NCBI GenBank assembly: GCA_036000965.1 | Contig: DASYUT010000346.1 | Span: 1-55,858 of the forward strand | DNA: 55,858 nucleotides | DNA from: Actinomycetes bacterium | Lineage (GTDB): Bacteria > Actinomycetota > CALGFH01 | Direction: 5' to 3' | Shown: positions 1-55,858 of the stretch, in pieces | Position numbering within the stretch: the stretch's first letter is position 1 | Layout: every line of letters starts with the position of its first letter | Notes under the pieces: generated by a model | The model's database searches: none | Told to the model about the DNA's origin: nothing | Seen by the model: only the letters and a program-made list of their open reading frames with translations | Translations under genes and position numbers: made by a program

Positions 1-70
1 CGGCTGGCCACCTGGCGTCGCCGCCGGACGGGCGAGAGGGCGGAGGAATTGACATTTACCGTGTGGGCGG

Positions 71-670
71 GTGCCGCGACGAGTGCCGCGGCGGCCGCCG
101 CGGCGCCTGCAATGGCTGAAGCTCCTGCTGCTGCTCCTGCCAGTGCTGCTGATCGGCCTGGTGCGCATGATCGTAACCGGTCGGGCGCGGGAGGTCATGG
201 CACGCCAGCAGCGGGCGGTCAGCCTGTACCGCCAGCTCAGCGGCAAGGACCCGCGGGTCGCGGAGGCGGAGGTGCGGCGGATCACGGACCAGCTCAGGGC
301 GATCGACGAGCGGGTCAGACCCCAGGGCGACCGGTCCGGGACGGCAGGCGCGGCCGACCGGGCCGAACTGGAGGCCGCTGCCGGCGCGCTGCTGGCCTAC
401 CACCTTCGTAGCCGCCAAACCGACGATGTGCTGCTGGGCGAGACCCAGGCTGCCTGGGTGGAGGTCGAGGCCCTCAGGCAGGAGCAGCAGGAGCGTCTGC
501 TGCTGCAGGTCGGGCGTGGCAAGCAAGCGGTGCGGGCGGAGATCAGTCGCCAGCAGCGTGCCGGACTCCACCGCCAGACGCAGGCGGCGATGGACCGCTA
601 CCTTGCGGGCTGGCGTCGCTGGTTTGACTGGCATACCGAGCAGGACGGCTGGCCGGGCCGTGACGACTGA
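71..670 (+). CDS. Membrane-anchored coiled-coil protein of unknown function
   Basis: A 199-aa protein starting at GTG 71. An Arg-rich N-terminus (residues 1-13) precedes one strongly hydrophobic segment at about 16-34. The rest is charged, Ala/Gln/Arg/Glu-rich and probably helical or coiled-coil, with many QQ and RQ pairs, which suggests a type II single-pass protein with a cytoplasmic N-terminus and helical domain. An in-frame stop at 50-52 limits upstream extension, and a purine-rich GGAGGAA lies at about 42-48, rather far from the start; GTG 83 is an alternative. I recognise no family. It lies beside decayed mobile-element genes, so it may belong to the accessory region. That it is a real gene is moderately supported by composition and uninterrupted length. 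Confidence 0.5.
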   Translation: MPRRVPRRPPRRLQWLKLLLLLLPVLLIGLVRMIVTGRAREVMARQQRAVSLYRQLSGKDPRVAEAEVRRITDQLRAIDERVRPQGDRSGTAGAADRAELEAAAGALLAYHLRSRQTDDVLLGETQAAWVEVEALRQEQQERLLLQVGRGKQAVRAEISRQQRAGLHRQTQAAMDRYLAGWRRWFDWHTEQDGWPGRDD

Positions 671-725
671 CGCAGGGTTGTGGCGAGGAGGGTCGAACCG
701 ATGACGTCGGGGTGGTCGCGATCCG

Positions 726-960
726 GTGGCTGGAAGTCCTTCAACGCGTGGAAACGCTGGTACCTGCAGGAGACGGACCGCGTCGACCCGCCAGGACGGC
801 AAGGTCCGCTACGCCAAACGCCGAGAGACCGTCGAGCCAGTCTTCGGCCAGATCAAAGAGCAGCAGGGCGCCCGCAGGTTCCTGCGGATCGCCTTCGTCG
901 TGGCCGTCCGGAGTGAACTCGACGCCCGGCCGCCCGTCGCGCTTGCTGGATGGCAGTCGA
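726..960 (+). pseudogene. Transposase C-terminal remnant (DDE type, IS1182-like)
   Basis: One reading frame here encodes KVRYAKRRETVEPVFGQIKE followed by an RRFL-like segment. The TVEPVFGQIKE signature, with the basic run before it, is the characteristic C-terminal block around the last catalytic Glu of DDE transposases of the IS1182 and related groups. Only about 40 residues match. The sequence before about 790 and after about 890 reads as low-complexity non-homologous peptide, and no terminal inverted repeats are evident. This is a decayed insertion-sequence fragment, not a functional transposase. The flanking stretch to 1202 holds no other gene I can support. Confidence 0.6.
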
Positions 961-1202
961 GTCACCGGCCAGGTTTGCCAATCCCGCCTCCGGATAGGTC
1001 TTCGGGTGGTACGCGGTCCGCGAACTGCGGGAGAAGAGATGGGGAGAACACAGTGAGGTCCACTTTGGCTGGAACCCCCAGATGTGCCGTCGCGGAGGGC
1101 TCACTGCTGCATTGCCCGCATCGAGCGAACGCCGACCGATGAGGGCCTCGGCGCCGACCCTCTGAACCCTCAGAACGATCGAGCGACTGCAAGGAGGCCG
1201 AG

Positions 1203-1796
1203 ATGCGCAGGGTGATCGTGCAAGAGTGGATGGCCCTTGACGGGGTCGTGCAGGCGCCCGGCGCCGCCGACGAGGACACGACCGGCGGCTTCGAGCACGG
1301 CGGCTGGCACCTGCGCTACTTCGACGACCTCTCGCAGAAGTGGGTGGTCGAGACCTTGACCGGGGCGGGCGGCTTTTTGCTCGGGCGCCGCACCTACGAG
1401 GGCTTCGCGGCCCACTGGCCGAACGCGTCCGAGGAGGAGCAGGTCGTCGCCGAACCGCTGAACACCAAGCCCAAGTATGTGGCGTCAAGGACGCTCACCG
1501 AGCCGCTCGAGTGGCAGAACTCGACGGTGCTCCGGGGCGACGTCGCCAAGGCCGTGGTCGCGCTGAAGCAGGAGGACGGCGACGATCTGCTGGTAATCGG
1601 CAGCAGCGAGTTGGTGCAGACGCTGATCGAGCACGACCTGGTCGACGAGTTCCGGGTGATGATCGACCCGCTCGTGGTGGGCGGCGGCAAGCGCATCTTC
1701 CGCGATGATGGTGCGCTCAGGCCGCTGCGGCTCCTCGACAGCAAGGTGACGACTACCGGCGCGATTCTCGCGACCTACGCACCGGCCGAGGCCTGA
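1203..1796 (+). CDS. Dihydrofolate reductase family protein (RibD C-terminal-like)
   Basis: A 197-aa single-domain protein of the DHFR/RibD C-terminal superfamily. Hallmarks are an N-terminal strand followed by the substrate-loop text SLDG-like 'MALDGVVQAPG', the 'GGFLLGRRTYEGF' segment (about 58-70), 'LLVIGSSELVQTLIEHDLVDEF' split around residue 140, and 'DPLVVGGGKRIF' near 165-176. In this family these positions form an NADPH-binding fold, but most single-domain members have no assigned substrate and are not folate enzymes. An AAGGAGG ribosome binding site precedes ATG 1203 by about 7 nt. A second member of the same family lies 350 bp downstream, on the same strand but divergent in sequence. 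Family assignment is secure; function is unknown. Confidence 0.88.
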   Translation: MRRVIVQEWMALDGVVQAPGAADEDTTGGFEHGGWHLRYFDDLSQKWVVETLTGAGGFLLGRRTYEGFAAHWPNASEEEQVVAEPLNTKPKYVASRTLTEPLEWQNSTVLRGDVAKAVVALKQEDGDDLLVIGSSELVQTLIEHDLVDEFRVMIDPLVVGGGKRIFRDDGALRPLRLLDSKVTTTGAILATYAPAEA

Positions 1797-2149
1797 CCTC
1801 GCCGGCGTCACCGCGACGACCCCTGCGCTGCGATCGGCACCTGGTGGCAGCGTGGAGGGCGAGGCCCGTCCTCGGAGACCACGTGCCTCGTTGGCAAGCC
1901 GCCGGAGGCGGCGCGGCAGCCGGCGTGACCGCTTCCGTGCGAGGGAGAATGGGGTGGTCGACGACCCTGCGGAGCTGACGGATAGGGGCGATGTCCTGTG
2001 ACGATGGCTGACCGCTGTTCGCCATTGTTGTCCGCTGGCATCGGGTCACTGTGGCCCCAAGGTGGCCCCGGCTGGTTCCGGTCCCGTCCGGTTGCGGACG
2101 CCACTTGGCGCCGTGATCCTCCACCCGTGGCCCTCAAGGGAGGCTCACC
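1797..2149. other. Intergenic stretch without a gene
   Basis: About 350 bp between the two dihydrofolate-reductase-like genes. I find no convincing ORF. A short perfect hairpin (GCCGCC-GGA-GGCGGC, 1898-1912) lies about 100 bp after the upstream gene and could help termination, but it lacks a T-tract. A short direct repeat of GTGGCCCC occurs around 2050-2068. An AGGGAGG-like ribosome binding site precedes the next ATG at 2150. Confidence 0.5.
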
Positions 2150-2710
2150 ATGGCCAAGCTGATCTATTCGGCGATCACGTCGCTCGACGGCTACATAGCG
2201 GACGAGGACGGCGACTTCGACTGGGCTGCGCCGGACGAGGAGGTGCACACCTTCGTCAACGACCTCGAGCGGCCGGTCGGCACCTACCTCTACGGGCGCC
2301 GGATGTACGAGGTAATGGTCGGCTGGGAGACCGCGCATACTGTCGCCGACCAGCCGCCCTTCATGCAGGACTTCGCGGAGATATGGCAGGCGGCCGACAA
2401 GATCGTGTACTCCAGGACGCTGGAGACGGTATCCAGCGCCAGGACGCGGATCGAGCGAGACTTCGACCCTGAAGCGGTCCGGCAGATGAAAGCGCAAGCG
2501 GGACGTGACATCACCGTGGGCGGTCCCGACCTCGCCGCCCAGGCGATCAAGGCCGGGTTGGTCGACGAGTTCCACCTGTTCTTCGTGCCCATCGTGGTGG
2601 GAGGCGGCAACCAGTCCCTCCCCAACAATGTCCGCCTGAAGCTCGAACTGCTGGACGAACGCCGTTTCGGCGACGGCGTGGTTCACCTCCGCTACCGCAC
2701 CAGGATGTGA
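2150..2710 (+). CDS. Dihydrofolate reductase family protein (RibD C-terminal-like), second copy
   Basis: A 186-aa protein of the same superfamily as the gene at 1203, but of a distinct subgroup. It begins 'KLIYSAITSLDGYIADEDG' with the classic SLDGYIA substrate loop (about 10-16), then 'TYLYGRRMYEVMVGWE' (about 46-61), 'DITVGGPDLAAQAIKAGLVDE' (about 122-142) and 'VPIVVGGGNQSLP' (about 148-160). The order and spacing match full-length single-domain members. ATG 2150 follows a GGGAGG sequence. It is NADPH-dependent by family expectation; the substrate is unknown. The low identity to the upstream copy suggests separate acquisition and not recent duplication. Confidence 0.9.
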   Translation: MAKLIYSAITSLDGYIADEDGDFDWAAPDEEVHTFVNDLERPVGTYLYGRRMYEVMVGWETAHTVADQPPFMQDFAEIWQAADKIVYSRTLETVSSARTRIERDFDPEAVRQMKAQAGRDITVGGPDLAAQAIKAGLVDEFHLFFVPIVVGGGNQSLPNNVRLKLELLDERRFGDGVVHLRYRTRM

Positions 2711-2732
2711 GGAGACGGCGACGCTGCCCGGA

Positions 2733-2768
2733 CGTCCAGCTCGCCCTGACACCTGGGCGAGCTGGACG
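2733..2768 (+). terminator. Strong hairpin downstream of the second reductase gene
   Basis: A perfect 14-bp stem (2733-2746 pairing with 2755-2768, beginning CGTCCAGC) with an 8-nt loop starts 22 bp after the stop of the reductase gene. There is no T-run after it, as is common in high-GC actinobacteria. Position and stem quality support a transcription terminator. Confidence 0.75.
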
Positions 2769-2842
2769 CTTCAGCGACGGGATCACCTGCTGTGAAGGGT
2801 GAGGTCCGTTGCCCGGTTCCCGTCGTGTCGCTGCCGGCCGGA

Positions 2843-2861
2843 GGGCGGCCGAAGGCCGCCC
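2843..2861. terminator. Second GC hairpin
   Basis: GGGCGGCC and GGCCGCCC separated by GAA form an 8-bp stem with a 3-nt loop. It lies about 75 bp after the first hairpin in an otherwise gene-free stretch (2769-3045) where I see no other feature. It may be a backup terminator, or simply a GC-rich palindrome. Confidence 0.4.
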
Positions 2862-3045
2862 GCAGGCCCGGCCTTGAGGTGGAAGAGAAAGTACTCACAG
2901 CCAGCTCAACGACACGGTGTGTTGGCTCGGGTGATGCTTGATAGGTCGGTCTCACCTGCTGGTTTCCACTGTCTCGGCTGAGCTTTGACAGGTCCGGCCT
3001 GGCGTTGTCTGCTCGACAGTGGCCCGATGTGCTCGTCAGTGGCGT

Positions 3046-3611
3046 TCACCGGATCACACGACCGCGCAGGATGATCCGGGAAGGCGCGTCGAGTATCGCC
3101 AGGTCTCGGCGGGGATCGTTGGCATAGGCAACCACATCCGCCGGAGCGCCCTCCTCAAGCTCAGGCAGCCCGAGCCACCGCCGGGCAGCCCACGACCCGC
3201 CGCCTAGCGCCGCCTCGGCCGACAACTCGTGGTACCAGCGGGCGCGGACCTGCCCGCGGCGAGTCAGCAGCACCACCGCCTCGGCCACCCCCTCGATATC
3301 CACGCCCAACGCGGCCCAGTCAATGTCCCGCCACTGGCGCAGCTCCACCGCCAGATCGACCAGGAACACCAGCTCCCGCGGCGTGCGGTCAGGATGGCCG
3401 GTGAGCAGGTCGTAGACCGCCCGCCCGTCCGGCTGGCGGACCTTGGGATGCAGCAGCGGGCCGGGCCGACCACCAGCAGACTCCCCGGGCTGGGCAGGGT
3501 CGCGGCTAGGGGCTGGTCGACCAGCAGGCCCAGGGAGCAGTCAGCGACTGCGCCGGGGGTCAGCTCCGCGCCGACGCTGTTGGGGCCAAGCCGCCGCACC
3601 CGTGGTCGCAC
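3046..3611 (-). pseudogene. Mosaic ORF with an amidohydrolase C-terminal tail
   Basis: Read on the minus strand, the last 55 or so residues (about 3049-3215), with 'ALGGGSWAARRWLGLPELEE', 'GAPADVVAY' and a final 'RIILRGRVIR', match the C-terminal end of composite-domain amidohydrolases (imidazolonepropionase/metal-dependent hydrolase type). The preceding sequence in the same frame ('DLLTGHPDRTPRELVFLVDL' and onward) does not look like amidohydrolase and I do not recognise it. Further upstream the coding signal appears to move to another frame near 3450. No metal-binding HxH motif is present. I read this as a truncated, rearranged gene remnant. The join between the two parts is inferred. Confidence 0.4.
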
Positions 3612-3810
3612 GTCCGCCCTTCCTTCTCGGCCGGACTGCCCAAGGCCACCAGCGTATGTGCATCGCCATCAGGCGACCGCAACCAAGGGTCATGCGCCCT
3701 TACTGTGATGAGTCGAGCATGATCTGCGCTACTACTTCAGGTCTTTCCCAATGTGGGATGCGACCTGTCACGCCACCGGCACCGCCAAACCACCAGGCGA
3801 AGCGCCGAGA

Positions 3811-4330
3811 TCAGCGCTCCGCACGGTAGCGCACCAACTCCTCGGCCAGACCCTCCGCAGCCCGGAACGCCACCGATTGGCCTTTGAACAGCCCCGACCG
3901 GGCAAGCGAGCCCACCTGGACCTGCGCTGACGTGACCGTCTCGGCGGCGCCGTCCTTGCCGGGCTGCCGGTAGGCGATCACCGGTGCGTACAGCGGGAAC
4001 ACCAGCCATCCCCCGGTCTCCTCGCAGGTCACCGACTCGACATCGGCCCAACGGATCGTCTTGGTGGTCGGAAACATGCGGCAGACGATGCCCTCCGGCG
4101 TCGCGACAAGCCCCATTCGCAGCGCCACCACAGGGCCTGCGAGGCCGAAGACGACCCCCAGAAGTGGATACATGACCCACGGCGACCGCATCGAGTTCCG
4201 CGCGCCCCACGGTCAACATCGAGTACCCGATGAGCGCCCAGGGCAGCAGCAAGACGACGATGACGCCGTTCCACAGCCAGGACCGCCAGACGCGCTTGCG
4301 ACGCCGCACCTGCGAGCCGGGGGTCTCCAT
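3811..4330 (-). pseudogene. PH-domain membrane protein split by a frameshift
   Basis: The gene starts at ATG 4330 with METPGSQVRRRKR and a first membrane segment (about residues 17-38 of the first frame). That frame becomes meaningless after about 4190. A second frame opens at an overlapping ATG (4191) and continues with a second membrane segment, then a soluble domain reading 'GLVATPEGIVCRMFPTTKTI' and 'RWADVESVTCEE', typical of bacterial PH domains (two TM helices followed by a PH fold). The two pieces together give a normal-length protein of about 170 aa. Either a one-base frameshift split it, a sequencing error is present, or two coupled ORFs exist. A frameshift is most likely. Confidence 0.55.
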
Positions 4331-4474
4331 GCCCCTAGTATCAGCACCTGGCGTCACGATGGTGCGAGGATGTCCGGATCCTGCCGGAGAACTGCCGGGG
4401 TTGGTACCAAGACGACCCGTGCGCGAGACGCTCCCTGCGGGGCCGTCACCGTAACGCCCGAGATTCTGTGGGTG

Positions 4475-5017
4475 TCAACGCGCTGTTGGGGCGTCCAGGC
4501 GCCGGTTGATCTGGGCGGCAACCTCACGCGCCCGCTCCGGGGTCAGCGACGGCGGCAGGCTGCGCAGCAGGCCGGGCAGGCGGCGGGCGGGCACCACGCG
4601 CCGGCCACCGGCGGCCAGGGCCAGCAGGCCGCGGACTGGCAGGGGCAGGCCGGGCAGGGCACCGGCCAGCCAGCCCAGCGGCAAGGACGGCGGCCACGCG
4701 CAGGGGCAGGGTGCGGGCCCAGGCGGCGTGCTCGCGGTCGCGGCGGCGGCGGTACTGGGCCTCAGCGGAGGCGCCCGGGGTCCCTTCCGGCCGGCGGCGG
4801 CGCCGGGCCGGCGCGGTCCTGGGCGCGGGCGGGCTGGCGGGCGCGGGGCCACGCTGGGACGCGGCGGTCGCTGTCGGAGGGCTCGCCGTGCAGGTGGGCC
4901 AGGATCGCCGCGACGTCGGCCTGGCCGAGGGGGGTGGACCGACACCCCTGGGGTGTCGTCGTCCTCCCACGGCAGCGGGAACGCCTCCCGGTCGGGGTCG
5001 GGGTGGGGGCTGGCCAT
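4475..5017 (-). pseudogene. Frame-shifted small gene next to the relaxase
   Basis: A clear start (ATG 5017, preceded by AAGGAG at a spacing of 6) begins 'MASPHPDPDREAFPLPWEDD'. Plausible protein then seems to move between frames: 'ADVAAILAHLHGEPSDSD' in one, 'ASAEAQYRRRRDREHAAW' with a hydrophobic run in a second, and 'TPERAREVAAQINRRLDA' at the end in the original frame. The formally open 180-aa ORF is therefore mostly Pro/Arg-rich out-of-frame text in its middle. I infer a former single gene with at least two frameshifts. It lies 24 bp downstream of the relaxase remnant on the same strand, so both probably came with the same conjugative element. Function unknown. Confidence 0.4.
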
Positions 5018-5040
5018 CGGGGGCTCCTTCGGGGTAGTGG

Positions 5041-6309
5041 CTAGCCGGCGGCCCGCTCCGGACCCTGCCGGCCTGACCGCGCGTCCCGCTCGTGGGGGCG
5101 CGCCGGGCGGTGCTGCTGGTGGGTGGCCTGGTGCTCGCCGGTGGCCTGCTGCTCGCGGGTGGGCTGGTGCTGGCGGGCGCGGTCGGCGACGCGCTGCTTG
5201 TGGTGGACCCGCTCGACCGCGGCCCGGGCGCGCTGCCAGTCGGCCCGCTGCGCAGGGTCGTGGGGCTGCGGCCCAAGCGCCTGGTCGGGGTCGGTGATGC
5301 CCCAGACCGCGCGGTACTCGGTGACCGCGGCGGCGCCGTGACGCCAGGCCCGCTTGCCCCTGGTTGATGCTGGCACCGGGCCGAGCACGTCTCGCAGGTA
5401 GCCGGGGCGGTCGGCGTCGATCGCCTCGTGGGCCACGCCGGTGGCGCGCCGCTGCCACGCCAGCGCCCGGGTGACCTGCCGGTAGGCGGGCCGAGGGGGC
5501 GTTGGCGTCCAGCCAGCCGGCGCGCTGCTGCTGCTGCTGGGCGCGCAGCTCCTGCTCACGGTCCACCGCCCGGTTGGCCTGCTGCTCGGCGACCACGATG
5601 GCGCCTGCCTGGGCGGCGGTCCGCTCGTCGGCGCCGTGACCACGCCAGCGGAGCATGTTGTGGTGCTGCGGGCTGGCGGGCTGCTTGGCGCGGGCGGCGG
5701 CCAGGGCGGCCTCGGCCTGCTCCCGGCGGGCGGTCGCCCGCGCCAGCTCCCTGGCGCGGTCCCGGGGGGCCTGCCCGAGTTCGGCGCGGAGCCGGTTGCG
5801 CTCGGCACGCAGCTCCGCGGTAGAGAGCTGGAGCAGGTCGGGGGTGCTCGGCGTGTCGATCGCCAGCGTCTCCCCGCCGGCCCTGCTCAGCGCGCGGGCG
5901 AGCTGCTCGCAGCCGTCGCCCGGGTCGGTGTCGGGCAGGTCCAGCTCGGCCGCCTCCACCAGCCCCGCGTGATGGGCCTCAAGGACCGCCCCGCCGACCC
6001 GGCTGTCGCCGAGGCCGTAGAGGAGCGACACGCTCTTGGTCGGGCGTAGCACCACGTCGAACGCCGGCACTGCCCGCTTGCCGTGGGCGCGGCCCAGCAG
6101 CTCCCCGGTCTGCGGGTGGCGGCCCTCGAAGATCCGCCGGAACCCCTCCACCGACGCCTCGCCGCGCTGGCCCAGCGCGACCGCACCACCGCCATACCAC
6201 CGGCCCGGGGACTCGCCGTGGCCGACAGGTACTCCTCGTGGCTGCCGGCGATGTCGCGGACGTAGTAGTCCTCCCAGCCCGCCGAGAGCTTCGCCACGTC
6301 CGCGACCAC
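5041..6309 (-). pseudogene. MobF/TrwC-type conjugative relaxase, broken and internally deleted
   Basis: N-terminal relaxase text is spread over frames. 'VAKLSAGWEDYYVRDIAGS' begins near 6309. After a frameshift at about 6235 comes 'GHGESPGRWYGGGA', then 'RIFEGRHPQTGELLG' and 'AFDVVLRPTKSVSLLYGLGD' (TrwC N-terminal signature, including the PTKSVSLLYG block). From about 5960 it jumps directly to a helical C-terminal region and then to a third frame ending in 'RGKRAWRHGAAAVTEYRAVW', typical of actinobacterial relaxase tails. The catalytic His triad and the RecD-like helicase domain, which make intact members well over 1000 aa, are missing. It cannot function as a relaxase. It marks a former conjugative or mobilisable element. 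Confidence 0.75.
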
Positions 6310-6621
6310 CCTGCCGCTCCCTTGCTCGCCTTGCTGGGCGCGAGCGAACGCACCCCTGGTGCATTGCTCTCCTGCTTGAAAATGCAGTGTAGCAAATGAG
6401 GGGGTGAGCGGGCGGATATGCGGTGAGGTTCTGACAATGAAGTGGTGAGTTTGAGAGATGTCAAGAGTAGGAAATGGGTTTGCGGTGGGGTGAGTGAGCG
6501 AGGCTGACGGGATGAGGGTGCTCAAGATAGTGGAGGCTGCTGAGCCGTGAGCCGTCTACCTGCTGTGATGATACTCACGCTTCGCTCGGTCAGCTCCTCG
6601 AGATATGCTGTACTGGCGAGC
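6310..6621. other. Less GC-rich gene-free stretch upstream of the relaxase remnant
   Basis: This stretch is visibly less GC-rich than the rest of the window and G-rich on the plus strand in places ('gagtttgagagatg', 'gtggggtgagtgagcg'). No ORF is credible. Its different base composition and its position between the relaxase remnant and the tRNA scar suggest remaining mobile-element DNA. Confidence 0.4.
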
Positions 6622-6641
6622 GTTGACACTTAAGTGTCAAC
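6622..6641. promoter_or_regulatory. Perfect 20-bp palindrome, possible operator
   Basis: GTTGACACTTAAGTGTCAAC is a perfect two-fold palindrome without spacer. It contains TTGACA on both strands. It lies about 100 bp before the tRNA-like fragment and 255 bp before the antitoxin gene. It could be a dimer-binding operator or a replication/partition site of the lost element. No adjacent gene clearly uses it. Confidence 0.5.
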
Positions 6642-6742
6642 CGCGAGTCCGGTCCAGAGAGGGCGTTGACGACACCCTAACTGTGCGATTCATGCTCGCC
6701 GCTGAGCAGCGTTTTCCCTGCATAGCATTGCGCTAATTGGTA

Positions 6743-6792
6743 GCTGCTTTGCAAGCAGGGGGTCGTGGGTTCAAGCCCCATCATCTCCACCA
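6743..6792 (+). other. 3' half of a tRNA-Ala(UGC)-like gene, probable attachment-site scar
   Basis: The anticodon loop TTTGCAA (6748-6754, anticodon TGC), a 4/5-paired anticodon stem (G6743 opposes G6759), a 5-nt variable loop, a T-arm (stem GTGGG/CCCAT around TTCAAGC), a 3' acceptor strand CATCTCC (6782-6788), discriminator A and encoded CCA (6790-6792) are all present. The D-arm is shortened and no matching 5' acceptor strand (GGAGATG) is found upstream. This is therefore a tRNA 3' fragment, as left by integration of an element into a tRNA gene. It abuts the relaxase remnant, consistent with an att site. No integrase gene remains in the window. Confidence 0.65.
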
Positions 6793-6859
6793 TAGCGTCT
6801 GACCTGCACATTCTTAACGCGAGTTTGGACAGCATACGAACACCGAGACCGACTAGCGG

Positions 6860-6888
6860 TTGAGGGACGCGTCGGATCAGACTAGAAT
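6860..6888 (+). promoter_or_regulatory. Promoter of the toxin-antitoxin operon
   Basis: TTGAGG (6860-6865) and TAGAAT (6883-6888) are separated by exactly 17 bp and resemble a sigma-70-type promoter. The predicted transcription start falls at about 6894-6896, immediately before ATG 6897, so the mRNA would be leaderless or nearly so. This fits the lack of a convincing ribosome binding site. Confidence 0.6.
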
Positions 6889-6896
6889 CCTGGTCT

Positions 6897-7187
6897 ATGA
6901 AGACTGCTCCGCTCGCAGACGTGAAAGCCCACCTCTCGGCCCTCGTGGACGAGGTGGTTCGGACCCATGAGCAGGTCACGATCACTCGTAATGGTGAGCC
7001 GGTCGCGATCGTCCTCGCCCTTGAGGACTATGAGTCGCTGCTCGAGACGCTCTCCCTGCTCGACGACCAAGTGGGCCGCGACCGTCTCGCCGAGGCCGAC
7101 GCGGCTGTCTCCCGAGGCGAGTTCGCAACCCGTGATGAGATGGCCGAGATCATGGAGGCCCGCCGCAGGCGTGACACCTCCAAGTGA
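6897..7187 (+). CDS. Antitoxin of the Phd/YefM family
   Basis: A 96-aa protein beginning 'MKTAPLADVKAHLSALVDEV', with 'QVTITRNGEPVAIVLALEDY' at about 26-46. This is the canonical Phd/YefM N-terminal DNA-binding fold (the 'ITRNGKPVAVL' block). The C-terminal half is helical and charged, as expected for the toxin-neutralising region. It is followed at once by a RelE-like toxin. Family antitoxins also repress their own operon as a complex with the toxin. The start is supported by a well-placed promoter just upstream. It lies directly beside the tRNA scar, so it probably arrived with, or helped stabilise, the integrated element. Confidence 0.88.
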   Translation: MKTAPLADVKAHLSALVDEVVRTHEQVTITRNGEPVAIVLALEDYESLLETLSLLDDQVGRDRLAEADAAVSRGEFATRDEMAEIMEARRRRDTSK

Positions 7188-7214
7188 CCGTTCCAAAAGC
7201 CCTACGACCTGCTC

Positions 7215-7472
7215 GTGGCACCACCAGCGAAGCGGGCCTTGGCTGAAGGCTTGCCGACCGCCATCGCGTTCGCCGCGTGGGAGTTTGTTGACGGCCCTCT
7301 TCGCGAAAACCCGCAGAAGGTCGGCCATTCGCTCCGTGCCCCGTTCGCTGGTTGCTGGTCGGCGCGTCGTGGCACCTATCGGGTCCGGTACCGGATCGAT
7401 GAGGAGCGCCACACGGTCATCGTTCTCGACATCATCGGCCGTGCGGACGCCTACCGTCCAGGTCGCGCCTGA
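7215..7472 (+). CDS. RelE/ParE family toxin with a damaged start
   Basis: The toxin body is clear: 'PPAKRALAEGLP', 'GPLRENPQKVGHSLRAPF' and 'GTYRVRYRIDEERHTVIVLD', ending 'IIGRADAYRP'. These are typical RelE-family strands; members act as ribosome-dependent mRNA endonucleases or related toxins. A natural start would be GTG 7184, overlapping the antitoxin stop, reading M-T-V-P-K-P-Y-D-L-L. But one extra base within AAAAGCCC (about 7195-7202) puts that start out of frame. Translation could only begin in frame at GTG 7215, giving 85 aa without the first beta-strand. The toxin is thus probably weakened or inactive, unless the extra base is a sequencing error. Confidence 0.75.
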   Translation: MAPPAKRALAEGLPTAIAFAAWEFVDGPLRENPQKVGHSLRAPFAGCWSARRGTYRVRYRIDEERHTVIVLDIIGRADAYRPGRA

Positions 7473-7769
7473 ACGCTCCAGCACTCCCGGTCGTCTCCGG
7501 AAGGAGACGGCGCAAGCCTTGCAGCGGCAGGTTTCGCGGTGATCAGCACGCGTGGCCGCCACCAGAAGCTCCGACATGCGACGGGCGCGCGGCGGTCAGC
7601 CGTATCGTCGGCCCCTCCACCAGCGGCGTGGTGTTCGTATTGTGGCAACTCAAGATCACCATCGACTCTATCAGGCGTCTGAGCAGCGCTACCGCGGCTG
7701 CCGGGGTTCGGGAAATGTTGACGGGGTCGACCGCTTGCTTTGGTGATGGCGCTTGTCGCCATCTGAGTC
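7473..7769. other. Gene-free stretch after the toxin
   Basis: No ORF on either strand has recognisable homology or a ribosome binding site. Short peptides here read as mixed-frame text. The region is probably decayed mobile-element DNA continuous with the transposase remnant that follows. Confidence 0.4.
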
Positions 7770-8060
7770 CGAGGGTGTCGGCTCAGCTCATGTGAGCAAC
7801 CGCTGGCGTTGTGGTGCGGCCGCTGACAGCCTGCTAGCCCATCGGGGATCGGGCCGGCCAGCCGCGTGCGAGTCTGGGCGACGGTACGGGTGGCGCGCTC
7901 GACCGTGGTGTCGAGGCCGTCCACCAGGCACCACAGCCGGTCGTTGGTGCCGGTCCGGTGAGTAGGCGGCGGTGTTGCCGGGCGATGCGGGCCGCGTCGG
8001 TCATCGCCTGCTCGGCGAGGCAGGCCGGCTGTCGCCGCCGCGACCGTCGTCACGGACGCA
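7770..8060 (-). pseudogene. Transposase remnant (resembling ISNCY-type)
   Basis: On the minus strand one frame gives 'LACLAEQAMTDAARIARQHR' and a second, adjacent frame gives 'LVDGLDTTVERATRTVAQTR' followed by 'TRLAGPIPDG'. Together they recall the helical central segment of certain actinobacterial transposases, where a run ending 'VAQTRxRLAG' precedes the catalytic domain. The match is short, crosses a frameshift, and nothing downstream looks like a DDE core. I call it a decayed fragment with modest confidence; the exact family is uncertain. Confidence 0.35.
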
Positions 8061-8120
8061 GGCGAGCGAGCTGTCAGGCGAAGGGATGGATGTTGCGTTA
8101 CGCAGTTCCACCGCGGCCAA

Positions 8121-8154
8121 TATCTGCCCATCTCGCCTATCTGCCCATCTCGCC
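8121..8154. repeat. 17-bp perfect tandem duplication
   Basis: TATCTGCCCATCTCGCC occurs twice head to tail in otherwise featureless DNA between the transposase remnant and the 3' end of the next gene. The stretch 8061-8323 holds nothing else I can support. Confidence 0.8.
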
Positions 8155-8323
8155 GGGACACCGACCGAGGAAGACGCCTCCACGTGCAGGCGCCTGGGCC
8201 GCCACCACCGCTGGGCCGCGCGGTGGGTGCCGGCGGCGCCGCAACGGCCAATGACACCATAGCTGAGCCGCGATCGTGGCGGCGAGGAGCCCGGACAGGG
8301 TACCGGCAGGCAGGCACAAATGC

Positions 8324-10069
8324 TCACTGACCCGGTAACGGCAGGGCATACCCGAGGTCGCGGAGGCCTTTGCGGAACTGGGCCTCCGCGGTTGTCGGCA
8401 CGATGAGATGTCGCTCGCCGCACTGCCAGGACAGCTCGCGCAGCCGGCGATCGTTGGCGATCAGGGTCGCCAAGGCAGGGTCTTGGCACTCGATGACGCG
8501 GGCCGGACCGAGGTCGCGGAGCTTGCGGGCATTGGCCGCCGCATCCTGGAAGAAGGTGGCGACGGAGGCCGGGAGGTCGGCGTGGCTGCGCGCGGCAAGG
8601 AACCGGACGATCTCGTCGTCTGGCCGTCCGGAGGCGATCGCTGCCAGGTACTTGTCGCGCCGCAGCGTCCACACCGCGTCGCCGGCGCGCTCGGCGTAGG
8701 TCTCGAGCACGATCGCGTCGGCGACCGGCAGCGACTCGACCGCCACGACCTCGAGGTTGGGCAGCACGCGCAGGGGGGTGGTTGCGGCTGCGGTGGCAGG
8801 GTCGGCGTCTGGCCGGTAGCCGCCGCTCAGACCCAGCGTGTAGGCGCCGAGCGCGTTCAGCCGTACGTGGCGCAGGCCGTCGTAGCGGCTGAACGCCTCG
8901 AGGTCGTCGCTGCCCCAGTTGTCGTGGTAGTCGTCTCGTGCGCCGACCGGGTCCTGGTAGGCCAGGTCGACCAGACCGAGCGGCGCTGCGTACTCGAACA
9001 GCAGGCACAGCACGTAGCGGCCCTGCAGCAGAGTCCAGTCGTGAAAGCCGTCGTAGCCCAGGCTGCCGTACTGGGGGTCGCACAGGTACAGCTTCCACGG
9101 GTCGCGGGCCACCTGCGGGTCCCAGTCCTCGGCTTGCATGAACCGAAACAGCGCATCGATGTCGACCCAGCGGCCCGGCGGGCAGGAGGCCAGCGCGCCT
9201 GCCACGATCTCCCTTCGTGGCCCGGCGGCGGTCAGCGCCCCGCGGCTGGCCTGGCCCTTGATCTGGTCCACCCGGTTGAACTCGTCCAGCAGCGCATGCT
9301 TGAGCCAACGCCGCCACAGGTGGCGAAGGGTCTCGTGCGCCCGTGCCGCCAGGGCCGCACGGCCGCGGCTGGTGAGCTGCAGTCGTGTGCCTGCCAGTTC
9401 CGCGAGGCCGCCTGCCTGCAGCAGCAGCGGCCAGGCGAAGGAGGCGATCGGGCCGTGTCCACCGCCGTAGAACTCCCCGTCGGCCAGGGACTCGGCCACC
9501 AGCTGCACGGTGGCCGCCGTCGGCCGTTTGGTCCTGTCGCTGCAGCGGAGCCTGCCCGCCTCGCACAGCCTGAGCATGGCCGCCAGGTCCGCCGCGGCCG
9601 CCTGCTCGGTCGTCCGGACCTCGAACTCGCCGGTGTCGGGTCCAGGCGCGGGCAGGTCCGGGCTGCTCGGCAGCGATGCGGACGGCGGCTCGGGCGTGAG
9701 GGCGAGCAGGCGGCGGCACAGGTCGGTCGGGATCTCGGCGCGCGGGCCGAGGAAGAACAGCCCGAGCCGTGATGCCGAGTCTCGTCCTGGCACGCGGCCG
9801 TACTTGGCGCGGAACCTGGCGGGCTGGAGCCTGCCGTCGGGCTCGCGGGCGGCTTCGGCGACCGCCGCCCGCTCCAGCTCGTCCATGGTCTCCAGCTGCG
9901 ACTTCAGGTTGGTCGGCTCTTGCAGGAAGCGCTCGATCGCGTCCACGAGCTCTGGTTTGCGCTGGAGCTTGGGGTGGCCGATCAGCGCTGCCAGCGCCCG
10001 CAACTCGGGGACGGTCCGCCGCGTAAGGGCGTCTTGGACCGTGGCAGGCGGCAGGTCACGAAGTCGCAC
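8324..10069 (-). CDS. Helicase_C_3 (XPB/Ssl2-like C-terminal) domain protein without helicase motifs
   Basis: A 581-aa protein. GTG 10069 is chosen because GGAGG lies 10 nt before it and because sequence further upstream belongs to a different broken gene. Residues about 1-45 look like a SAP-like or short helical module ('VPELRALAALIGHPK'). A winged-helix-like region follows ('ERAAVAEAAREPDGRLQPAR'). The C-terminal half includes 'LRVLPNLEVVAVESLPVAD', 'RRDKYLAAIASGRPDDEIVR' and 'ATLIANDRRLRELSWQC', the pattern of the Helicase_C_3 family. No Walker A, DEAD or other ATPase motif is present, so it is not itself a helicase. Actinobacterial relatives are uncharacterised and often described as helicase-associated. 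It runs antisense to nothing else and ends the accessory block. Confidence 0.7.
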   Translation of the reverse strand: MRLRDLPPATVQDALTRRTVPELRALAALIGHPKLQRKPELVDAIERFLQEPTNLKSQLETMDELERAAVAEAAREPDGRLQPARFRAKYGRVPGRDSASRLGLFFLGPRAEIPTDLCRRLLALTPEPPSASLPSSPDLPAPGPDTGEFEVRTTEQAAAADLAAMLRLCEAGRLRCSDRTKRPTAATVQLVAESLADGEFYGGGHGPIASFAWPLLLQAGGLAELAGTRLQLTSRGRAALAARAHETLRHLWRRWLKHALLDEFNRVDQIKGQASRGALTAAGPRREIVAGALASCPPGRWVDIDALFRFMQAEDWDPQVARDPWKLYLCDPQYGSLGYDGFHDWTLLQGRYVLCLLFEYAAPLGLVDLAYQDPVGARDDYHDNWGSDDLEAFSRYDGLRHVRLNALGAYTLGLSGGYRPDADPATAAATTPLRVLPNLEVVAVESLPVADAIVLETYAERAGDAVWTLRRDKYLAAIASGRPDDEIVRFLAARSHADLPASVATFFQDAAANARKLRDLGPARVIECQDPALATLIANDRRLRELSWQCGERHLIVPTTAEAQFRKGLRDLGYALPLPGQ

Positions 10070-10124
10070 GAGCGCAGTGCCTCCAGGGGTCGACTTGGTA
10101 GGGAGTACCGGGACCAGCGGGTCC

Positions 10125-10586
10125 TCACCGCGCGGCGCCCACGGCGGTGAGCGCCCGGTTGACCTGGTCCACGTCGAAGCTGTAGGGGTCGAAGTCTGCT
10201 CCCTTCTCCAGCCCAGCCACGCCAGCATGTCGTCGTGGTCCTCGTCGGCGGGGTCGGCGAGGACATCGCGGAGGTGCGCATACCCCCACACACCGCCGCA
10301 GTCCTCTCACGCGCACCAGGCGGCTCACCTTGGCCCACTCCACGACCGTGGTGGTTCCGTACAGTTCCTCGCTGCTCTTGGTGCGGAACACCCGGTCACC
10401 GATCTTCGGGTCGATCTCGTCCCGGTGCCGAGCAACACCACGAGCTCGCAGGCGCCGGCAAGCGTGATCCGCCCCGTCTGGGTGAGCTTGCGCCCAGCCC
10501 ACCCATCCGGTGAACGCGCGCAGCCACCGGACCGGCTCGGCCTCGGCCGCAGTGGCCGCCAGCCGCTCGTCGGATGGTGTCCGCAT
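10125..10586 (-). pseudogene. Broken gene: helical/winged module plus pRiA4b ORF-3-like tail
   Basis: From ATG 10586 the first frame gives 'ERLAATAAEAEPVRWLRAFT'; a second frame continues 'GRKLTQTGRITLAGACELVV', and the first resumes with 'DEIDPKIGDRVFRTKSSEEL' and 'VVEWAKVSRLVRV'. This is the conserved companion domain found with plasmid pRiA4b ORF-3-like proteins in actinobacteria. Near 10290 a further frame gives 'WGYAHLRDVLADPADEDHDD' and 'MLAWLG', then 'DFDPYSFDVDQVNRAL', which is the C-terminal signature of the pRiA4b ORF-3-like domain itself. Most of that domain is missing and at least three frame changes are needed. Clearly a pseudogene; the original domain order is inferred. Confidence 0.6.
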
Positions 10587-10760
10587 CGCATCCTCTCGCC
10601 CGGGGGACTGCCCCGCCGCCCCGCGTACGGCCTGCAGCGCGATCCTGACGCACTCTACGACATCTACCGGATGCGAGAGCTCATCCTCTCTGGACGTTCC
10701 AGGGTCGGCATCCCCAGCTGAGTGGTACTCGACCTGGCCAGGTAGTCACGCGGGGAGCCG

Positions 10761-11294
10761 TTACGGGCTCTGCCAGGCCGCCAGGACCTGGTCGATGTCG
10801 GGCCGTACATGCTCGCGGGCGTCCGCGCGGTGCACGCCGGCCATCAGCAGCTCGTCGTAGTCGGTGTCCTGGTGCCGCACCGAGGCGACGACGGCGAGCG
10901 TGATCGCCTCCTCGTCCAGCGCCCGCCCGGCCGCCGAGCGCCCAATCCGGCCGCTCCCGCGCGTGCCGGCGTGGCGGGAGATCGCATCGGCGCGTTGGGT
11001 GGGGCAGCCCGGAAACAGCCGGAGGATCTCCTCGGCCAGCCGAGCCTGGAACGCCAGGTCCTGGTCGGCGCGCCGCTCCCGGTCCCGCTCGCGGCGTCGG
11101 CTGCGAGCGCCCTCGTCGGCCAGGCACTGCGCCTCGGCGCACCCCAGGGCCGCCTCCTCCACCAGGATCCCCTGCCGCTCGTACCGCTTGCGGGAGCGGC
11201 TGAAGCGGACCACCACGGCCGACAGGCGGCTTGCCTGCTTGGCGCGCCGGCTCAGCGCTGCGTTGCCGGCGGGCAGGAAGACGAGATGGTCCAT
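10761..11294 (-). CDS. DUF2293 domain protein
   Basis: A 177-aa protein. A basic N-terminus includes 'RFSRSRKRYERQG' (about 31-43), then an Arg/Glu-rich helical linker. The C-terminal domain reads 'LAEEILRLFPGCPTQRADAI', 'SRHAGTRGSGRIGRSAAGRA' and 'LAVVASVRHQDTDYDELL', the conserved core of DUF2293. Members have no established biochemical role. Basic residues and the conserved Arg/His suggest nucleic-acid contact, but that is speculation. ATG 11294 is the first start. It lies divergent from the small gene at 11395. It appears intact, unlike its neighbours on the left. Confidence 0.8.
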   Translation of the reverse strand: MDHLVFLPAGNAALSRRAKQASRLSAVVVRFSRSRKRYERQGILVEEAALGCAEAQCLADEGARSRRRERDRERRADQDLAFQARLAEEILRLFPGCPTQRADAISRHAGTRGSGRIGRSAAGRALDEEAITLAVVASVRHQDTDYDELLMAGVHRADAREHVRPDIDQVLAAWQSP

Positions 11295-11394
11295 GATGGG
11301 TCACTTCAGGTGATGCGCCGACCGAGCCAAGCCCCGGCACTGCCGAGCAGCCGCCGGGCCGGACGGTCGGCCCGGACAGGCGAAGGGGTGTCCA

Positions 11395-11685
11395 TTGAGC
11401 AGCGACGACACGACCATCCGGCCAGCAGCCGAGACGGCGACGGCCGAGGGGGCCGCCGGGGCCGCGACGGCGACGGGCGCGACCGCGGTGGGGGCCGCGG
11501 CCACGGGCGCTTCGAGCACCGGGTTCAACGCGCTCATCGCGGTGGCCGCGGGGGCTGCCGCCCTTGGGGCCGTCGCCATCGGCCGGCTGGTGATCGGCCG
11601 GGCGGTCATCCGGCAGCTGCGGATCGGCAGCCTCGACATCGACCACCTGCGCGTGCGCCGCCTGGAGGTACTCGAGCCCGACTGA
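11395..11685 (+). CDS. Small Ala/Gly-rich protein with short C-terminal repeat strands
   Basis: A 96-aa protein starting at TTG 11395 with GAAGGGG about 10 nt before it. Residues 1-45 are Ala/Thr/Gly-rich and probably disordered. Residues about 46-62 are hydrophobic (LIAVAAGAAALGAVAIG). The tail repeats a five-residue beat: AIGRL-VIGRA-VIRQL-RIGSL-DIDHL-RVRRL. Such pentad periodicity is expected of a short right-handed beta-helix or beta-solenoid tail. Similar tails occur in small uncharacterised actinobacterial proteins. Function unknown. The composition of an intact reading frame and a well-placed terminator-like hairpin downstream support a real gene. Confidence 0.6.
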   Translation: MSSDDTTIRPAAETATAEGAAGAATATGATAVGAAATGASSTGFNALIAVAAGAAALGAVAIGRLVIGRAVIRQLRIGSLDIDHLRVRRLEVLEPD

Positions 11686-11710
11686 GGGCCAGCCGGCCGC
11701 CTCGAAGGTC

Positions 11711-11764
11711 GTGTCCGTGATCGCGGTCGCGGTCGCGGGAACCGTGCACGTCGATCACGGACAC
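11711..11764. terminator. Long inverted repeat after the small gene
   Basis: GTGTCCGTGATCG (11711-11723) is repeated as its exact complement CGATCACGGACAC (11752-11764), giving a 13-bp stem with a 28-nt loop, 25 bp past the stop of the small protein. It probably acts as a terminator. The long loop would also be compatible with a protein-binding inverted repeat. Confidence 0.55.
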
Positions 11765-12043
11765 CTCCGCCCAGGCTCAGGCGGGGGCTGTGCGCCCGTC
11801 AGGCGGGACTTCCTGCTCGCCTGTGCCACGAGCCGTTGGGCCTCCGCGACTTGTCTCACCACCGTGGCTGGTTCGGTCTCGTGGCCTCGTGAGCGCGACT
11901 GATCGCGAGATACATCCGACGTATAGCCCTTGCTCGGGCCTGTTTCCGGGAAGAAAGCCAGCCCAGACAGCGCCAAGGGCCAGCGTCTTCTCAAACGACG
12001 AAGCTGCTCGCTGTCGCTAGATAGCCATTGCCCGAGGAGGCGC
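11765..12043. other. Gene-free stretch upstream of the GntR regulator
   Basis: No supported ORF on either strand. One minus-strand frame (11755-11994) is open but has no recognisable domain and no ribosome binding site, so I do not annotate it. Confidence 0.4.
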
Positions 12044-12067
12044 TACCCTGGTAGACATGCGATGTCT
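12044..12067 (+). promoter_or_regulatory. -10-like box overlapping a palindromic operator
   Basis: TACCCT (12044-12049) fits an actinobacterial -10 element. Immediately after it AGACAT-GCG-ATGTCT (12053-12067) is a perfect 6-bp inverted repeat with a 3-nt spacer, covering the predicted transcription start. The gene that follows encodes a GntR/FadR regulator, whose family commonly autoregulates through short palindromes, so this is a good candidate operator. A related half-site, TGACAT, occurs at about 12092. Confidence 0.5.
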
Positions 12068-12120
12068 GGAGACGGGTTCGGCATCGATCGGTCATGACAT
12101 CTCGTCCCCGGGAGGCACAC

Positions 12121-12891
12121 ATGGCGGTCACCGACGAAGCCATCGGCAAGATAAAAGGCATGATCGTGTCGGGCGAGCTGCGGCCCGGTGATCGGCTGCC
12201 GAAAGAGGCCGACCTGGCCGAGCGGCTCGGCCTGTCCCGCAGCTCGTTGCGGGAGGCGGTCAAGGCCCTGTCGCTCATTCGTGTGCTCGACGTGCGGCAG
12301 GGCGACGGCACCTACGTCACCAGCCTCGAGCCGGGGTTGCTCCTTGAAGGCGTCGGTATCGCCGTCGAGCTGCTGCAGGGCGAGACACTCCTGGAGATCA
12401 CCGAGGTGCGCCGGCTGTTCGAGCCCGTCGCCACGGGGCTGGCCGCCACCAGGATCTCCGCGGACCAGCTCACCGAGGTCAAGGGACACCTCGACGCCAT
12501 GCGGGAGTCCTCCGGCGACGTCGAGGGCCTGATCCGGTACGACGCGGCCTTCCACCGAGCCGTCATCGCGGCCACCGGCAACCGGACCCTGACAACCCTG
12601 CTCGAGCGCATCTCCAGCCAGACCCTGCGCGCCCGCAGCTGGCGCGGACTCGTCGACGCCAACGCCGCGGGCCGCACCCTGGCCGAGCACGAGACGATCT
12701 ACGCCGCCCTTGCCGCCGGTGACTCGGCCCTGGCCCAGGCCGCGGCGCTCCTGCACGTCGGCAGCACCGAGATGTGGCTACGCCCCCTCTTGACGGGCGG
12801 CGAGCCCGGCACCGGCGCCACCGACCTGTCCGACCCGCCAGCCGAACCCATTTCCGGGGAGACCGATGCGGTTCCCGCGGCCAGGGCCTGA
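12121..12891 (+). CDS. GntR family regulator, FadR subfamily (FCD domain)
   Basis: A 256-aa regulator. The N-terminal winged helix (about 5-75) shows 'IVSGELRPGDRLPKEADLAE' and 'RLGLSRSSLREAVKALSLIR', the signature GntR helix-turn-helix. The C-terminal FCD ligand domain (about 80-225) is all-helical, with 'EITEVRRLFEPVATGLAA' and 'YDAAFHRAVIAATGNRTLTT', which supplies the Asp/His metal-site residues typical of the subfamily. FCD regulators bind small carboxylates, sugar acids or related metabolites. GGGAGG precedes ATG 12121. It is followed after 62 bp by an amidohydrolase-2 family lactonase-type gene, so it probably senses the substrate or product of that enzyme. The tail (about 230-256) is low-complexity and carries a duplicated segment shared with the next gene's start. 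Confidence 0.9.
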   Translation: MAVTDEAIGKIKGMIVSGELRPGDRLPKEADLAERLGLSRSSLREAVKALSLIRVLDVRQGDGTYVTSLEPGLLLEGVGIAVELLQGETLLEITEVRRLFEPVATGLAATRISADQLTEVKGHLDAMRESSGDVEGLIRYDAAFHRAVIAATGNRTLTTLLERISSQTLRARSWRGLVDANAAGRTLAEHETIYAALAAGDSALAQAAALLHVGSTEMWLRPLLTGGEPGTGATDLSDPPAEPISGETDAVPAARA

Positions 12892-12981
12892 GGACCCAGT
12901 CGGTGAGGCCACGCCGCTACTCGTGTGGCCGGTACTCGTGTGAAGGGAGACCGATGCCGTTCCCGCGGCCAGGGGCTGAGG
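12859..12981. repeat. Duplicated start-region segment between regulator and lactonase genes
   Basis: A 35-bp segment at 12859-12893 (end of the regulator gene) recurs at 12947-12981 (ribosome binding site, start codon and first codons of the amidohydrolase) with two mismatches. Between them TACTCGTGTG is itself present twice (near 12919 and 12933). The arrangement suggests a local duplication of the amidohydrolase start region, after which the regulator's reading frame ran into the upstream copy. Confidence 0.8.
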
Positions 12982-13853
12982 GCGCTGAGCGACCCGCGAG
13001 GGTCGACGCCCACCAGCACGTCTGGGACCTGAGCGTCCGGGACCAGCCCTGGCTCACCGAGGCGGGGATGGCCCCCATCCACCGCAGCTTCGCCATGGCC
13101 GACCTCGTCCCGGCGGCCGCGGTGGCCAGGGTGACGCGCACGATCCTGGTCCAGGTCCTCCCCGATCTGCGGGAGACGACGGAGTTCCTTGCCCTGGCGG
13201 CGGACTCGGACCTGATCGGCGGGGTGGTCGGTTGGATGGACCTCACCCGGCCGGACGTCGCCGAGCTGCTGGCGGCGCTGCGTGCGCTGCCAGGTGGCGA
13301 CCGTCTGGTCGGTGTGCGCCACCTCGTGCAGAGCGAACCGGACCCTGGCTGGCTCGTGCGGGCGGACGTACGCCGCGGGCTGCGCGCCGTGGGTGCTGCG
13401 GGACTCTGCTACGACCTGCTCACGCTGCCGCGCCAGCTGCCCGCCGCCGTCGATGCCGCGCGGGCACTGCCCGAGACGACCTTCGTGCTCGACCACCTGT
13501 CCAAGCCGCCGATCGCCTCGGGGGCGCTGGAGCCATGGGCGACCCGGATCCGGGAGCTGGCCGCCGAGCCCAACGTCTCCTGCAAGCTCTCCGGCATGGT
13601 CACCGAGGCGGACCGGGCGTCCTGGACGGTGGCGGCGCTGCGGCCGTACGCCGACACGGCGGTCGAGGCGTTCGGTCCAGGACGGGTCATGTTCGGCTCC
13701 GACTGGCCGGTGTGCCTGCTCGCCGCGTCCTACGCCGAGGTCGTCGCGGCCGCCGACGAGCTGCTGGCCGGCCTGGCACCGGCCGAGCAGGACGAGGTGT
13801 TCGGCGGTACCGCCGCCCGGGTGTATCGGCTGGCCGAGAGCGGGGGGCGCTGA
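12954..13853 (+). CDS. Amidohydrolase-2 family lactonase-type hydrolase
   Basis: A 299-aa TIM-barrel metal hydrolase of the amidohydrolase-2 group, to which L-fucono-lactonase and L-rhamnono-lactonase belong. The N-terminal metal ligands are in VDAHQHVWD (His20, His22). 'FVLDHLSKPP' carries a third ligand (His181), 'VSCKLSGM' follows, and 'MFGSDWPVC' holds the catalytic Asp (Asp250). Length fits the family. ATG 12954 follows GAAGGGAGA. Context with a FadR-type regulator supports catabolism of a sugar acid or aldonolactone, but the substrate cannot be read from sequence. No transporter or dehydrogenase of such a pathway is adjacent. Confidence 0.85.
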   Translation: MPFPRPGAEGAERPARVDAHQHVWDLSVRDQPWLTEAGMAPIHRSFAMADLVPAAAVARVTRTILVQVLPDLRETTEFLALAADSDLIGGVVGWMDLTRPDVAELLAALRALPGGDRLVGVRHLVQSEPDPGWLVRADVRRGLRAVGAAGLCYDLLTLPRQLPAAVDAARALPETTFVLDHLSKPPIASGALEPWATRIRELAAEPNVSCKLSGMVTEADRASWTVAALRPYADTAVEAFGPGRVMFGSDWPVCLLAASYAEVVAAADELLAGLAPAEQDEVFGGTAARVYRLAESGGR

Positions 13854-13941
13854 TGCAGCGTCGTTCGCCTTGCTTTTCTGTCTAGTTCAGGCGGGCTAGT
13901 CTTCCCTGGGTCCCGCATGTCCCCGATGCCGGGAGGAAGCC

Positions 13942-15753
13942 ATGCCGCGACGACTGCTCGCCCTGCTGGCCGCCACCGTCCTCGCCTTCACGCTGGCGCC
14001 GGCCACCGTCCTGGCCGGGTCGCGCGCCGGCCAGGCCGCCCCCACCGCCGAGAAGCGGCCGACCGCCACCGGCACCGGCGGGGCGATCGCCACCGTCGAT
14101 CTCGACGCGTCCAAGGCTGGGCTGGGCGTGCTGCGCCGGGGCGGCAACGCGGTCGACGCGGCCGTGGCCGCGGCGGCCATCCTGGGCGTGACCGAGCCCT
14201 ACTCGGCCGGCATCGGCGGGGGCGGCTACATGGTCGTCTACCTGGCCCGCGAGCGCCGGGTGGTCACCATCGACGGGCGCGAGACCGCGCCGGCCCGCTT
14301 CCGGGAGGACAGCTTCGTCGACCCGGCCACCGGCCAGCCGATCCCGTTCGCCGAGCGGGTCACCTCGGGGCTCGGCGTCGGCGTGCCCGGGACCCCGGGC
14401 ACCTGGCGGGACGCGCTGGCCCGGTACGGGACGATCACCCTGGGCGAGGCGCTCGCCCCCGCCATCCAGGTGGCCGAGCGCGGCTTCGTGGTCGACCAGA
14501 CCTTCCGCGACCAGACCCTGGCCAACCTCGACCGCTTCCGGGCGGTCACACCGACCCGGGAGCTGTTCCTCACCCCGGGAGGAGACGCGCCCGCGGTCGG
14601 GTCCACGTTCCGCAACCCCGACCTGGCCGCCACCTACCGGCTCCTCGCCGCCAAGGGCCTGGCCCCGTTCTACCAGGGCCGGATCGGCCACGCGATCGTG
14701 GACACGGTGCAGCACCCGCCAGTCGCGCCCGGCGCCACCCTGAACGTCCGGCCCGGCCTGATGGCCCTGGCCGACCTGGCCGACTACCGCACGATCGCAC
14801 GCGCGCCGACCCGGGTCGCCTACCGGGGCCGCGAGGTCTACGGCATGGCGCCCTCCTCGAGCGGCGGCACCATCGTGGGCGAGGCGCTCAACATCCTGGA
14901 GGGCTTCCCGCTCGGTGCCGAGCCGCGGGCGCTCGCGCTGCACCACTACCTGGAGGCGTCCCGGCTCGCCTTCGCCGACCGCAACCGCTGGATCGGCGAC
15001 CCCGCCTACGTGCGCGTGCCCCTGCGCGGGCTGCTCGCCCAGGGGTTCGCCGAGGAACGCCGTTGCCTGATCGGCCCGCGCGCGGCGGCTAGCCCGGTCC
15101 CGCCCGGCGACCCGTTCCCGCCGTTCGACCGGGACTGCCGCGCGACCGGGACCGGGGCGAGCGGCCAGGCCAGCGGGCCGAGCACCACCCACCTCACGGT
15201 TGCCGACCGCTGGGGGAACGTGGTCGCCTACACGCTCACGATCGAGCAGACCGGGGGCAGCGCCCTCACCGTGCCTGGCTATGGCTTCCTGCTCAACAAC
15301 GAGCTGACCGACTTCAACCCGGTGCCCCTGTTCCCAGGCGTGCCCGACCCCAACCTGCCCGCCCCCGGAAAGCGGCCCCGCAGCTCGATGAGCCCGACGA
15401 TCGTGCTCGACCACGGCCGGCCCGTGCTGGCGGTCGGCTCCCCGGGAGGGGCCTCGATCATCACCACCGTGCTGCAGATCCTGGTCAACCGGTTCGACTT
15501 CGGGATGAGCCTGCCCGAGGCGATCGCCGCGCCCAGGGCGTCCCAGCGCAACGCCGACCCCGGCCAGGCCGAGCCGGCGTTCCTGGCCACCCCCGAGGCG
15601 GTCGCGCTCCAGGCCCTCGGCCAGAGGCTCGGCTCCGTCGCCGAGCTCGGGGCGGCCGCCGGGGTCGCCTTCCTGCCCGGCGGCCTGCTCCAGGCCGCGG
15701 CGGAGCCGGCCCGCCGCGGGGGCGGCAGCGCCCTGGTCGTCCACCCCCGCTGA
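13942..15753 (+). CDS. ggt: Gamma-glutamyltransferase, secreted
   Basis: A 603-aa precursor. A signal peptide (basic start, hydrophobic 5-24, AxA-like cleavage near 25) directs export. The fold begins 'ATVDLDASKAGLGVLRRGGN' and 'AVDAAVAAAAILGVTEPYSA', followed by the GIGGGGYMV loop. The autoprocessing nucleophile is Thr415 in 'STTHLTVADRWGNVVAYT', and downstream 'PGKRPRSSMSPTIV' and 'GSPGGASIITTVLQIL' complete the active site. The family cleaves the gamma-glutamyl bond of glutathione and related peptides and can transfer the glutamyl group. GGGAGG precedes ATG 13942. All key motifs are present, so it should be active. It appears to be monocistronic. Confidence 0.93.
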   Translation: MPRRLLALLAATVLAFTLAPATVLAGSRAGQAAPTAEKRPTATGTGGAIATVDLDASKAGLGVLRRGGNAVDAAVAAAAILGVTEPYSAGIGGGGYMVVYLARERRVVTIDGRETAPARFREDSFVDPATGQPIPFAERVTSGLGVGVPGTPGTWRDALARYGTITLGEALAPAIQVAERGFVVDQTFRDQTLANLDRFRAVTPTRELFLTPGGDAPAVGSTFRNPDLAATYRLLAAKGLAPFYQGRIGHAIVDTVQHPPVAPGATLNVRPGLMALADLADYRTIARAPTRVAYRGREVYGMAPSSSGGTIVGEALNILEGFPLGAEPRALALHHYLEASRLAFADRNRWIGDPAYVRVPLRGLLAQGFAEERRCLIGPRAAASPVPPGDPFPPFDRDCRATGTGASGQASGPSTTHLTVADRWGNVVAYTLTIEQTGGSALTVPGYGFLLNNELTDFNPVPLFPGVPDPNLPAPGKRPRSSMSPTIVLDHGRPVLAVGSPGGASIITTVLQILVNRFDFGMSLPEAIAAPRASQRNADPGQAEPAFLATPEAVALQALGQRLGSVAELGAAAGVAFLPGGLLQAAAEPARRGGGSALVVHPR

Positions 15754-15769
15754 GGAGGGGGCGGTCGCG

Positions 15770-15970
15770 GGAGCAGCCGAGGTCGCGGGTGCGGGGGATG
15801 CCCGGCGGGGGGTGCCCGCCGAGGTCGCGAGGCCGGGGGGTTCGCGCCGGGGGTCCTCCGGCGAGGTCGCGGGTGCCCGCCGATGGGTGCCTGGCGGGGT
15901 GCCCGGCGGGGTCGCGGATGCTCGGCGGGGCTGTCTGGCAGGGGGTACTCGCCGAGGGTGCCCCCGACCG
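15770..15970. repeat. Degenerate GC-rich tandem repeat region
   Basis: After the gamma-glutamyltransferase stop, motifs such as CGAGGTCGCG (four occurrences) and GGTGCCCG/CGGCGGGG recur irregularly to about 15960. No ORF is credible here. The region separates convergent genes and resembles other minisatellite-like intergenic stretches in the window. Confidence 0.65.
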
Positions 15971-15975
15971 CCCTG

Positions 15976-16395
15976 CTACGCGGCGAGCAGGCCGATGCCG
16001 AGCGAGACCACGCCGAGGGCGAGCGAGACCGCGCCCGCGTAGACCAGCACGATCAGCCGGTTGGGCTTGGTGACGTCACGGCCGGCCGAGGACAGGAAGA
16101 ACCCGGCCGACATCAGGATGGCCGCGGCCCAGATGCCGGTGCGCGCGAAGAAGGCGAGCACGCCGCTCAGGTCGGCCGCGTCGGCCAGGATCTGGCCGAC
16201 CAGGGCCAGGGTCACCAGTACGCCGGCGTGGGCATGCCCGGCCCTGGCGAACGACTGCTGGAACCCGGTCATCGGCTGCTGGCCGCGCACGACCCGCAGC
16301 ATGAACCAGCCGCCTGACTCGACGGCGACGATCGTCAGCAGGAGGAGCCCGGCGGTGCTCCGGGAATCAGGCGAGAGCGCGAGCGTCGCAAGCAT
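15976..16395 (-). CDS. Four-helix integral membrane protein of unknown function
   Basis: A 139-aa protein with four predicted membrane segments at about 13-33, 53-72, 82-102 and 112-137. Loops contain 'RGQQPMTGFQQSFARAGHAH' and 'SSAGRDVTKPNR'. The His-containing loop (GHAHAG) is the most distinctive feature. ATG 16395 is the only reasonable start. It is divergent from a PadR regulator, with a palindromic operator between them, so it is probably the regulator's target. PadR proteins often control an adjacent membrane or transport gene. I do not recognise the family. Confidence 0.7.
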   Translation of the reverse strand: MLATLALSPDSRSTAGLLLLTIVAVESGGWFMLRVVRGQQPMTGFQQSFARAGHAHAGVLVTLALVGQILADAADLSGVLAFFARTGIWAAAILMSAGFFLSSAGRDVTKPNRLIVLVYAGAVSLALGVVSLGIGLLAA

Positions 16396-16422
16396 CGGTA
16401 CCCCCGTTCATGCGGTACGCTG

Positions 16423-16441
16423 ACCCTCCACAGTGGAGGGT
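16423..16441. promoter_or_regulatory. Perfect palindromic operator between PadR gene and membrane gene
   Basis: ACCCTCCAC-A-GTGGAGGGT is a perfect 9-bp inverted repeat with a 1-nt spacer. It sits 28 bp before the start of the minus-strand membrane gene and 62 bp before the PadR start, well placed to control both directions. Confidence 0.65.
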
Positions 16442-16464
16442 GGTGCGTCGCCCAGCCTGGACCT

Positions 16465-16479
16465 GCCACAGTGGAGTGT
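16465..16479. promoter_or_regulatory. Second, imperfect copy of the PadR operator
   Basis: TGCCACAGTGGAGTG shares the CCACAGTGGAG core of the perfect site 38 bp away (centre to centre) and lies 24 bp upstream of the PadR start. A strong plus weak site pair is typical of autoregulated repressors. Confidence 0.55.
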
Positions 16480-16502
16480 CAAGTCGTTCCGAGGGGGCGC
16501 CC

Positions 16503-17045
16503 ATGCCCGACCGTCCGCTCAACGCCACTGCGGCGTCCCTGCTCGGCTTCTTGCACCAGGGGCCGATGACCGGCTGGGACCTGGTCGCCACCACCCAGGC
16601 GGCGATCGGCGACTTCTGGTCGCTCAGCCAGAGCCAGGTGTACCGGGAGCTCGCCGCGATGGCCGACGCCGGCCTGGTCACGGCCGGTGAGCGCGGCCCG
16701 CGCGAGCGCCAGCCCTACGCCATCACCGACGCGGGACGGGCCGCGTTCGCCGCCTGGGTCGACCGCGAGCCCGGCCCGGAGAGTATCCGCTACCCGCTGC
16801 TGCTGACGATCGCGTTCGGCCGGCACCTCCGGCCCGAACGACTGGCCGCCTTCGTGCATGGCCACCGGGCCGAGCATGCCGAGCGGCTGGCCCGGTACGA
16901 GCAACTCCACGAGGCTGCGCGGGCGGCCGGCGGCCAGCCCGACCCGTATGCCATGGCCACGCTCGACTTCGGCCTGGCCTACGAGCGGGCCGTGCTGGCC
17001 TGGTTCGACCAGCTCCCGCCGGCGATCCGTGGGGACGGCAGGTAG
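16503..17045 (+). CDS. PadR family transcriptional regulator
   Basis: A 180-aa regulator. The N-terminal winged helix reads 'AASLLGFLHQGPMTGWDLVA', 'FWSLSQSQVYRELAAMADAG' and 'GPRERQPYAITDAGRAAFAA', the classic PadR pattern including the Tyr/Arg of the recognition helix and wing. The C-terminal half (about 90-175) is helical, as in PadR-s2 members that dimerise through it. ATG 16503 is chosen over upstream starts because those would place the operators inside the gene, and a GAGGGGG box lies 7-9 nt before it. It is divergent from a four-helix membrane protein. Ligands of PadR proteins are typically phenolics or drugs; here unknown. Confidence 0.88.
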   Translation: MPDRPLNATAASLLGFLHQGPMTGWDLVATTQAAIGDFWSLSQSQVYRELAAMADAGLVTAGERGPRERQPYAITDAGRAAFAAWVDREPGPESIRYPLLLTIAFGRHLRPERLAAFVHGHRAEHAERLARYEQLHEAARAAGGQPDPYAMATLDFGLAYERAVLAWFDQLPPAIRGDGR

Positions 17046-17084
17046 CGTCGCCGGCGCCCTCTCCGCTCGGGCGACGGGCGCCCT

Positions 17085-17159
17085 GGCGTGTGCACGACGT
17101 CGGACGCCCTCGGCCGGGCGCCTGGTGACCGGCGTGTGCACGACGTCGGACGCCCTCGG
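17085..17159. repeat. Two perfect 29-bp direct repeats
   Basis: A 29-bp unit beginning GGCGTGTGCACGACGTCGGA occurs at 17085-17113 and 17131-17159, separated by 17 bp. A truncated, diverged third start (GGCGTGTGGAGC) follows near 17175. It lies between the convergent PadR and DUF1918 genes. With only two intact units, a 17-bp gap and no cas genes, it is not a CRISPR array. Confidence 0.8.
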
Positions 17160-17189
17160 TGAGCGACGGCGCCTTGGCGTGTGGAGCCG

Positions 17190-17387
17190 TCAGGCGCCCG
17201 CGGTCGGGCTGGGCTCCTCCTTGCCGGTGACGGTGAGGCATCCGGCGCTCGGGATGAACACCGACACCGAGCCGCTGTCCCAGCGCACGGTGATCAGGTT
17301 GCCCTCCACCCCGGTGACCACGCCGCTCCGGGTGGAGCTGCCGACCTTCTCCGACTCGACGAGCACGCGGTCGCCGATGCTGACCAT
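17190..17387 (-). CDS. DUF1918 domain protein
   Basis: A 65-aa small beta-rich protein starting 'MVSIGDRVLVESEKVG', with 'RSGVVTGVEGNLITVRWDSG' and 'SVFIPSAG' following. This is the SH3-like DUF1918 fold common in actinobacteria as single-domain proteins of unknown role. AGGAGGT precedes ATG 17387 ideally. A 33-bp tandem duplication includes this ribosome binding site, the start codon and the first codons, creating a second in-frame start 33 bp upstream (ATG 17420), also with its own AGGAGGT. Two isoforms differing by 11 residues are therefore possible. Confidence 0.85.
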   Translation of the reverse strand: MVSIGDRVLVESEKVGSSTRSGVVTGVEGNLITVRWDSGSVSVFIPSAGCLTVTGKEEPSPTAGA

Positions 17388-17443
17388 CGTTCGACCTCCT
17401 GTGATACCGCTGCTGACCATCGTTCGACCTCCTGTGATACCGC
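17378..17443. repeat. 33-bp perfect tandem duplication spanning a translation start
   Basis: The unit at 17378-17410 is repeated exactly at 17411-17443. On the minus strand each unit carries AGGAGGT, ATG and the first codons of the DUF1918 gene. Being 33 bp, it keeps the frame. Confidence 0.92.
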
Positions 17444-17537
17444 TGTGATAGCGAGGTAGGGCGAGGTAGTAGGGAGTCCGAGTGTCGCCCGGCAGTCCCC
17501 GTGATTCAAGGGGGGTCCGGCCACGTACCCTGGCGGC

Positions 17538-18767
17538 ATGCAAGGACCGTCCCGGGAACGTCTCCGCCGCTCCGGCGGGCCCCGTCCACCCGTGCCCGGC
17601 GCGCGGGTGAACCGCGCCTCCCCGCTCTCCCCCGAGACCCGGCTCGTCCACGCCGACCTGCACAACCACACGCTGATCTCCGACGGCGACGGCGAGCCCG
17701 GCCGCGCCTTCGACTCCATGCGCGCGGCCGGGCTCGACGTCGCCGCCATCACCGACCACGCCGCGATCGCGCCCGAGGAGCTGACCGCCGAGGAGCTGAC
17801 CGCCCACCCACCGCCCGACTCGATCGACCGGGCGGCCTGGCGGCGCCTGAAGCAGCTGGCCGACCAGGCCAGGGAGGACGGGGCCTTCGTCTCCCTGCGG
17901 GGGTTCGAGTGGTCCCACCCGTGGCTCGGACACGTGAACGTGTGGTTCTCCCAGCACTACCTGCACCCCCGGGCGACGGCGAGCCCGTCTGTCGCGCCCC
18001 TGTGGCGCTGGCTTGCCGAGCCTGCACCGGGGGCTCCGTCCCCCAGGCTGGCCAGCCTGGCCGGCTTCAACCACCCCGGGCGGGAGGTGGGCCGCTTTTC
18101 CGGCTTCGCGTTCGACCCAGCCGTCGCCTCCCGGCTGGTGTCGTTCGAGATCTTCAACCGCGACGAGGACTACCTGTTCGAGGGCACCGACGCCGGATGG
18201 CCGTCTCCCCTGGTCGAATGCCTCGAGGCGGGCTGGCGGCCCGGGCTCACCGGCGTGAGCGACGAGCACGGCACCAACTGGGGCTTCGAGCCGGGCAAGG
18301 GCCGCACCGGCCTGCACGTCGGCTCGCTCACCCGTTCTGGGGTGCATGCGGCCCTCCTCGACCGGCGCTGCTTCGCGACCCGGCTCGCGGGGCTCCGCCT
18401 CGATGCGGTCGCCGGGCGCACCCCCATGGGCGGCCTGCTCGCCCACTGGCGTGGCCCGGTCCGCTTCCAGCTCGACGTCGACCGCGGCCCGAGCTGGTGG
18501 GGTCGGCCGCTGCTGGTCCAGGTCCTCCGCCCGGGCTGGCCCATGCCCGTGGTGACCGAGTCGGTTGAGGTCAAGGTGCCCCGGCCGGACCAGCTGCCGC
18601 TCACGTTCGACGTCCGGGTGGACGCCGCGGACGGTTCCTGGGTCGTCCTGCGGGTGACCGACCCGGCCGAGCCCGCCGACCCCAGGGCCAGGGGCGAGTT
18701 CCTGGCCGCCGGCGACGCGGTCGCCTACACCAGCCCGTTCTACCTGGTGCCCGACGCCCCGGCCTGA
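17538..18767 (+). CDS. PHP domain metal-dependent hydrolase (CehA/McbA-like)
   Basis: A 409-aa protein. The N-terminal PHP signature HADLHNHT (His38, His42, His44) is followed by 'VAAITDHAAI' (Asp/His metal ligands, about 75) and, further on, 'LAGFNHPGRE' and 'LTGVSDEHGTNWGFEPGKGR', which supply the remaining ligands. The C-terminal third (about 300-405) is beta-rich, as in CehA/McbA-type metallohydrolases. PHP enzymes usually cleave phosphoesters or carbamates; the substrate is unknown. ATG 17538 has no strong ribosome binding site, but TACCCT 7 nt upstream could be a -10 box giving a leaderless message. The gene end overlaps the convergent membrane gene by 28 bp. Confidence 0.82.
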   Translation: MQGPSRERLRRSGGPRPPVPGARVNRASPLSPETRLVHADLHNHTLISDGDGEPGRAFDSMRAAGLDVAAITDHAAIAPEELTAEELTAHPPPDSIDRAAWRRLKQLADQAREDGAFVSLRGFEWSHPWLGHVNVWFSQHYLHPRATASPSVAPLWRWLAEPAPGAPSPRLASLAGFNHPGREVGRFSGFAFDPAVASRLVSFEIFNRDEDYLFEGTDAGWPSPLVECLEAGWRPGLTGVSDEHGTNWGFEPGKGRTGLHVGSLTRSGVHAALLDRRCFATRLAGLRLDAVAGRTPMGGLLAHWRGPVRFQLDVDRGPSWWGRPLLVQVLRPGWPMPVVTESVEVKVPRPDQLPLTFDVRVDAADGSWVVLRVTDPAEPADPRARGEFLAAGDAVAYTSPFYLVPDAPA

Positions 18768-20038
18768 CCCGCCTGGGGCGGGTCGCTCCCGGCTCGGGAG
18801 ACCAGGGCCGGGGACCTGGAGCGGCCCCGGTCGAGCAGCAGGAGCACGCTCACCGCGGCGGTCAGGGCCAGGGAGATCGCGAGCGACGGGCCGGCGCGGT
18901 TGAGCTGGGGCTTGCCGGCTGCGAGGTCGGCCAGCGGGAGGAGCGCCTGCAGCGCGACCACGCCGAGCAGGAGCCGTGGGCGGGGCGACCGGGCCAGGGC
19001 GAGCGCAGCCGCCGGCATGACCACGGGGAACGCGTAGAGCGCGTAGCGGGACCAGTCCCAGCCGATCAGGAAGTTGGCGAAGACCGGCGCCAGCCACCAG
19101 GCCAGGCGGCGGACCGGTCCCGACCCCAGGCCGGCCACGGCCAGCGGCCACCACACGCCCAGCGACATCGCGAACGCGCTGCCCAGCCAGAACGGGCCGT
19201 CCTGGTCCATGCGTGTGCGCAGGACGTGCCCGAGCACGGTGGCGGGCGACTGCGAGTACTCGACCGACGGCAGGCTGGGTGCGTACGCCAGCACGAGCAC
19301 GAAGGCCACGACGGCCGGTGCCAGCAGCGCGGCCGTGCGCAGCGCCGCAGCCCGGTCGAGGCGGCGGCCGGAGGCGAGCCAGGCGTAGACGGGCAGCGCG
19401 ACGCCGGCGAACAGCTCGCGGGTGCCCGCCATGAGCACCAGCAACGGCGCGACCAGCCAGGTCGGCCGGGCCCGGACCAGGGCCAGGAACGCCCCGGCGA
19501 GCAGCGCGAACGCGGCCGGGTCGGACAGGTAGGGGTCGTACAGGTAGAAGACCCAGCCCCGGCTGCACAGCAGGCCCGCGGTGGCCGCCAGCGCCCAGCC
19601 GTGGCTCGCACCGAGCCGCCGGGCCAGCAGGTAGACGAGCAGGCCGCTGGCGGCCAGGCAGGCCAGAGAGATGGCATGGTAGGTGGTGGCCGGCTCGCCG
19701 CCGAGCAGGTGGACCAGCCAGGGCACGAGCACCCTCGAGCTGTAGGGCCGGATCACAGCCTGGCCCGGGTCGGCCGCCATCTCGAGGTAGTGGCCGGCGT
19801 CGCAGCAGACGGGCTGGCCGACCAGGGGGGTAACCAGCCGCCAGGCAGCGGTGAGGGCGACCGCGACCCCGGCAGCCTGGACCGCCTCGGCCCGCGTGGC
19901 CGCGACGCCCGGCCGCCCAGAAAAGAAGGGGCGCGCAGGCCGTCCTGGGGCGTCTCGGCTGGTCCCTGGGGCGTCTCGGCTGGTCCCCGGGGCGTCTCGG
20001 CTGGTCCCTGAGGCGTCTCGGCTGGTCCCTGTCGTCAC
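18740..20038 (-). CDS. Polytopic membrane protein, GT-C glycosyltransferase-like
   Basis: A 432-aa protein with about 9-10 hydrophobic segments between residues 50 and 415. The early luminal loop 'PVCCDAGHYLEMAADPGQAV' has the Asp-containing arrangement of GT-C type enzymes that use polyprenyl-phosphate sugars. Other motifs are 'PYSSRVLVPWLVHLLGG', 'RGWVFYLYDPYLSDPAAF' and 'GTRELFAGV'. GTG 20038 overlaps the stop of the small upstream ORF by 4 bp (GTGA), which supports it. The N-terminus carries a four-fold GTSRDAP-type heptad encoded by 21-bp tandem repeats. It is convergent with the PHP gene. Likely an envelope sugar transferase of this island; donor and acceptor unknown. Confidence 0.7.
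   Translation of the reverse strand: MTTGTSRDASGTSRDAPGTSRDAPGTSRDAPGRPARPFFSGRPGVAATRAEAVQAAGVAVALTAAWRLVTPLVGQPVCCDAGHYLEMAADPGQAVIRPYSSRVLVPWLVHLLGGEPATTYHAISLACLAASGLLVYLLARRLGASHGWALAATAGLLCSRGWVFYLYDPYLSDPAAFALLAGAFLALVRARPTWLVAPLLVLMAGTRELFAGVALPVYAWLASGRRLDRAAALRTAALLAPAVVAFVLVLAYAPSLPSVEYSQSPATVLGHVLRTRMDQDGPFWLGSAFAMSLGVWWPLAVAGLGSGPVRRLAWWLAPVFANFLIGWDWSRYALYAFPVVMPAAALALARSPRPRLLLGVVALQALLPLADLAAGKPQLNRAGPSLAISLALTAAVSVLLLLDRGRSRSPALVSRAGSDPPQAGQAGASGTR
19947..20030. repeat. Four tandem 21-bp repeats inside the start of a membrane-protein gene
   Basis: Units of 21 bp (GGGGCGTCTCGGCTGGTCCC plus one base) at 19947, 19968, 19989 and 20010 differ by only one base each. On the minus strand they encode G-T-S-R-D-A-P/S heptads. 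A multiple of three, so copy-number change would not break the frame. Confidence 0.92.
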
Positions 20039-20208
20039 GATGGCGTGCAGGATAGGTACAGCTCGGGCGAGCGGTCGAACAGCACCAGCGGGGCGCCTCG
20101 GTCCCGCGCGAGTTCGAGAGCGGCCTGACGGGTGGCCGCTGCCAGCGCGGCGGGCGGCAGCTCGCCGGTCAGCAGGGCCGGCAGGTCGTCCTGGCAGTGC
20201 TCGGTCAC
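20035..20208 (-). CDS. Small 57-aa protein coupled to the membrane glycosyltransferase-like gene
   Basis: Reading from GTG 20208 gives 'MTEHCQDDLPALLTGELPPA', then 'ALAAATRQAALELARDRGAP' and 'LVLFDRSPELYLSCTPS'. Its TGA overlaps the GTG of the next gene (GTGA), the coupling geometry seen throughout this island. It is acidic at the start, helical in the middle, and ends with two Cys-spaced residues. I recognise no family. The ribosome binding site is weak (ACAGGA). Confidence comes from the overlap and from protein-like composition. Confidence 0.5.
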   Translation of the reverse strand: MTEHCQDDLPALLTGELPPAALAAATRQAALELARDRGAPLVLFDRSPELYLSCTPS

Positions 20209-20408
20209 CGGTGCGTCCTGTCGCTCGATCCCGGGGCGGCCCCGGTCGGGTGCCGCCGATCCCTCAAGTTTGCCTCGATCTCACCGAAGGGGCGAGAGGA
20301 GCACCCGGTCCCCGGCCCGGTCCGCCATGGCGGCCCGGGCCGGCTCCGCCGTCCAGCCGCGTCGGCTTCGCCGTCCAGTCGACGCCTGCCTGCCGCTTGG
20401 AGCGCGAC

Positions 20409-21521
20409 GTGCGAAGACCATCGACCCCCGTCCTGCTGGCGGCCGTCCTGGCCGCCGTCGCCGTCCTGACCGGCTCTCCCGCCCTGGCGGACCCGCCGGG
20501 CCGTGGGTTGCCTGCTCTCGCCTGGTCGCCCGCTGGTGCCTGGTCGCCAGCTGCTGGCGCCGCGGGCGTGCCCCGGGTAGCGGCTGGCAGCGCCGCGGGC
20601 GTGCTCTGGGCGCCGGCTGGCAGCGCGGCGCGCGTGCTCCGGGCGCCGGCTGGCGAGGCCGCCGCGAAGGCCGAGGCGGCGGAGCTGCGCCGACGGGTGC
20701 GTGAGGTGGCCGAACGGGCGGAGAGGCTGGCCGCCGCCGCCGACGCGGCCCAGGCACGGGCGGACCTGCTCACCGCGACCGCGGCGGTGCGCCAAGGCGA
20801 GCTGGACGAGGCCGAGCGGGTGCTCGGCGACGCCAGGGATCGATACGATCAGCAGGTCCGCCACCTCTACATGCAAGGGCCGCTGGCGCCGTTCGAGCCC
20901 CTGCTGTACGTCGCCGACCCGGCCGGGCTGGAGATGGCGCGCCGGGCCATGGCCGAGACCCTGCGCGGCGGCCAGCGCGACCTGCTCGTGGTCGAGGTGG
21001 CCACCGGCAGGGTAGAGCTGGCCCTGGCCGAGCTGCGCCGGAGCCAGGCCGACCTCCGGGTCGAGCAGGGCCGCCTTGCCGCCCGCCGGGCCGAGCTGGC
21101 TGCCGAGCTGGCCACCGGGCAGGCGCTGCTCGACGCCGCAGACGCCGCGGTACGCCAGGCCGTGGCCGCGGAGCAGCGCCGCCGGGAGGCCGCGCACCGG
21201 GCCCTGGTGCTCGCGGCCCTGGCCCGGACCGGGAGGGCCTCGGTGCACGGCGGCGTCCGCTGCGACCTGACCGGCATGTCCGCCGCCGAGCGGTTCATCA
21301 TCGAGCACGAGTCGAGCGGCTACCCCAGCGCCCAGAACCCAGGGTCGACGGCGTTTGGGCTCGGGCAGCTCCTGCTCGACCAGCGTCTGCGCCACCTGGG
21401 CGCGGACTACGCCACCAGCGACTGCGCCAAGCAGCTCGCCGCCTTCCGGGCCTACGTCCGCGACCGCTACGGCACGGCCGAGGCGGCGATGGCGTTCTGG
21501 CTCGCCCACCACTGGTACTGA
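20409..21521 (+). CDS. Secreted coiled-coil protein with lytic-transglycosylase-like C-terminus
   Basis: A 370-aa precursor from GTG 20409 (TTGGAG 8 nt before). The signal peptide is at residues 1-28 (RRPSTPVLLAAVLAAVAVLTG). An Ala/Gly/Pro-rich repeat linker follows at about 35-80, then a long coiled coil (about 82-280, 'ELRRRVREVAERAERLAAAA') as in PcsB/CwlO-type cell-wall hydrolases. The C-terminal 80 residues read 'AAERFIIEHESSGYPSAQNP', 'STAFGLGQL' and 'YVRDRYGTAEAAMAFWLAHH', an SLT/lysozyme-like pattern with the catalytic Glu in IEHESSG. Probably acts on peptidoglycan outside the membrane. The linker repeats (GSAAGVLWAPA-like) are in frame. Confidence 0.8.
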   Translation: MRRPSTPVLLAAVLAAVAVLTGSPALADPPGRGLPALAWSPAGAWSPAAGAAGVPRVAAGSAAGVLWAPAGSAARVLRAPAGEAAAKAEAAELRRRVREVAERAERLAAAADAAQARADLLTATAAVRQGELDEAERVLGDARDRYDQQVRHLYMQGPLAPFEPLLYVADPAGLEMARRAMAETLRGGQRDLLVVEVATGRVELALAELRRSQADLRVEQGRLAARRAELAAELATGQALLDAADAAVRQAVAAEQRRREAAHRALVLAALARTGRASVHGGVRCDLTGMSAAERFIIEHESSGYPSAQNPGSTAFGLGQLLLDQRLRHLGADYATSDCAKQLAAFRAYVRDRYGTAEAAMAFWLAHHWY

Positions 21522-21757
21522 CCCCACCCGACCATGGCACCGGCGCTCTCTGGGGCCGTGGGGTGGTGGGAGCCGCCTGGCCATGGCACCGGCGCGGGGG
21601 GCAGGGGGCCGTGGGGGAGGACGGTGACCAAGGCCGGCGCTCGCCGCCAGAGCGAGTTTCCCCACGCGAACGAAGGCTGCGGCAAGATGTCCCCCGTCGG
21701 CTGCCGACTCGCTCGGGAGGGATCCCGCTGGACCAGGACCCGCCGCCGCTGCCGCTG

Positions 21758-22849
21758 ATGTGGTTCATGCTCCCGGGACAACGGCCCTGGCGGGAGCTGC
21801 ACTGGCTGTCGCTGATGCCTGGGGCGGTGGTCACCGCGGTCGGCAGCCCACGGCCTCCCGAGGCGGTCGGCAGCCCGCGGCCGGCCGAGGCGGTCGGCTT
21901 CGTGCACCGCCCGTATCACCAGCCGACCAGGCGCTTCGTCGAGGCGGGGGCGCTCGCCTGGCTCCGGGGGCTCGGCTCGATCCCGGCGCCGATCCTCGAC
22001 GGGCAGGAGTGGCTCGCCTCGCTGGAGCTCTGCGGCCTGGTCACGGGGCAGGCGAGCGCGCTGGCCAGGCGCCGGGGGCAGCGCCAGGCGGTGCTCGTCT
22101 GGGCCAACGACCCCGACACGCCCCTGTACCGGCTGCCGCCCTACCGCCAGGCGGTGCGCCGGGCCCGCTCCGCCGACCTGTTCCTCTGCTTCGTCGAGGC
22201 CGCCCGCGACCACTGCGTCGCCCTCGGCCTGCCCGAGGAGCGCTGCCGGGTCGTGCTCCCCGGGGTCGATACCGAGTTGTTCCACCCACCCGGGGCGCCG
22301 GTGGGCGAGCCGGTCGCCGCCTTCGTCTCCCCACTCGCCGCCAACAAAGGCATCGACCGGGTGCTCGAGGCCTTCCGGGTGGTGCGCGGGAGGCTGCCCG
22401 AGGCCGAGCTGCGGGTGGCCGGCTGCGGCCCGCTGGAAGGGCTGGTGCGCCGCGAGGCGGCCCGGACGGGGAGCGGGGTCCGCTTCCTCGGCGTCACCGG
22501 CCGCGAGGGGGTCGCCCGGGAGCTGCGGCGGGCGGCGGTGTTCGTCACCGCTCCGCGGCCGACCCGGGTCTGGAACGAGCAGTTCGGACTGGCCTACGTC
22601 GAGGCGATGGCCAGCGGCCTCCCGGTCGTCACCACCGCCTGCGGCTCCAACCACGAGGCCGTCCGGCCGCCCAACGAGCGCGTCCCCGACGACACCGAGG
22701 CCCTGGCCGAGGCGCTGCTCGGGTTCCTGGCCGACCCGGCCAGGCGGGCCCGGGTCGGCCAGGAGAACCGGCGCATGGTGCTCGACCGGCACGAGCTGCG
22801 CCGCCAGTGCGCACGCATGGGCGAGGCGTTCCGCCTCGCCGCCGGGTAG
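21758..22849 (+). CDS. Glycosyltransferase family 4 (GT-B)
   Basis: A 363-aa protein. Its GT-B C-terminal half is clear: 'VVLPGVDTELFHPP', 'FVSPLAANKGIDRVLEAFR', 'AELRVAGCGPLEGLVRR' and 'EQFGLAYVEAMASGLPVVTT', containing the ExFGLxxxE donor-binding motif. The N-terminal acceptor domain is short and includes a direct repeat (VGSPRPPEA/VGSPRPAEA). The start is uncertain. ATG 21758 is the first ATG of the conserved protein, but GGGAGGG lies at about 21716, so a CTG or other start near 21728 is possible. A hairpin terminator follows the stop. Likely transfers a sugar from a nucleotide donor to an envelope glycan. Confidence 0.85.
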   Translation: MWFMLPGQRPWRELHWLSLMPGAVVTAVGSPRPPEAVGSPRPAEAVGFVHRPYHQPTRRFVEAGALAWLRGLGSIPAPILDGQEWLASLELCGLVTGQASALARRRGQRQAVLVWANDPDTPLYRLPPYRQAVRRARSADLFLCFVEAARDHCVALGLPEERCRVVLPGVDTELFHPPGAPVGEPVAAFVSPLAANKGIDRVLEAFRVVRGRLPEAELRVAGCGPLEGLVRREAARTGSGVRFLGVTGREGVARELRRAAVFVTAPRPTRVWNEQFGLAYVEAMASGLPVVTTACGSNHEAVRPPNERVPDDTEALAEALLGFLADPARRARVGQENRRMVLDRHELRRQCARMGEAFRLAAG

Positions 22850-22854
22850 CCGGT

Positions 22855-22882
22855 CGCCGCCCGTCCGCCGCGAAGGGCGGCG
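22855..22882 (+). terminator. Hairpin after the GT4 gene
   Basis: CGCCGCCC (22855-22862) pairs with GGGCGGCG (22875-22882) across a 12-nt loop, starting 5 bp past the stop codon. A short T-containing stretch (GATTTCGG) follows. A probable intrinsic terminator. Confidence 0.65.
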
Positions 22883-23019
22883 GCGATTTCGGGGTCTGCC
22901 GCGACGACATGGATCCTCGCGGGTAACAGAAAGCTCTCGATTCAGGTACCTTGCAACCTCTTGGCGTCGTCGGCCCTCTTATTACTCCAGGAGTCGGCGC
23001 GGAGGGGCCGGGAGGTGAC

Positions 23020-24714
23020 ATGGCCGTCGATGATCCGCGGCCCCAGCACGACGGCCGCTCCCTCGGGGGTCTTCCCAGGTGGACGGGGTGGGACGCGGCG
23101 GCGAGCCTGCCACGATGGGTCCTCTGGAGCGCCGAGGTGCTCGCCATGGTCGCCCTCGCCCTGCTCGCGGCCCGCGTCCGGCACCCCTCCCGGCTGTTCA
23201 CCCACCCGTTCTGGCTCGACGAGAGCTGGGTGGCCGACTCCACCCGGGCACCCTGGGACCAGCTCCGCCTGGTGAGCTTGTCGACGCCGATCGGCTGGAC
23301 CGTGCTGCTGCGCGCCGTGCCCCGCTGGGGGGATGCCGAGCGCTACCGGCTGCTGCCGCTGGTGTTCGCCGTGGCAGGCGCAGTTCCCGCCTGGTTCCTG
23401 GGGCGGCAGCTCGGGCCCGAGCCCCGCGACCCCGTCACGGCCGGGCGGGCTGCCCGCCGCCCGTCATGGGCGCGCTGGATCGGGCCGCCCGTGGCCGGCC
23501 TGGCCGCCGTGCTCGCCCCCACCGCGCTCAGCTACCCCTACCTCAAGCAGTACAGCGCCGAGGCGTTCACCGCGCTGCTGCTCGTCGCCTTGGTCGCCTG
23601 GGTGGAGCGGCGCTGGTCGCCGGTACGGCTGGGCGTCGCGGCGGCCGTCGCCGTGGTGTCGCTGCTGGTCGCCAACACCGCGCTGTTCGTGACCGCGGCC
23701 GTGTTCGGCGGGCTCGCGCTGACCTCGCTGGCCCGGCTGGCCTGGCGGCGGCTCGGCTGGGTCGCCGCGGCCGGTGCCGTGGTCGCCGTCGCCGACGCCT
23801 GGATCTACCGGGCGTCGGTCGCGGCCAGCAACGGCGTGGACATGCAGCGGTACTGGAAGGGGCGGTTCATCCCGTCGACCGAGGGCTGGGACGAGGCGTG
23901 GCGGTTCATCGCCCCGCGGGCGGTCATCGCGATCGAGTCGATCGGGTTCGGGCCCTGGCCGCTCGCGCTCGCCCTGCTCGTGGCCGGGGTGGCCGCGCTC
24001 TGGCGGGCCGGGGCGCCAGCGGCCGCGCTCGTCCTGCCCATCCTCGTGGTCGAGGTCGGGGTCGCCGCGATGCAGCGCCGCTACCCGTTCCTCGAGGCGC
24101 GGACCAGCATGTTCCTGACCGTGCTGGCCACCGTGCTGGCCGCCCTGGGCGTGGCTGCCCTGGCCAGCCTCGCCCTGCGCTGGCGCGGCACGGCCGTGCT
24201 CGGGCTTGCCGTGCTCGTCGGGGCGGGCGCGATCTTCCTTCCCGAGGCGAGGCAGGCGGCCAGGGTCTCCATGTTCGACGAGAACGTCAGGGGCCAGATC
24301 CGGCTCGTCCAGGAGCTGCGCCGGCCCGGCGACGTGGTCGTGCTCGGCAGCATGGCCGCCTACCAGTGGGCCTACTACGGGTCGGAGCAGCCGACGTTCG
24401 TGCCCGCCTCGGGAGCCAGGACGATCCGGTTCGAGGTCGCCTTCCCGGACGACCGGCGCCTGGTGGTGGCTAAGGGGCGGACCCCGAAGTTCGTCAAGCA
24501 GGCGCTGGACAGGGTGCCCGCTGGCACGCGGCGGGCATGGGTCCTGCTCAGTCACGAGGAGCAAATGATCCCGGTCTGGGTGCGGAGCGCGCGGCAGCAC
24601 GGCGGGCGCCTGGCCGCCCCGCCGGCGCACCCGTGTGCCGCCTTCACCGAGGCCGAGCGGGCCAGCGCCGGCGTTTCCGCAGGTCAGTGCCCGATGCTGA
24701 TCCGCTTCGGCTGA
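23020..24714 (+). CDS. GT-C family membrane glycosyltransferase
   Basis: A 564-aa protein from ATG 23020 with an excellent GGGAGGTG box. It has about 10-11 membrane segments. The first extracellular loop contains 'FWLDESWVADSTRAPWDQL', where Asp67-Glu68 is the catalytic-type acidic pair of GT-C enzymes using lipid-linked sugars (PMT/ARNT-like). Another loop reads 'YLKQYSAEAFTALLL', also usual in these proteins. The C-terminal 150 residues are soluble ('PGDVVVLGSMAAYQWAYYGS') and probably extracytoplasmic. It ends 21 bp from a convergent GT2 gene. Substrate unknown; context suggests arabinan- or mannan-type envelope polysaccharide. Confidence 0.8.
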   Translation: MAVDDPRPQHDGRSLGGLPRWTGWDAAASLPRWVLWSAEVLAMVALALLAARVRHPSRLFTHPFWLDESWVADSTRAPWDQLRLVSLSTPIGWTVLLRAVPRWGDAERYRLLPLVFAVAGAVPAWFLGRQLGPEPRDPVTAGRAARRPSWARWIGPPVAGLAAVLAPTALSYPYLKQYSAEAFTALLLVALVAWVERRWSPVRLGVAAAVAVVSLLVANTALFVTAAVFGGLALTSLARLAWRRLGWVAAAGAVVAVADAWIYRASVAASNGVDMQRYWKGRFIPSTEGWDEAWRFIAPRAVIAIESIGFGPWPLALALLVAGVAALWRAGAPAAALVLPILVVEVGVAAMQRRYPFLEARTSMFLTVLATVLAALGVAALASLALRWRGTAVLGLAVLVGAGAIFLPEARQAARVSMFDENVRGQIRLVQELRRPGDVVVLGSMAAYQWAYYGSEQPTFVPASGARTIRFEVAFPDDRRLVVAKGRTPKFVKQALDRVPAGTRRAWVLLSHEEQMIPVWVRSARQHGGRLAAPPAHPCAAFTEAERASAGVSAGQCPMLIRFG

Positions 24715-24735
24715 CGTGTGTCCGCCCATGACCCC

Positions 24736-25611
24736 TCAAGAGCGCCTGTGCCATGGTCGGGTGGATCCCGCCGCTGCCACGGCCGCGCCCGCGGCCCATG
24801 CGGCTGCCTCGCAGGCGCGGAGCACGGCCACGCCCAGGGCGTGGAGCGGATCGGCGGCCAGCAGCCGGCGTTGGCGCCACATCGCGCGGGCGGTGGCGCC
24901 CGCCTGGGCCGACACCGCCCCCGGGTGGGCCCGGCGGTAGGCCGGCAGCCCCCTGCCGTAGTAGAAGCGCTTACGGACCACGCCGGGCAGGGAGAGCCGT
25001 CCCTCGTCGTGGAGGATCAGCGCGTCGGCGCTGGCCAGCCCGGCGCCGTCGGCCAGCATGCGGTTGCGCAGCTCGGCGTCTTCGGTGCCGGCCAGCCAGG
25101 TAGCGAAGCCGCCGGTCCGGCGCAGGTAGGCGGTTGCCACCAGCCGGGGCGCCTCGATCCGGGGCTCGCCCGCGTAGCAGCGTCGCTCCAGGGCGCGGCA
25201 GCGGGCCCAGAAGCCCGAGCCGGTGCTCGCCTCCGTGACGAACACGCCGGTCGCCCCGGCGTCCCGGGCGGCGGCCAGCGACCGCTCGACCACGTCGGGC
25301 GCCAGCTCCATGTCGGAGTCGATCCAGAGCACCCAGTCGCCGGCGGCCCGGGCGATGCCGGCGTTGCGCTGCGCGCTGCGCTCCGGGCCGGCCCGGAGGA
25401 CCACGTCGGCCAGGCGCGCGGCAACCGGCCAGGTCGCGTCCGAGCTGCCGTTGTCGACCACGATCAGCTGGATGTCCGGGTGGGTCTGGGCCCGCACCGC
25501 GCGCAGGCAGGCCTCGATGGTCCGCCCCGAGTCGCGGGTGGGCACCACCACCGACACCAGGGGAGCGCCGGTTCGCCCCGCGCTCCCGGGTGCGGCCGGG
25601 CCGGCGCTCAC
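24736..25611 (-). CDS. Glycosyltransferase family 2
   Basis: A 291-aa GT-A enzyme. It opens 'PLVSVVVPTRDSGRTIEACL' (about 19-38), then 'IQLIVVDNGSSDATW', 'GPERSAQRNAGIARAAGDWV' and 'LWIDSDMELAPDVV', containing the DxD-type metal motif (DSD). The region 'GFATWLAGTEDAELRNRML' carries the family's ED acceptor-activation motif. GTG 25611 overlaps the upstream stop by 4 bp (GTGA), making it the third gene of a tightly coupled operon with the AftD homologue. Acts in the cytoplasm on a nucleotide sugar; acceptor unknown. Confidence 0.87.
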   Translation of the reverse strand: MSAGPAAPGSAGRTGAPLVSVVVPTRDSGRTIEACLRAVRAQTHPDIQLIVVDNGSSDATWPVAARLADVVLRAGPERSAQRNAGIARAAGDWVLWIDSDMELAPDVVERSLAAARDAGATGVFVTEASTGSGFWARCRALERRCYAGEPRIEAPRLVATAYLRRTGGFATWLAGTEDAELRNRMLADGAGLASADALILHDEGRLSLPGVVRKRFYYGRGLPAYRRAHPGAVSAQAGATARAMWRQRRLLAADPLHALGVAVLRACEAAAWAAGAAVAAAGSTRPWHRRS

Positions 25612-26054
25612 CGGTCGGCTCCGCGCCCTGGGCGCTCGACGTAGGGGTCCAGCTCGGGCGCTGGCCTGCGCACGGCCAGGCTGCGGCGCTCGCCCGTGGC
25701 GGTCTCGCCCGTGGCGGTCTCGCCCGGCCGGTCCGGGAGCCGCTCGGGCGGCCGGACGTCGCGCAGGATCCCGAGGACGAGCAGGGCCAGGGCTGCCCCG
25801 GCCAGGCCGTGGGCGACCGGGTTGCCGCTGGCGAAGTCCGGGCTGACCGTGGCCGGCGTGGGCAGGCCGCGGGCGAGCACGGCCAGCGGGACCAGCCCGA
25901 ACAGCACCAGCGAGAGGCGCAGGAGCTGGCGCGGGGACGGCGCCCTGAACCAGTCCCAGGCCGCGATGGCCACGCCGGCCAGCAGCCCGGCCCAGCCGCC
26001 CAGCAGCCAGAGCACCGCGACCAGGGGCAGCGCCGGCCCGAGCCGCCCGCTCAT
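25608..26054 (-). CDS. Small multi-pass membrane protein in the AftD operon
   Basis: A 148-aa protein. It has four hydrophobic segments at about 5-20, 20-36, 45-65 and 82-100, with 'AAWDWFRAPSPRQLLRLSLV' between. A hydrophilic C-terminal tail of about 45 residues contains a GETATGETATGE tandem encoded by a 15-bp duplication. ATG 26054 overlaps the AftD stop (ATGA) and its own stop overlaps the GT2 start (GTGA). I do not recognise the family. Position between two glycosyltransferases suggests an accessory or scaffold role in the same pathway. Confidence 0.7.
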   Translation of the reverse strand: MSGRLGPALPLVAVLWLLGGWAGLLAGVAIAAWDWFRAPSPRQLLRLSLVLFGLVPLAVLARGLPTPATVSPDFASGNPVAHGLAGAALALLVLGILRDVRPPERLPDRPGETATGETATGERRSLAVRRPAPELDPYVERPGRGADR

Positions 26055-29000
26055 GCGCCCCCACCCTCGTTGCCGTCCGGCAGGCCAGGCGTGCCTCCCG
26101 GCAGGGCCAGGCGTGCCTCCCGGGAGCGCGCCTCCGGTCCCCCTCCCTCCTTCGGCACGCCGAGGCGCGCCTCCGGTTCCCCTCCCCCTCTCGGCACGCG
26201 GACGCGTCTCGGCACGCGGACGCGCGCCTCCGGTTCCCGGCCGCGCCGGACAGCGCCCACGCCGGCGAGCAGGACCAGCACGAGGGCGAGCCCGGCCAGG
26301 GAGGCAACCAGCGAGAGCCGGGCCCAGCGCTGCGGGGCGAAGTCGATCGCGACCAGGTGGGCCCGGGTGTCCGGGATGCGCCAGCCGGCCGAGTACCCGT
26401 CGACCACCGCCGGCGGCCCCAGCGGCAGCCCGTCGATCGTGGCGCGCCAGCGGGGATCCCAGCCCTGCCCGAGCACCAGGTAGTAAGGGCCGTCCGCAGC
26501 CTCGGTGGTCAGCGTGGTCCGGGTTGGTGTGGCCGAGGTGACGGTGATCCGGGGCGGGGCCGGAGCCGCCCCTTGGGCTCTGCGCGCCTTGCCGTCGCCG
26601 TCGCCGGTGGAGGAGAGACCGAGCAGGTCGATCAGCCACCCGGGCTCGGCCCTGAGCCGGTGCTCCCCGGCCCGGAGGCGCAGCGGCGGTTCCCCCGGGC
26701 ACGGGCCCACCGCCAGGGCGGCCCCGTTCACGAGCTGCTCGAAGGTGCCCTTCACGGCGAGGCGGAGCGGGGCGCCGTCGACCTTGGCCACTTGCGCGCA
26801 GCCCTTGAGCGGCCCAGGCCTGGCGGGCCGGAGCTCCACCCCCGGGGCCTCGATCTCGCTGATTCGCACCCCGCCGCCGAGGCCGGCGACCTCGATGATG
26901 GTGAGCCGGAGCCGGCTCGCCCGGCGCTTGGGGAAGTCGATCCGCGCCGCCCCGGAGTGCAGGCGGACCCGGCGCGGCTCCCCGTCGTCGATCGACAGCT
27001 CGGCCTGGACGGCCACGTCGGCGCCCTGCCGGTCCTTGAGCGACGCTGGCACGTCCTGCCTGACGACGACGTGGTCGAGGTCGCGCTCGGGGAACGAGAC
27101 CTCGATCCGCTCCCCAGGCCCGCGACCGGCCGGGACCCAGGCGGTGTCCCGGTTGCCGTCGAACGCGGCTGAGGCGCGCACCTCCAGCGAGTCGAACGCG
27201 AGCGACGACGAGCGCGCCACCACCTCATTGGGCAGGCCCGCGAGCTGGTCGACGACCGGCTCGGGCAGGCCGGGGCCGGCCGTCACCCGGCCGGCGACGC
27301 CGAACGAGCGCTCGTCGGGCAGCCAGAAGCGGCGGTCGACCACCCGCTCCTCGTCGTCGCCGGCCTGCCCCGGGTCCCCGGCCGCCCTGGTCATGACGAC
27401 GTCGAGAGGGGTGGCGGCGAGCCGCTTGCCCGCGCCCTTGTCGAGCGAGCCGGCCAGCTCGCGGAAACGCTCGGGCATGCGGACGCCCTCGGCGACCCGT
27501 ACCCCGGGGATGTCGATCTCGTAGAAGCCGACCGGGTTCAGGCCGGCCCCGCCCCGCACCCCGGTGATCTCGACGGTGGCGCCCCAGGTCTCGGTCTCCG
27601 GCACGGGCACGACGACCTCGGGCTGGGCCGGGACCTGGGCGTCCTGGGTGCGGCCGTCGAGCTTGATCCGCACGCTCGAGACCTGGGCCGGGCTGCCCTG
27701 CAGGGGGCGGAGGGTGAGGCGGGAGACCTTCACCCGCCGGCCGAACTCGATGGTGATCGACTGGCCCACGGCGGTCCCGTAGGCACCGGTGACCCAGGCC
27801 GTCCGGGGGTCGCCGTCGAACGCGAGCGCGGGCTTGCCCCAGGGGGCCAGCCCGAAGGGGATGCCCGAGCTGGTCGCGGTCACCGCGCGGGCGCCTTCGA
27901 GCTCGGCCACGCTCTGGTCGGCGGGGTCGTCGAACAGGGTGAGGGAGGCGCCCGGCCCGCCGCCCGAGGTGGGTGAGGCGACCGGCTGGTCGGCCCGGAG
28001 CGTCGGGGAGTACGAGGTGCCGGCCCGGTGGGTGTCCCAGGCCCGGCGCCGGTTCGAGTCGGTGAGCACGATGCGGGCGCCGTCGTCCAGGGCCAGCGCG
28101 GTCTCGTCGAGGCTGGCCGACCCGAGCAGCCGGAACGGCGGCTGGCCGCGCAGGAGCCCCAGGCGCCCGAGCGACGGCAGGGCGAAGCTGTCCCCGTCGA
28201 CCAGCACGACGCCCTGGGCCGGCTCGGTCCGCAGCACGGGCCGGGCACGAGCCACCGACCAGCGCTCGAGGGGGGTGAGCGCGGCGTCACCCTCCGCGGC
28301 GCCCGCCGGTGCGACGGTGTGCTCGCCGGGCCGGCCGTAGGAGGCCTCCCGGCGCAGGTCCGGGTCGCGGCGGAGGGCGGCGGCCAGCGCCGACGGCGGC
28401 GCGCCCCCCTCGGCCTCCCAGACCCGGTCGTAGCGGGCGAGCACCTCGCTGGCGCCCAGGTAGCGAGCCATCGCGCTCACCGTCCCGTCGGGGGCGCCGG
28501 TGGCCAGGGCCACGTCGAGGGCGGCGAGGAAGTTGGCCTGCTCGCGGGAGCCGTTGGGGACCGTGGAGCGCAGCACCGACGACCTGGCCAGCAGCGAGCC
28601 GTCGAGGTCGTCGGGACCGCGCATCCCCCAGCGGTAGTCCGCCTGGACCTGGCCCGGGAGCATCAGCACCCGGGTCGACGCCGGCCCGCGGTCGAGGTCG
28701 CTGGCCGCCTGCCGCCAGTACCCGGGGATCCGGTAGCCGGCCAGGTTGAGCCCGCCGGTCCAGGCGGGCAGGACGGCCACGGCCAGGACGACCGCCATGG
28801 CCACCACCGCCCCGGCCATGCGCTCGTACGGCGCCCGCCCGTCGTGGAGCGCCCGCCCGTCGTGGAGCGCCCGCCGCCCGCCCCCGCCCGTCCTCCTGGT
28901 CGAGAGCCAGACGGCCAGCTCGGCGGCGCCGAGCGCGATCAGCAGGGTCAGGGCGAGCGCGACCAGGGCGCCGGCCTTGTTGGTGGTCCTGAACGCGATC

Positions 29001-30211
29001 GCCCCTGGCAGCCGCTCGAACGCGGCCTCGAGCAGCCGCCCGAACGGCGAGGGTGCGCCCGGCGGGAACAGCCCGACCATCACCGGCGCGGCCACCGCGA
29101 GCAGGTAGGCCGACAGCGCCCTGGCCCTGGCCCGCGAGGCCAGGGCGGCCGCGGCCGCGGCGGCCGGGACCGCGAAGGAGGCGAGCACCACCAGCGGGTT
29201 GGTCAGGTAGGTGACCAGGCCGGGCAGGAACGGCTGGTCGCCCGTGCGGCCGTACAGGGTCCACAGGCCGAGCAGGCGGAGCGTCTCGGCCCAGGACGAC
29301 GCTCCCGCCACGTCGCGGGGGGTCTCAGTGGTGGCGGCGATGGCCGCGCCGCTGGCGCTGGCCAGCGCCGCCGGCACCAGCCAGTACAGCGACACGAGCA
29401 GCGTGAGGGAGAGGCAGCGGCCGGTGGCCGCGCCGAGGTCGCGCCATGCCGTGCCAAGGGCGTGCCGCTCGTACGCGAGGTAGCAGGGCACGGCCAGCAG
29501 CATGAACAACGGGACCACGCCGGCGTTCATGCCTCCGCAGAGGGCGAAGGCGAGCGCGAAGGCGGCCGGCGCGCGCCACGACCGGGGCCGGCGCACGCTG
29601 CGGGCGAGCGCCAGCAGCAGCCAGGGCAGGAACGCGTAGGGCACCAGGATCGGGTTGGTCGCCCCGGCCACGACCACGTAGGGGTTGGCGACGTACACCA
29701 CGGCGGCGGTCACCCGCCCGGCCACGTTCGAGCGACCGGCGCTCGCCCTACCCGTGTCGGCACCGGCGCTCGCCCCACCTGTGTCGGCACCGTCGCGCGC
29801 GACCTCGTGGAACAGCCGGACCGCGCCCCACCCGGCGGCGAGCAGCAGCAGCGCCCGCCACAGGCGCACGGCGAGCCAGGGCTCGGCGCCCAGGGCGCGC
29901 AGGCCGGCCAGGGCGAGGGCGGCCGGGGCGAGGCCGGTGTCGAAGTTGGGCTGGCCGAGGTATGGGTCGGGCGACCAGGTCGACAGGGCCGTACCCAGGG
30001 CCCGCGCCGGCGCCAGGTACAGCTCCGGCTTGGTGTCGGGGGTGAACAAGCCCCGGTCGGTGAGGAAGAGGACGGCGAGCGCGAGCGCGGCGAAGGCCAG
30101 GTAGGCGACCGGCTCGGTGAGCTGGTCGGGAAGCCGCCTCCGGAGCCACCCCGGGCGGCGGTCCGGCTTGGTCGGCCGGATCGGCCGGTCGAGCCGCCGC
30201 AGCTCGCTCAC
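26051..30211 (-). CDS. AftD-type alpha-(1->3)-arabinofuranosyltransferase homologue (DUF3367)
   Basis: A 1386-aa polytopic protein, close in length to mycobacterial AftD. After a basic N-terminus comes the hallmark luminal loop 'DRGLFTPDTKPELYLAP', then 'WSPDPYLGQPNFDTG' (about 45-85), the GT-C catalytic region of this family. Membrane helices fill about 30-510. The long extracytoplasmic part holds two discoidin-like carbohydrate-binding modules, near 815 ('IEFGRRVKVSRLTLRPL') and 1040 ('SFPERDLDHVVVRQD'). A final helix (about 1297-1320) precedes a repeat-rich cytoplasmic tail. In mycobacteria AftD adds arabinofuranose from decaprenyl-phospho-arabinose to arabinan chains; homologues occur in actinobacteria without mycolic acids. 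GTG 30211 follows a purine-rich box. First of three overlapping genes. In-frame tandem repeats occur at three loops. Confidence 0.88.
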   Translation of the reverse strand: MSELRRLDRPIRPTKPDRRPGWLRRRLPDQLTEPVAYLAFAALALAVLFLTDRGLFTPDTKPELYLAPARALGTALSTWSPDPYLGQPNFDTGLAPAALALAGLRALGAEPWLAVRLWRALLLLAAGWGAVRLFHEVARDGADTGGASAGADTGRASAGRSNVAGRVTAAVVYVANPYVVVAGATNPILVPYAFLPWLLLALARSVRRPRSWRAPAAFALAFALCGGMNAGVVPLFMLLAVPCYLAYERHALGTAWRDLGAATGRCLSLTLLVSLYWLVPAALASASGAAIAATTETPRDVAGASSWAETLRLLGLWTLYGRTGDQPFLPGLVTYLTNPLVVLASFAVPAAAAAAALASRARARALSAYLLAVAAPVMVGLFPPGAPSPFGRLLEAAFERLPGAIAFRTTNKAGALVALALTLLIALGAAELAVWLSTRRTGGGGRRALHDGRALHDGRAPYERMAGAVVAMAVVLAVAVLPAWTGGLNLAGYRIPGYWRQAASDLDRGPASTRVLMLPGQVQADYRWGMRGPDDLDGSLLARSSVLRSTVPNGSREQANFLAALDVALATGAPDGTVSAMARYLGASEVLARYDRVWEAEGGAPPSALAAALRRDPDLRREASYGRPGEHTVAPAGAAEGDAALTPLERWSVARARPVLRTEPAQGVVLVDGDSFALPSLGRLGLLRGQPPFRLLGSASLDETALALDDGARIVLTDSNRRRAWDTHRAGTSYSPTLRADQPVASPTSGGGPGASLTLFDDPADQSVAELEGARAVTATSSGIPFGLAPWGKPALAFDGDPRTAWVTGAYGTAVGQSITIEFGRRVKVSRLTLRPLQGSPAQVSSVRIKLDGRTQDAQVPAQPEVVVPVPETETWGATVEITGVRGGAGLNPVGFYEIDIPGVRVAEGVRMPERFRELAGSLDKGAGKRLAATPLDVVMTRAAGDPGQAGDDEERVVDRRFWLPDERSFGVAGRVTAGPGLPEPVVDQLAGLPNEVVARSSSLAFDSLEVRASAAFDGNRDTAWVPAGRGPGERIEVSFPERDLDHVVVRQDVPASLKDRQGADVAVQAELSIDDGEPRRVRLHSGAARIDFPKRRASRLRLTIIEVAGLGGGVRISEIEAPGVELRPARPGPLKGCAQVAKVDGAPLRLAVKGTFEQLVNGAALAVGPCPGEPPLRLRAGEHRLRAEPGWLIDLLGLSSTGDGDGKARRAQGAAPAPPRITVTSATPTRTTLTTEAADGPYYLVLGQGWDPRWRATIDGLPLGPPAVVDGYSAGWRIPDTRAHLVAIDFAPQRWARLSLVASLAGLALVLVLLAGVGAVRRGREPEARVRVPRRVRVPRGGGEPEARLGVPKEGGGPEARSREARLALPGGTPGLPDGNEGGGA

Positions 30212-30248
30212 TGGCGCACCCCCCTGGCTCCTCCTGCGCCCGCCGGGC

Positions 30249-31823
30249 TCACCGGCCCGGACCCGGACGGGGCCGGCGCTCGACGAGCCAGCCGGAGACG
30301 AGCACGGTCCCGGCCCCTCCAAGCGCCACCCCCACGATCTGGAGCACCGAACCGTGCAGGGCCACGGAGCCGAGGCCGATCTCGGCCACCACCGCGGCCA
30401 GCAGGACCCGGTTCAGGCGGGGGTCGGCCGTGGCGATCCCGGAGAACAGCACGAGCTGGACCAGGGCGAGGCAGGTGCCGAGGGCGGCGAACAACGGCAG
30501 CGCCGGGCCCACGGCGAGGTAGGCCTGCCCGAACGGGAGCGTCGCGGCCAGCTGCGGTGCGACCGCCGCGCCGGCCACCAGCAGCGCGCCGAACCCGGCC
30601 ATGGCGGCAGCGGCCCGGCCGAGCAGCCGCCTGCGGTCGCCGGTGGTGCACAGCCGGGGGAAGACGATGGTGACCACGAACTGCGGCGCCCAGTAGGCGA
30701 TCTTGGCCACCACCGCACCGGCCGCGTACAGCCCCGACTCGTCCCCGCCCAGGTAGTGCCTGGCCAGCAGCACGTCCACGTTGGCGAGCAGCAGCAGGCC
30801 GAGGATGGCCATGGCCGCCCCCACTACCTCGCGCCCGATGCGGAGCGGGAGCAGGCGACCGAGGCCGGGCATGGTGCGCGCGCGACCAAAGCCGGGCGTG
30901 GTGCGCACGCGACCCAGGGCCGTCTCCACCCCGGCAAGCGTCGGGCGCACGAAGGCCAGCGCCAGGAGCATTGCCAGCAGCGAGCCGGCCGCCGCGCCGG
31001 CGAGCGCACCGCTCACCCCGCCGCCCGCCCGCACCAGGCCGATCCCGGCGGCCAGTTTGCCGGCGGCCGCGGCGAGCAGGACGGCGGCGAGCGCGGCGAA
31101 GCGCTCCCGACCCTGCAGCATGCCCTGGACGGCCGCGAGCACCGGGAGCGGGGCCACGGCGACCGCGAGCCACAGGATCGGCGCGACCGAGCCCAGGCGG
31201 AGATAGCCGCTGAGCCAGGGCCCGGCCGCGACCGTGACCAGCCCGAGCCCGACCCCCACGGCCAGGACGGTGGTCAGCGTCCTGGACCACAGGTCGGCGA
31301 CGGCTCGGTCCCCGGCCTCATGCGTTTCGGACGGCGGGGGCTTGCGCGTCTCAGGGGACCGGGTCTTGGGCGCCTGAGGCATCCGGGTCTTGGGCGCCTC
31401 GGGCGAGGGGGCCTCGCGCGCTTCAGGCGAGGTGGCGCGGAGCGCGGTGTGGCGGGCCACGACCGCCTGCAGGGCGTAGCCGGGGACGGTGCCGATCACC
31501 ACCAGCGCCAGCAGCGCGCCGAGGGCACCGTAGCCGGACGGGCCCAGCATGCGGGCCATGACCAGGTTGTACGTGTAGTTCATCCCGTTGGCGACCGCCA
31601 TGGCAGGCGCCACCACGAGCGCGGCCCGCACGAGCGAGCGCGCGAGGCCCCCTCGCCCGAGGCGCCCAAGACCCGGATGCCTCAGGCGCCCAAGACCCGG
31701 TCCCCTGAGACGCGCAAGCCCCCGCCGTCCGAAACGCATGAGGCCGAGCCGCCCAGGCGCGCGACTGCTGCCGACGGGCAGGCCGGTCCCGGTCGCCGGC
31801 AGCTCCCGGTCGCCCGAGGTCAA
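30249..31823 (-). CDS. Polysaccharide flippase (MVF/PST-like) with an inverted-repeat-bounded segment
   Basis: A 524-aa membrane protein with about 12-13 helices. 'YNLVMARMLGPSGYGALGAL', 'LARHYLGGDESGLYAAGAVV' and 'FVVTIVFPRLCTTGDRRRLL' are typical of polysaccharide-export flippases (Wzx/MurJ superfamily). TTG 31823 overlaps the methyltransferase stop (TTGA), matching the coupling style here, although ATG 31739 is an alternative. The first 60 residues are Arg/Gly/Leu-rich repeats. An unusual hydrophilic insert ('EAPKTRMPQAPKTRSPETRK') lies after the second helix. Both stretches are encoded by the two arms of a perfect 110-bp inverted repeat. Presumably moves the lipid-linked glycan made by the neighbouring transferases. 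Confidence 0.8.
   Translation of the reverse strand: MTSGDRELPATGTGLPVGSSRAPGRLGLMRFGRRGLARLRGPGLGRLRHPGLGRLGRGGLARSLVRAALVVAPAMAVANGMNYTYNLVMARMLGPSGYGALGALLALVVIGTVPGYALQAVVARHTALRATSPEAREAPSPEAPKTRMPQAPKTRSPETRKPPPSETHEAGDRAVADLWSRTLTTVLAVGVGLGLVTVAAGPWLSGYLRLGSVAPILWLAVAVAPLPVLAAVQGMLQGRERFAALAAVLLAAAAGKLAAGIGLVRAGGGVSGALAGAAAGSLLAMLLALAFVRPTLAGVETALGRVRTTPGFGRARTMPGLGRLLPLRIGREVVGAAMAILGLLLLANVDVLLARHYLGGDESGLYAAGAVVAKIAYWAPQFVVTIVFPRLCTTGDRRRLLGRAAAAMAGFGALLVAGAAVAPQLAATLPFGQAYLAVGPALPLFAALGTCLALVQLVLFSGIATADPRLNRVLLAAVVAEIGLGSVALHGSVLQIVGVALGGAGTVLVSGWLVERRPRPGPGR
31313..31422. repeat. Left arm of a 110-bp perfect inverted repeat
   Basis: The sequence is the exact reverse complement of 31637-31746. 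On the coding (minus) strand it encodes the hydrophilic insert rich in Pro, Lys, Thr and Glu after the second helix of the flippase. Internally it contains two copies of GGGTCTTGGGCGCCT. Confidence 0.95.
31637..31746. repeat. Right arm of a 110-bp perfect inverted repeat
   Basis: The sequence is the exact reverse complement of 31313-31422, with 214 bp between the arms. On the coding strand it encodes the Arg/Gly/Leu-rich N-terminal repeat of the flippase (LARLRGPGLGRLRHPGLG). The flanks diverge at once on both sides. Confidence 0.95.
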
Positions 31824-32710
31824 CGACCCGGTTCCTCCCCGGCCCCGGACGCGCCCAGCGGGGCGCCGCCGACCCGCCGCGACGACATCGGCACGACCTT
31901 CAGCACGGCCGAGCAGAGCCTCGGGTGCCGCGGCAGCGTCCGCCAGGCGACCCGGACCGCGGGCCGGTAGGCCAGGTCGTAGGCGAGCAGCCGCCAGGCC
32001 ACGTCGAAGCTCCGAGGGCGGACCAGCCCGATGGCCTCCGGCCGGGCGGGGGGACGCTCGAACGCATACAGCTTGACCCCGTTCCACCAGACGGGGTCCT
32101 CCTCGTGCTCGGCGGCCAGATCGAACAGCAGCCGGTAGCCGGGGTGGGCGCGGAGGTAGCGGTCGGTGGCCCGGGTCACGATCGGCCACGACGCGTCGTC
32201 GACCACCACCAGCGCCCGGTCCGCCAGCCAGGGCTCGGCAACCCCCAGCGCCAGGTAGTGGGGCAGGCGGCCGTGGGCCCCGTCGTAGAAGTAGACCCCG
32301 ACCGGCTCGCGAAGGATGCCCGGCCGCCGCAGCAGCTCGAAGCAGTCACCCTCGAGCAGCTCCAGCTGGTCCAGGTCGACCCAGCGGCGCAGGTTGCCCA
32401 GCAGCTCCTCGCGCAGCGCCCGGCCGTCGAGGTTGAACTCGAGGAAGTTCTCCATCGCGTAGAACCGCCGGCCCGGGTTGTCGAGCATGGCGCCGACCAG
32501 CGACAGGCCCTTGAACGACCCCACCTCGAGGTATGCCTCGCCATCGCCGAGATGGGCGGCAGCCAGGTTGAGCAGGGCGAGCTTGCTCTCGGTGGCCATC
32601 CCGGGCACGTCGTCGACGACCGCGCTGAAGCGGCGGTCGACCGGCTGCCCGGCCAGCGGGTCGCCCGCGAACAGGTCAGAGAGCTTGGCAGAGAAGGCGT
32701 CGAGGTCCAT
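31820..32710 (-). CDS. Class I SAM-dependent methyltransferase
   Basis: A 296-aa protein. The SAM-binding motif I is in 'GEAYLEVGSFKGLSLVGAML' (about 57-76), motif II-like 'RRFYAMENFLEF' (about 81-92) follows, then 'DQLELLEGDCFELL' and 'VGVYFYDGAHGRLPHYLALG' (about 138-157), the YDGAH segment typical of the Methyltransf_24 group. These often methylate sugars or lipids. Its stop overlaps the flippase TTG, so it is probably co-transcribed with flippase and AftD and may cap or decorate the glycan. ATG 32710 begins the conserved domain. Divergent from the DUF3068 gene. Confidence 0.8.
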   Translation of the reverse strand: MDLDAFSAKLSDLFAGDPLAGQPVDRRFSAVVDDVPGMATESKLALLNLAAAHLGDGEAYLEVGSFKGLSLVGAMLDNPGRRFYAMENFLEFNLDGRALREELLGNLRRWVDLDQLELLEGDCFELLRRPGILREPVGVYFYDGAHGRLPHYLALGVAEPWLADRALVVVDDASWPIVTRATDRYLRAHPGYRLLFDLAAEHEEDPVWWNGVKLYAFERPPARPEAIGLVRPRSFDVAWRLLAYDLAYRPAVRVAWRTLPRHPRLCSAVLKVVPMSSRRVGGAPLGASGAGEEPGR

Positions 32711-32822
32711 CGCTCCGTCCGGGTCGTGGCAGCGTCGGCCCGCGCCGCTGCGGCGCAGGCGGCCGCCCGACGTCGGTAGTCTATGTTCTCTTCGGGTGTG
32801 TTTGTGTAGTGTTCGGCATCAG

Positions 32823-32863
32823 GTTCGGTGGGACGACAGGGCAGTTCGGTGGGACGACAGGGC
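32823..32863. repeat. 21-bp-period tandem duplication upstream of DUF3068
   Basis: GTTCGGTGGGACGACAGGGC occurs at 32823-32842 and again at 32844-32863, just before the GGAGG box of the DUF3068 gene. It lengthens the 5' untranslated region. Confidence 0.9.
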
Positions 32864-32874
32864 TGGAGGTAGCG

Positions 32875-33813
32875 GTGGGCCGTCGACTCGGGTTCGCGCT
32901 CGTCTTCGTTGGACTCTTCCTCCTGTTCTTCGGGCTCTTCGAGCGGTTCTACGCGTACCCGCGCCTGCAGAAGGCGCCTCTGGACCGGTACTCCAAGCCG
33001 GTGGCCACCGGCACCGGGACCTACTTCAACCGCAGCACCCTGAAAGAGGTGCAGGACGCCCAGCTCCGGAACATCCGGGTGGTGCGCGGCGACGTGAAGG
33101 CGGGCTCGTCGAGCACGGCGGTCTGGGACACCTTCTCGTCCACCGTCGACACCCAGGACAACGGCGTCATCACCGCAAGCCAGGAGCGGGTCGCCCTGGA
33201 CCGGGTCACCGCGGAGTCGGTGCACTGCTGCGGCGAGAACCCGCGGCACGAAGGGCTGACGTTCAAGTTCCCGTTCAACACCGCCAAGAAGACCTACATC
33301 TTCTGGGACACGGGCGCCAAGCAGGCGTTCCCGGCCCAGTACATGGCCACCGAGAAGCTCGACGGCGTCACCGTCTACCGGTTCGAACAGCGCTTCGACG
33401 GGATCAAGACCGACTCGCTCATGATCAGCGGCGAGATGGCGGGCGACCCGAGCAGGGACACGGTCCCGGCCAACGTCATCTACGGCAACGTGAAGACGCT
33501 GTGGGTCGAGCCCCGGACCGGGATCATCGTCAAGGCCGAGCAGGACGTGAACCAGACCCTGCAGACCGAGGAGGGCAGGACCGTCCTCACCGTGGTCGAC
33601 GCCAAGCTCACCTACGACGAGGCCACCGTCAGGGGCAACCTCGACGACGCGCGGGAGGGCCGCTCGGAACTCACGATGCTGAGCACCACGCTGCCCGTCA
33701 GCGGGGTGCTCCTGGGGCTCCTGCTCGTCGCCGGCGGCCTGGCGCTGGTGGCCCGGCGCCCGGGGCGGCGCGTGGCCGGCACCCGGGAGAGCCGTGCGGC
33801 TGGGGCCGCCTGA
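32875..33813 (+). CDS. DUF3068 membrane-anchored extracytoplasmic protein
   Basis: A 312-aa protein. GTG 32875 follows GGAGG at a spacing of 6. A membrane segment at about 5-22 (LGFALVFVGLFLLFFGLF) precedes a large beta-rich extracytoplasmic domain with 'ERFYAYPRLQKAPLD', 'GVTVYRFEQRFDGIKTDSL' and 'LWVEPRTGIIVKAEQD'. A second membrane segment lies near the C-terminus (about 272-294), followed by a basic tail. This two-helix layout and motif set define DUF3068, found in actinobacteria including mycolata and near envelope genes. Its role is not established. It overlaps the next gene by 20 bp, so the two are co-expressed. Confidence 0.85.
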   Translation: MGRRLGFALVFVGLFLLFFGLFERFYAYPRLQKAPLDRYSKPVATGTGTYFNRSTLKEVQDAQLRNIRVVRGDVKAGSSSTAVWDTFSSTVDTQDNGVITASQERVALDRVTAESVHCCGENPRHEGLTFKFPFNTAKKTYIFWDTGAKQAFPAQYMATEKLDGVTVYRFEQRFDGIKTDSLMISGEMAGDPSRDTVPANVIYGNVKTLWVEPRTGIIVKAEQDVNQTLQTEEGRTVLTVVDAKLTYDEATVRGNLDDAREGRSELTMLSTTLPVSGVLLGLLLVAGGLALVARRPGRRVAGTRESRAAGAA

Positions 33814-35800
33814 CCGCTCCACCCTCGCGGCGACCAGCCGAGAGCGCGCCGGGCCCGCCGCCCCGGACCGGCGGCCGGCCCGCCGGCCCGCCGCCCTGCT
33901 CGTGGTCGGCGCGGCCGCGCTGCTGATCCTCGCCCCGCTGCTCGGGCCCGGGTACGTGCTGAGCTACGACATGGTCTTTGTGCCCCGTATCCCGTTCACC
34001 TGGGAGCTCCTCGGGCTCGGCACCTCGGTGGCCCGCGCGGTCCCAAGCGACCTGCTGGTGGCCGTGGCCAGCCGCCTGCTCCCGGCCGACCTGGTGCAGA
34101 AGCTGGTCCTGGCCGGGATCCTGGCCGGCGGCGGGTGGGGAGCCGCCCGGCTCGCCCCCACCGCGTCCAGCGCCGGGCAGGCTGCCGCAGGCGTGCTCTA
34201 CGTGTGGAACGCGTTCGTGTACGAGCGGCTGCTCATCGGCCACTGGGCGCTGCTGGTCTCCTACGCCGCCTTGCCCTGGGTGGCGCGGGCGGCCGCCGCG
34301 TTGCGCCTGGGTCCTGGCGGCGGCCGGCTCGCCGCCTGGCTCGCGGTCGCCGCCTGCGGCAGCCCGCCCGGCGGGGTCGTCGCCAGCGTGACCGCGCTGC
34401 TCGTGGCCTGCTGCCCGCCGTGGTCCCGGCGCGCCGGGACCACGGGGCCGGACCGGGAGCGCCCGGCCGCGGCATCCCCACTCGCCCGCCTGCGCCTGGT
34501 CGCCCCCAGGCCGGGCCGGGAGCGCCGGGTCGCGGCGTCCCCGCTCGCGCGCCTGGGCCGGCCCGGGGGGGCCGCCGGGCCAGATCGGGAGCGCCAGGGC
34601 CCGGCGTCCCCGCTCGCCCGCCTGGGCCTGGTCGCGGCAGCGGCCCTGGTGCTGAACGCGCCCTGGTTGGTGCCGAGCGTGCTCCGGCCTGGCGGCGTCC
34701 CCTACCGCCCGGCCGGGGTCGACGCGTTCGCGGCCCGGCCCGACGGGCCGCTCGGCTCCCTCGGCAGCCTGGCCACGCTCGGCGGCATCTGGAACGCCGA
34801 CGTGGTGCCCCCGGGCCGGGGCTCCTGGCTGTGGATGCCGGCGTTCGCGCTGATCGCGGTGCTCGCCGTGGCCGGCTGGAGGCGCATCCCGGACCGGCTG
34901 GGGCGGGGGGCCGCGGTCGGGCTGGTCGCGGCGGCCGCCCTCGGGCTGGCCGTGGCCGCCGCCTCAGGGGGCCGGCCCGGGCTGCGCGGGCTGGTCGCGC
35001 TGGTGGTCGAGCACGTCCCCGGCGGCGGCCTGGTCCGGGACGCCCAGAAGCTGGTCGCCCCGCTGGCGCTGGCGCTCGCGATCGGCTTCGGGGTCGGGGT
35101 CGAATGGCTGCTCGGGCTGCTCGCCCCGGCCCGGACCCGCCGGGTGGCGGCCGTCCTGCTGGTGGCCGCCCCCGTGCTGGTCCTGCCCGCCCTCGCCTGG
35201 GGTGCCGGCGGCCGGCTGGGCACGGCCCGGTACCCCGCGTCCTGGACCGAGGCGCGGGCGGCGATGGAGGCCGACCCGGTGCCCGGCGCGGTGCTGGTGC
35301 TGCCCTGGCAGCTCTACGTGGCGTTCCCGTGGAACGGCGGGCGGGTGTCGCTGCAGCCTGCCCAGCGCTTCTTCAACCGCCGGGCGGTGACCAACGACGA
35401 CCTGGAGCTCCGCGGCACGACCGTGCCCGGCGAGGACCCCTGGTCGCCAAGGCTCGCCCCGCTGGTGACGGGCGCCGGGGCGATCGCCCCCGGCCTGCCC
35501 ACGGCCGGGGTGCGCTGGGTGCTGGTCGAGAAGGTCGGGCGCTGGTCGGGGTACCCACCCCGGCTGGCAGGCGCCGACCTCGTGCTCGACCGGGCCGACC
35601 TCGCCCTGTACCGGAGTGCGGCGCGCCCGGCCGGGCCGCCGGGCGCCGTGGTGCCGGCATGGCCCGACGGGGCGCGCGCGGCCGTGCTCGGAGCCGACGC
35701 GGTCGCGCTGGGACTGGCCCTGTGGGCGGTCGGCGGGACGTCCATGGCGCGCCCACTGCGCAGGCTGGTAGATTCCTGGCGTTCCCGAAGGAGGGAGTGA
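33794..35800 (+). CDS. Large polytopic membrane protein, GT-C-like
   Basis: A 668-aa protein with about 12 membrane helices. The first long loop reads 'GPGYVLSYDMVFVPRIPFTW' (about 50-70), where Tyr-Asp resembles the catalytic Asp position of GT-C glycosyltransferases. A later loop has 'NAFVYERLLIGHWALLVSYA' and the C-terminal part is soluble ('VPGAVLVLPWQLYVAFPWNG'). GTG 33794 overlaps the DUF3068 end by 20 bp. A loop at about 222-280 holds three copies of an RER...SPLARL motif encoded by approximately 60-bp in-frame repeats. Probably transfers or polymerises lipid-linked sugars. Donor unknown; could also be a related non-enzymatic carrier. Confidence 0.72.
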   Translation: MRLGPPDRSTLAATSRERAGPAAPDRRPARRPAALLVVGAAALLILAPLLGPGYVLSYDMVFVPRIPFTWELLGLGTSVARAVPSDLLVAVASRLLPADLVQKLVLAGILAGGGWGAARLAPTASSAGQAAAGVLYVWNAFVYERLLIGHWALLVSYAALPWVARAAAALRLGPGGGRLAAWLAVAACGSPPGGVVASVTALLVACCPPWSRRAGTTGPDRERPAAASPLARLRLVAPRPGRERRVAASPLARLGRPGGAAGPDRERQGPASPLARLGLVAAAALVLNAPWLVPSVLRPGGVPYRPAGVDAFAARPDGPLGSLGSLATLGGIWNADVVPPGRGSWLWMPAFALIAVLAVAGWRRIPDRLGRGAAVGLVAAAALGLAVAAASGGRPGLRGLVALVVEHVPGGGLVRDAQKLVAPLALALAIGFGVGVEWLLGLLAPARTRRVAAVLLVAAPVLVLPALAWGAGGRLGTARYPASWTEARAAMEADPVPGAVLVLPWQLYVAFPWNGGRVSLQPAQRFFNRRAVTNDDLELRGTTVPGEDPWSPRLAPLVTGAGAIAPGLPTAGVRWVLVEKVGRWSGYPPRLAGADLVLDRADLALYRSAARPAGPPGAVVPAWPDGARAAVLGADAVALGLALWAVGGTSMARPLRRLVDSWRSRRRE

Positions 35801-35802
35801 CG

Positions 35803-35943
35803 ATGAGTGGCATCCCGCTGCGCGTCTTCCTGGGCCTGGGCGCGCTGGCCCTGGCCCTCGCCTTCCTGGCCGCGGTCCTGCTCGTGACCAGCCAGGGCCC
35901 GAGCCCGGTCTCCCAGGACCTCATCGTCTACGGCGGCCGCTAG
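35803..35943 (+). CDS. 46-aa single-pass membrane miniprotein
   Basis: Reads 'MSGIPLRVFLGLGALALALA', then 'FLAAVLLVTSQGPSPVSQDL' and 'IVYGGR'. One membrane helix (about 8-30) is followed by a short polar tail. ATG 35803 is 2 bp after the upstream stop and has a perfect AAGGAGGG box, so translation is well supported. Co-transcribed with DUF3068 and the GT-C-like protein. No family recognised; miniproteins of this kind often modulate or stabilise a membrane partner. Confidence 0.7.
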   Translation: MSGIPLRVFLGLGALALALAFLAAVLLVTSQGPSPVSQDLIVYGGR

Positions 35944-36020
35944 CGAGGTCTACGGCGGCTGCTGAGCAGGTCGCGGCGGGCCGGTCTGGCGGCGTGCGTC
36001 GGCGCGCGGATGCGGGACGG

Positions 36021-37235
36021 TCAGGTCCGCGCCTCCCCACCCTGCGCTTCCACCGGGGCGACCGGCGGCGCCTCCACCCGGGCCGCCGACACCACCCCGT
36101 CCAGGATGCTGGCGAAGGCGGCCGTGGCCTGCGGCCAGGTGAAGCCCGCGGCCCGCTCCCGCGCGGCGGCGCCCAGGCGCTCCCGCAGCGGCCCATCGCA
36201 CAGGATCCGCTCGAGGTGGCCGGTGAACTGGTCCAGGTCGTCGGCGAGCAGGCCGGTGCGCCCGTCCACCACCGACTCGGCCAGCCCGCCGGCCGAACGG
36301 AACGCGACTGTGGGGGTGGCGTGCCAGGCCGCCTCCATCGCGGCCTGCCCCCACCCCTCCTTGACCGAGGGCATGGCAAGGACCCATGACCGCGCGAGCA
36401 GCGCGTGCTTGGCCTCCTCGCCCACGAACCCGAGCAGCTCCACCGTGTCCTCGAGACCGAGCCGGGCCACCGCCTCCCGAAGCTGCGGCTCCCACCAGCC
36501 CTGGCCCACCACCGACACCTTGAGCCCGGGCAGCCGGCCGCGGAGCCGGGCGGTCGCCTCGAGCGCCAGCTCGACCCGCTTGTGGGGGACCAGCCGGCCG
36601 AGCACGCACACCGACGGGCAGGGCGTCCGGGGCAGGCTGGCCACGGCCGGAGGGTCGATGCCGTTGTGGACGACCGCGATCGAGCCCGGCTCGACGCCCA
36701 GGCCCACCAGCTCCTGGCGGGTCGACTCGGACACGGCCACGTACCTGGCGCCCCGGTAGACGCGGGGGGCCAGGCGGGACTCGACCCACCAGCCGAACCG
36801 GGCCGCCAGCGGGGGCAGCACGACCCCCCACTGCTCCCGGTGCACGTGGTGGACGAGCACGACCACCGGCGCCCGCGCGTAGAGGGCCGAGAAGAACGGC
36901 AGGCCGTTCTGGACGTCGACGACGGTGTCGTGGGGACCCACCCGGCCGGTCGCGTAGAGCAGGAAGGCGCGCAGGTACACCCCCAGGCGTCCTCCCCGGC
37001 GCAGGATGCGGACGCCGTCGACGTGCTCCTCGCGGGGCGCGCCCGGCCAGGCAGCGCAGACGATCGTCACCGGGCGGCCCTGGGCGGCAAGGCCGGCGGC
37101 CACCCGCTCCACGAACAGCTCCGAGCCGCCGCCCTCCGGGTTGCGCGTGTCGCGCCAGTTCAGGATGACCACGCCCGGGCGCCTGCCGTCGATGGCGGAG
37201 CCGGGTGCCAGGGGCGGGAGGGGTGTCGCGGTCAT
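36021..37235 (-). CDS. Glycosyltransferase family 4 (GT-B)
   Basis: A 404-aa protein. The N-terminal acceptor domain opens 'GVVILNWRDTRNPEGGGSEL' (about 21-40), the GGxE motif typical of this subgroup, then 'HHVHREQWGVVLPP'. The donor domain has 'VVHNGIDPPAVAS', 'VCVLGRLVPHKRVELALEA', 'VSVVGQGWWEPQLREAVARL' and 'PSVKEGWGQAAMEAAWHATP' (the EGWGxxxxE donor motif). ATG 37235 is preceded by GGGATAGG. Cytoplasmic, uses a nucleotide sugar. It is convergent with the DUF3068 operon and closes the glycan island on the right. Acceptor not predictable. Confidence 0.88.
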   Translation of the reverse strand: MTATPLPPLAPGSAIDGRRPGVVILNWRDTRNPEGGGSELFVERVAAGLAAQGRPVTIVCAAWPGAPREEHVDGVRILRRGGRLGVYLRAFLLYATGRVGPHDTVVDVQNGLPFFSALYARAPVVVLVHHVHREQWGVVLPPLAARFGWWVESRLAPRVYRGARYVAVSESTRQELVGLGVEPGSIAVVHNGIDPPAVASLPRTPCPSVCVLGRLVPHKRVELALEATARLRGRLPGLKVSVVGQGWWEPQLREAVARLGLEDTVELLGFVGEEAKHALLARSWVLAMPSVKEGWGQAAMEAAWHATPTVAFRSAGGLAESVVDGRTGLLADDLDQFTGHLERILCDGPLRERLGAAARERAAGFTWPQATAAFASILDGVVSAARVEAPPVAPVEAQGGEART

Positions 37236-37269
37236 CGGTGCCGCGAACCTATCCCACTTTGCCCCTACC

Positions 37270-37284
37270 CGTCTGCAACAGACG
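37270..37284. promoter_or_regulatory. Palindrome upstream of the GT4 gene
   Basis: CGTCTG-CAA-CAGACG is a perfect 6-bp inverted repeat 35 bp before the GT4 start. It overlaps TTGCAG on the minus strand, a possible -35 element. Candidate operator, unknown regulator. Confidence 0.4.
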
Positions 37285-37296
37285 ATTTCCGCTGTG

Positions 37297-37674
37297 TCAG
37301 GGGTGTTCGCCCGGTTCCGCCGGGAAGCCCGCCGACCTGGTCGGCGCGGGCCGGCGATCGGGGCATCTGCGCTGGTCGGGCGCTCCTCCGAGGGTGCTCT
37401 CGCGCACGACCAGGCGGGGCACCTCGAGCGCACGGGCGTCGAAGCGGCGGTCGGCCATCCTGGACCTGAGGATGTCCACCGCCCGTTCGGCCAGCAGCCG
37501 CACCGGCTGCCTGAGGCTGGTCAGGGTGGGCGCGCTCAGGACGCCCGGGCGCGAGAAGAAGTTCCTCGCCGAGCTGGTGCTGACGCCGGCGTGCCTGGCG
37601 ACGTCTTCGATCGTTGGTTCCCGCCTGACCGAACCATCGCCTGCCACGCGTCCCGCCTCAACCTGCATAGCCAT
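37297..37674 (-). pseudogene. LacI family regulator with a large internal deletion
   Basis: The first part (to about residue 48) is an intact LacI helix-turn-helix: 'PTIEDVARHAGVSTSSARNF' and 'FSRPGVLSAPTL'. It is joined in frame directly to the extreme C-terminus of a LacI protein: 'LTSLRQPVRLLAERAVDILR' and 'RALEVPRLVVRESTLGG'. The hinge and nearly all of the periplasmic-binding-protein-like sensor (normally about 270 residues) are missing. The frame is kept, so a 125-aa DNA-binding protein without effector control could still be made. ATG 37674 is chosen; TTG 37692 is an alternative. The candidate operators upstream are intact. Confidence 0.75.
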
Positions 37675-37685
37675 TCCGGGCCGTT

Positions 37686-37718
37686 CTTGCAAGTGGTCCT
37701 TGCAAGCACACTTGCAAG
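37686..37718 (-). promoter_or_regulatory. Three CTTGCAAG palindromes, putative LacI operators
   Basis: The 8-bp palindrome CTTGCAAG occurs at 37686-37693, 37699-37706 and 37711-37718. A TATATA element (near 37722-37727) sits just upstream with respect to the minus-strand regulator, so the sites cover the likely transcription start. Typical of LacI-family autoregulation. Confidence 0.65.
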
Positions 37719-37727
37719 GACTATATA

Positions 37728-38027
37728 ACCCCGTTCGCTACCGACCGGTTCCGGAGCAGGCTCTTGAGGGCCAAGGGGGGTCACGCGGACCGCCGCACGC
37801 GTGTGCCCTCGGGGACCTGGACACCCGCACCGGGCCGTCCCTGTCACCGGGACGCCGATGCCCGTCCCCGGAACCGGTCGGAGTGTCCACCTCGTGACGA
37901 CCCCGGCGAGGGCTGCCCGGTCGCCCTGGGCGTGCCGACCTCGGAACGTCCAGGGGCGATCCCGGAACGTCCAGTGGCGACCCCGGCAAGGCCAGCCCGG
38001 TCGGTGCCGGGCCCCACGGGGCGACCC
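37728..38027. other. Gene-free stretch with imperfect repeats
   Basis: Contains imperfect tandem motifs (GGAACGTCCAG twice at about 37945-37975; GACCCCGGCAAGGCC twice at about 37979 and 38024). Open frames here are artefacts of GC richness. It grades into the dispersed repeat that follows. Confidence 0.5.
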
Positions 38028-38136
38028 CGGCAAGGCCGGCCCGGTCGGTGCCGGGCTCCCATGGCATCCAGGCTGCGGCGACGCCCATTCCGGCGAGGCG
38101 GTGGCCGGGCAGACGCACGGAGGGGAGTCACCAGCC
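38028..38136. repeat. Dispersed intergenic repeat, copy 1
   Basis: About 109 bp running from CGGCAAGGCC to GAGGGGAGTCACCAGCC, clearly similar to 45397-45530. Shared blocks include GGCTCCC-TGGC, TCCAGGC-GCGG-GACG-CC, TTCCGGCGAGG and GGAGGGGAG-CACCAGCC. Both copies lie directly upstream of a gene on the plus strand. Confidence 0.75.
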
Positions 38137-38204
38137 GGTTGACTCGGCGGTCGCGATCGGCCAGCGTCGTACGCACGGACGCGTGGGCAGGGGGTGGGAC
38201 GGCG

Positions 38205-39029
38205 GTGCGCTCCTTCGACGGCGTGGAGGTCGTGCTCCTGGACCTGGACGGCACCGTGTACGTGGGCAGCCGGCCGGTCCAAGGGGCGGGCCAGGCGGTC
38301 GAGCGGCTCCGGCGCTCGGGACTGACCGTCCGGTTCACCACCAACACCGACTCGACCTCGCCAGCCGCGCTGGTCGAGCGCCTGGCCGGCATGGGCGTCC
38401 CGGCCGGGGAGGGCGACTTCCTGACCCCGGTGGTGCTGGCCCGCCGGCTGTTCGAGGACCTCCCGGCGCCCCGGGTGCTGGCCATCGCCTCGCCGGCGGT
38501 CCGCGACCACCTGCCCGGGGTGCTGTGCGGGCCAGGCGACCGGCCCACCCACGTGCTGGTATGCGACCCGAGCTACGGGGCCGGCTACGCCGACCTGGAC
38601 GCCGCCTTCCGGGCCGTCCGGGACGGCGCGGCGCTGGTCGCGACCCAGCTCGGCCGCATCGCCCGTCGCGACGACGGCGAGCACCTTGACACCGGCGGGT
38701 GGGTGCGCCTGCTCGAGTACGCGACCGGCGTGGAGGCCGAGGTCCTCGGCAAGCCGTCGCCGAAGTTCTTCCGCCTCGCCCTCGAGACGGTCGGCGGCAC
38801 GCCCGAGCGCACCCTGGTGGTGGGCGACGACCTCGACGCCGACGTGGCCGGCGCCCGGGCCGTCGGCGCCCGCTCGGTCCTGGTCCGCACCGGCAAGGGC
38901 GCCCGCGCCACCGGGGCCCAGACCCGGGGCGGGGACGGCCCGGAACCGGATGCCGAGGTGGACGGCTTAGCCGACGTGCCCGACCTGTTGGCCGGGTCGG
39001 GGCAGGGTCCCGCTGGCCCGGTGGGGTAG
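38205..39029 (+). CDS. HAD-IIA family phosphatase (NagD-like)
   Basis: A 274-aa protein. Motif I is 'VVLLDLDGTVYVGSRPV' (nucleophile Asp13, Asp15), motif II 'VRFTTNTDSTSP', motif III Lys in 'EVLGKPSPKFF' and motif IV 'LVVGDDLDADVAGARAVGAR'. The cap lies between motifs II and III, as in subclass IIA (NagD/AraL/pyridoxal phosphatase type). GTG 38205 is the start just before the conserved strand, with GGGGG upstream. The 37-residue C-terminal tail is low-complexity. Hydrolyses a small phosphate ester; substrate unknown. Just downstream of a dispersed repeat. Confidence 0.85.
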   Translation: MRSFDGVEVVLLDLDGTVYVGSRPVQGAGQAVERLRRSGLTVRFTTNTDSTSPAALVERLAGMGVPAGEGDFLTPVVLARRLFEDLPAPRVLAIASPAVRDHLPGVLCGPGDRPTHVLVCDPSYGAGYADLDAAFRAVRDGAALVATQLGRIARRDDGEHLDTGGWVRLLEYATGVEAEVLGKPSPKFFRLALETVGGTPERTLVVGDDLDADVAGARAVGARSVLVRTGKGARATGAQTRGGDGPEPDAEVDGLADVPDLLAGSGQGPAGPVG

Positions 39030-39110
39030 GGTCGGGGCCGGGTCCCGCTGGCCCGGCCGGGGTGGAGTCGGAGCCGGCCGGGGTGGAGTCGGGGTAGGGT
39101 GGGGCGGTCA
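39010..39110. repeat. Short GC-rich tandem repeats after the phosphatase gene
   Basis: GGGTCCCGCTGGCCCGG occurs twice (about 39006 and 39042), overlapping the gene end, followed by two copies of GCCGGGGTGGAGTCGG and related variants. No ORF. Part of the same minisatellite-like pattern seen elsewhere. Confidence 0.7.
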
Positions 39111-39190
39111 GCGACCCCGACCGAGGGGCCCGGGGGCTCGAGCAGCCAAGCGGTGCCCCCGGTCCGTACCAGGACGAGGGAGCGAGCGCG

Positions 39191-39709
39191 ATGGCAGTCA
39201 CCCACGCAACCCTGAAGACCTCCAAGGGCGACATCCGGGTCGTCCTGTTCCCCGACACCGCCCCGAAGACCGTCGAGAACTTCGTCGGGCTGGCCACCGG
39301 GACCAGGACCTGGAGGGACCCGCAGACCGGGGCCGAGCAGCAGCGGCCCCTCTACGACGACACCATCTTCCACCGGGTCATCCCGCAGTTCATGGTCCAG
39401 GGCGGCGACCCGCTCGGGACCGGCAGGGGTGGGCCCGGCTACAGCTTCAAGGACGAGGTGGCCGGGCCGCGCTCGTTCGACAAGCGCGGCTACCTGGCGA
39501 TGGCCAACGCCGGGCCCAACACCAACGGCTCCCAGTTCTTCATCACCCAGGTGCCGACCCCCTGGCTGAACGGCAAGCACACCATCTTCGGCGAGGTCGT
39601 CGAGGGGATGGACGTGGTGGACGCCATCGCGGCCAGCGACCGCGACGCCACCGACCGGCCCAGCGAGGAGATCCGCCTCGAGCGGATCGAGATCGAGCAG
39701 CCGGCCTGA
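39191..39709 (+). CDS. ppiA: Peptidyl-prolyl cis-trans isomerase, cyclophilin type
   Basis: A 172-aa cytoplasmic cyclophilin. 'FPDTAPKTVENFVGLATG' (about 20-37), 'DTIFHRVIPQFMVQGGDP' (about 57-74, with the catalytic Arg of FHRVI and the QGGD block), 'AMANAGPNTNGSQFFIT' (about 101-117) and 'WLNGKHTIFGEVVEGMDVVD' (about 122-141) are all present, so it should be active. GAGGGAG precedes ATG 39191. There is no signal peptide. In many actinomycetes a cyclophilin gene lies near crgA and pknB, which fits the right end of this window. Confidence 0.95.
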   Translation: MAVTHATLKTSKGDIRVVLFPDTAPKTVENFVGLATGTRTWRDPQTGAEQQRPLYDDTIFHRVIPQFMVQGGDPLGTGRGGPGYSFKDEVAGPRSFDKRGYLAMANAGPNTNGSQFFITQVPTPWLNGKHTIFGEVVEGMDVVDAIAASDRDATDRPSEEIRLERIEIEQPA

Positions 39710-39737
39710 GCGGTCGGCCCGGGCGAAAGGGGCTCCC

Positions 39738-40904
39738 ATGCGTGAGGCCGTCATCGTCGAGGCGGTTCGGACGCCGGTCGGCCGGCGGAGAGGCGGCTAC
39801 TCGGGGCTGCACGCCGTCGACCTGGGCGCCGCCCCGCTGCGGGCACTGCTCGACCGGACCGGGGTGGACCCGGCCCAAGTGGACGACGTGATCATGGGAT
39901 GCGTCTCCCAGGTGGGCGAGCAGGCCGTCAACGTCGCCCGCTGGGCCTGGCTGGCCGCTGGCCTGCCCGAGGAGGTCCCGGCCACCACCGTCGACCGCCA
40001 GTGCGGCTCCTCCCAGCAGGCCGTCCACTTCGCCGCCCAGGGCGTCCTGGCCGGGGGCTACGACCTCGTGGTGGCCGGCGGGGTCGAGCACATGACCCGG
40101 GTGCCGATGGGCTCGACCATGGCCGGTCCGGGGGTGCCGTTCGGCCCGGCGGTGAGCGACCGCTACGGTGGCCGCCTCGTGCCCCAGGGCATCTCGGCCG
40201 AGCTGATCAACGAGAAGTGGGGCCTGACCCGGGAGGAGCAGGACGCGTATGCGCTCCGCTCCCACCAACGTGCCGCCGCCGCCCAGGATGCCGGCTTCTT
40301 CGACCCCCAGCTGGTCGCGGTCGAGGCGCCCGTCCCGGACGGCGGCCGGACCTGGGTCCGGGCCGACGAGGGGGTGCGCCGCGACACCTCGCTCGAGAAG
40401 CTGGCCGGGCTGCAGCCCTCGTTCAAGCCTGACGGCATGGTCACCGCGGGCAACTCGAGCCAGATCTCGGACGGCGCGGCCGCCCTGCTGATCGCCGGGC
40501 GCGACACCGCGGAGTCCATGGGACTGCGGCCGCGCGCCCGGTTCGTGAGCTTCGCCCTGGCCGGAACCGACCCGGTCATGATGCTCACCGGCCCGATCCC
40601 CGCGACCGAGCGGGCCCTGGCCCGGGCCGGCCTCACCATCGGCGACCTCGACGTGGTCGAGATCAACGAGGCGTTCGCCAGCGTGGTGCTCGCCTGGGGA
40701 CGGGAGGTGGACCCCGACTGGTCGAAGGTGAACCCGAACGGCGGTGCGATCGCCCTCGGCCACCCGCTCGGCGCCTCCGGGGCCCGCCTCATGACCGACC
40801 TCCTCGCCGAGCTGGAGCGGCGCGGCGGCCGCTACGGGCTCCAGGTCATGTGCGAGGGCGGCGGCACGGCCAACGCCACCATCATCGAGCGCCTCGGCTC
40901 GTAG
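39738..40904 (+). CDS. Thiolase (acetyl-CoA acetyltransferase / 3-ketoacyl-CoA thiolase)
   Basis: A 388-aa thiolase with all three catalytic elements. The nucleophile Cys89 is in 'TTVDRQCGSSQQAVHF', 'EINEAFASV' follows, His342 is in 'GGAIALGHPLGASGAR', and Cys372 in 'VMCEGGGTANATI'. It condenses or cleaves acyl-CoAs. The long N-terminal half and 'GVEHMTRVPMG' resemble the FadA/steroid-thiolase branch, but chain-length specificity cannot be read. ATG 39738 follows GAAAGGGG. It is 28 bp downstream of ppiA and on the same strand, possibly co-transcribed. An acyl-CoA ligase lies 12 kb away. Confidence 0.92.
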   Translation: MREAVIVEAVRTPVGRRRGGYSGLHAVDLGAAPLRALLDRTGVDPAQVDDVIMGCVSQVGEQAVNVARWAWLAAGLPEEVPATTVDRQCGSSQQAVHFAAQGVLAGGYDLVVAGGVEHMTRVPMGSTMAGPGVPFGPAVSDRYGGRLVPQGISAELINEKWGLTREEQDAYALRSHQRAAAAQDAGFFDPQLVAVEAPVPDGGRTWVRADEGVRRDTSLEKLAGLQPSFKPDGMVTAGNSSQISDGAAALLIAGRDTAESMGLRPRARFVSFALAGTDPVMMLTGPIPATERALARAGLTIGDLDVVEINEAFASVVLAWGREVDPDWSKVNPNGGAIALGHPLGASGARLMTDLLAELERRGGRYGLQVMCEGGGTANATIIERLGS

Positions 40905-40934
40905 CGTCGTCCCCCCCGGAGCCGCGCACCTCGG

Positions 40935-41110
40935 AGGCCGGTGCACCCGCGTGGGCTCGTCGCCACAGCGCCTCGCAGGTTGCCGGAGGTGATGCTGCCG
41001 GTGGCGACGGGTGCATCACGCATGGCTCGTCGCCGCAGCGCTTCGTTCGGCCTCGAGGTCGAGGGGCCGGCGGAGTCGGGCACGGGTGCATCACGCATGG
41101 GCTCGTCGCC
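40935..41110. repeat. Three copies of a Crp C-terminal coding segment
   Basis: A block reading GGTGCATCACGCATGG-CTCG followed by TCGCCGCAGCGCCTCG occurs at about 40939, 41010 and 41085 with few differences. The last copy is the real end of the minus-strand Crp/Fnr gene (codons for EALRRRAHA and the stop). The other two are non-coding duplicates between the thiolase and crp genes. Confidence 0.8.
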
Positions 41111-41780
41111 GCAGCGCCTCGGGGTCGATGATCTCGAATGCCAGACCGGCGCTTCGGATGAAGCCGCGTCTCTTGAACGATCGCAGGGCCTTGTTGACCG
41201 TCTGCCTGGTCCCGCCCACCATCTCACCCAGCTCCGTCTGCGTGATGCGGCCGGTGCGCAGCCTGCTCCCCTGCTGCGGGGTGTCGGCCAGCAGCAGGAG
41301 CTGTCTTGCCACCCGCCCCTCGACGTCGAGGAACACCAGGTCGGTGAGTTGCCGCGTCGTGCGACGAACCATCCTGCCCAGTGAGCGCAACAGGGCGTCG
41401 AGGACGTCCGCGTTCGACTGCAGGAGCCAGATCAGCTCCTCGCGGGGGATGGTGACGACGGTGGACGTCTCGATCGCCTCGGCGGACGCGGTCCGGGCTT
41501 CACCGTCGAGGACGGCGATCTCACCGAAGACCGCGGGGGGCCGGTGCCGTGCCAGCTCGAGGACAGCACCGTCGTCGGAGATCACGAGCAGTCTGATCAT
41601 GCCCTCGAGGAGCAGGTACATGCGGTTTGCCGGCTCGCCCTGGACGAAGATCGCCCCGCCCTTCTTGACCTGGCGGGCGTTTGCCCCGACACGATCGGCA
41701 AGATCCTGGACCACGCCGCCTTCCAGCGAGCCGAAGAGCTCGACGTTGGCGAGAGCAGAGGCGATGCGCTGCGTATCCAT
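41091..41780 (-). CDS. Crp/Fnr family transcriptional regulator
   Basis: A 229-aa regulator. The cyclic-nucleotide-binding-type beta-barrel spans about 10-125 ('LFGSLEGGVVQDLADRV', 'MYLLLEGMIRLLVISDDG', 'PPAVFGEIAVLDGEARTASA', the last covering the phosphate-binding cassette). The Crp-type helix-turn-helix is at about 178-208 ('TQTELGEMVGGTRQTVNKAL'). The GEIAxLDGxxRxAS cassette is close to that of cAMP-binding Crp proteins. ATG 41780 is the clear start. It is divergent from a second Crp/Fnr gene whose protein is clearly related, with a palindromic operator between. A cyclase-domain protein is encoded 4 kb away, so cAMP input is plausible. Confidence 0.9.
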   Translation of the reverse strand: MDTQRIASALANVELFGSLEGGVVQDLADRVGANARQVKKGGAIFVQGEPANRMYLLLEGMIRLLVISDDGAVLELARHRPPAVFGEIAVLDGEARTASAEAIETSTVVTIPREELIWLLQSNADVLDALLRSLGRMVRRTTRQLTDLVFLDVEGRVARQLLLLADTPQQGSRLRTGRITQTELGEMVGGTRQTVNKALRSFKRRGFIRSAGLAFEIIDPEALRRRAHA

Positions 41781-41822
41781 GGGCGGGTGACTCGCCAGAC
41801 CTGCGGAGTTCGACTGTTCCCT

Positions 41823-41845
41823 CCTGGTAGCGTATTTGTACCAGG
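41823..41845. promoter_or_regulatory. Palindromic operator between two divergent Crp/Fnr genes
   Basis: CCTGGTA (41823-41829) and TACCAGG (41839-41845) form a perfect 7-bp inverted repeat with a 9-bp spacer (total 23 bp). It is 43 bp before the left-facing gene and 111 bp before the right-facing one. The spacing suits a two-fold symmetric regulator. It differs from the E. coli CRP consensus. Confidence 0.6.
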
Positions 41846-41955
41846 CGAGCAGGTCCACCTCGCAGCCCGTCAGGGCACGGCCGAGAGGTACCATTCGCCT
41901 GGCGAGAGGCTGTCGCCGCGTCGGAGCTCGAGACCGTCGAGGACGAAAGACCGAC

Positions 41956-42636
41956 ATGGACACTCGGCAGGTGGCCGACCTCCTGGCACGAACCGGCCTG
42001 TTCGGCGTGCTCGACCAGGTGACTCGCGAGGAGATCGCCGAAAGCGCCATACAGTACACGCTGGGCAAGGGCCAGACCGTCTTCGTGCAGGACGAGATGG
42101 GCGACCGTCTGTTCGTCGTCGCCGCGGGCGGGGTGAAGCTCTACCTGCGCTCGCAGCAGGGAGAGATCGTCGAGCTGGTCCGCCACTGGCCTCCCGCGGT
42201 GTTCGGGGAGCTGGCCCTCCTGGACGGCGGTCCACGCTCGGCTTCCGCGGAGACCGTCGAGCCGACCGTCCTGGTCGCGATCGCCCGGGAGAAGCTGATC
42301 CACATCCTCCGGTCGGACGCCAGGGCGGTGGACGCGCTGCTGTGCTCGCTCGGGGACATCGTGCGCCGCACGACACGGCAGATGGCCGATCTTGTGTTCC
42401 TCGACCTGCAGGGGCGGCTGGCGAGAAAGCTGATCGAGCTGGGCAGTGCCGAAGGCGACGGCGGCACCGGAGGCCGCCGCGTCACCCAGACCGAGCTCGC
42501 CAACATGGTGGGCGGGGTACGGCAGACCGTGAACCTGGCGCTGCGCGCCCTCCAGGACCGGGGCTACATCCGCGTGAACGGCGGGTCCGTCGAGATCCTG
42601 AAGCTCGACGGACTGCGCCGCCGGGCGGGTGAATGA
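41956..42636 (+). CDS. Crp/Fnr family transcriptional regulator, second copy
   Basis: A 226-aa regulator paralogous to the one at 41091. The nucleotide-binding-type domain reads 'LFGVLDQVTREEIAESA', 'LFVVAAGGVKLYLRSQQGEI' and 'PPAVFGELALLDGGPRSASA'. The helix-turn-helix is 'TQTELANMVGGVRQTVNLAL' plus 'RALQDRGYIRVNGG'. ATG 41956 lies next to an AAAGACC stretch. The pair's similarity and head-to-head layout indicate duplication and divergence. Whether both bind cAMP is unknown. Confidence 0.9.
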   Translation: MDTRQVADLLARTGLFGVLDQVTREEIAESAIQYTLGKGQTVFVQDEMGDRLFVVAAGGVKLYLRSQQGEIVELVRHWPPAVFGELALLDGGPRSASAETVEPTVLVAIAREKLIHILRSDARAVDALLCSLGDIVRRTTRQMADLVFLDLQGRLARKLIELGSAEGDGGTGGRRVTQTELANMVGGVRQTVNLALRALQDRGYIRVNGGSVEILKLDGLRRRAGE

Positions 42637-42920
42637 TGCCCCACGTCACTGCGGTGCTCGAGATGCCACCGACGGCTGGAGTCCTCGCAGTCGTGGACAC
42701 GACCGCCTGGTTGTCAAGGAGATGACAGCGCGAGCCGAGCGTTCGTACTTGCATCTCGGCGTGCCAACAGCAGTCGTCCGCCCTGCCGGCAGCCGCCAGC
42801 CGCCAGCCTGGACCATGCCGAGATCCGCTCCGCCTCGCCGAGGTGGTCAAGCGTCGCCTCTGTCTTGCCGGCTCACGTGTTGACGTGCCCCGGGATCGAT
42901 CTGAAGAAAGCTGCCACGCC
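42637..42920. other. Intergenic region before the epimerase gene
   Basis: About 280 bp with no supported gene. It contains a short inverted repeat-like CCGCCAGCCGCCAG direct duplication near 42788-42800. The epimerase reading frame is open upstream to 42843 but has no better start there. Confidence 0.45.
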
Positions 42921-43892
42921 ATGGTCCAAGGCAACCTCGCACTGGTGACGGGTGCGACCGGCTTCATCGGGAGCCACCTCACGGAAGCCCTCGTCCGCGC
43001 GGGCGCCCGGGTGCGCGCGTTCGTCCGCTCCAGCTCCGACCGGGGCCTGGGGAACCTCGACCATATTGCTGGGGAGGTCCGAGAGGCCGTAGAGCTCAGG
43101 TTCGGGGATCTTCGCGACCTCGAGTCCTTGCGGAGGGCGGTCGCAGGCGTCGATCACGTCTTCCACCTCGGGGGCCTCGGGTCGGTTCCGTGCTCGTACC
43201 TGGACCCTGTCGCCTTCGTGGACGTCAACGTGAGGGGCAGCGCCCATGTCATGCAGGTCTGCCGGGAGGTAGAAGTCGAGAGCCTCGTGCTCATGTCCAC
43301 GTCGGAGGTCTACGGCACCGCCGAACGCCAGGATGTCCTGATCGAGGAGTCCCATCCGCTGCAGCCACGGTCGCCGTACGCGGGCAGCAAGGTCGCGGCC
43401 GAGCAGCTCGCAAGCAGCTTCACGGCCTCCTACGGCCTGCCCGTCACCACGGTGCGCAGCTTCAACGTGTACGGCCCGAGGCAGTGCGAGCGCAACGTCG
43501 TGCCGACGATCATGGGCCAAGCCGTCGACGGCGAGACCGTCCGGATGGGCCGCCTGGACTCCGTCCGCGACTACACCTATGTGGTGGACGTGGTCGACGC
43601 GCTCCTGCGGCTCGCGACCCAGACCCGCGCACGTGGAAGGACGTTCAACGTCGGCTCGGGCCTGGGGATGCGGGTGACCGACCTCGTCGCGCTGGCCGGC
43701 AAGCTCCTCGACAAGGAGCTGCGGGTGCAGACCGACCCGTCGCGCGTGCGTCCGCAGGCGATCGAGGGCGACTGCCTGGTCGCCAGCGCCGACGCGCTCC
43801 GTGAGCTGACCGGGTGGGAACAGACGGTTGCGATCGACGAGGGCTTGGAGAAGGTGCTGAGCTGGCTCGCGCGCCGTCCCGGAGGACGATGA
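42921..43892 (+). CDS. NAD-dependent epimerase/dehydratase (extended SDR)
   Basis: A 323-aa extended short-chain dehydrogenase. The Rossmann motif GATGFIG (Gly11-Gly17) binds NAD(P). 'VDHVFHLGGLGSVPCSYLDP' and 'VNVRGSAHVMQVC' are typical of UDP-sugar epimerases. The catalytic Tyr153 and Lys157 are in 'SPYAGSKVAAEQLA', and 'VRSFNVYGPRQ' and 'RDYTYVVDVVDALL' complete the family. Acts on nucleotide-diphospho-sugars, possibly UDP-glucose type. Its stop overlaps the next gene's start (ATGA), so it works together with the trehalose-6-phosphate synthase homologue. ATG 42921 has only a weak GAAGAAAG box. Confidence 0.88.
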   Translation: MVQGNLALVTGATGFIGSHLTEALVRAGARVRAFVRSSSDRGLGNLDHIAGEVREAVELRFGDLRDLESLRRAVAGVDHVFHLGGLGSVPCSYLDPVAFVDVNVRGSAHVMQVCREVEVESLVLMSTSEVYGTAERQDVLIEESHPLQPRSPYAGSKVAAEQLASSFTASYGLPVTTVRSFNVYGPRQCERNVVPTIMGQAVDGETVRMGRLDSVRDYTYVVDVVDALLRLATQTRARGRTFNVGSGLGMRVTDLVALAGKLLDKELRVQTDPSRVRPQAIEGDCLVASADALRELTGWEQTVAIDEGLEKVLSWLARRPGGR

Positions 43893-45388
43893 GCGCGCTC
43901 GTCATCGCCTCGAACCGCGGACCCTGGCGGTTCACGCTCCAGCCCGACGGGAGGCTCTCGTGGCGCCGCGGGGCGGGTGGCCTGGTCAGTGCGCTGACAC
44001 CCGCGCTCGAAGGGCACGCCTGCACGTGGATCTCGGCTGCCATCACCGATGGCGACCGTGCGGCGGCGGACGGCAATGGCAGCCCGGAAGGCCCGGCCGG
44101 CTCCCAGCTGCGGATGCTGACCTTCGAGCCGACGACCTACGAGCGGTACTACCACGACGTGGCCAACCGGACGCTCTGGTTTCTCCAGCACCACCTGCTG
44201 GACACGGCCGGGGTCGCGTTCGACCATCGGTTCCGCGCGGCGTGGGCGTCCTACCGGGAGGTGAACAGGGCCTTTGCGGAGGCTTGCGACGAGGCGACCA
44301 ATCCAGGCGGGGAGGTGCACCTCGAGGACTACCATCTGGCGCTCGCTCCCGCCATGCTGCGCGAGCGGCGCCCGGACGTGCGCATCCTGCATCTCGTGTG
44401 CTGCCCCTGGGCGGGCCCCGACGACTTCGGCGTCTTGCCCGACGCCGTCGCCTGCGAGCTGCTCGCAGGCATGCTCGGCGCCGATCTCATCGGGTTCCTC
44501 ACCCACCGCTGGGCAAGGAGCTTCCTCGCCTGCTGCGAAGCCGCGGGATACGAGGTCGACCGGCAGCGGGACGCCGTACGCGCCAAGGACGGGCACGTGG
44601 CGCACGTCCGCCCCTACCCGCTCGGGGTCGACGAGCAAGACCTGCGGCGGCTGATCCGGCAGGGAGCAGCCGTCACGGGGGGGCCGGACGACGCGCCCAG
44701 TCGTGGAGTCCCTGACGGTGGGCGCCTCGTCGTCCGGGTCGACCGCTTGGAACCGAGCAAGAACATCGTGCGCGGGCTGGACGCGTTCGCGGCCTTCCTC
44801 GAGCAGAACCCGCGTTTCCTCGGTGAGGTCACCCACCTCGTCCTCGTCAGTCTCTCGCGCGAGGGCATGGCCGAGTACCGGCGTTACCACTGCGAGGTCG
44901 AGCAGCGGGCGGAGATGGTGAACCAGCGCTTCGGCACCGCCGGCTGGACGCCGGTGCGACTCGTCGTGCTGGACGATCATCCGCGGGCGCTGCGCGCGAT
45001 GGCCGCGGCGGACGTGCTCGTGGTGAACCCCGTCTGGGACGGGATGAACCTGGTCGCCAAGGAGGCGGCGTGCGTGAACGAGCGGGACGCCGTGCTGATC
45101 CTGTCCCGGAACGCCGGCGCGGCGGACGACCTCCGAGCGGGGGCGCTCCTGGTCAACCCTTTCGACACCGCTGAGCTGGCGGACACGCTGGCCACCGCGC
45201 TCTCCCTGGAGGCGGACGACCGCGCGGAGCGCGCCCGGCAGCTCCGGGAGGGCGCGGCCAGGATGCCGCCGCGGCAGTGGTTGCTGGCCCAGCGCCACGA
45301 CCTGGCACGAATGCAGACGGAGGGCTCCGCGTGGCCGCGCGGCAAGTCGCCGGCTGGCGAGAAGGGCGGCCTGACCTCCCAAATTTAG
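43889..45388 (+). CDS. GT20 family enzyme, trehalose-6-phosphate synthase homologue
   Basis: A 499-aa GT-B enzyme. The N-terminal 'LVIASNRGPWRF' and 'RRGAGGLVSALTPALEG' match the glucose-6-phosphate/donor loop of OtsA. 'EDYHLALAPAML' (about 145-156), 'RVDRLEPSKNIVRGLDAFAA' (about 282-301) and 'NPVWDGMNLVAKEAACVN' (about 379-396, donor-binding) follow. In OtsA these residues bind UDP- or GDP-glucose. GGAGG precedes ATG 43889, which overlaps the epimerase stop. The product may be trehalose-6-phosphate or a related glucosyl phosphate. There is no OtsB phosphatase here, although a HAD phosphatase lies 5 kb upstream. Confidence 0.85.
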   Translation: MSALVIASNRGPWRFTLQPDGRLSWRRGAGGLVSALTPALEGHACTWISAAITDGDRAAADGNGSPEGPAGSQLRMLTFEPTTYERYYHDVANRTLWFLQHHLLDTAGVAFDHRFRAAWASYREVNRAFAEACDEATNPGGEVHLEDYHLALAPAMLRERRPDVRILHLVCCPWAGPDDFGVLPDAVACELLAGMLGADLIGFLTHRWARSFLACCEAAGYEVDRQRDAVRAKDGHVAHVRPYPLGVDEQDLRRLIRQGAAVTGGPDDAPSRGVPDGGRLVVRVDRLEPSKNIVRGLDAFAAFLEQNPRFLGEVTHLVLVSLSREGMAEYRRYHCEVEQRAEMVNQRFGTAGWTPVRLVVLDDHPRALRAMAAADVLVVNPVWDGMNLVAKEAACVNERDAVLILSRNAGAADDLRAGALLVNPFDTAELADTLATALSLEADDRAERARQLREGAARMPPRQWLLAQRHDLARMQTEGSAWPRGKSPAGEKGGLTSQI

Positions 45389-45396
45389 CGGCGACC

Positions 45397-45530
45397 CGGC
45401 AAGGCCTGCCCGGCCGGCGCCAGGCTCCCGTGGCGCCCAGGCTGCCGGGCTCCCGTGGCGTCCAGGCCGCGGTGACGTCCGTTCCGGCGAGGAGCCGACT
45501 GGACAGGTGTTCGGAGGGGAGCCACCAGCC
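45397..45530. repeat. Dispersed intergenic repeat, copy 2
   Basis: About 134 bp similar to 38028-38136. It carries an extra internal duplication of GCTCCCGTGGCG-CCAGGC and a partial second unit up to about 45580 (GGCAGACG and GGAGGGAGCCAC). It forms most of the 216-bp gap before the cyclase gene and ends just upstream of its promoter. Confidence 0.75.
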
Positions 45531-45591
45531 TCCTCCGTCGAGGCGTCGACCGGGCAGACGTTTGGAGGGAGCCACTGGCCGCGCCGGCTCC

Positions 45592-45597
45592 TATACT
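45592..45597 (+). promoter_or_regulatory. -10 box giving a probably leaderless cyclase mRNA
   Basis: TATACT lies 7 bp upstream of GTG 45605, so transcription would start at or one base from the start codon. No good -35 hexamer is seen at 17 bp. A GGAG at 45600 is too close to act as a normal ribosome binding site. Confidence 0.55.
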
Positions 45598-45604
45598 CCG
45601 GAGT

Positions 45605-48600
45605 GTGGAGGTATGCCTCAACTGTGGCGCCAGGGTCCAGCAGCCGGCCCAGTTCTGCCCCGCCTGCGGCAGACGCCTCCACGCCGCGTCGCACGTCGAG
45701 GAGTTCCGCGTCGTCACCACCCTGTTCTGTGACATCGCCGACTCCGTGAGCCTCGACAGCCGGCTCGAGCTGTTGCCGCTGCAACGCGTCATGGACCGCT
45801 TCTTCGAGGCGACGCGCCAGGTGGTCGCGAGCCATGGTGGCAAGGTGGGCACCCGCCGTGGCGACGGGGTGATGGCGGTGTTCGGCATCCCCGTCCCGCA
45901 CGACGACGACGCGCTGCGGGCGGTGCGGGCGGCGGCGGACCTGCGCGACGCGCTGTCGCTGCTCCGCGCCGACTTGGAGCAGAGCCACGCGGTCTCGCTG
46001 GTCGCGCGGATCGGGGTGAATACCGGCACGGTGCTGGTTCGCAGCGACGTGGACTCGCTCGAGGAGGAGGTCACCGGCCACGCCGTCAATCTCGCCAAGC
46101 GGTTCGAGCAGGCAGCCAGTCCCGGGGGCATCCTGATCGGGCAGGAGACCTACACGCTGGTCCGCGACGCGGTGCGGGCCGAGCGGTCGGAGCCGCTGCG
46201 CCTCAAGGGCGTTCACGAGCCCGTCGAGGCCTACCGGCTGCTCCGGGTCCTGCATGGCAAGCCGGGTCGGGCACGCCAGCTCGACCGCCCGATGATCGGG
46301 CGGGGCCTCGACCAGCGGCTGCTGCAGACGCTGTTCGACCGGACCATCGCCGAGCGCAGCTGTCATCTGGTGACCATCCTCGGCCCTGCCGGGATCGGCA
46401 AGTCGCGGCTCGTCGACCATTTCCTGCAGGGGCTGGGTGACCAAGCCGAGATCCTGCGAGGACACTGCCTGTCGTACGGGGAGAGCGCCACCTTCTGGCC
46501 GATCATGGAGATCGTCACCCAGGCCGTCGGCATCGCGCGGACAGACCCACCCGACGTGGTGCACGAGCGGCTGGCCGCCCCACTGCTCGGGGACCTGCAC
46601 GCACGGGACATCGCGCTGCGTGTGGCGCAGCTCCTCGGGCTCGGCGAGGAGATCGGACTGCCGGGTGACACCTTCTCGGCCCTTCGGCGGCTCCTGGAGG
46701 CCCTGGCCCGCCGCCGGCCCATGGTCATGTTCATCGACGACCTCCACTGGGCTGAGCCGACGCTGCTCGACGTGATCGAGCACATCGCCGAGTTCTCCCG
46801 TGACACGCCGATCCTGCTCCTGTGCGTGGCGCGCCAGGACGAGCTGTTCAAGCGCCGGGGCCACTGGTCGGGCGGCAAGCTGAACGTGACCTCGCTGTCG
46901 CTGTCACCGCTCAGCGAGACCGAGGGCGAGCGGCTGGTCACGCACCTTCTCGACGGCAAGCAGCCCGATCCAGAGGTCCAGCTGTACATCAGCCAGCGCG
47001 CCCAGGGCTATCCGCTCTACATCGAGGAGCTGGTGGAAGAGCTTGTCCAAGGCGGCGTCCTGCGCCTTGTCGATGGTCGCTGGGTCGCGACCGGCGACCT
47101 GGACGAGGTAGCGATGCCCCGAGAGGTCCAGACGCTGCTCTCGGCGTGGCTCGGCCGCCTGGACGACGAGCAGCGGGCGACCCTCGAACGGGCGGCCGTC
47201 GTCGGCAAGCAGTTCCACGTCGCCGACATCACCGCGCTGTGGCCCGGCGGCGAGCCACAAGCTGTCGCCACCCATCTCGAGGCGTTGGCCCGCCAAGACC
47301 TGATCCAGCGTGACCATGGCGCCGTCTTCCCCCTCCCCGCCGTCGAGGGCGGCGAGGGCTACAGCTTCCGGCACATCCTCATCCGGAACGTGGCCTACGA
47401 CAGGATGACGGAGGAGGTCCGTGCCAGACGGCATGAGCTGTACGCGGACTGGGTCGAGCGCGCGGCTGGTGACCGGCTCAGCCAGTTCGACGAGCTCATC
47501 GCCACGCACCTCAACGAGGCGTATCACTACCGACGCAGGCTCGGCCCGGCCGACGGGGCCACGGAGAATCTGGCCCGGCGGGCCGGCGAGCGCTTCGCGG
47601 CCGCCGGGCACCGGGCCGCGGTCCGCGCCGACGTCCAGCTGACGCTCACCCTGCTGCGGCGAGCCGACCGGCTTCTCCCACGCGAGAGTCCGACCCGTCT
47701 CGGCGTCCTGCCCTACCTCGCCAACGCCCTGCAGGCCGCCGGAGAACTGCAGGACGCGATGCGTGTCTACGAGGAGCTGATCGCCGCGGCCGAGCTGGCC
47801 GGGGACGAGCGAACCGCCATGCACACAGCGCTCGCACGCCTCCTCCTGGTCGCCCTCCAGGATCTGGAGGGCTTCCTGCGCGACGGCAGGGCGCAGAGCG
47901 AACGCGCCGTTGCGGCGTTCACACCGCTCGGCGACGACCTGGGCCTGGCCAAGGCCTGGTACGTCCGCGCCTATGCCGACTGGTGGGCGGGCAGGTCGGT
48001 CGAGGCGAAGGCTGCGGTGGTGCAGGCCAGGGGCTTCGCCCAGAAAGCGGCCGACAGGGTTCAGGAAGCGACGACGATCCGCCTCTACTGCCTCATCCTC
48101 CTCTCGGAGTCAACCTCGGTCGACGAGGTCGTCCGCTATGGTCAGGAGGCGCTCCAGCTGGCCAGGAGCACCGGCAATCGCAGGCTCGAGGCGAGCATGC
48201 TCACGATCCTCGCCCAGGCGACCGCGATGAGCGGCGACTTCGAGAAGGCCCGCGACTTCAACAAGGTGGCCAGCACGATCACGCTCGACCTCGGGGAGCT
48301 GCTCACGAGGGCGGCGGACTCGGTCTCCGAGGGGCTGGTGAGCCTCCTCGAGGGGAACTTGACCGCTGCTGAGCAGAAGCTGCGCGGCGGCTACAACGAG
48401 CTCGAGCGGATGGGCGCGACCGTGCCGCAGGTCGCCGTCGCCGTCATGCTCGCCCGCGTCCTCCTCCGGCAGGGCCGCTACGAGGATGCGGGGGAGATGA
48501 CCCGGGTCTGCGAGCGCCTCGCGGCCGTTCATCAGCACGACGTCCAGGCCAGGTGGCGCTCGGTTCGGGCGGTCCTGCTCGCCCACCGCAGCGAGCTGGA

Positions 48601-48826
48601 GGCGGCTGAGCGCCTGGCGAGAGAGGCCGTTGCGCTGGCCGAGAGAACAGACCACCTCGATACCCAGGCCGAGGTGTACGCCGACCTTGCCGAGACGCTC
48701 CGCATGGCCAAGCGGCGCGAGGAGGCGATCCAGGAGCTCGAGCGGGCGCTCCGGCTCTACCAGCGGAAGGGCAACGAGGCTGGTGCGAAGACAGTGCGGA
48801 GCGAGCTGATCACGCTGCGCCGGTGA
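45605..48826 (+). CDS. Zinc-ribbon / class III cyclase / AAA ATPase / TPR signalling protein
   Basis: A 1073-aa multidomain protein. Residues 4-21 form a zinc ribbon (CLNC...CPAC). A class III nucleotidyl cyclase domain follows at about 34-215, with metal Asp43 in LFCDIADS and Asp87 in RRGDGVMAVFG. The transition-state Asn and Arg are in VNLAKRF, but the usual substrate-selecting Lys and Asp are replaced by Thr83 and Glu, so activity or base preference is uncertain. An AAA/STAND-type ATPase domain has Walker A GPAGIGKS (260-267) and Walker B MVMFIDDLHWAE (373-384). From about 640 to the end there are helical TPR-like repeats. Such proteins are presumed to couple ligand or protein sensing to nucleotide signalling. 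Two Crp/Fnr regulators lie close by. Confidence 0.87.
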   Translation: MEVCLNCGARVQQPAQFCPACGRRLHAASHVEEFRVVTTLFCDIADSVSLDSRLELLPLQRVMDRFFEATRQVVASHGGKVGTRRGDGVMAVFGIPVPHDDDALRAVRAAADLRDALSLLRADLEQSHAVSLVARIGVNTGTVLVRSDVDSLEEEVTGHAVNLAKRFEQAASPGGILIGQETYTLVRDAVRAERSEPLRLKGVHEPVEAYRLLRVLHGKPGRARQLDRPMIGRGLDQRLLQTLFDRTIAERSCHLVTILGPAGIGKSRLVDHFLQGLGDQAEILRGHCLSYGESATFWPIMEIVTQAVGIARTDPPDVVHERLAAPLLGDLHARDIALRVAQLLGLGEEIGLPGDTFSALRRLLEALARRRPMVMFIDDLHWAEPTLLDVIEHIAEFSRDTPILLLCVARQDELFKRRGHWSGGKLNVTSLSLSPLSETEGERLVTHLLDGKQPDPEVQLYISQRAQGYPLYIEELVEELVQGGVLRLVDGRWVATGDLDEVAMPREVQTLLSAWLGRLDDEQRATLERAAVVGKQFHVADITALWPGGEPQAVATHLEALARQDLIQRDHGAVFPLPAVEGGEGYSFRHILIRNVAYDRMTEEVRARRHELYADWVERAAGDRLSQFDELIATHLNEAYHYRRRLGPADGATENLARRAGERFAAAGHRAAVRADVQLTLTLLRRADRLLPRESPTRLGVLPYLANALQAAGELQDAMRVYEELIAAAELAGDERTAMHTALARLLLVALQDLEGFLRDGRAQSERAVAAFTPLGDDLGLAKAWYVRAYADWWAGRSVEAKAAVVQARGFAQKAADRVQEATTIRLYCLILLSESTSVDEVVRYGQEALQLARSTGNRRLEASMLTILAQATAMSGDFEKARDFNKVASTITLDLGELLTRAADSVSEGLVSLLEGNLTAAEQKLRGGYNELERMGATVPQVAVAVMLARVLLRQGRYEDAGEMTRVCERLAAVHQHDVQARWRSVRAVLLAHRSELEAAERLAREAVALAERTDHLDTQAEVYADLAETLRMAKRREEAIQELERALRLYQRKGNEAGAKTVRSELITLRR

Positions 48827-48877
48827 CGACCATGCAACGCGCGACCGTGGCGGGCGGACGGGCGGTAGCATGACCCC

Positions 48878-49249
48878 ATGAGCCGCCTTCGGGGTCGGAT
48901 GCTGTGGTTGGCCGCGCTCGTCGTGGCCGCCCTGGTCCTGCTCGCCCCGTTCAGCGACGTGATCGTCGCCGTCCTGCTCGGGGTCGGCGTGCTGGTCGGT
49001 GGCAGCATGCTGTTCCGGGGCCTGGCCGGCAACCGGGGCGCGGCCGCGCCGGGCCCGCCCACCGACGTCGTGGAGACCGGCACCCTGCTGGTGTTCGCCT
49101 GCGAGACCTGCGGCGAGCAGCTGGTTCTGCTCCGCAAGGGGACCGACGCCCCGCCGCGCCACTGCGCCGAGAAGATGGTGCTGCGCCGGGTCCCCACCCC
49201 CGACCGCACGACCCGTCCTGCCCGTCCGGCGAACTTGCCGGACGGATGA
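48878..49249 (+). CDS. Small membrane protein with a C-terminal zinc-binding module
   Basis: A 123-aa protein. Two membrane segments at about 8-23 and 27-46 are followed by a soluble domain with CETC (about 75-78) and an HC pair (PPRHCAEKM, about 93-101), a possible CxxC...HC zinc site. The sequence 'LLVFACETCGEQLVLLRKG' resembles short rubredoxin- or desulfoferrodoxin-like knuckles. ATG 48878 is the only plausible start and is 51 bp after the cyclase gene. No family confidently recognised. Confidence 0.65.
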   Translation: MSRLRGRMLWLAALVVAALVLLAPFSDVIVAVLLGVGVLVGGSMLFRGLAGNRGAAAPGPPTDVVETGTLLVFACETCGEQLVLLRKGTDAPPRHCAEKMVLRRVPTPDRTTRPARPANLPDG

Positions 49250-49294
49250 CCGGCGAGCTTGCCGCTCAGAACGGGAGGTCTGCCGCCGCGGGCG

Positions 49295-49405
49295 GCTGCA
49301 AGCTTCTCTGGCGGCGGCTGGCGGCGCCAGGCCTCTGTAACGGCGCTGGCGGGATCAGGCCTCTGTGGCGCTGGCACGGCGGCATCAGGCCTTTCCAGCG
49401 CCGAA
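49295..49405. repeat. Imperfect tandem repeats between convergent genes
   Basis: Three imperfect units of about 33 bp around the motif CAGGCCTCTGT/CAGGCCTTTCC (near 49329, 49356 and 49386), each joined to GGCGCTGGC-like sequence, fill the gap before the FmdB-type gene. No gene is present in 49250-49410. Confidence 0.7.
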
Positions 49406-49410
49406 GGGCG

Positions 49411-49659
49411 CTACGCGTCGTCGGCGATGCGCTCGGCGCGCTCGCGCAGGTCGCGGAAGTCCTTCTTGGGCCGGTCGCCGGGGACCAGCCGGTCGGTGCT
49501 GGTGAAGCCCCAGCCCTGGTACTTCACGGCCACCCGGGAGAAGCGCCTGCGCAGCTCGCCGCCGCACGCCTGGCAGGGCCCGGGGGCGCCGCTCCCCATG
49601 GGCTGCAGGTGCTCCTCGACCGCGCCGCAGGCGCGGCAGGCGTACTCGTACACTGGCAT
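49411..49659 (-). CDS. FmdB family zinc-ribbon protein
   Basis: An 82-aa protein starting 'MPVYEYACRACGAVEEHLQP', with a second knuckle 'PCQACGGELRRRFSRVAVKY' and 'QGWGFTSTDR' after it. The MPxYEYxCxxCG start and two CxxC pairs define the FmdB/CxxC_CxxC_SSSS regulatory-protein group. ATG 49659 is chosen because the family motif begins exactly there. The role is uncertain; named after a formamidase-locus regulator. Commonly found near crgA and housekeeping genes in actinobacteria. Confidence 0.9.
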   Translation of the reverse strand: MPVYEYACRACGAVEEHLQPMGSGAPGPCQACGGELRRRFSRVAVKYQGWGFTSTDRLVPGDRPKKDFRDLRERAERIADDA

Positions 49660-49737
49660 CGCGGCTGTCCACAACCTTTTCCCCAGCTGGGGATGAATCA
49701 CAGGCGTGTAGTTTGGCAGGTCAGCGGGGTGGTGGGC

Positions 49738-49977
49738 TCAGGTCCAGCGAGTTGCCAACACCAGGCCGACGACGATGGGCGTGAACCCGATGGCGAGGTT
49801 GACGGCGTTCAGGTCGGCCACCGGACCGGGCAAGGCACCCATGTAGTACAACAGGATGTAGGTGAGGCCCACGGCGAAGCAGATGACGATCGTGGGACCC
49901 ACCCAGGGGGCCGACGGCTTCGGCTTGGGGCGCGGCGGCGGTTGGTACCGGCGCCGCTTGGAGCGTGACCTGGGCAT
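49738..49977 (-). CDS. crgA: Cell division protein CrgA
   Basis: A 79-aa protein. A basic N-terminus, MPRSRSKRRRYQPPPRPK, precedes two membrane helices: 'VGPTIVICFAVGLTYILLYY' (about 26-45) and 'LNAVNLAIGFTPIVVGLVLA' (about 56-75). This layout, the basic start and the WTxxx-like short C-terminus define CrgA, an actinobacterial FtsZ-associated and septum-recruiting protein. AAAGGA precedes ATG 49977. It lies back to back with a thioredoxin-like lipoprotein and close to sortase, pabA and pknB, as in many actinomycetes. Confidence 0.92.
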   Translation of the reverse strand: MPRSRSKRRRYQPPPRPKPKPSAPWVGPTIVICFAVGLTYILLYYMGALPGPVADLNAVNLAIGFTPIVVGLVLATRWT

Positions 49978-50014
49978 CGCGGCACGTCCTTTCGACAGGT
50001 GCGCCCGGCGGCGC

Positions 50015-50599
50015 ATGGGCGCCATGACCTCATGCGATCGTACCGTCTGGGCGCGGCGCCCGCTCCGGCCGCCCGGCGCCGGTCTGGGCGCCGCCCTGCT
50101 CGCCCTCTGCCTGCTCGCGACCGCCTGCACGGGCGGCCCGGAGTCGGCGGCCAGCTCGTCCGGTACGCCCGGGGCGCTTGGCTCCGCACAGCTCGTGGAC
50201 CGTACCGCGGAGCAGTTCGGGAGCGACCTCGACCGCCTCAAGGGGCGGGTCGTGGTGGTCAACTTCTGGGCGAGCTGGTGCGCGCCGTGCCGGGCCGAGA
50301 TGCCCGACCTCGAACGGGCGAGCCGGGAGCTGGCCGGTGAGCCGGTGACCTTCATCGGCGTCGACTCGTCGGACGAGCGGTCCAAGGCGGTCGAGGCCCT
50401 CGCCCGGGCGGGGGTCACCTACCCCACCGTCTACGACCGCAAGGGCATCTACGGCGGGCTGGCCTCACGCTGGTCGGTGACCTCCCTGCCGCAGACCTGG
50501 TTCGTCGACCGCGAGGGCAGGCACGCGGTCAAGATCGCCAGGCAGGTCCGGCCCGGCGAGGTGCGCGCCACGGTGGACCGGCTGCTCGCTGCGCCGTAG
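50015..50599 (+). CDS. TlpA-like thiol:disulfide oxidoreductase, probable lipoprotein
   Basis: A 194-aa precursor. The N-terminal region 'GAGLGAALLALCLLATACTG' is a lipoprotein-type signal with the lipidated Cys in ATAC. The thioredoxin domain begins at about 57 ('QLVDRTAEQFGSDLDRL'), has the redox motif WCAPC (Trp88-Cys92) in 'VVVVNFWASWCAPCRAEMPD', and the cis-Pro loop 'TSLPQTWFVDREG'. Acts outside the membrane, reducing or exchanging disulfides, for example in cytochrome c maturation or the cell wall. ATG 50015 or 50024 may be the start. Divergent from crgA. Confidence 0.88.
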   Translation: MGAMTSCDRTVWARRPLRPPGAGLGAALLALCLLATACTGGPESAASSSGTPGALGSAQLVDRTAEQFGSDLDRLKGRVVVVNFWASWCAPCRAEMPDLERASRELAGEPVTFIGVDSSDERSKAVEALARAGVTYPTVYDRKGIYGGLASRWSVTSLPQTWFVDREGRHAVKIARQVRPGEVRATVDRLLAAP

Positions 50600-50721
50600 G
50601 GGCTCTTTCCGTAACGAGCGGGTTAGGATGGCATGGCCTCGCTTGCTTCGGCGGGCACGAGCCTTGGGCGCTTCAGGTGAGCGCGAGCCCCGCGGCGGGT
50701 GGCGAGGGCACGGAGGTGACG

Positions 50722-51369
50722 ATGCGGAGGTTCCTGCGCGGGACGGGTTGGACGTTCATCGGGTTGGGATGCTTCGTCCTCTACTTCCTGGTGTACCAGC
50801 TCGTGGGCACCAATGCGACCGCCAGCAAGGAGCAGGGCAGCCTTCGCAGGGAGCTGGAGTCGACCTGGACCGCGCAGGCCGGCGTCCCGGCCGGCCGGCC
50901 GCAAGCCACCAAGCCCAGGAGCATCCCGGTCGGCAAGGGGGTCGCGCTCCTCCAGATCCCCAGGATCAAGGTCGAGCAGGTCGTCGTGCAGGGCGTCGAA
51001 AAGGCCGACCTGCGCAAGGGCCCAGGGCATGTGCCGAGTACCGTGATGCCCGGGCAGGCCGGCACGTTCGCGGTGTCGGGCCACCGGACCACCTACGGGG
51101 CGCCCTTCTTCCGGCTCAACGAGCTGGCCAAGGGCGACGTCATGACGGTGGTGACCAAGGAGAGCGTGTTCACCTACCAGGTGACCTCGAAGAAACTGGT
51201 CCTGCCAGACGACGTCTCGGTCCTGGACAGCGTGCGCGGCCCCGGCGGCAAGATCGAGCCGACGATCACGCTGACCACGTGCCATCCGCGCTTCTCGGCC
51301 AAGCAGCGCCTGATCGTCTTCGGGGTGCTGGTCGCCACCGTGCCCAACAACGGTACAGTAGCGGCATGA
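50722..51369 (+). CDS. Class E sortase
   Basis: A 215-aa protein from ATG 50722 with a strong CGGAGGTG box. A single N-terminal membrane segment (about 10-28) anchors it. The sortase barrel has 'GVALLQIPRIKVEQVVVQGV', the catalytic His121 in 'FAVSGHRTTYGAPFFRLNEL', Cys187 in 'TLTTCHPRFSAKQRLIVFG' and Arg196, matching class E enzymes (usually LAxTG substrates) of high-GC actinobacteria. Anchors secreted proteins to peptidoglycan. Its stop overlaps the next gene (ATGA). No substrate with a sorting signal is encoded in this window. Confidence 0.92.
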   Translation: MRRFLRGTGWTFIGLGCFVLYFLVYQLVGTNATASKEQGSLRRELESTWTAQAGVPAGRPQATKPRSIPVGKGVALLQIPRIKVEQVVVQGVEKADLRKGPGHVPSTVMPGQAGTFAVSGHRTTYGAPFFRLNELAKGDVMTVVTKESVFTYQVTSKKLVLPDDVSVLDSVRGPGGKIEPTITLTTCHPRFSAKQRLIVFGVLVATVPNNGTVAA

Positions 51370-52676
51370 GCCGGTGGCCCGAGGATCAGGGGGGGCGCCA
51401 GCCCGAAGGCAGGCGCGCCCGACACCCGGAGGGCCGTCGTGCCCGGCACAGCGAGGGCCGCCGCGACCGCCAGGACGAGGGCAGGCACGACCCGGACGAC
51501 ACGCTCCCCTGGCTGGCCGGTCTCGAGGACGCGTCCAGCCCCGAGGAGGACGCCGAGTGGGCGCGCAAGCTCCGGCCCAGACAGGCGCGCAGGGTCGACA
51601 TTGCGAACTCGGACGAGCCGGGCTCGCCACCGGACGCGCCCCAGGGCGCGCCCCAACCGGAGCCGGCCTTCCGTGAGCCGCTTCCCGAGCCAGGCGAGCC
51701 GGAGCTGGCCTGGAGCTTCGACGACGAGCCGGCGCCGGCCGAGCCCGGCGGCCCGGCGCGCCGTGACGCCGGCTACCCGAGCTGGGCCCACGACCTGGAC
51801 GCGACCGCGACCTGGGAGTCCGAGCCGCAGGACTGGACCGACCCGCCCAGGACCGGGCCGTCCTGGGAGCCCACCGTCGAGCCGCCGGCCCGGCCCTGGG
51901 AGCCAGAGGATCCCTGGGGCGGGCGGCCCGCCCCGACCTGGGAACCGGAGGCGCAAGCGGCCGGCGACCCGCTGGCCAGCCGGGCGGCGCCCTGGGAGGC
52001 AGGGGGGCTGCCTTCCGACACCGGGTTCGGCTCGCTGTACGCCGACCCGGACCCCGACCGGCTGGAGGCCGGGGACGCGACCCTCGAGGCTGCGCAGGTC
52101 GATGCCAGACGGCTCGTAGAGCAGGCCACGACCCAGAGCTGGAACCTCGAGCCGTCGTGGCCGGAGGAGGACGACCGCACCGGGGTCGACCAGTTCACCG
52201 ACGAGCCGGTGGTCTCGTTCGGACCCGCCCCGGGCCGCGCGCTCGAGCCGGCAGGGCCGAGCTGGGACCGCCCCGATCCCGGGTCGGCCGCGGCCGACCC
52301 GGCCACGCGGGCCTGGGAGTCCGGGGAGCGGGCCGGCACGGTCGGGGACGAGGACTGGCTCTGGCCGGTCGATCGAGAGGACCAGGCGCTCACGTCGCCG
52401 GGGCGGGGCATGCGCCCACCGGAGGGCCTCCGGGCGGCCGACCGCCCGGAGGCAGGCACCACCATCGAGGGGCGGCGAACGCGCCAGCTCGAGGGCAGGT
52501 CCCGCTCTTCGCCTGCGAGCAGGCCCGATGGGCGGCGGGTGCGCCCGCGCGACTCGCGAGTGCGGAGGCGGTGGCCCCTGCGCATGGCCGTCCTGGCCTG
52601 GATCGTGCTGTTCGCGGTCGTCTGCTGGCTGTACGTCTTCCCCTGGCTCGAGGGAGTGCTGCCGGAGAACTTCTGA
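51366..52676 (+). CDS. Long disordered protein with a C-terminal membrane anchor, coupled to sortase
   Basis: A 436-aa protein. It begins 'MSRWPEDQGGRQPEGRRARH' with about four imperfect eight-residue repeats (PEGRRARH, SEGRRDRQ, DEGRHD). A long Asp/Glu/Pro/Trp-rich region (about 40-340) follows, with recurring W-E-P or W-D motifs (SWEP, PWEP, TWEP, SWPE). A basic stretch (about 370-402) precedes one membrane helix, 'MAVLAWIVLFAVVCWLYVF' (about 405-424), and a short tail. It is tail-anchored with a cytoplasmic N-terminus by the positive-inside rule. ATG 51366 overlaps the sortase stop. No family recognised. Tight coupling suggests a role with the sortase or secretion site. Confidence 0.7.
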   Translation: MSRWPEDQGGRQPEGRRARHPEGRRARHSEGRRDRQDEGRHDPDDTLPWLAGLEDASSPEEDAEWARKLRPRQARRVDIANSDEPGSPPDAPQGAPQPEPAFREPLPEPGEPELAWSFDDEPAPAEPGGPARRDAGYPSWAHDLDATATWESEPQDWTDPPRTGPSWEPTVEPPARPWEPEDPWGGRPAPTWEPEAQAAGDPLASRAAPWEAGGLPSDTGFGSLYADPDPDRLEAGDATLEAAQVDARRLVEQATTQSWNLEPSWPEEDDRTGVDQFTDEPVVSFGPAPGRALEPAGPSWDRPDPGSAAADPATRAWESGERAGTVGDEDWLWPVDREDQALTSPGRGMRPPEGLRAADRPEAGTTIEGRRTRQLEGRSRSSPASRPDGRRVRPRDSRVRRRWPLRMAVLAWIVLFAVVCWLYVFPWLEGVLPENF

Positions 52677-52806
52677 TCGTGACAGCGGACCCGGAGATTG
52701 TCGCGAGGGCACGCGGGAACGGATACTGCCGGGCGGGGAAGGATCCGTCTCCCCGCTCGGCTCGGCGCATGGCGACAGTCCTTGGGCGGATCTGGAGGGA
52801 ACGGGA

Positions 52807-54582
52807 ATGGCCGACGTCACCACACCCTGGCTCGACAGCTACCCTCCCGGCGTGCCCGAGCACGTCGAGGTGCCGTCGACCAACCTGGCGCGCCTGCTCG
52901 CCGACGCCGCCCGCGACTTCTCGAACGCGCCGGCCGTCCACTTCGAGGGCCGGACCGTCTCCTACGCGCAGCTGGCCGACCAGGCGTGGCGGTTCGCGGG
53001 GGCGCTGGCCGGCCTCGGGGTGACCAAGGGCACCAGGGTCGGCCTCGTCCTGCCCAACTGCCCCCAGGCTGTGATCGCCTTCTTCGGCGCGCTGCGGCTG
53101 GGCGCGGTGGTGGTGCAGAACAACCCCCTGTACACCGAGCGCGAGCTCGGCCACCAGCTCAGCGACGCCGAGGTCGAGGTGGTGGTCTGCCTCGACCTGG
53201 TGTACGAGCGGGTCAAATCGGTGCGGGCGCAGGCCCCCTCGATCCGCGAGGTGGTCGTCACCTCCTTGCTCGACGAGCTGCCAGCGGTCAAGCGCGCGCT
53301 CGCCCCCTACACCAAGAAGGGCAAGGCGGCGAGCACGGCGATCGGCCGGGACGAGCCGGTGCGGCGCTGGCGCGACCTGCTCTCCGGGTCACAGACCAAG
53401 CCGTCCGAGGCCGAGGTCGACCCGGCCACCGACCTCGCGCTCCTGCAGTACACCGGCGGCACCACCGGCCTGTCCAAGGGCGTGATGCTCAGCCACGGCA
53501 ACCTGCGGGCCAATGTCGAGCAGGTGCGGGCCTGGTTTCCCGACGCGGACCCGGGCCGCGAGGTCATGATGGCGGTGCTGCCCTTCTTCCACGTCTACGG
53601 GCTCACGGTCTGCCTGCTCCTGGCGGTGCGGATCGGCGCTGCCCTGGTGCTCCTGCCCAGGTTCGACCTCGACCACGTGCTCGCGGCGGTCGACAAGTAC
53701 CGGCCCAGCCTCTTCCCCGGCGTGCCCACCATGTACGTGGCGATCAACAACGCCGTGGCCAAGGGCGGCCACGACCTGTCGAGCATCAAGGCGTGCCTGT
53801 CGGGCGCGGCCCCGCTGCCGCTGGAAGTTGCCGAACGCTTCGAGCGCTACTCGGGCGGCCGGCTCGTCGAGGGCTACGGCCTGTCCGAGAGCTCCCCGGT
53901 GGCGCTGGCCAACCCGGTCTACGGCAAGCGCAAGGCGGGCACGGTCGGCATGCCCCTACCCGACACCGAGGCCCGGGTCGTCGACCCGTCCGACCCGAGC
54001 CGTGCCCTGCCCACCGGCGAGTCAGGCGAGCTGGCCATCCGCGGTCCCCAGGTGATGCGCGGCTACTGGAACCGGCCTGACGACTCCGCTCAGGTGCTCC
54101 AGGGCGGCTGGCTGCTCACGGGCGACATGGCGGTGATGGACGACGAGGGCTACTTCTCCATCGTCGACCGCAAGAAGGACCTCATCATCGCGGGCGGCTA
54201 CAACGTCTACCCGCGTGAGGTCGAGGAGGTGCTCTACGAGCACCCCAAGGTCGCCGAGGCCTGCGTGGCCGGGGTGCCCGACCCCTACCGCGGGGAGACG
54301 GTCAAGGCATGGGTGGTCCTGCGCGAGGGCGAGCAGGCCACCCCGGACGACATCCGGGCGTTCGCCAAGGACCGGCTTGCCGCCTACAAGGTGCCCCGCA
54401 CGGTCGAGCTCCGCGACGAGCTGCCCAAGACGCTGATCGGCAAGGTGCTCCGCCGCGCCCTGGTCGAGGAGGAGCGGGCCAGGGCGGCGGCCGAGGAGGA
54501 GACCCAGCCGGAGACCCAGGAGGAGACCCAGCCCAGCCCGGCCGCGCCCGAGGCGGAACTCGGCAAGGCGGGCGGTCAGTGA
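52807..54582 (+). CDS. Long-chain fatty-acid-CoA ligase
   Basis: A 591-aa ANL-superfamily enzyme. The AMP/P-loop 'YTGGTTGLSKGVMLSHGNL' is at about 215-233, 'LPFFHVYGLTV' at about 258, 'GYGLSESSPVALANP' at about 355 and 'GWLLTGDMAVMDDEGYFSIV' with 'DRKKDLIIAGGYNVYP' (hinge, about 457-472). 'LPKTLIGKVLRRALV' near the end carries the catalytic Lys. These define acyl-CoA synthetases that activate fatty acids in two steps via an acyl-AMP. ATG 52807 follows GGAGGG. A Glu/Thr/Gln-rich tail (about 560-585, TQPETQEETQP) is an unusual extension. Overlaps the next gene by GTGA. Confidence 0.93.
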   Translation: MADVTTPWLDSYPPGVPEHVEVPSTNLARLLADAARDFSNAPAVHFEGRTVSYAQLADQAWRFAGALAGLGVTKGTRVGLVLPNCPQAVIAFFGALRLGAVVVQNNPLYTERELGHQLSDAEVEVVVCLDLVYERVKSVRAQAPSIREVVVTSLLDELPAVKRALAPYTKKGKAASTAIGRDEPVRRWRDLLSGSQTKPSEAEVDPATDLALLQYTGGTTGLSKGVMLSHGNLRANVEQVRAWFPDADPGREVMMAVLPFFHVYGLTVCLLLAVRIGAALVLLPRFDLDHVLAAVDKYRPSLFPGVPTMYVAINNAVAKGGHDLSSIKACLSGAAPLPLEVAERFERYSGGRLVEGYGLSESSPVALANPVYGKRKAGTVGMPLPDTEARVVDPSDPSRALPTGESGELAIRGPQVMRGYWNRPDDSAQVLQGGWLLTGDMAVMDDEGYFSIVDRKKDLIIAGGYNVYPREVEEVLYEHPKVAEACVAGVPDPYRGETVKAWVVLREGEQATPDDIRAFAKDRLAAYKVPRTVELRDELPKTLIGKVLRRALVEEERARAAAEEETQPETQEETQPSPAAPEAELGKAGGQ

Positions 54583-55217
54583 CGCCGGCGCCCACGCCGG
54601 CCGGGTTCGAGGGGGTGGGGCAGGGGCTCACCGTCCTCGTCATCGACAACTACGACTCGTTCGTCTACAACCTCGTCCAGTACCTGGGCGAGCTGGGGGC
54701 GGACACGGTCGTGTGGCGCAACGACGCGGGCACGCCAGCCGGCGTGCGCGCCCTCGGCGCCGACGGGGTGCTGATCTCCCCCGGCCCCGGCCACCCGCGC
54801 GACGCCCGGCTGTCGCTGGACGTGGTGCGCGAGCTGGGGTCGAGCCTGCCGGTCCTCGGGGTCTGCCTGGGGCTGCAGGTGATCGGGCACGCCTACGGCG
54901 GCCAGGTGGTTCGTGCCCCCGAGCTGGTCCACGGCAAGACCTCGCAGATGCTCCACGACGGCGCCGGGGTGCTGGCCGGGCTCCCCCGCCCGTTCGCGGC
55001 CACGCGCTACCACTCCCTGGTGGTGGAGCGCGACGGCCTGCCCGCCGACCTGGAGGTCACTGCCGAGACCGGCGCGGGGCTGGTGATGGGCCTGCGCCAC
55101 CGGCGCCATCCGGTCGAGGGGGTGCAGTTCCACCCCGAGTCGGTGCTGACCGAGCACGGCCACCACCTGCTCGCCAACTGGCTCGGCACCCTGCGGACGG
55201 CCCGCACGGCCGCCTGA
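54579..55217 (+). CDS. pabA: Glutamine amidotransferase component of anthranilate/aminodeoxychorismate synthase
   Basis: A 212-aa class I glutamine amidotransferase. 'LVIDNYDSFVYNLVQYLGEL' is the diagnostic N-terminal block of TrpG/PabA, 'GVLISPGPGHPRDAR' forms the oxyanion region, and the triad is Cys96 (GVCLGLQ), His185 and Glu187 (QFHPESV). It releases ammonia from glutamine for the PabB/TrpE synthase subunit, which is not in the window. GTG 54579 overlaps the ligase stop. The location next to pknB matches the gene annotated pabA or trpG in many actinomycetes. The two roles cannot be separated by sequence alone. Confidence 0.92.
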   Translation: MTPAPTPAGFEGVGQGLTVLVIDNYDSFVYNLVQYLGELGADTVVWRNDAGTPAGVRALGADGVLISPGPGHPRDARLSLDVVRELGSSLPVLGVCLGLQVIGHAYGGQVVRAPELVHGKTSQMLHDGAGVLAGLPRPFAATRYHSLVVERDGLPADLEVTAETGAGLVMGLRHRRHPVEGVQFHPESVLTEHGHHLLANWLGTLRTARTAA

Positions 55218-55271
55218 CCGGCCCCTACCGGGCCGGGCCGCCACGCGGGTCCGGGGCCCCGGCGGGGCCTC

Positions 55272-55858
55272 CTACCCGCCCCCGGCGGTCGAGGCCGTCG
55301 CCCCGGTGGTGCTGCTGCCGAGCGTCGTCGAGGTCACGCTGGTGGTGGTCGTCGCCTTGGTGGTGGTCGTCGCTCGGCTGGTGGTGGTCGTCGCCTTGGT
55401 GGTAGTCGGCGCGGCCGTGGTCGCCGGCGCGGTCTGCGTGGTGGGCGCGGCCGTGGTCGCCGGCGCTCCGGTCGTTTCGGTGGTGCCGGCGCCGGTGTCG
55501 GTGAGCCTGCTCATCACCAGGTACCCGACGAGGACGGCGAGCGCGATGGCGAGCACGACGAGCACCAGCCAGCCGATCGAGGATCTCGGGCGCTCCCCCA
55601 GGTCGTCGTAGGGGTCGGCGTAGCGCTCGACCGGGCCGGGCACGGGGTCGCCGAGCATCGCGGTCTGGGCCGCGCCGGTAGCCGCCGCGCGGCCGATCGC
55701 CTCGGTGGGCTGCTCCGCCGGTGTGGGGGTGGCGAGGACGCCGCGGCCGGCCAGGAACCGCTCCAGGTCCTGGCGCAGCTCGGCCGCGGTCTGGTAGCGC
55801 TGCCCGGGCTGCTTGGCCATCGCCTTGAGCACCACCGCCTCCAACCCCGCCGGCACAT
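55272..55858 (-). CDS. PknB-type Ser/Thr protein kinase, C-terminal part (runs off the window)
   Basis: The visible part (195 codons) begins in the last helix of the kinase domain ('LEAVVLKAMAKQPGQRYQTA', 'AELRQDLERFLAG'), the conserved end of bacterial Hanks-type kinases. An intracellular linker of about 50 residues follows, then one membrane helix (about 94-116, 'IGWLVLVVLAIALAVLVGYL') and a short extracytoplasmic tail dominated by Thr, Ala and Lys/Ser (TTTT-K/R-A units). No PASTA domains follow the membrane helix, unlike canonical PknB. The N-terminal kinase core lies beyond the right edge. The 3' end faces pabA. Confidence 0.85.
   Translation of the reverse strand, partial: VPAGLEAVVLKAMAKQPGQRYQTAAELRQDLERFLAGRGVLATPTPAEQPTEAIGRAAATGAAQTAMLGDPVPGPVERYADPYDDLGERPRSSIGWLVLVVLAIALAVLVGYLVMSRLTDTGAGTTETTGAPATTAAPTTQTAPATTAAPTTTKATTTTSRATTTTKATTTTSVTSTTLGSSTTGATASTAGGG

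Follow-up and report, generated by a model that had tools for sequence, protein, structure and literature searches.

A perfect inverted repeat within an actinomycete flippase gene as the probable by-product of a dispersed 24-bp protein-invading repeat

Background

The window analysed here, the whole 55,858-nt stretch of contig DASYUT010000346.1 from the Actinomycetes bacterium assembly GCA_036000965.1, contains a flippase gene with a long inverted repeat inside its coding sequence, and the question that this raises is how such a structure arose and whether it serves as a switch. The original prediction, made from the sequence alone, offered either an invertible segment controlling glycan export or a recent inverted duplication, and pointed to a library or assembly artefact as a third explanation. 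We compared the repeat with the remainder of the genome and with related genomes in order to weigh these readings.

Results and discussion

Geometry of the inverted repeat and its host gene

The arms are 100 % reverse complementary over 110 nt with 214 nt between them (Table 1), precisely as had been predicted, and the match breaks off abruptly at either end. From base composition approximately 10^-48 such pairs would be expected by chance in the window. The claim that both arms fall within one flippase ORF also held, a single minus-strand frame remaining open across them, and the intervening segment does code for the first membrane helices.

Family profile and fold both place the encoded protein in the MOP superfamily as a Wzx-like flippase: the Pfam profile Polysacc_synt_3 scored above its cut-off in a scan of the window proteins, and the AlphaFold model (pLDDT 80) has WzxE as its top solved match, with a TM-score of up to 0.76 on target length. 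Judged by its sequence context, the start codon is probably the TTG at 31823, which overlaps the TGA stop of the upstream methyltransferase gene (TTGA) and has GGAGG upstream; an alternative ATG lies at 31739, within the right arm. The right arm forms an N-terminal extension of the flippase, disordered in the model with residues 1-55 below a pLDDT of 50, and the left arm a loop after TM2, where the insert encoded by the array is modelled as coil at a pLDDT of about 60. A further tandem repeat (27 bp x 2.5, positions 30851-30918) occupies another of the flippase loops, and both same-family relatives carry unrelated repeat-rich inserts at that loop.

Table 1 Features of the inverted repeat, its host gene and the 24-bp family (positions in the window)
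Feature	Position	Strand	Remarks
AftD-type arabinofuranosyltransferase gene	26051-30211	-	Downstream of flippase
Flippase CDS, MOP superfamily, Wzx-like	30249-31823	-	Pfam Polysacc_synt_3; AlphaFold model best matches WzxE structures
Left arm	31313-31422	+	Runs from 1 base ahead of unit 1 into unit 5 (to base 13); proposed as source
Five-unit array	31314-31337, 31338-31361, 31362-31385, 31386-31409, 31410-31433	+	5 x 24 = 120 bp; holds most of left arm
Spacer	31423-31636	-	214 bp, mostly TM1-TM2 coding; alignable in same-family orthologues
Right arm	31637-31746	-	Perfect inverted copy, proposed to be recent and ending within unit 5; the N-terminal extension encoded here is basic (GLMRFGRRGLARLRGPGLGRL...)
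Methyltransferase-like gene	31820-32710	-	Directly upstream of flippase; Methyltransf_24 just below curated cut-off
Second, weaker site of 24-bp family	50635-50683	+	Two units spaced 25 bp; not called coding in any frame

The arms consist of a dispersed 24-bp unit

Tandem Repeats Finder identified a period of 24 in each arm, making each a tandem array, and the arms resolve into a 24-bp unit, GGCCTCGCGCGCTTCAGGCGAGCG, which is dispersed across the genome (the genome search initially gave many partial matches). Allowing up to two mismatches, the unit has 80 matches in this genome compared with 0 for a reversed-pattern control, 0 in either of two same-family genomes (G001 and G002) and at most one per genome in 58 other relatives. 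With up to one mismatch, 40 matches were present in this genome and none in 396 other genomes of the phylum. The 64 array sites examined, an incomplete census of the family, hold 1-7 units each (mostly 1-5) in both orientations, and 56 of 76 unit spacings are exactly 24 bp. GGCC is found in 14 of the 64 right flanks against a background of 1.9 %, and two consensus units form a weak hairpin (z = -2.2). A viral and a plasmid origin of the unit were considered and rejected, with no exact match in viral contigs and no match in plasmids. As to mobilisation by a RAYT transposase, the genome contains a single match to the Y1-type profile Y1_Tnp, interrupted by an internal stop (contig C31, positions 2212-2487, minus strand).

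A codon-usage heuristic called 38 of the 64 examined sites coding. Thirty of these 38 are read in two small or hydrophilic frames (SPEAREA and ASRASGE) and none in the stop-containing frame, from which we infer selection for harmless disordered peptides. The five-unit array, read on the gene strand, gives a hydrophilic SPEAREA-type insert at flippase residues 131-170 or thereabouts.

Alignment with orthologues from G001 and G002, the two related genomes that made up this comparison, identified insertions of whole units in several genes, named here from NCBIfam. PurL and a homocitrate/isopropylmalate-type synthase each carry a 16-aa in-frame insert (2 x 24 bp, 48 bp) and IleRS one of 32 aa (4 x 24 bp, 96 bp), and in PurL the DNA alignment shows a clean 48-bp insertion ahead of GGCC relative to G001 (TGCC in G002). 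The gap at the flippase loop is 40 aa against G001 (5 x 24 bp, 120 bp) and 41 aa against G002, where the alignment is looser; the Pro/Lys/Thr stretch, predicted to be a lineage-specific insert, is indeed missing from both orthologues. Acyl-CoA dehydrogenase and KdpB also carry 24-bp units, the inserts backed by orthologues being those of PurL, the synthase, IleRS and the flippase. A scan of genome contigs for named relatives yielded just two Blastococcus genes, at 34-41 % identity. The absence of the family from same-family relatives together with these whole-unit inserts supports a putative lineage-specific element residing in many genes.

An invertible switch is improbable

A programmed invertible segment, with recombination between the arms alternately giving a functional and a non-functional flippase, would resemble the invertible switches of bacterial surface loci in that inverted repeats flank a segment of a glycan-export gene. 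The arms are long and perfect, they enclose the first two membrane helices, and inversion of 31423-31636 in silico leaves the ORF open. However, the inverted product carries a hydrophilic stretch in place of the predicted TM1-2, in line with the expectation that inversion would replace the N-terminal helices, and the invertase whose presence nearby had been suggested as a check did not emerge: a Pfam search for a site-specific recombinase or invertase in 23 window proteins, with small ORFs partly covered, found none. These two observations, which also set the locus apart from the known switches, make programmed switching highly improbable in our view. The repeat to which the arms belong moreover recurs at many unrelated sites, and the arms are absent from same-family orthologues. 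The proposed on/off or antigenic switching of glycan export is thus not supported, the arms being explained by the dispersed repeat, although such arms could permit rare inversion or conversion via general recombination.

Origin and direction of the inverted copy

The two arms are not equivalent. At the left locus the whole of unit 5 is present, matching the consensus at 22/24 bases. The right arm extends no further than base 13 of that unit, and because the match stops inside a unit that is completed only on the left, the most natural reading is that the right arm is the copy. Translation follows a favoured reading frame of the 24-bp family in the left arm and a rare frame in the right. Between units of the flippase array 6-12 of 24 sites vary, but no difference separates the arms along their 110 bp, and copying or conversion would therefore be recent relative to the array. 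The recent inverted duplication put forward in the original prediction is accordingly well supported, but its direction appears to be the opposite of that implied, the left arm with its Pro/Lys/Thr stretch being the older array and the right arm resembling the copy.

It is also conceivable that the family entered the gene twice, through separate insertions of arrays facing opposite ways, and that template switching or gene conversion later made the arms identical, given that both orientations of the family are found throughout the genome and that template switching has been reported to homogenise inverted arms (PMC8604942). We regard this as unlikely. Sequence flanking the right arm matches the unit no better than chance on the outer side (p = 0.16) and weakly on the inner side (p = 0.03), and the arms agree through four divergent unit variants whose order is also shared. 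By eye a remnant unit seemed plausible upstream of the right arm, but it scored at chance and was rejected.

We therefore favour, with a probability of roughly 0.7 based on sequence comparison, a reading in which no switch is involved and a dispersed protein-invading repeat gave rise to the inverted repeat as a by-product, one of its arrays having recently been copied in reverse within the flippase gene. A lineage-specific 24-bp element would have become set up in many genes as in-frame whole-unit arrays, including the five-unit array in the flippase loop after TM2. The asymmetry and identity of the arms suggest that a recent local event then deposited a reversed copy of 110 bp of this array in the gene's 5′ end, the most likely route being a template switch by the polymerase or fold-back synthesis across the spacer. 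As 110 is not a multiple of 3, a plain 110-bp insertion would shift the frame, and the event would have to have replaced some target bases or brought another start into use. Both added peptides appear to be tolerated, and the flippase probably still functions since both are predicted to be disordered and to lie outside the membrane core.

Comparison with known repeats

Protein-invading repeats are best known from Rickettsia. Rickettsia palindromic elements (RPE) occur in frame inside unrelated genes, metabolic ones included, where they add peptide segments (PMC10969869), and we consider them the nearest known kind to the 24-bp family, which is likewise dispersed in frame within unrelated protein genes. 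RPEs are however about 150 bp in length, whereas the unit described here is 24 bp, is arranged in tandem with 1-7 units to an array and belongs to an unrelated high-GC lineage. A strong palindromic hairpin is a further mark of RPEs, and two consensus units of the family gave a weak one. REP/REPIN sequences, with their RAYT transposase, differ in being extragenic, in contrast to the majority coding call among the sites examined here. A literature search of limited coverage for the 24-bp element returned only RPE, PARCEL and unrelated repeats and no paper describing the unit.

Coding palindromes, which are long and perfect inverted repeats within working protein genes, occur in the mitochondria of Nematomorpha, where template switching or conversion has been suggested for their origin or upkeep (PMC6649704). 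The flippase repeat shares this architecture, but both arms of the nematomorph palindromes hold conserved protein sequence whereas those of the flippase encode lineage-specific additions predicted to be disordered. In template-switch mutations one arm of an inverted repeat serves as template for the other and renders the two identical (PMC8604942); the cases described there lie between short inverted repeats, in contrast to 110 identical bp across a 214-bp spacer in the flippase.

The 24-bp protein-invading family is a more interesting result than the inverted repeat. We raise tentatively, as a possibility rather than an expectation, that it is a previously undescribed and still active element that inserts and expands in whole 8-codon units within essential genes, a protein-remodelling selfish repeat with its own mobilisation mechanism and a preference for GGCC targets. 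A 24-bp whole-codon repeat in the housekeeping genes of a high-GC lineage so distant from Rickettsia would indicate that the phenomenon arises independently. With exact whole-unit inserts relative to same-family orthologues, direct tests become possible of where units insert, which targets they prefer and how their frame is selected, and the flippase case suggests a route by which a dispersed repeat may give rise to long perfect inverted repeats within genes.

Other repeats in the genome

A second perfect inverted repeat was identified on contig C263 (1588-1705 and 2292-2409; 118 bp, or 133 bp at 99 %, with a 586-bp spacer), both arms falling in a single ORF of 530 aa that has a YukD domain. 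The repeat does not contain the 24-bp unit, and the protein has no match in the two same-family relatives; we take it as a precedent for the flippase case. Short-range inverted pairs (≥ 40 bp, ≥ 75 %) numbered 7 in 835 kb of this genome, among them the flippase (110 bp, 100 %) and C263 (133 bp, 99 %) repeats, against 1 in 421 kb of the relatives, and direct non-overlapping pairs 45 against 7, an excess that is no more than suggestive, since the 835-kb sample consists of long contigs, several of them picked non-randomly for holding hits, and the contigs of the relatives are shorter.

The repeat on C263, an unrelated contig, also bears on the suspicion that the flippase structure is an assembly or library artefact, as might arise in a draft of 358 contigs. 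An artefact would require two separate junctions with continuous coding flanks, and the left array, being a whole-unit insertion that belongs to a family found across the genome, has independent support. Neither arm shows a break in its flanks and a comparable repeat exists in a second gene, which makes a simple chimera unlikely; we assign to artefacts of any kind the slightest probability of the explanations considered.

Contig C303 contains nested inverted repeats (3105-3445 with 4087-4427, 341 bp, 84 %; 3574-3686 with 3840-3952, 113 bp, 75 %). Other tandem units of the window were rejected as dispersed families, being mostly low-complexity codon patterns. An ORF at 4475-6364 (minus strand) of the window has a partial match to TrwC relaxase and is a possible mobile-element remnant. 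A second dispersed family, TGGCACAGGCGCTCTTGGGG, has 62 matches in this genome compared with 7 and 9 in the two relatives, several copies forming series at intervals of about 33 or 68-70 bp; its copy in the window (24734-24753, minus strand) falls at the junction of two genes.
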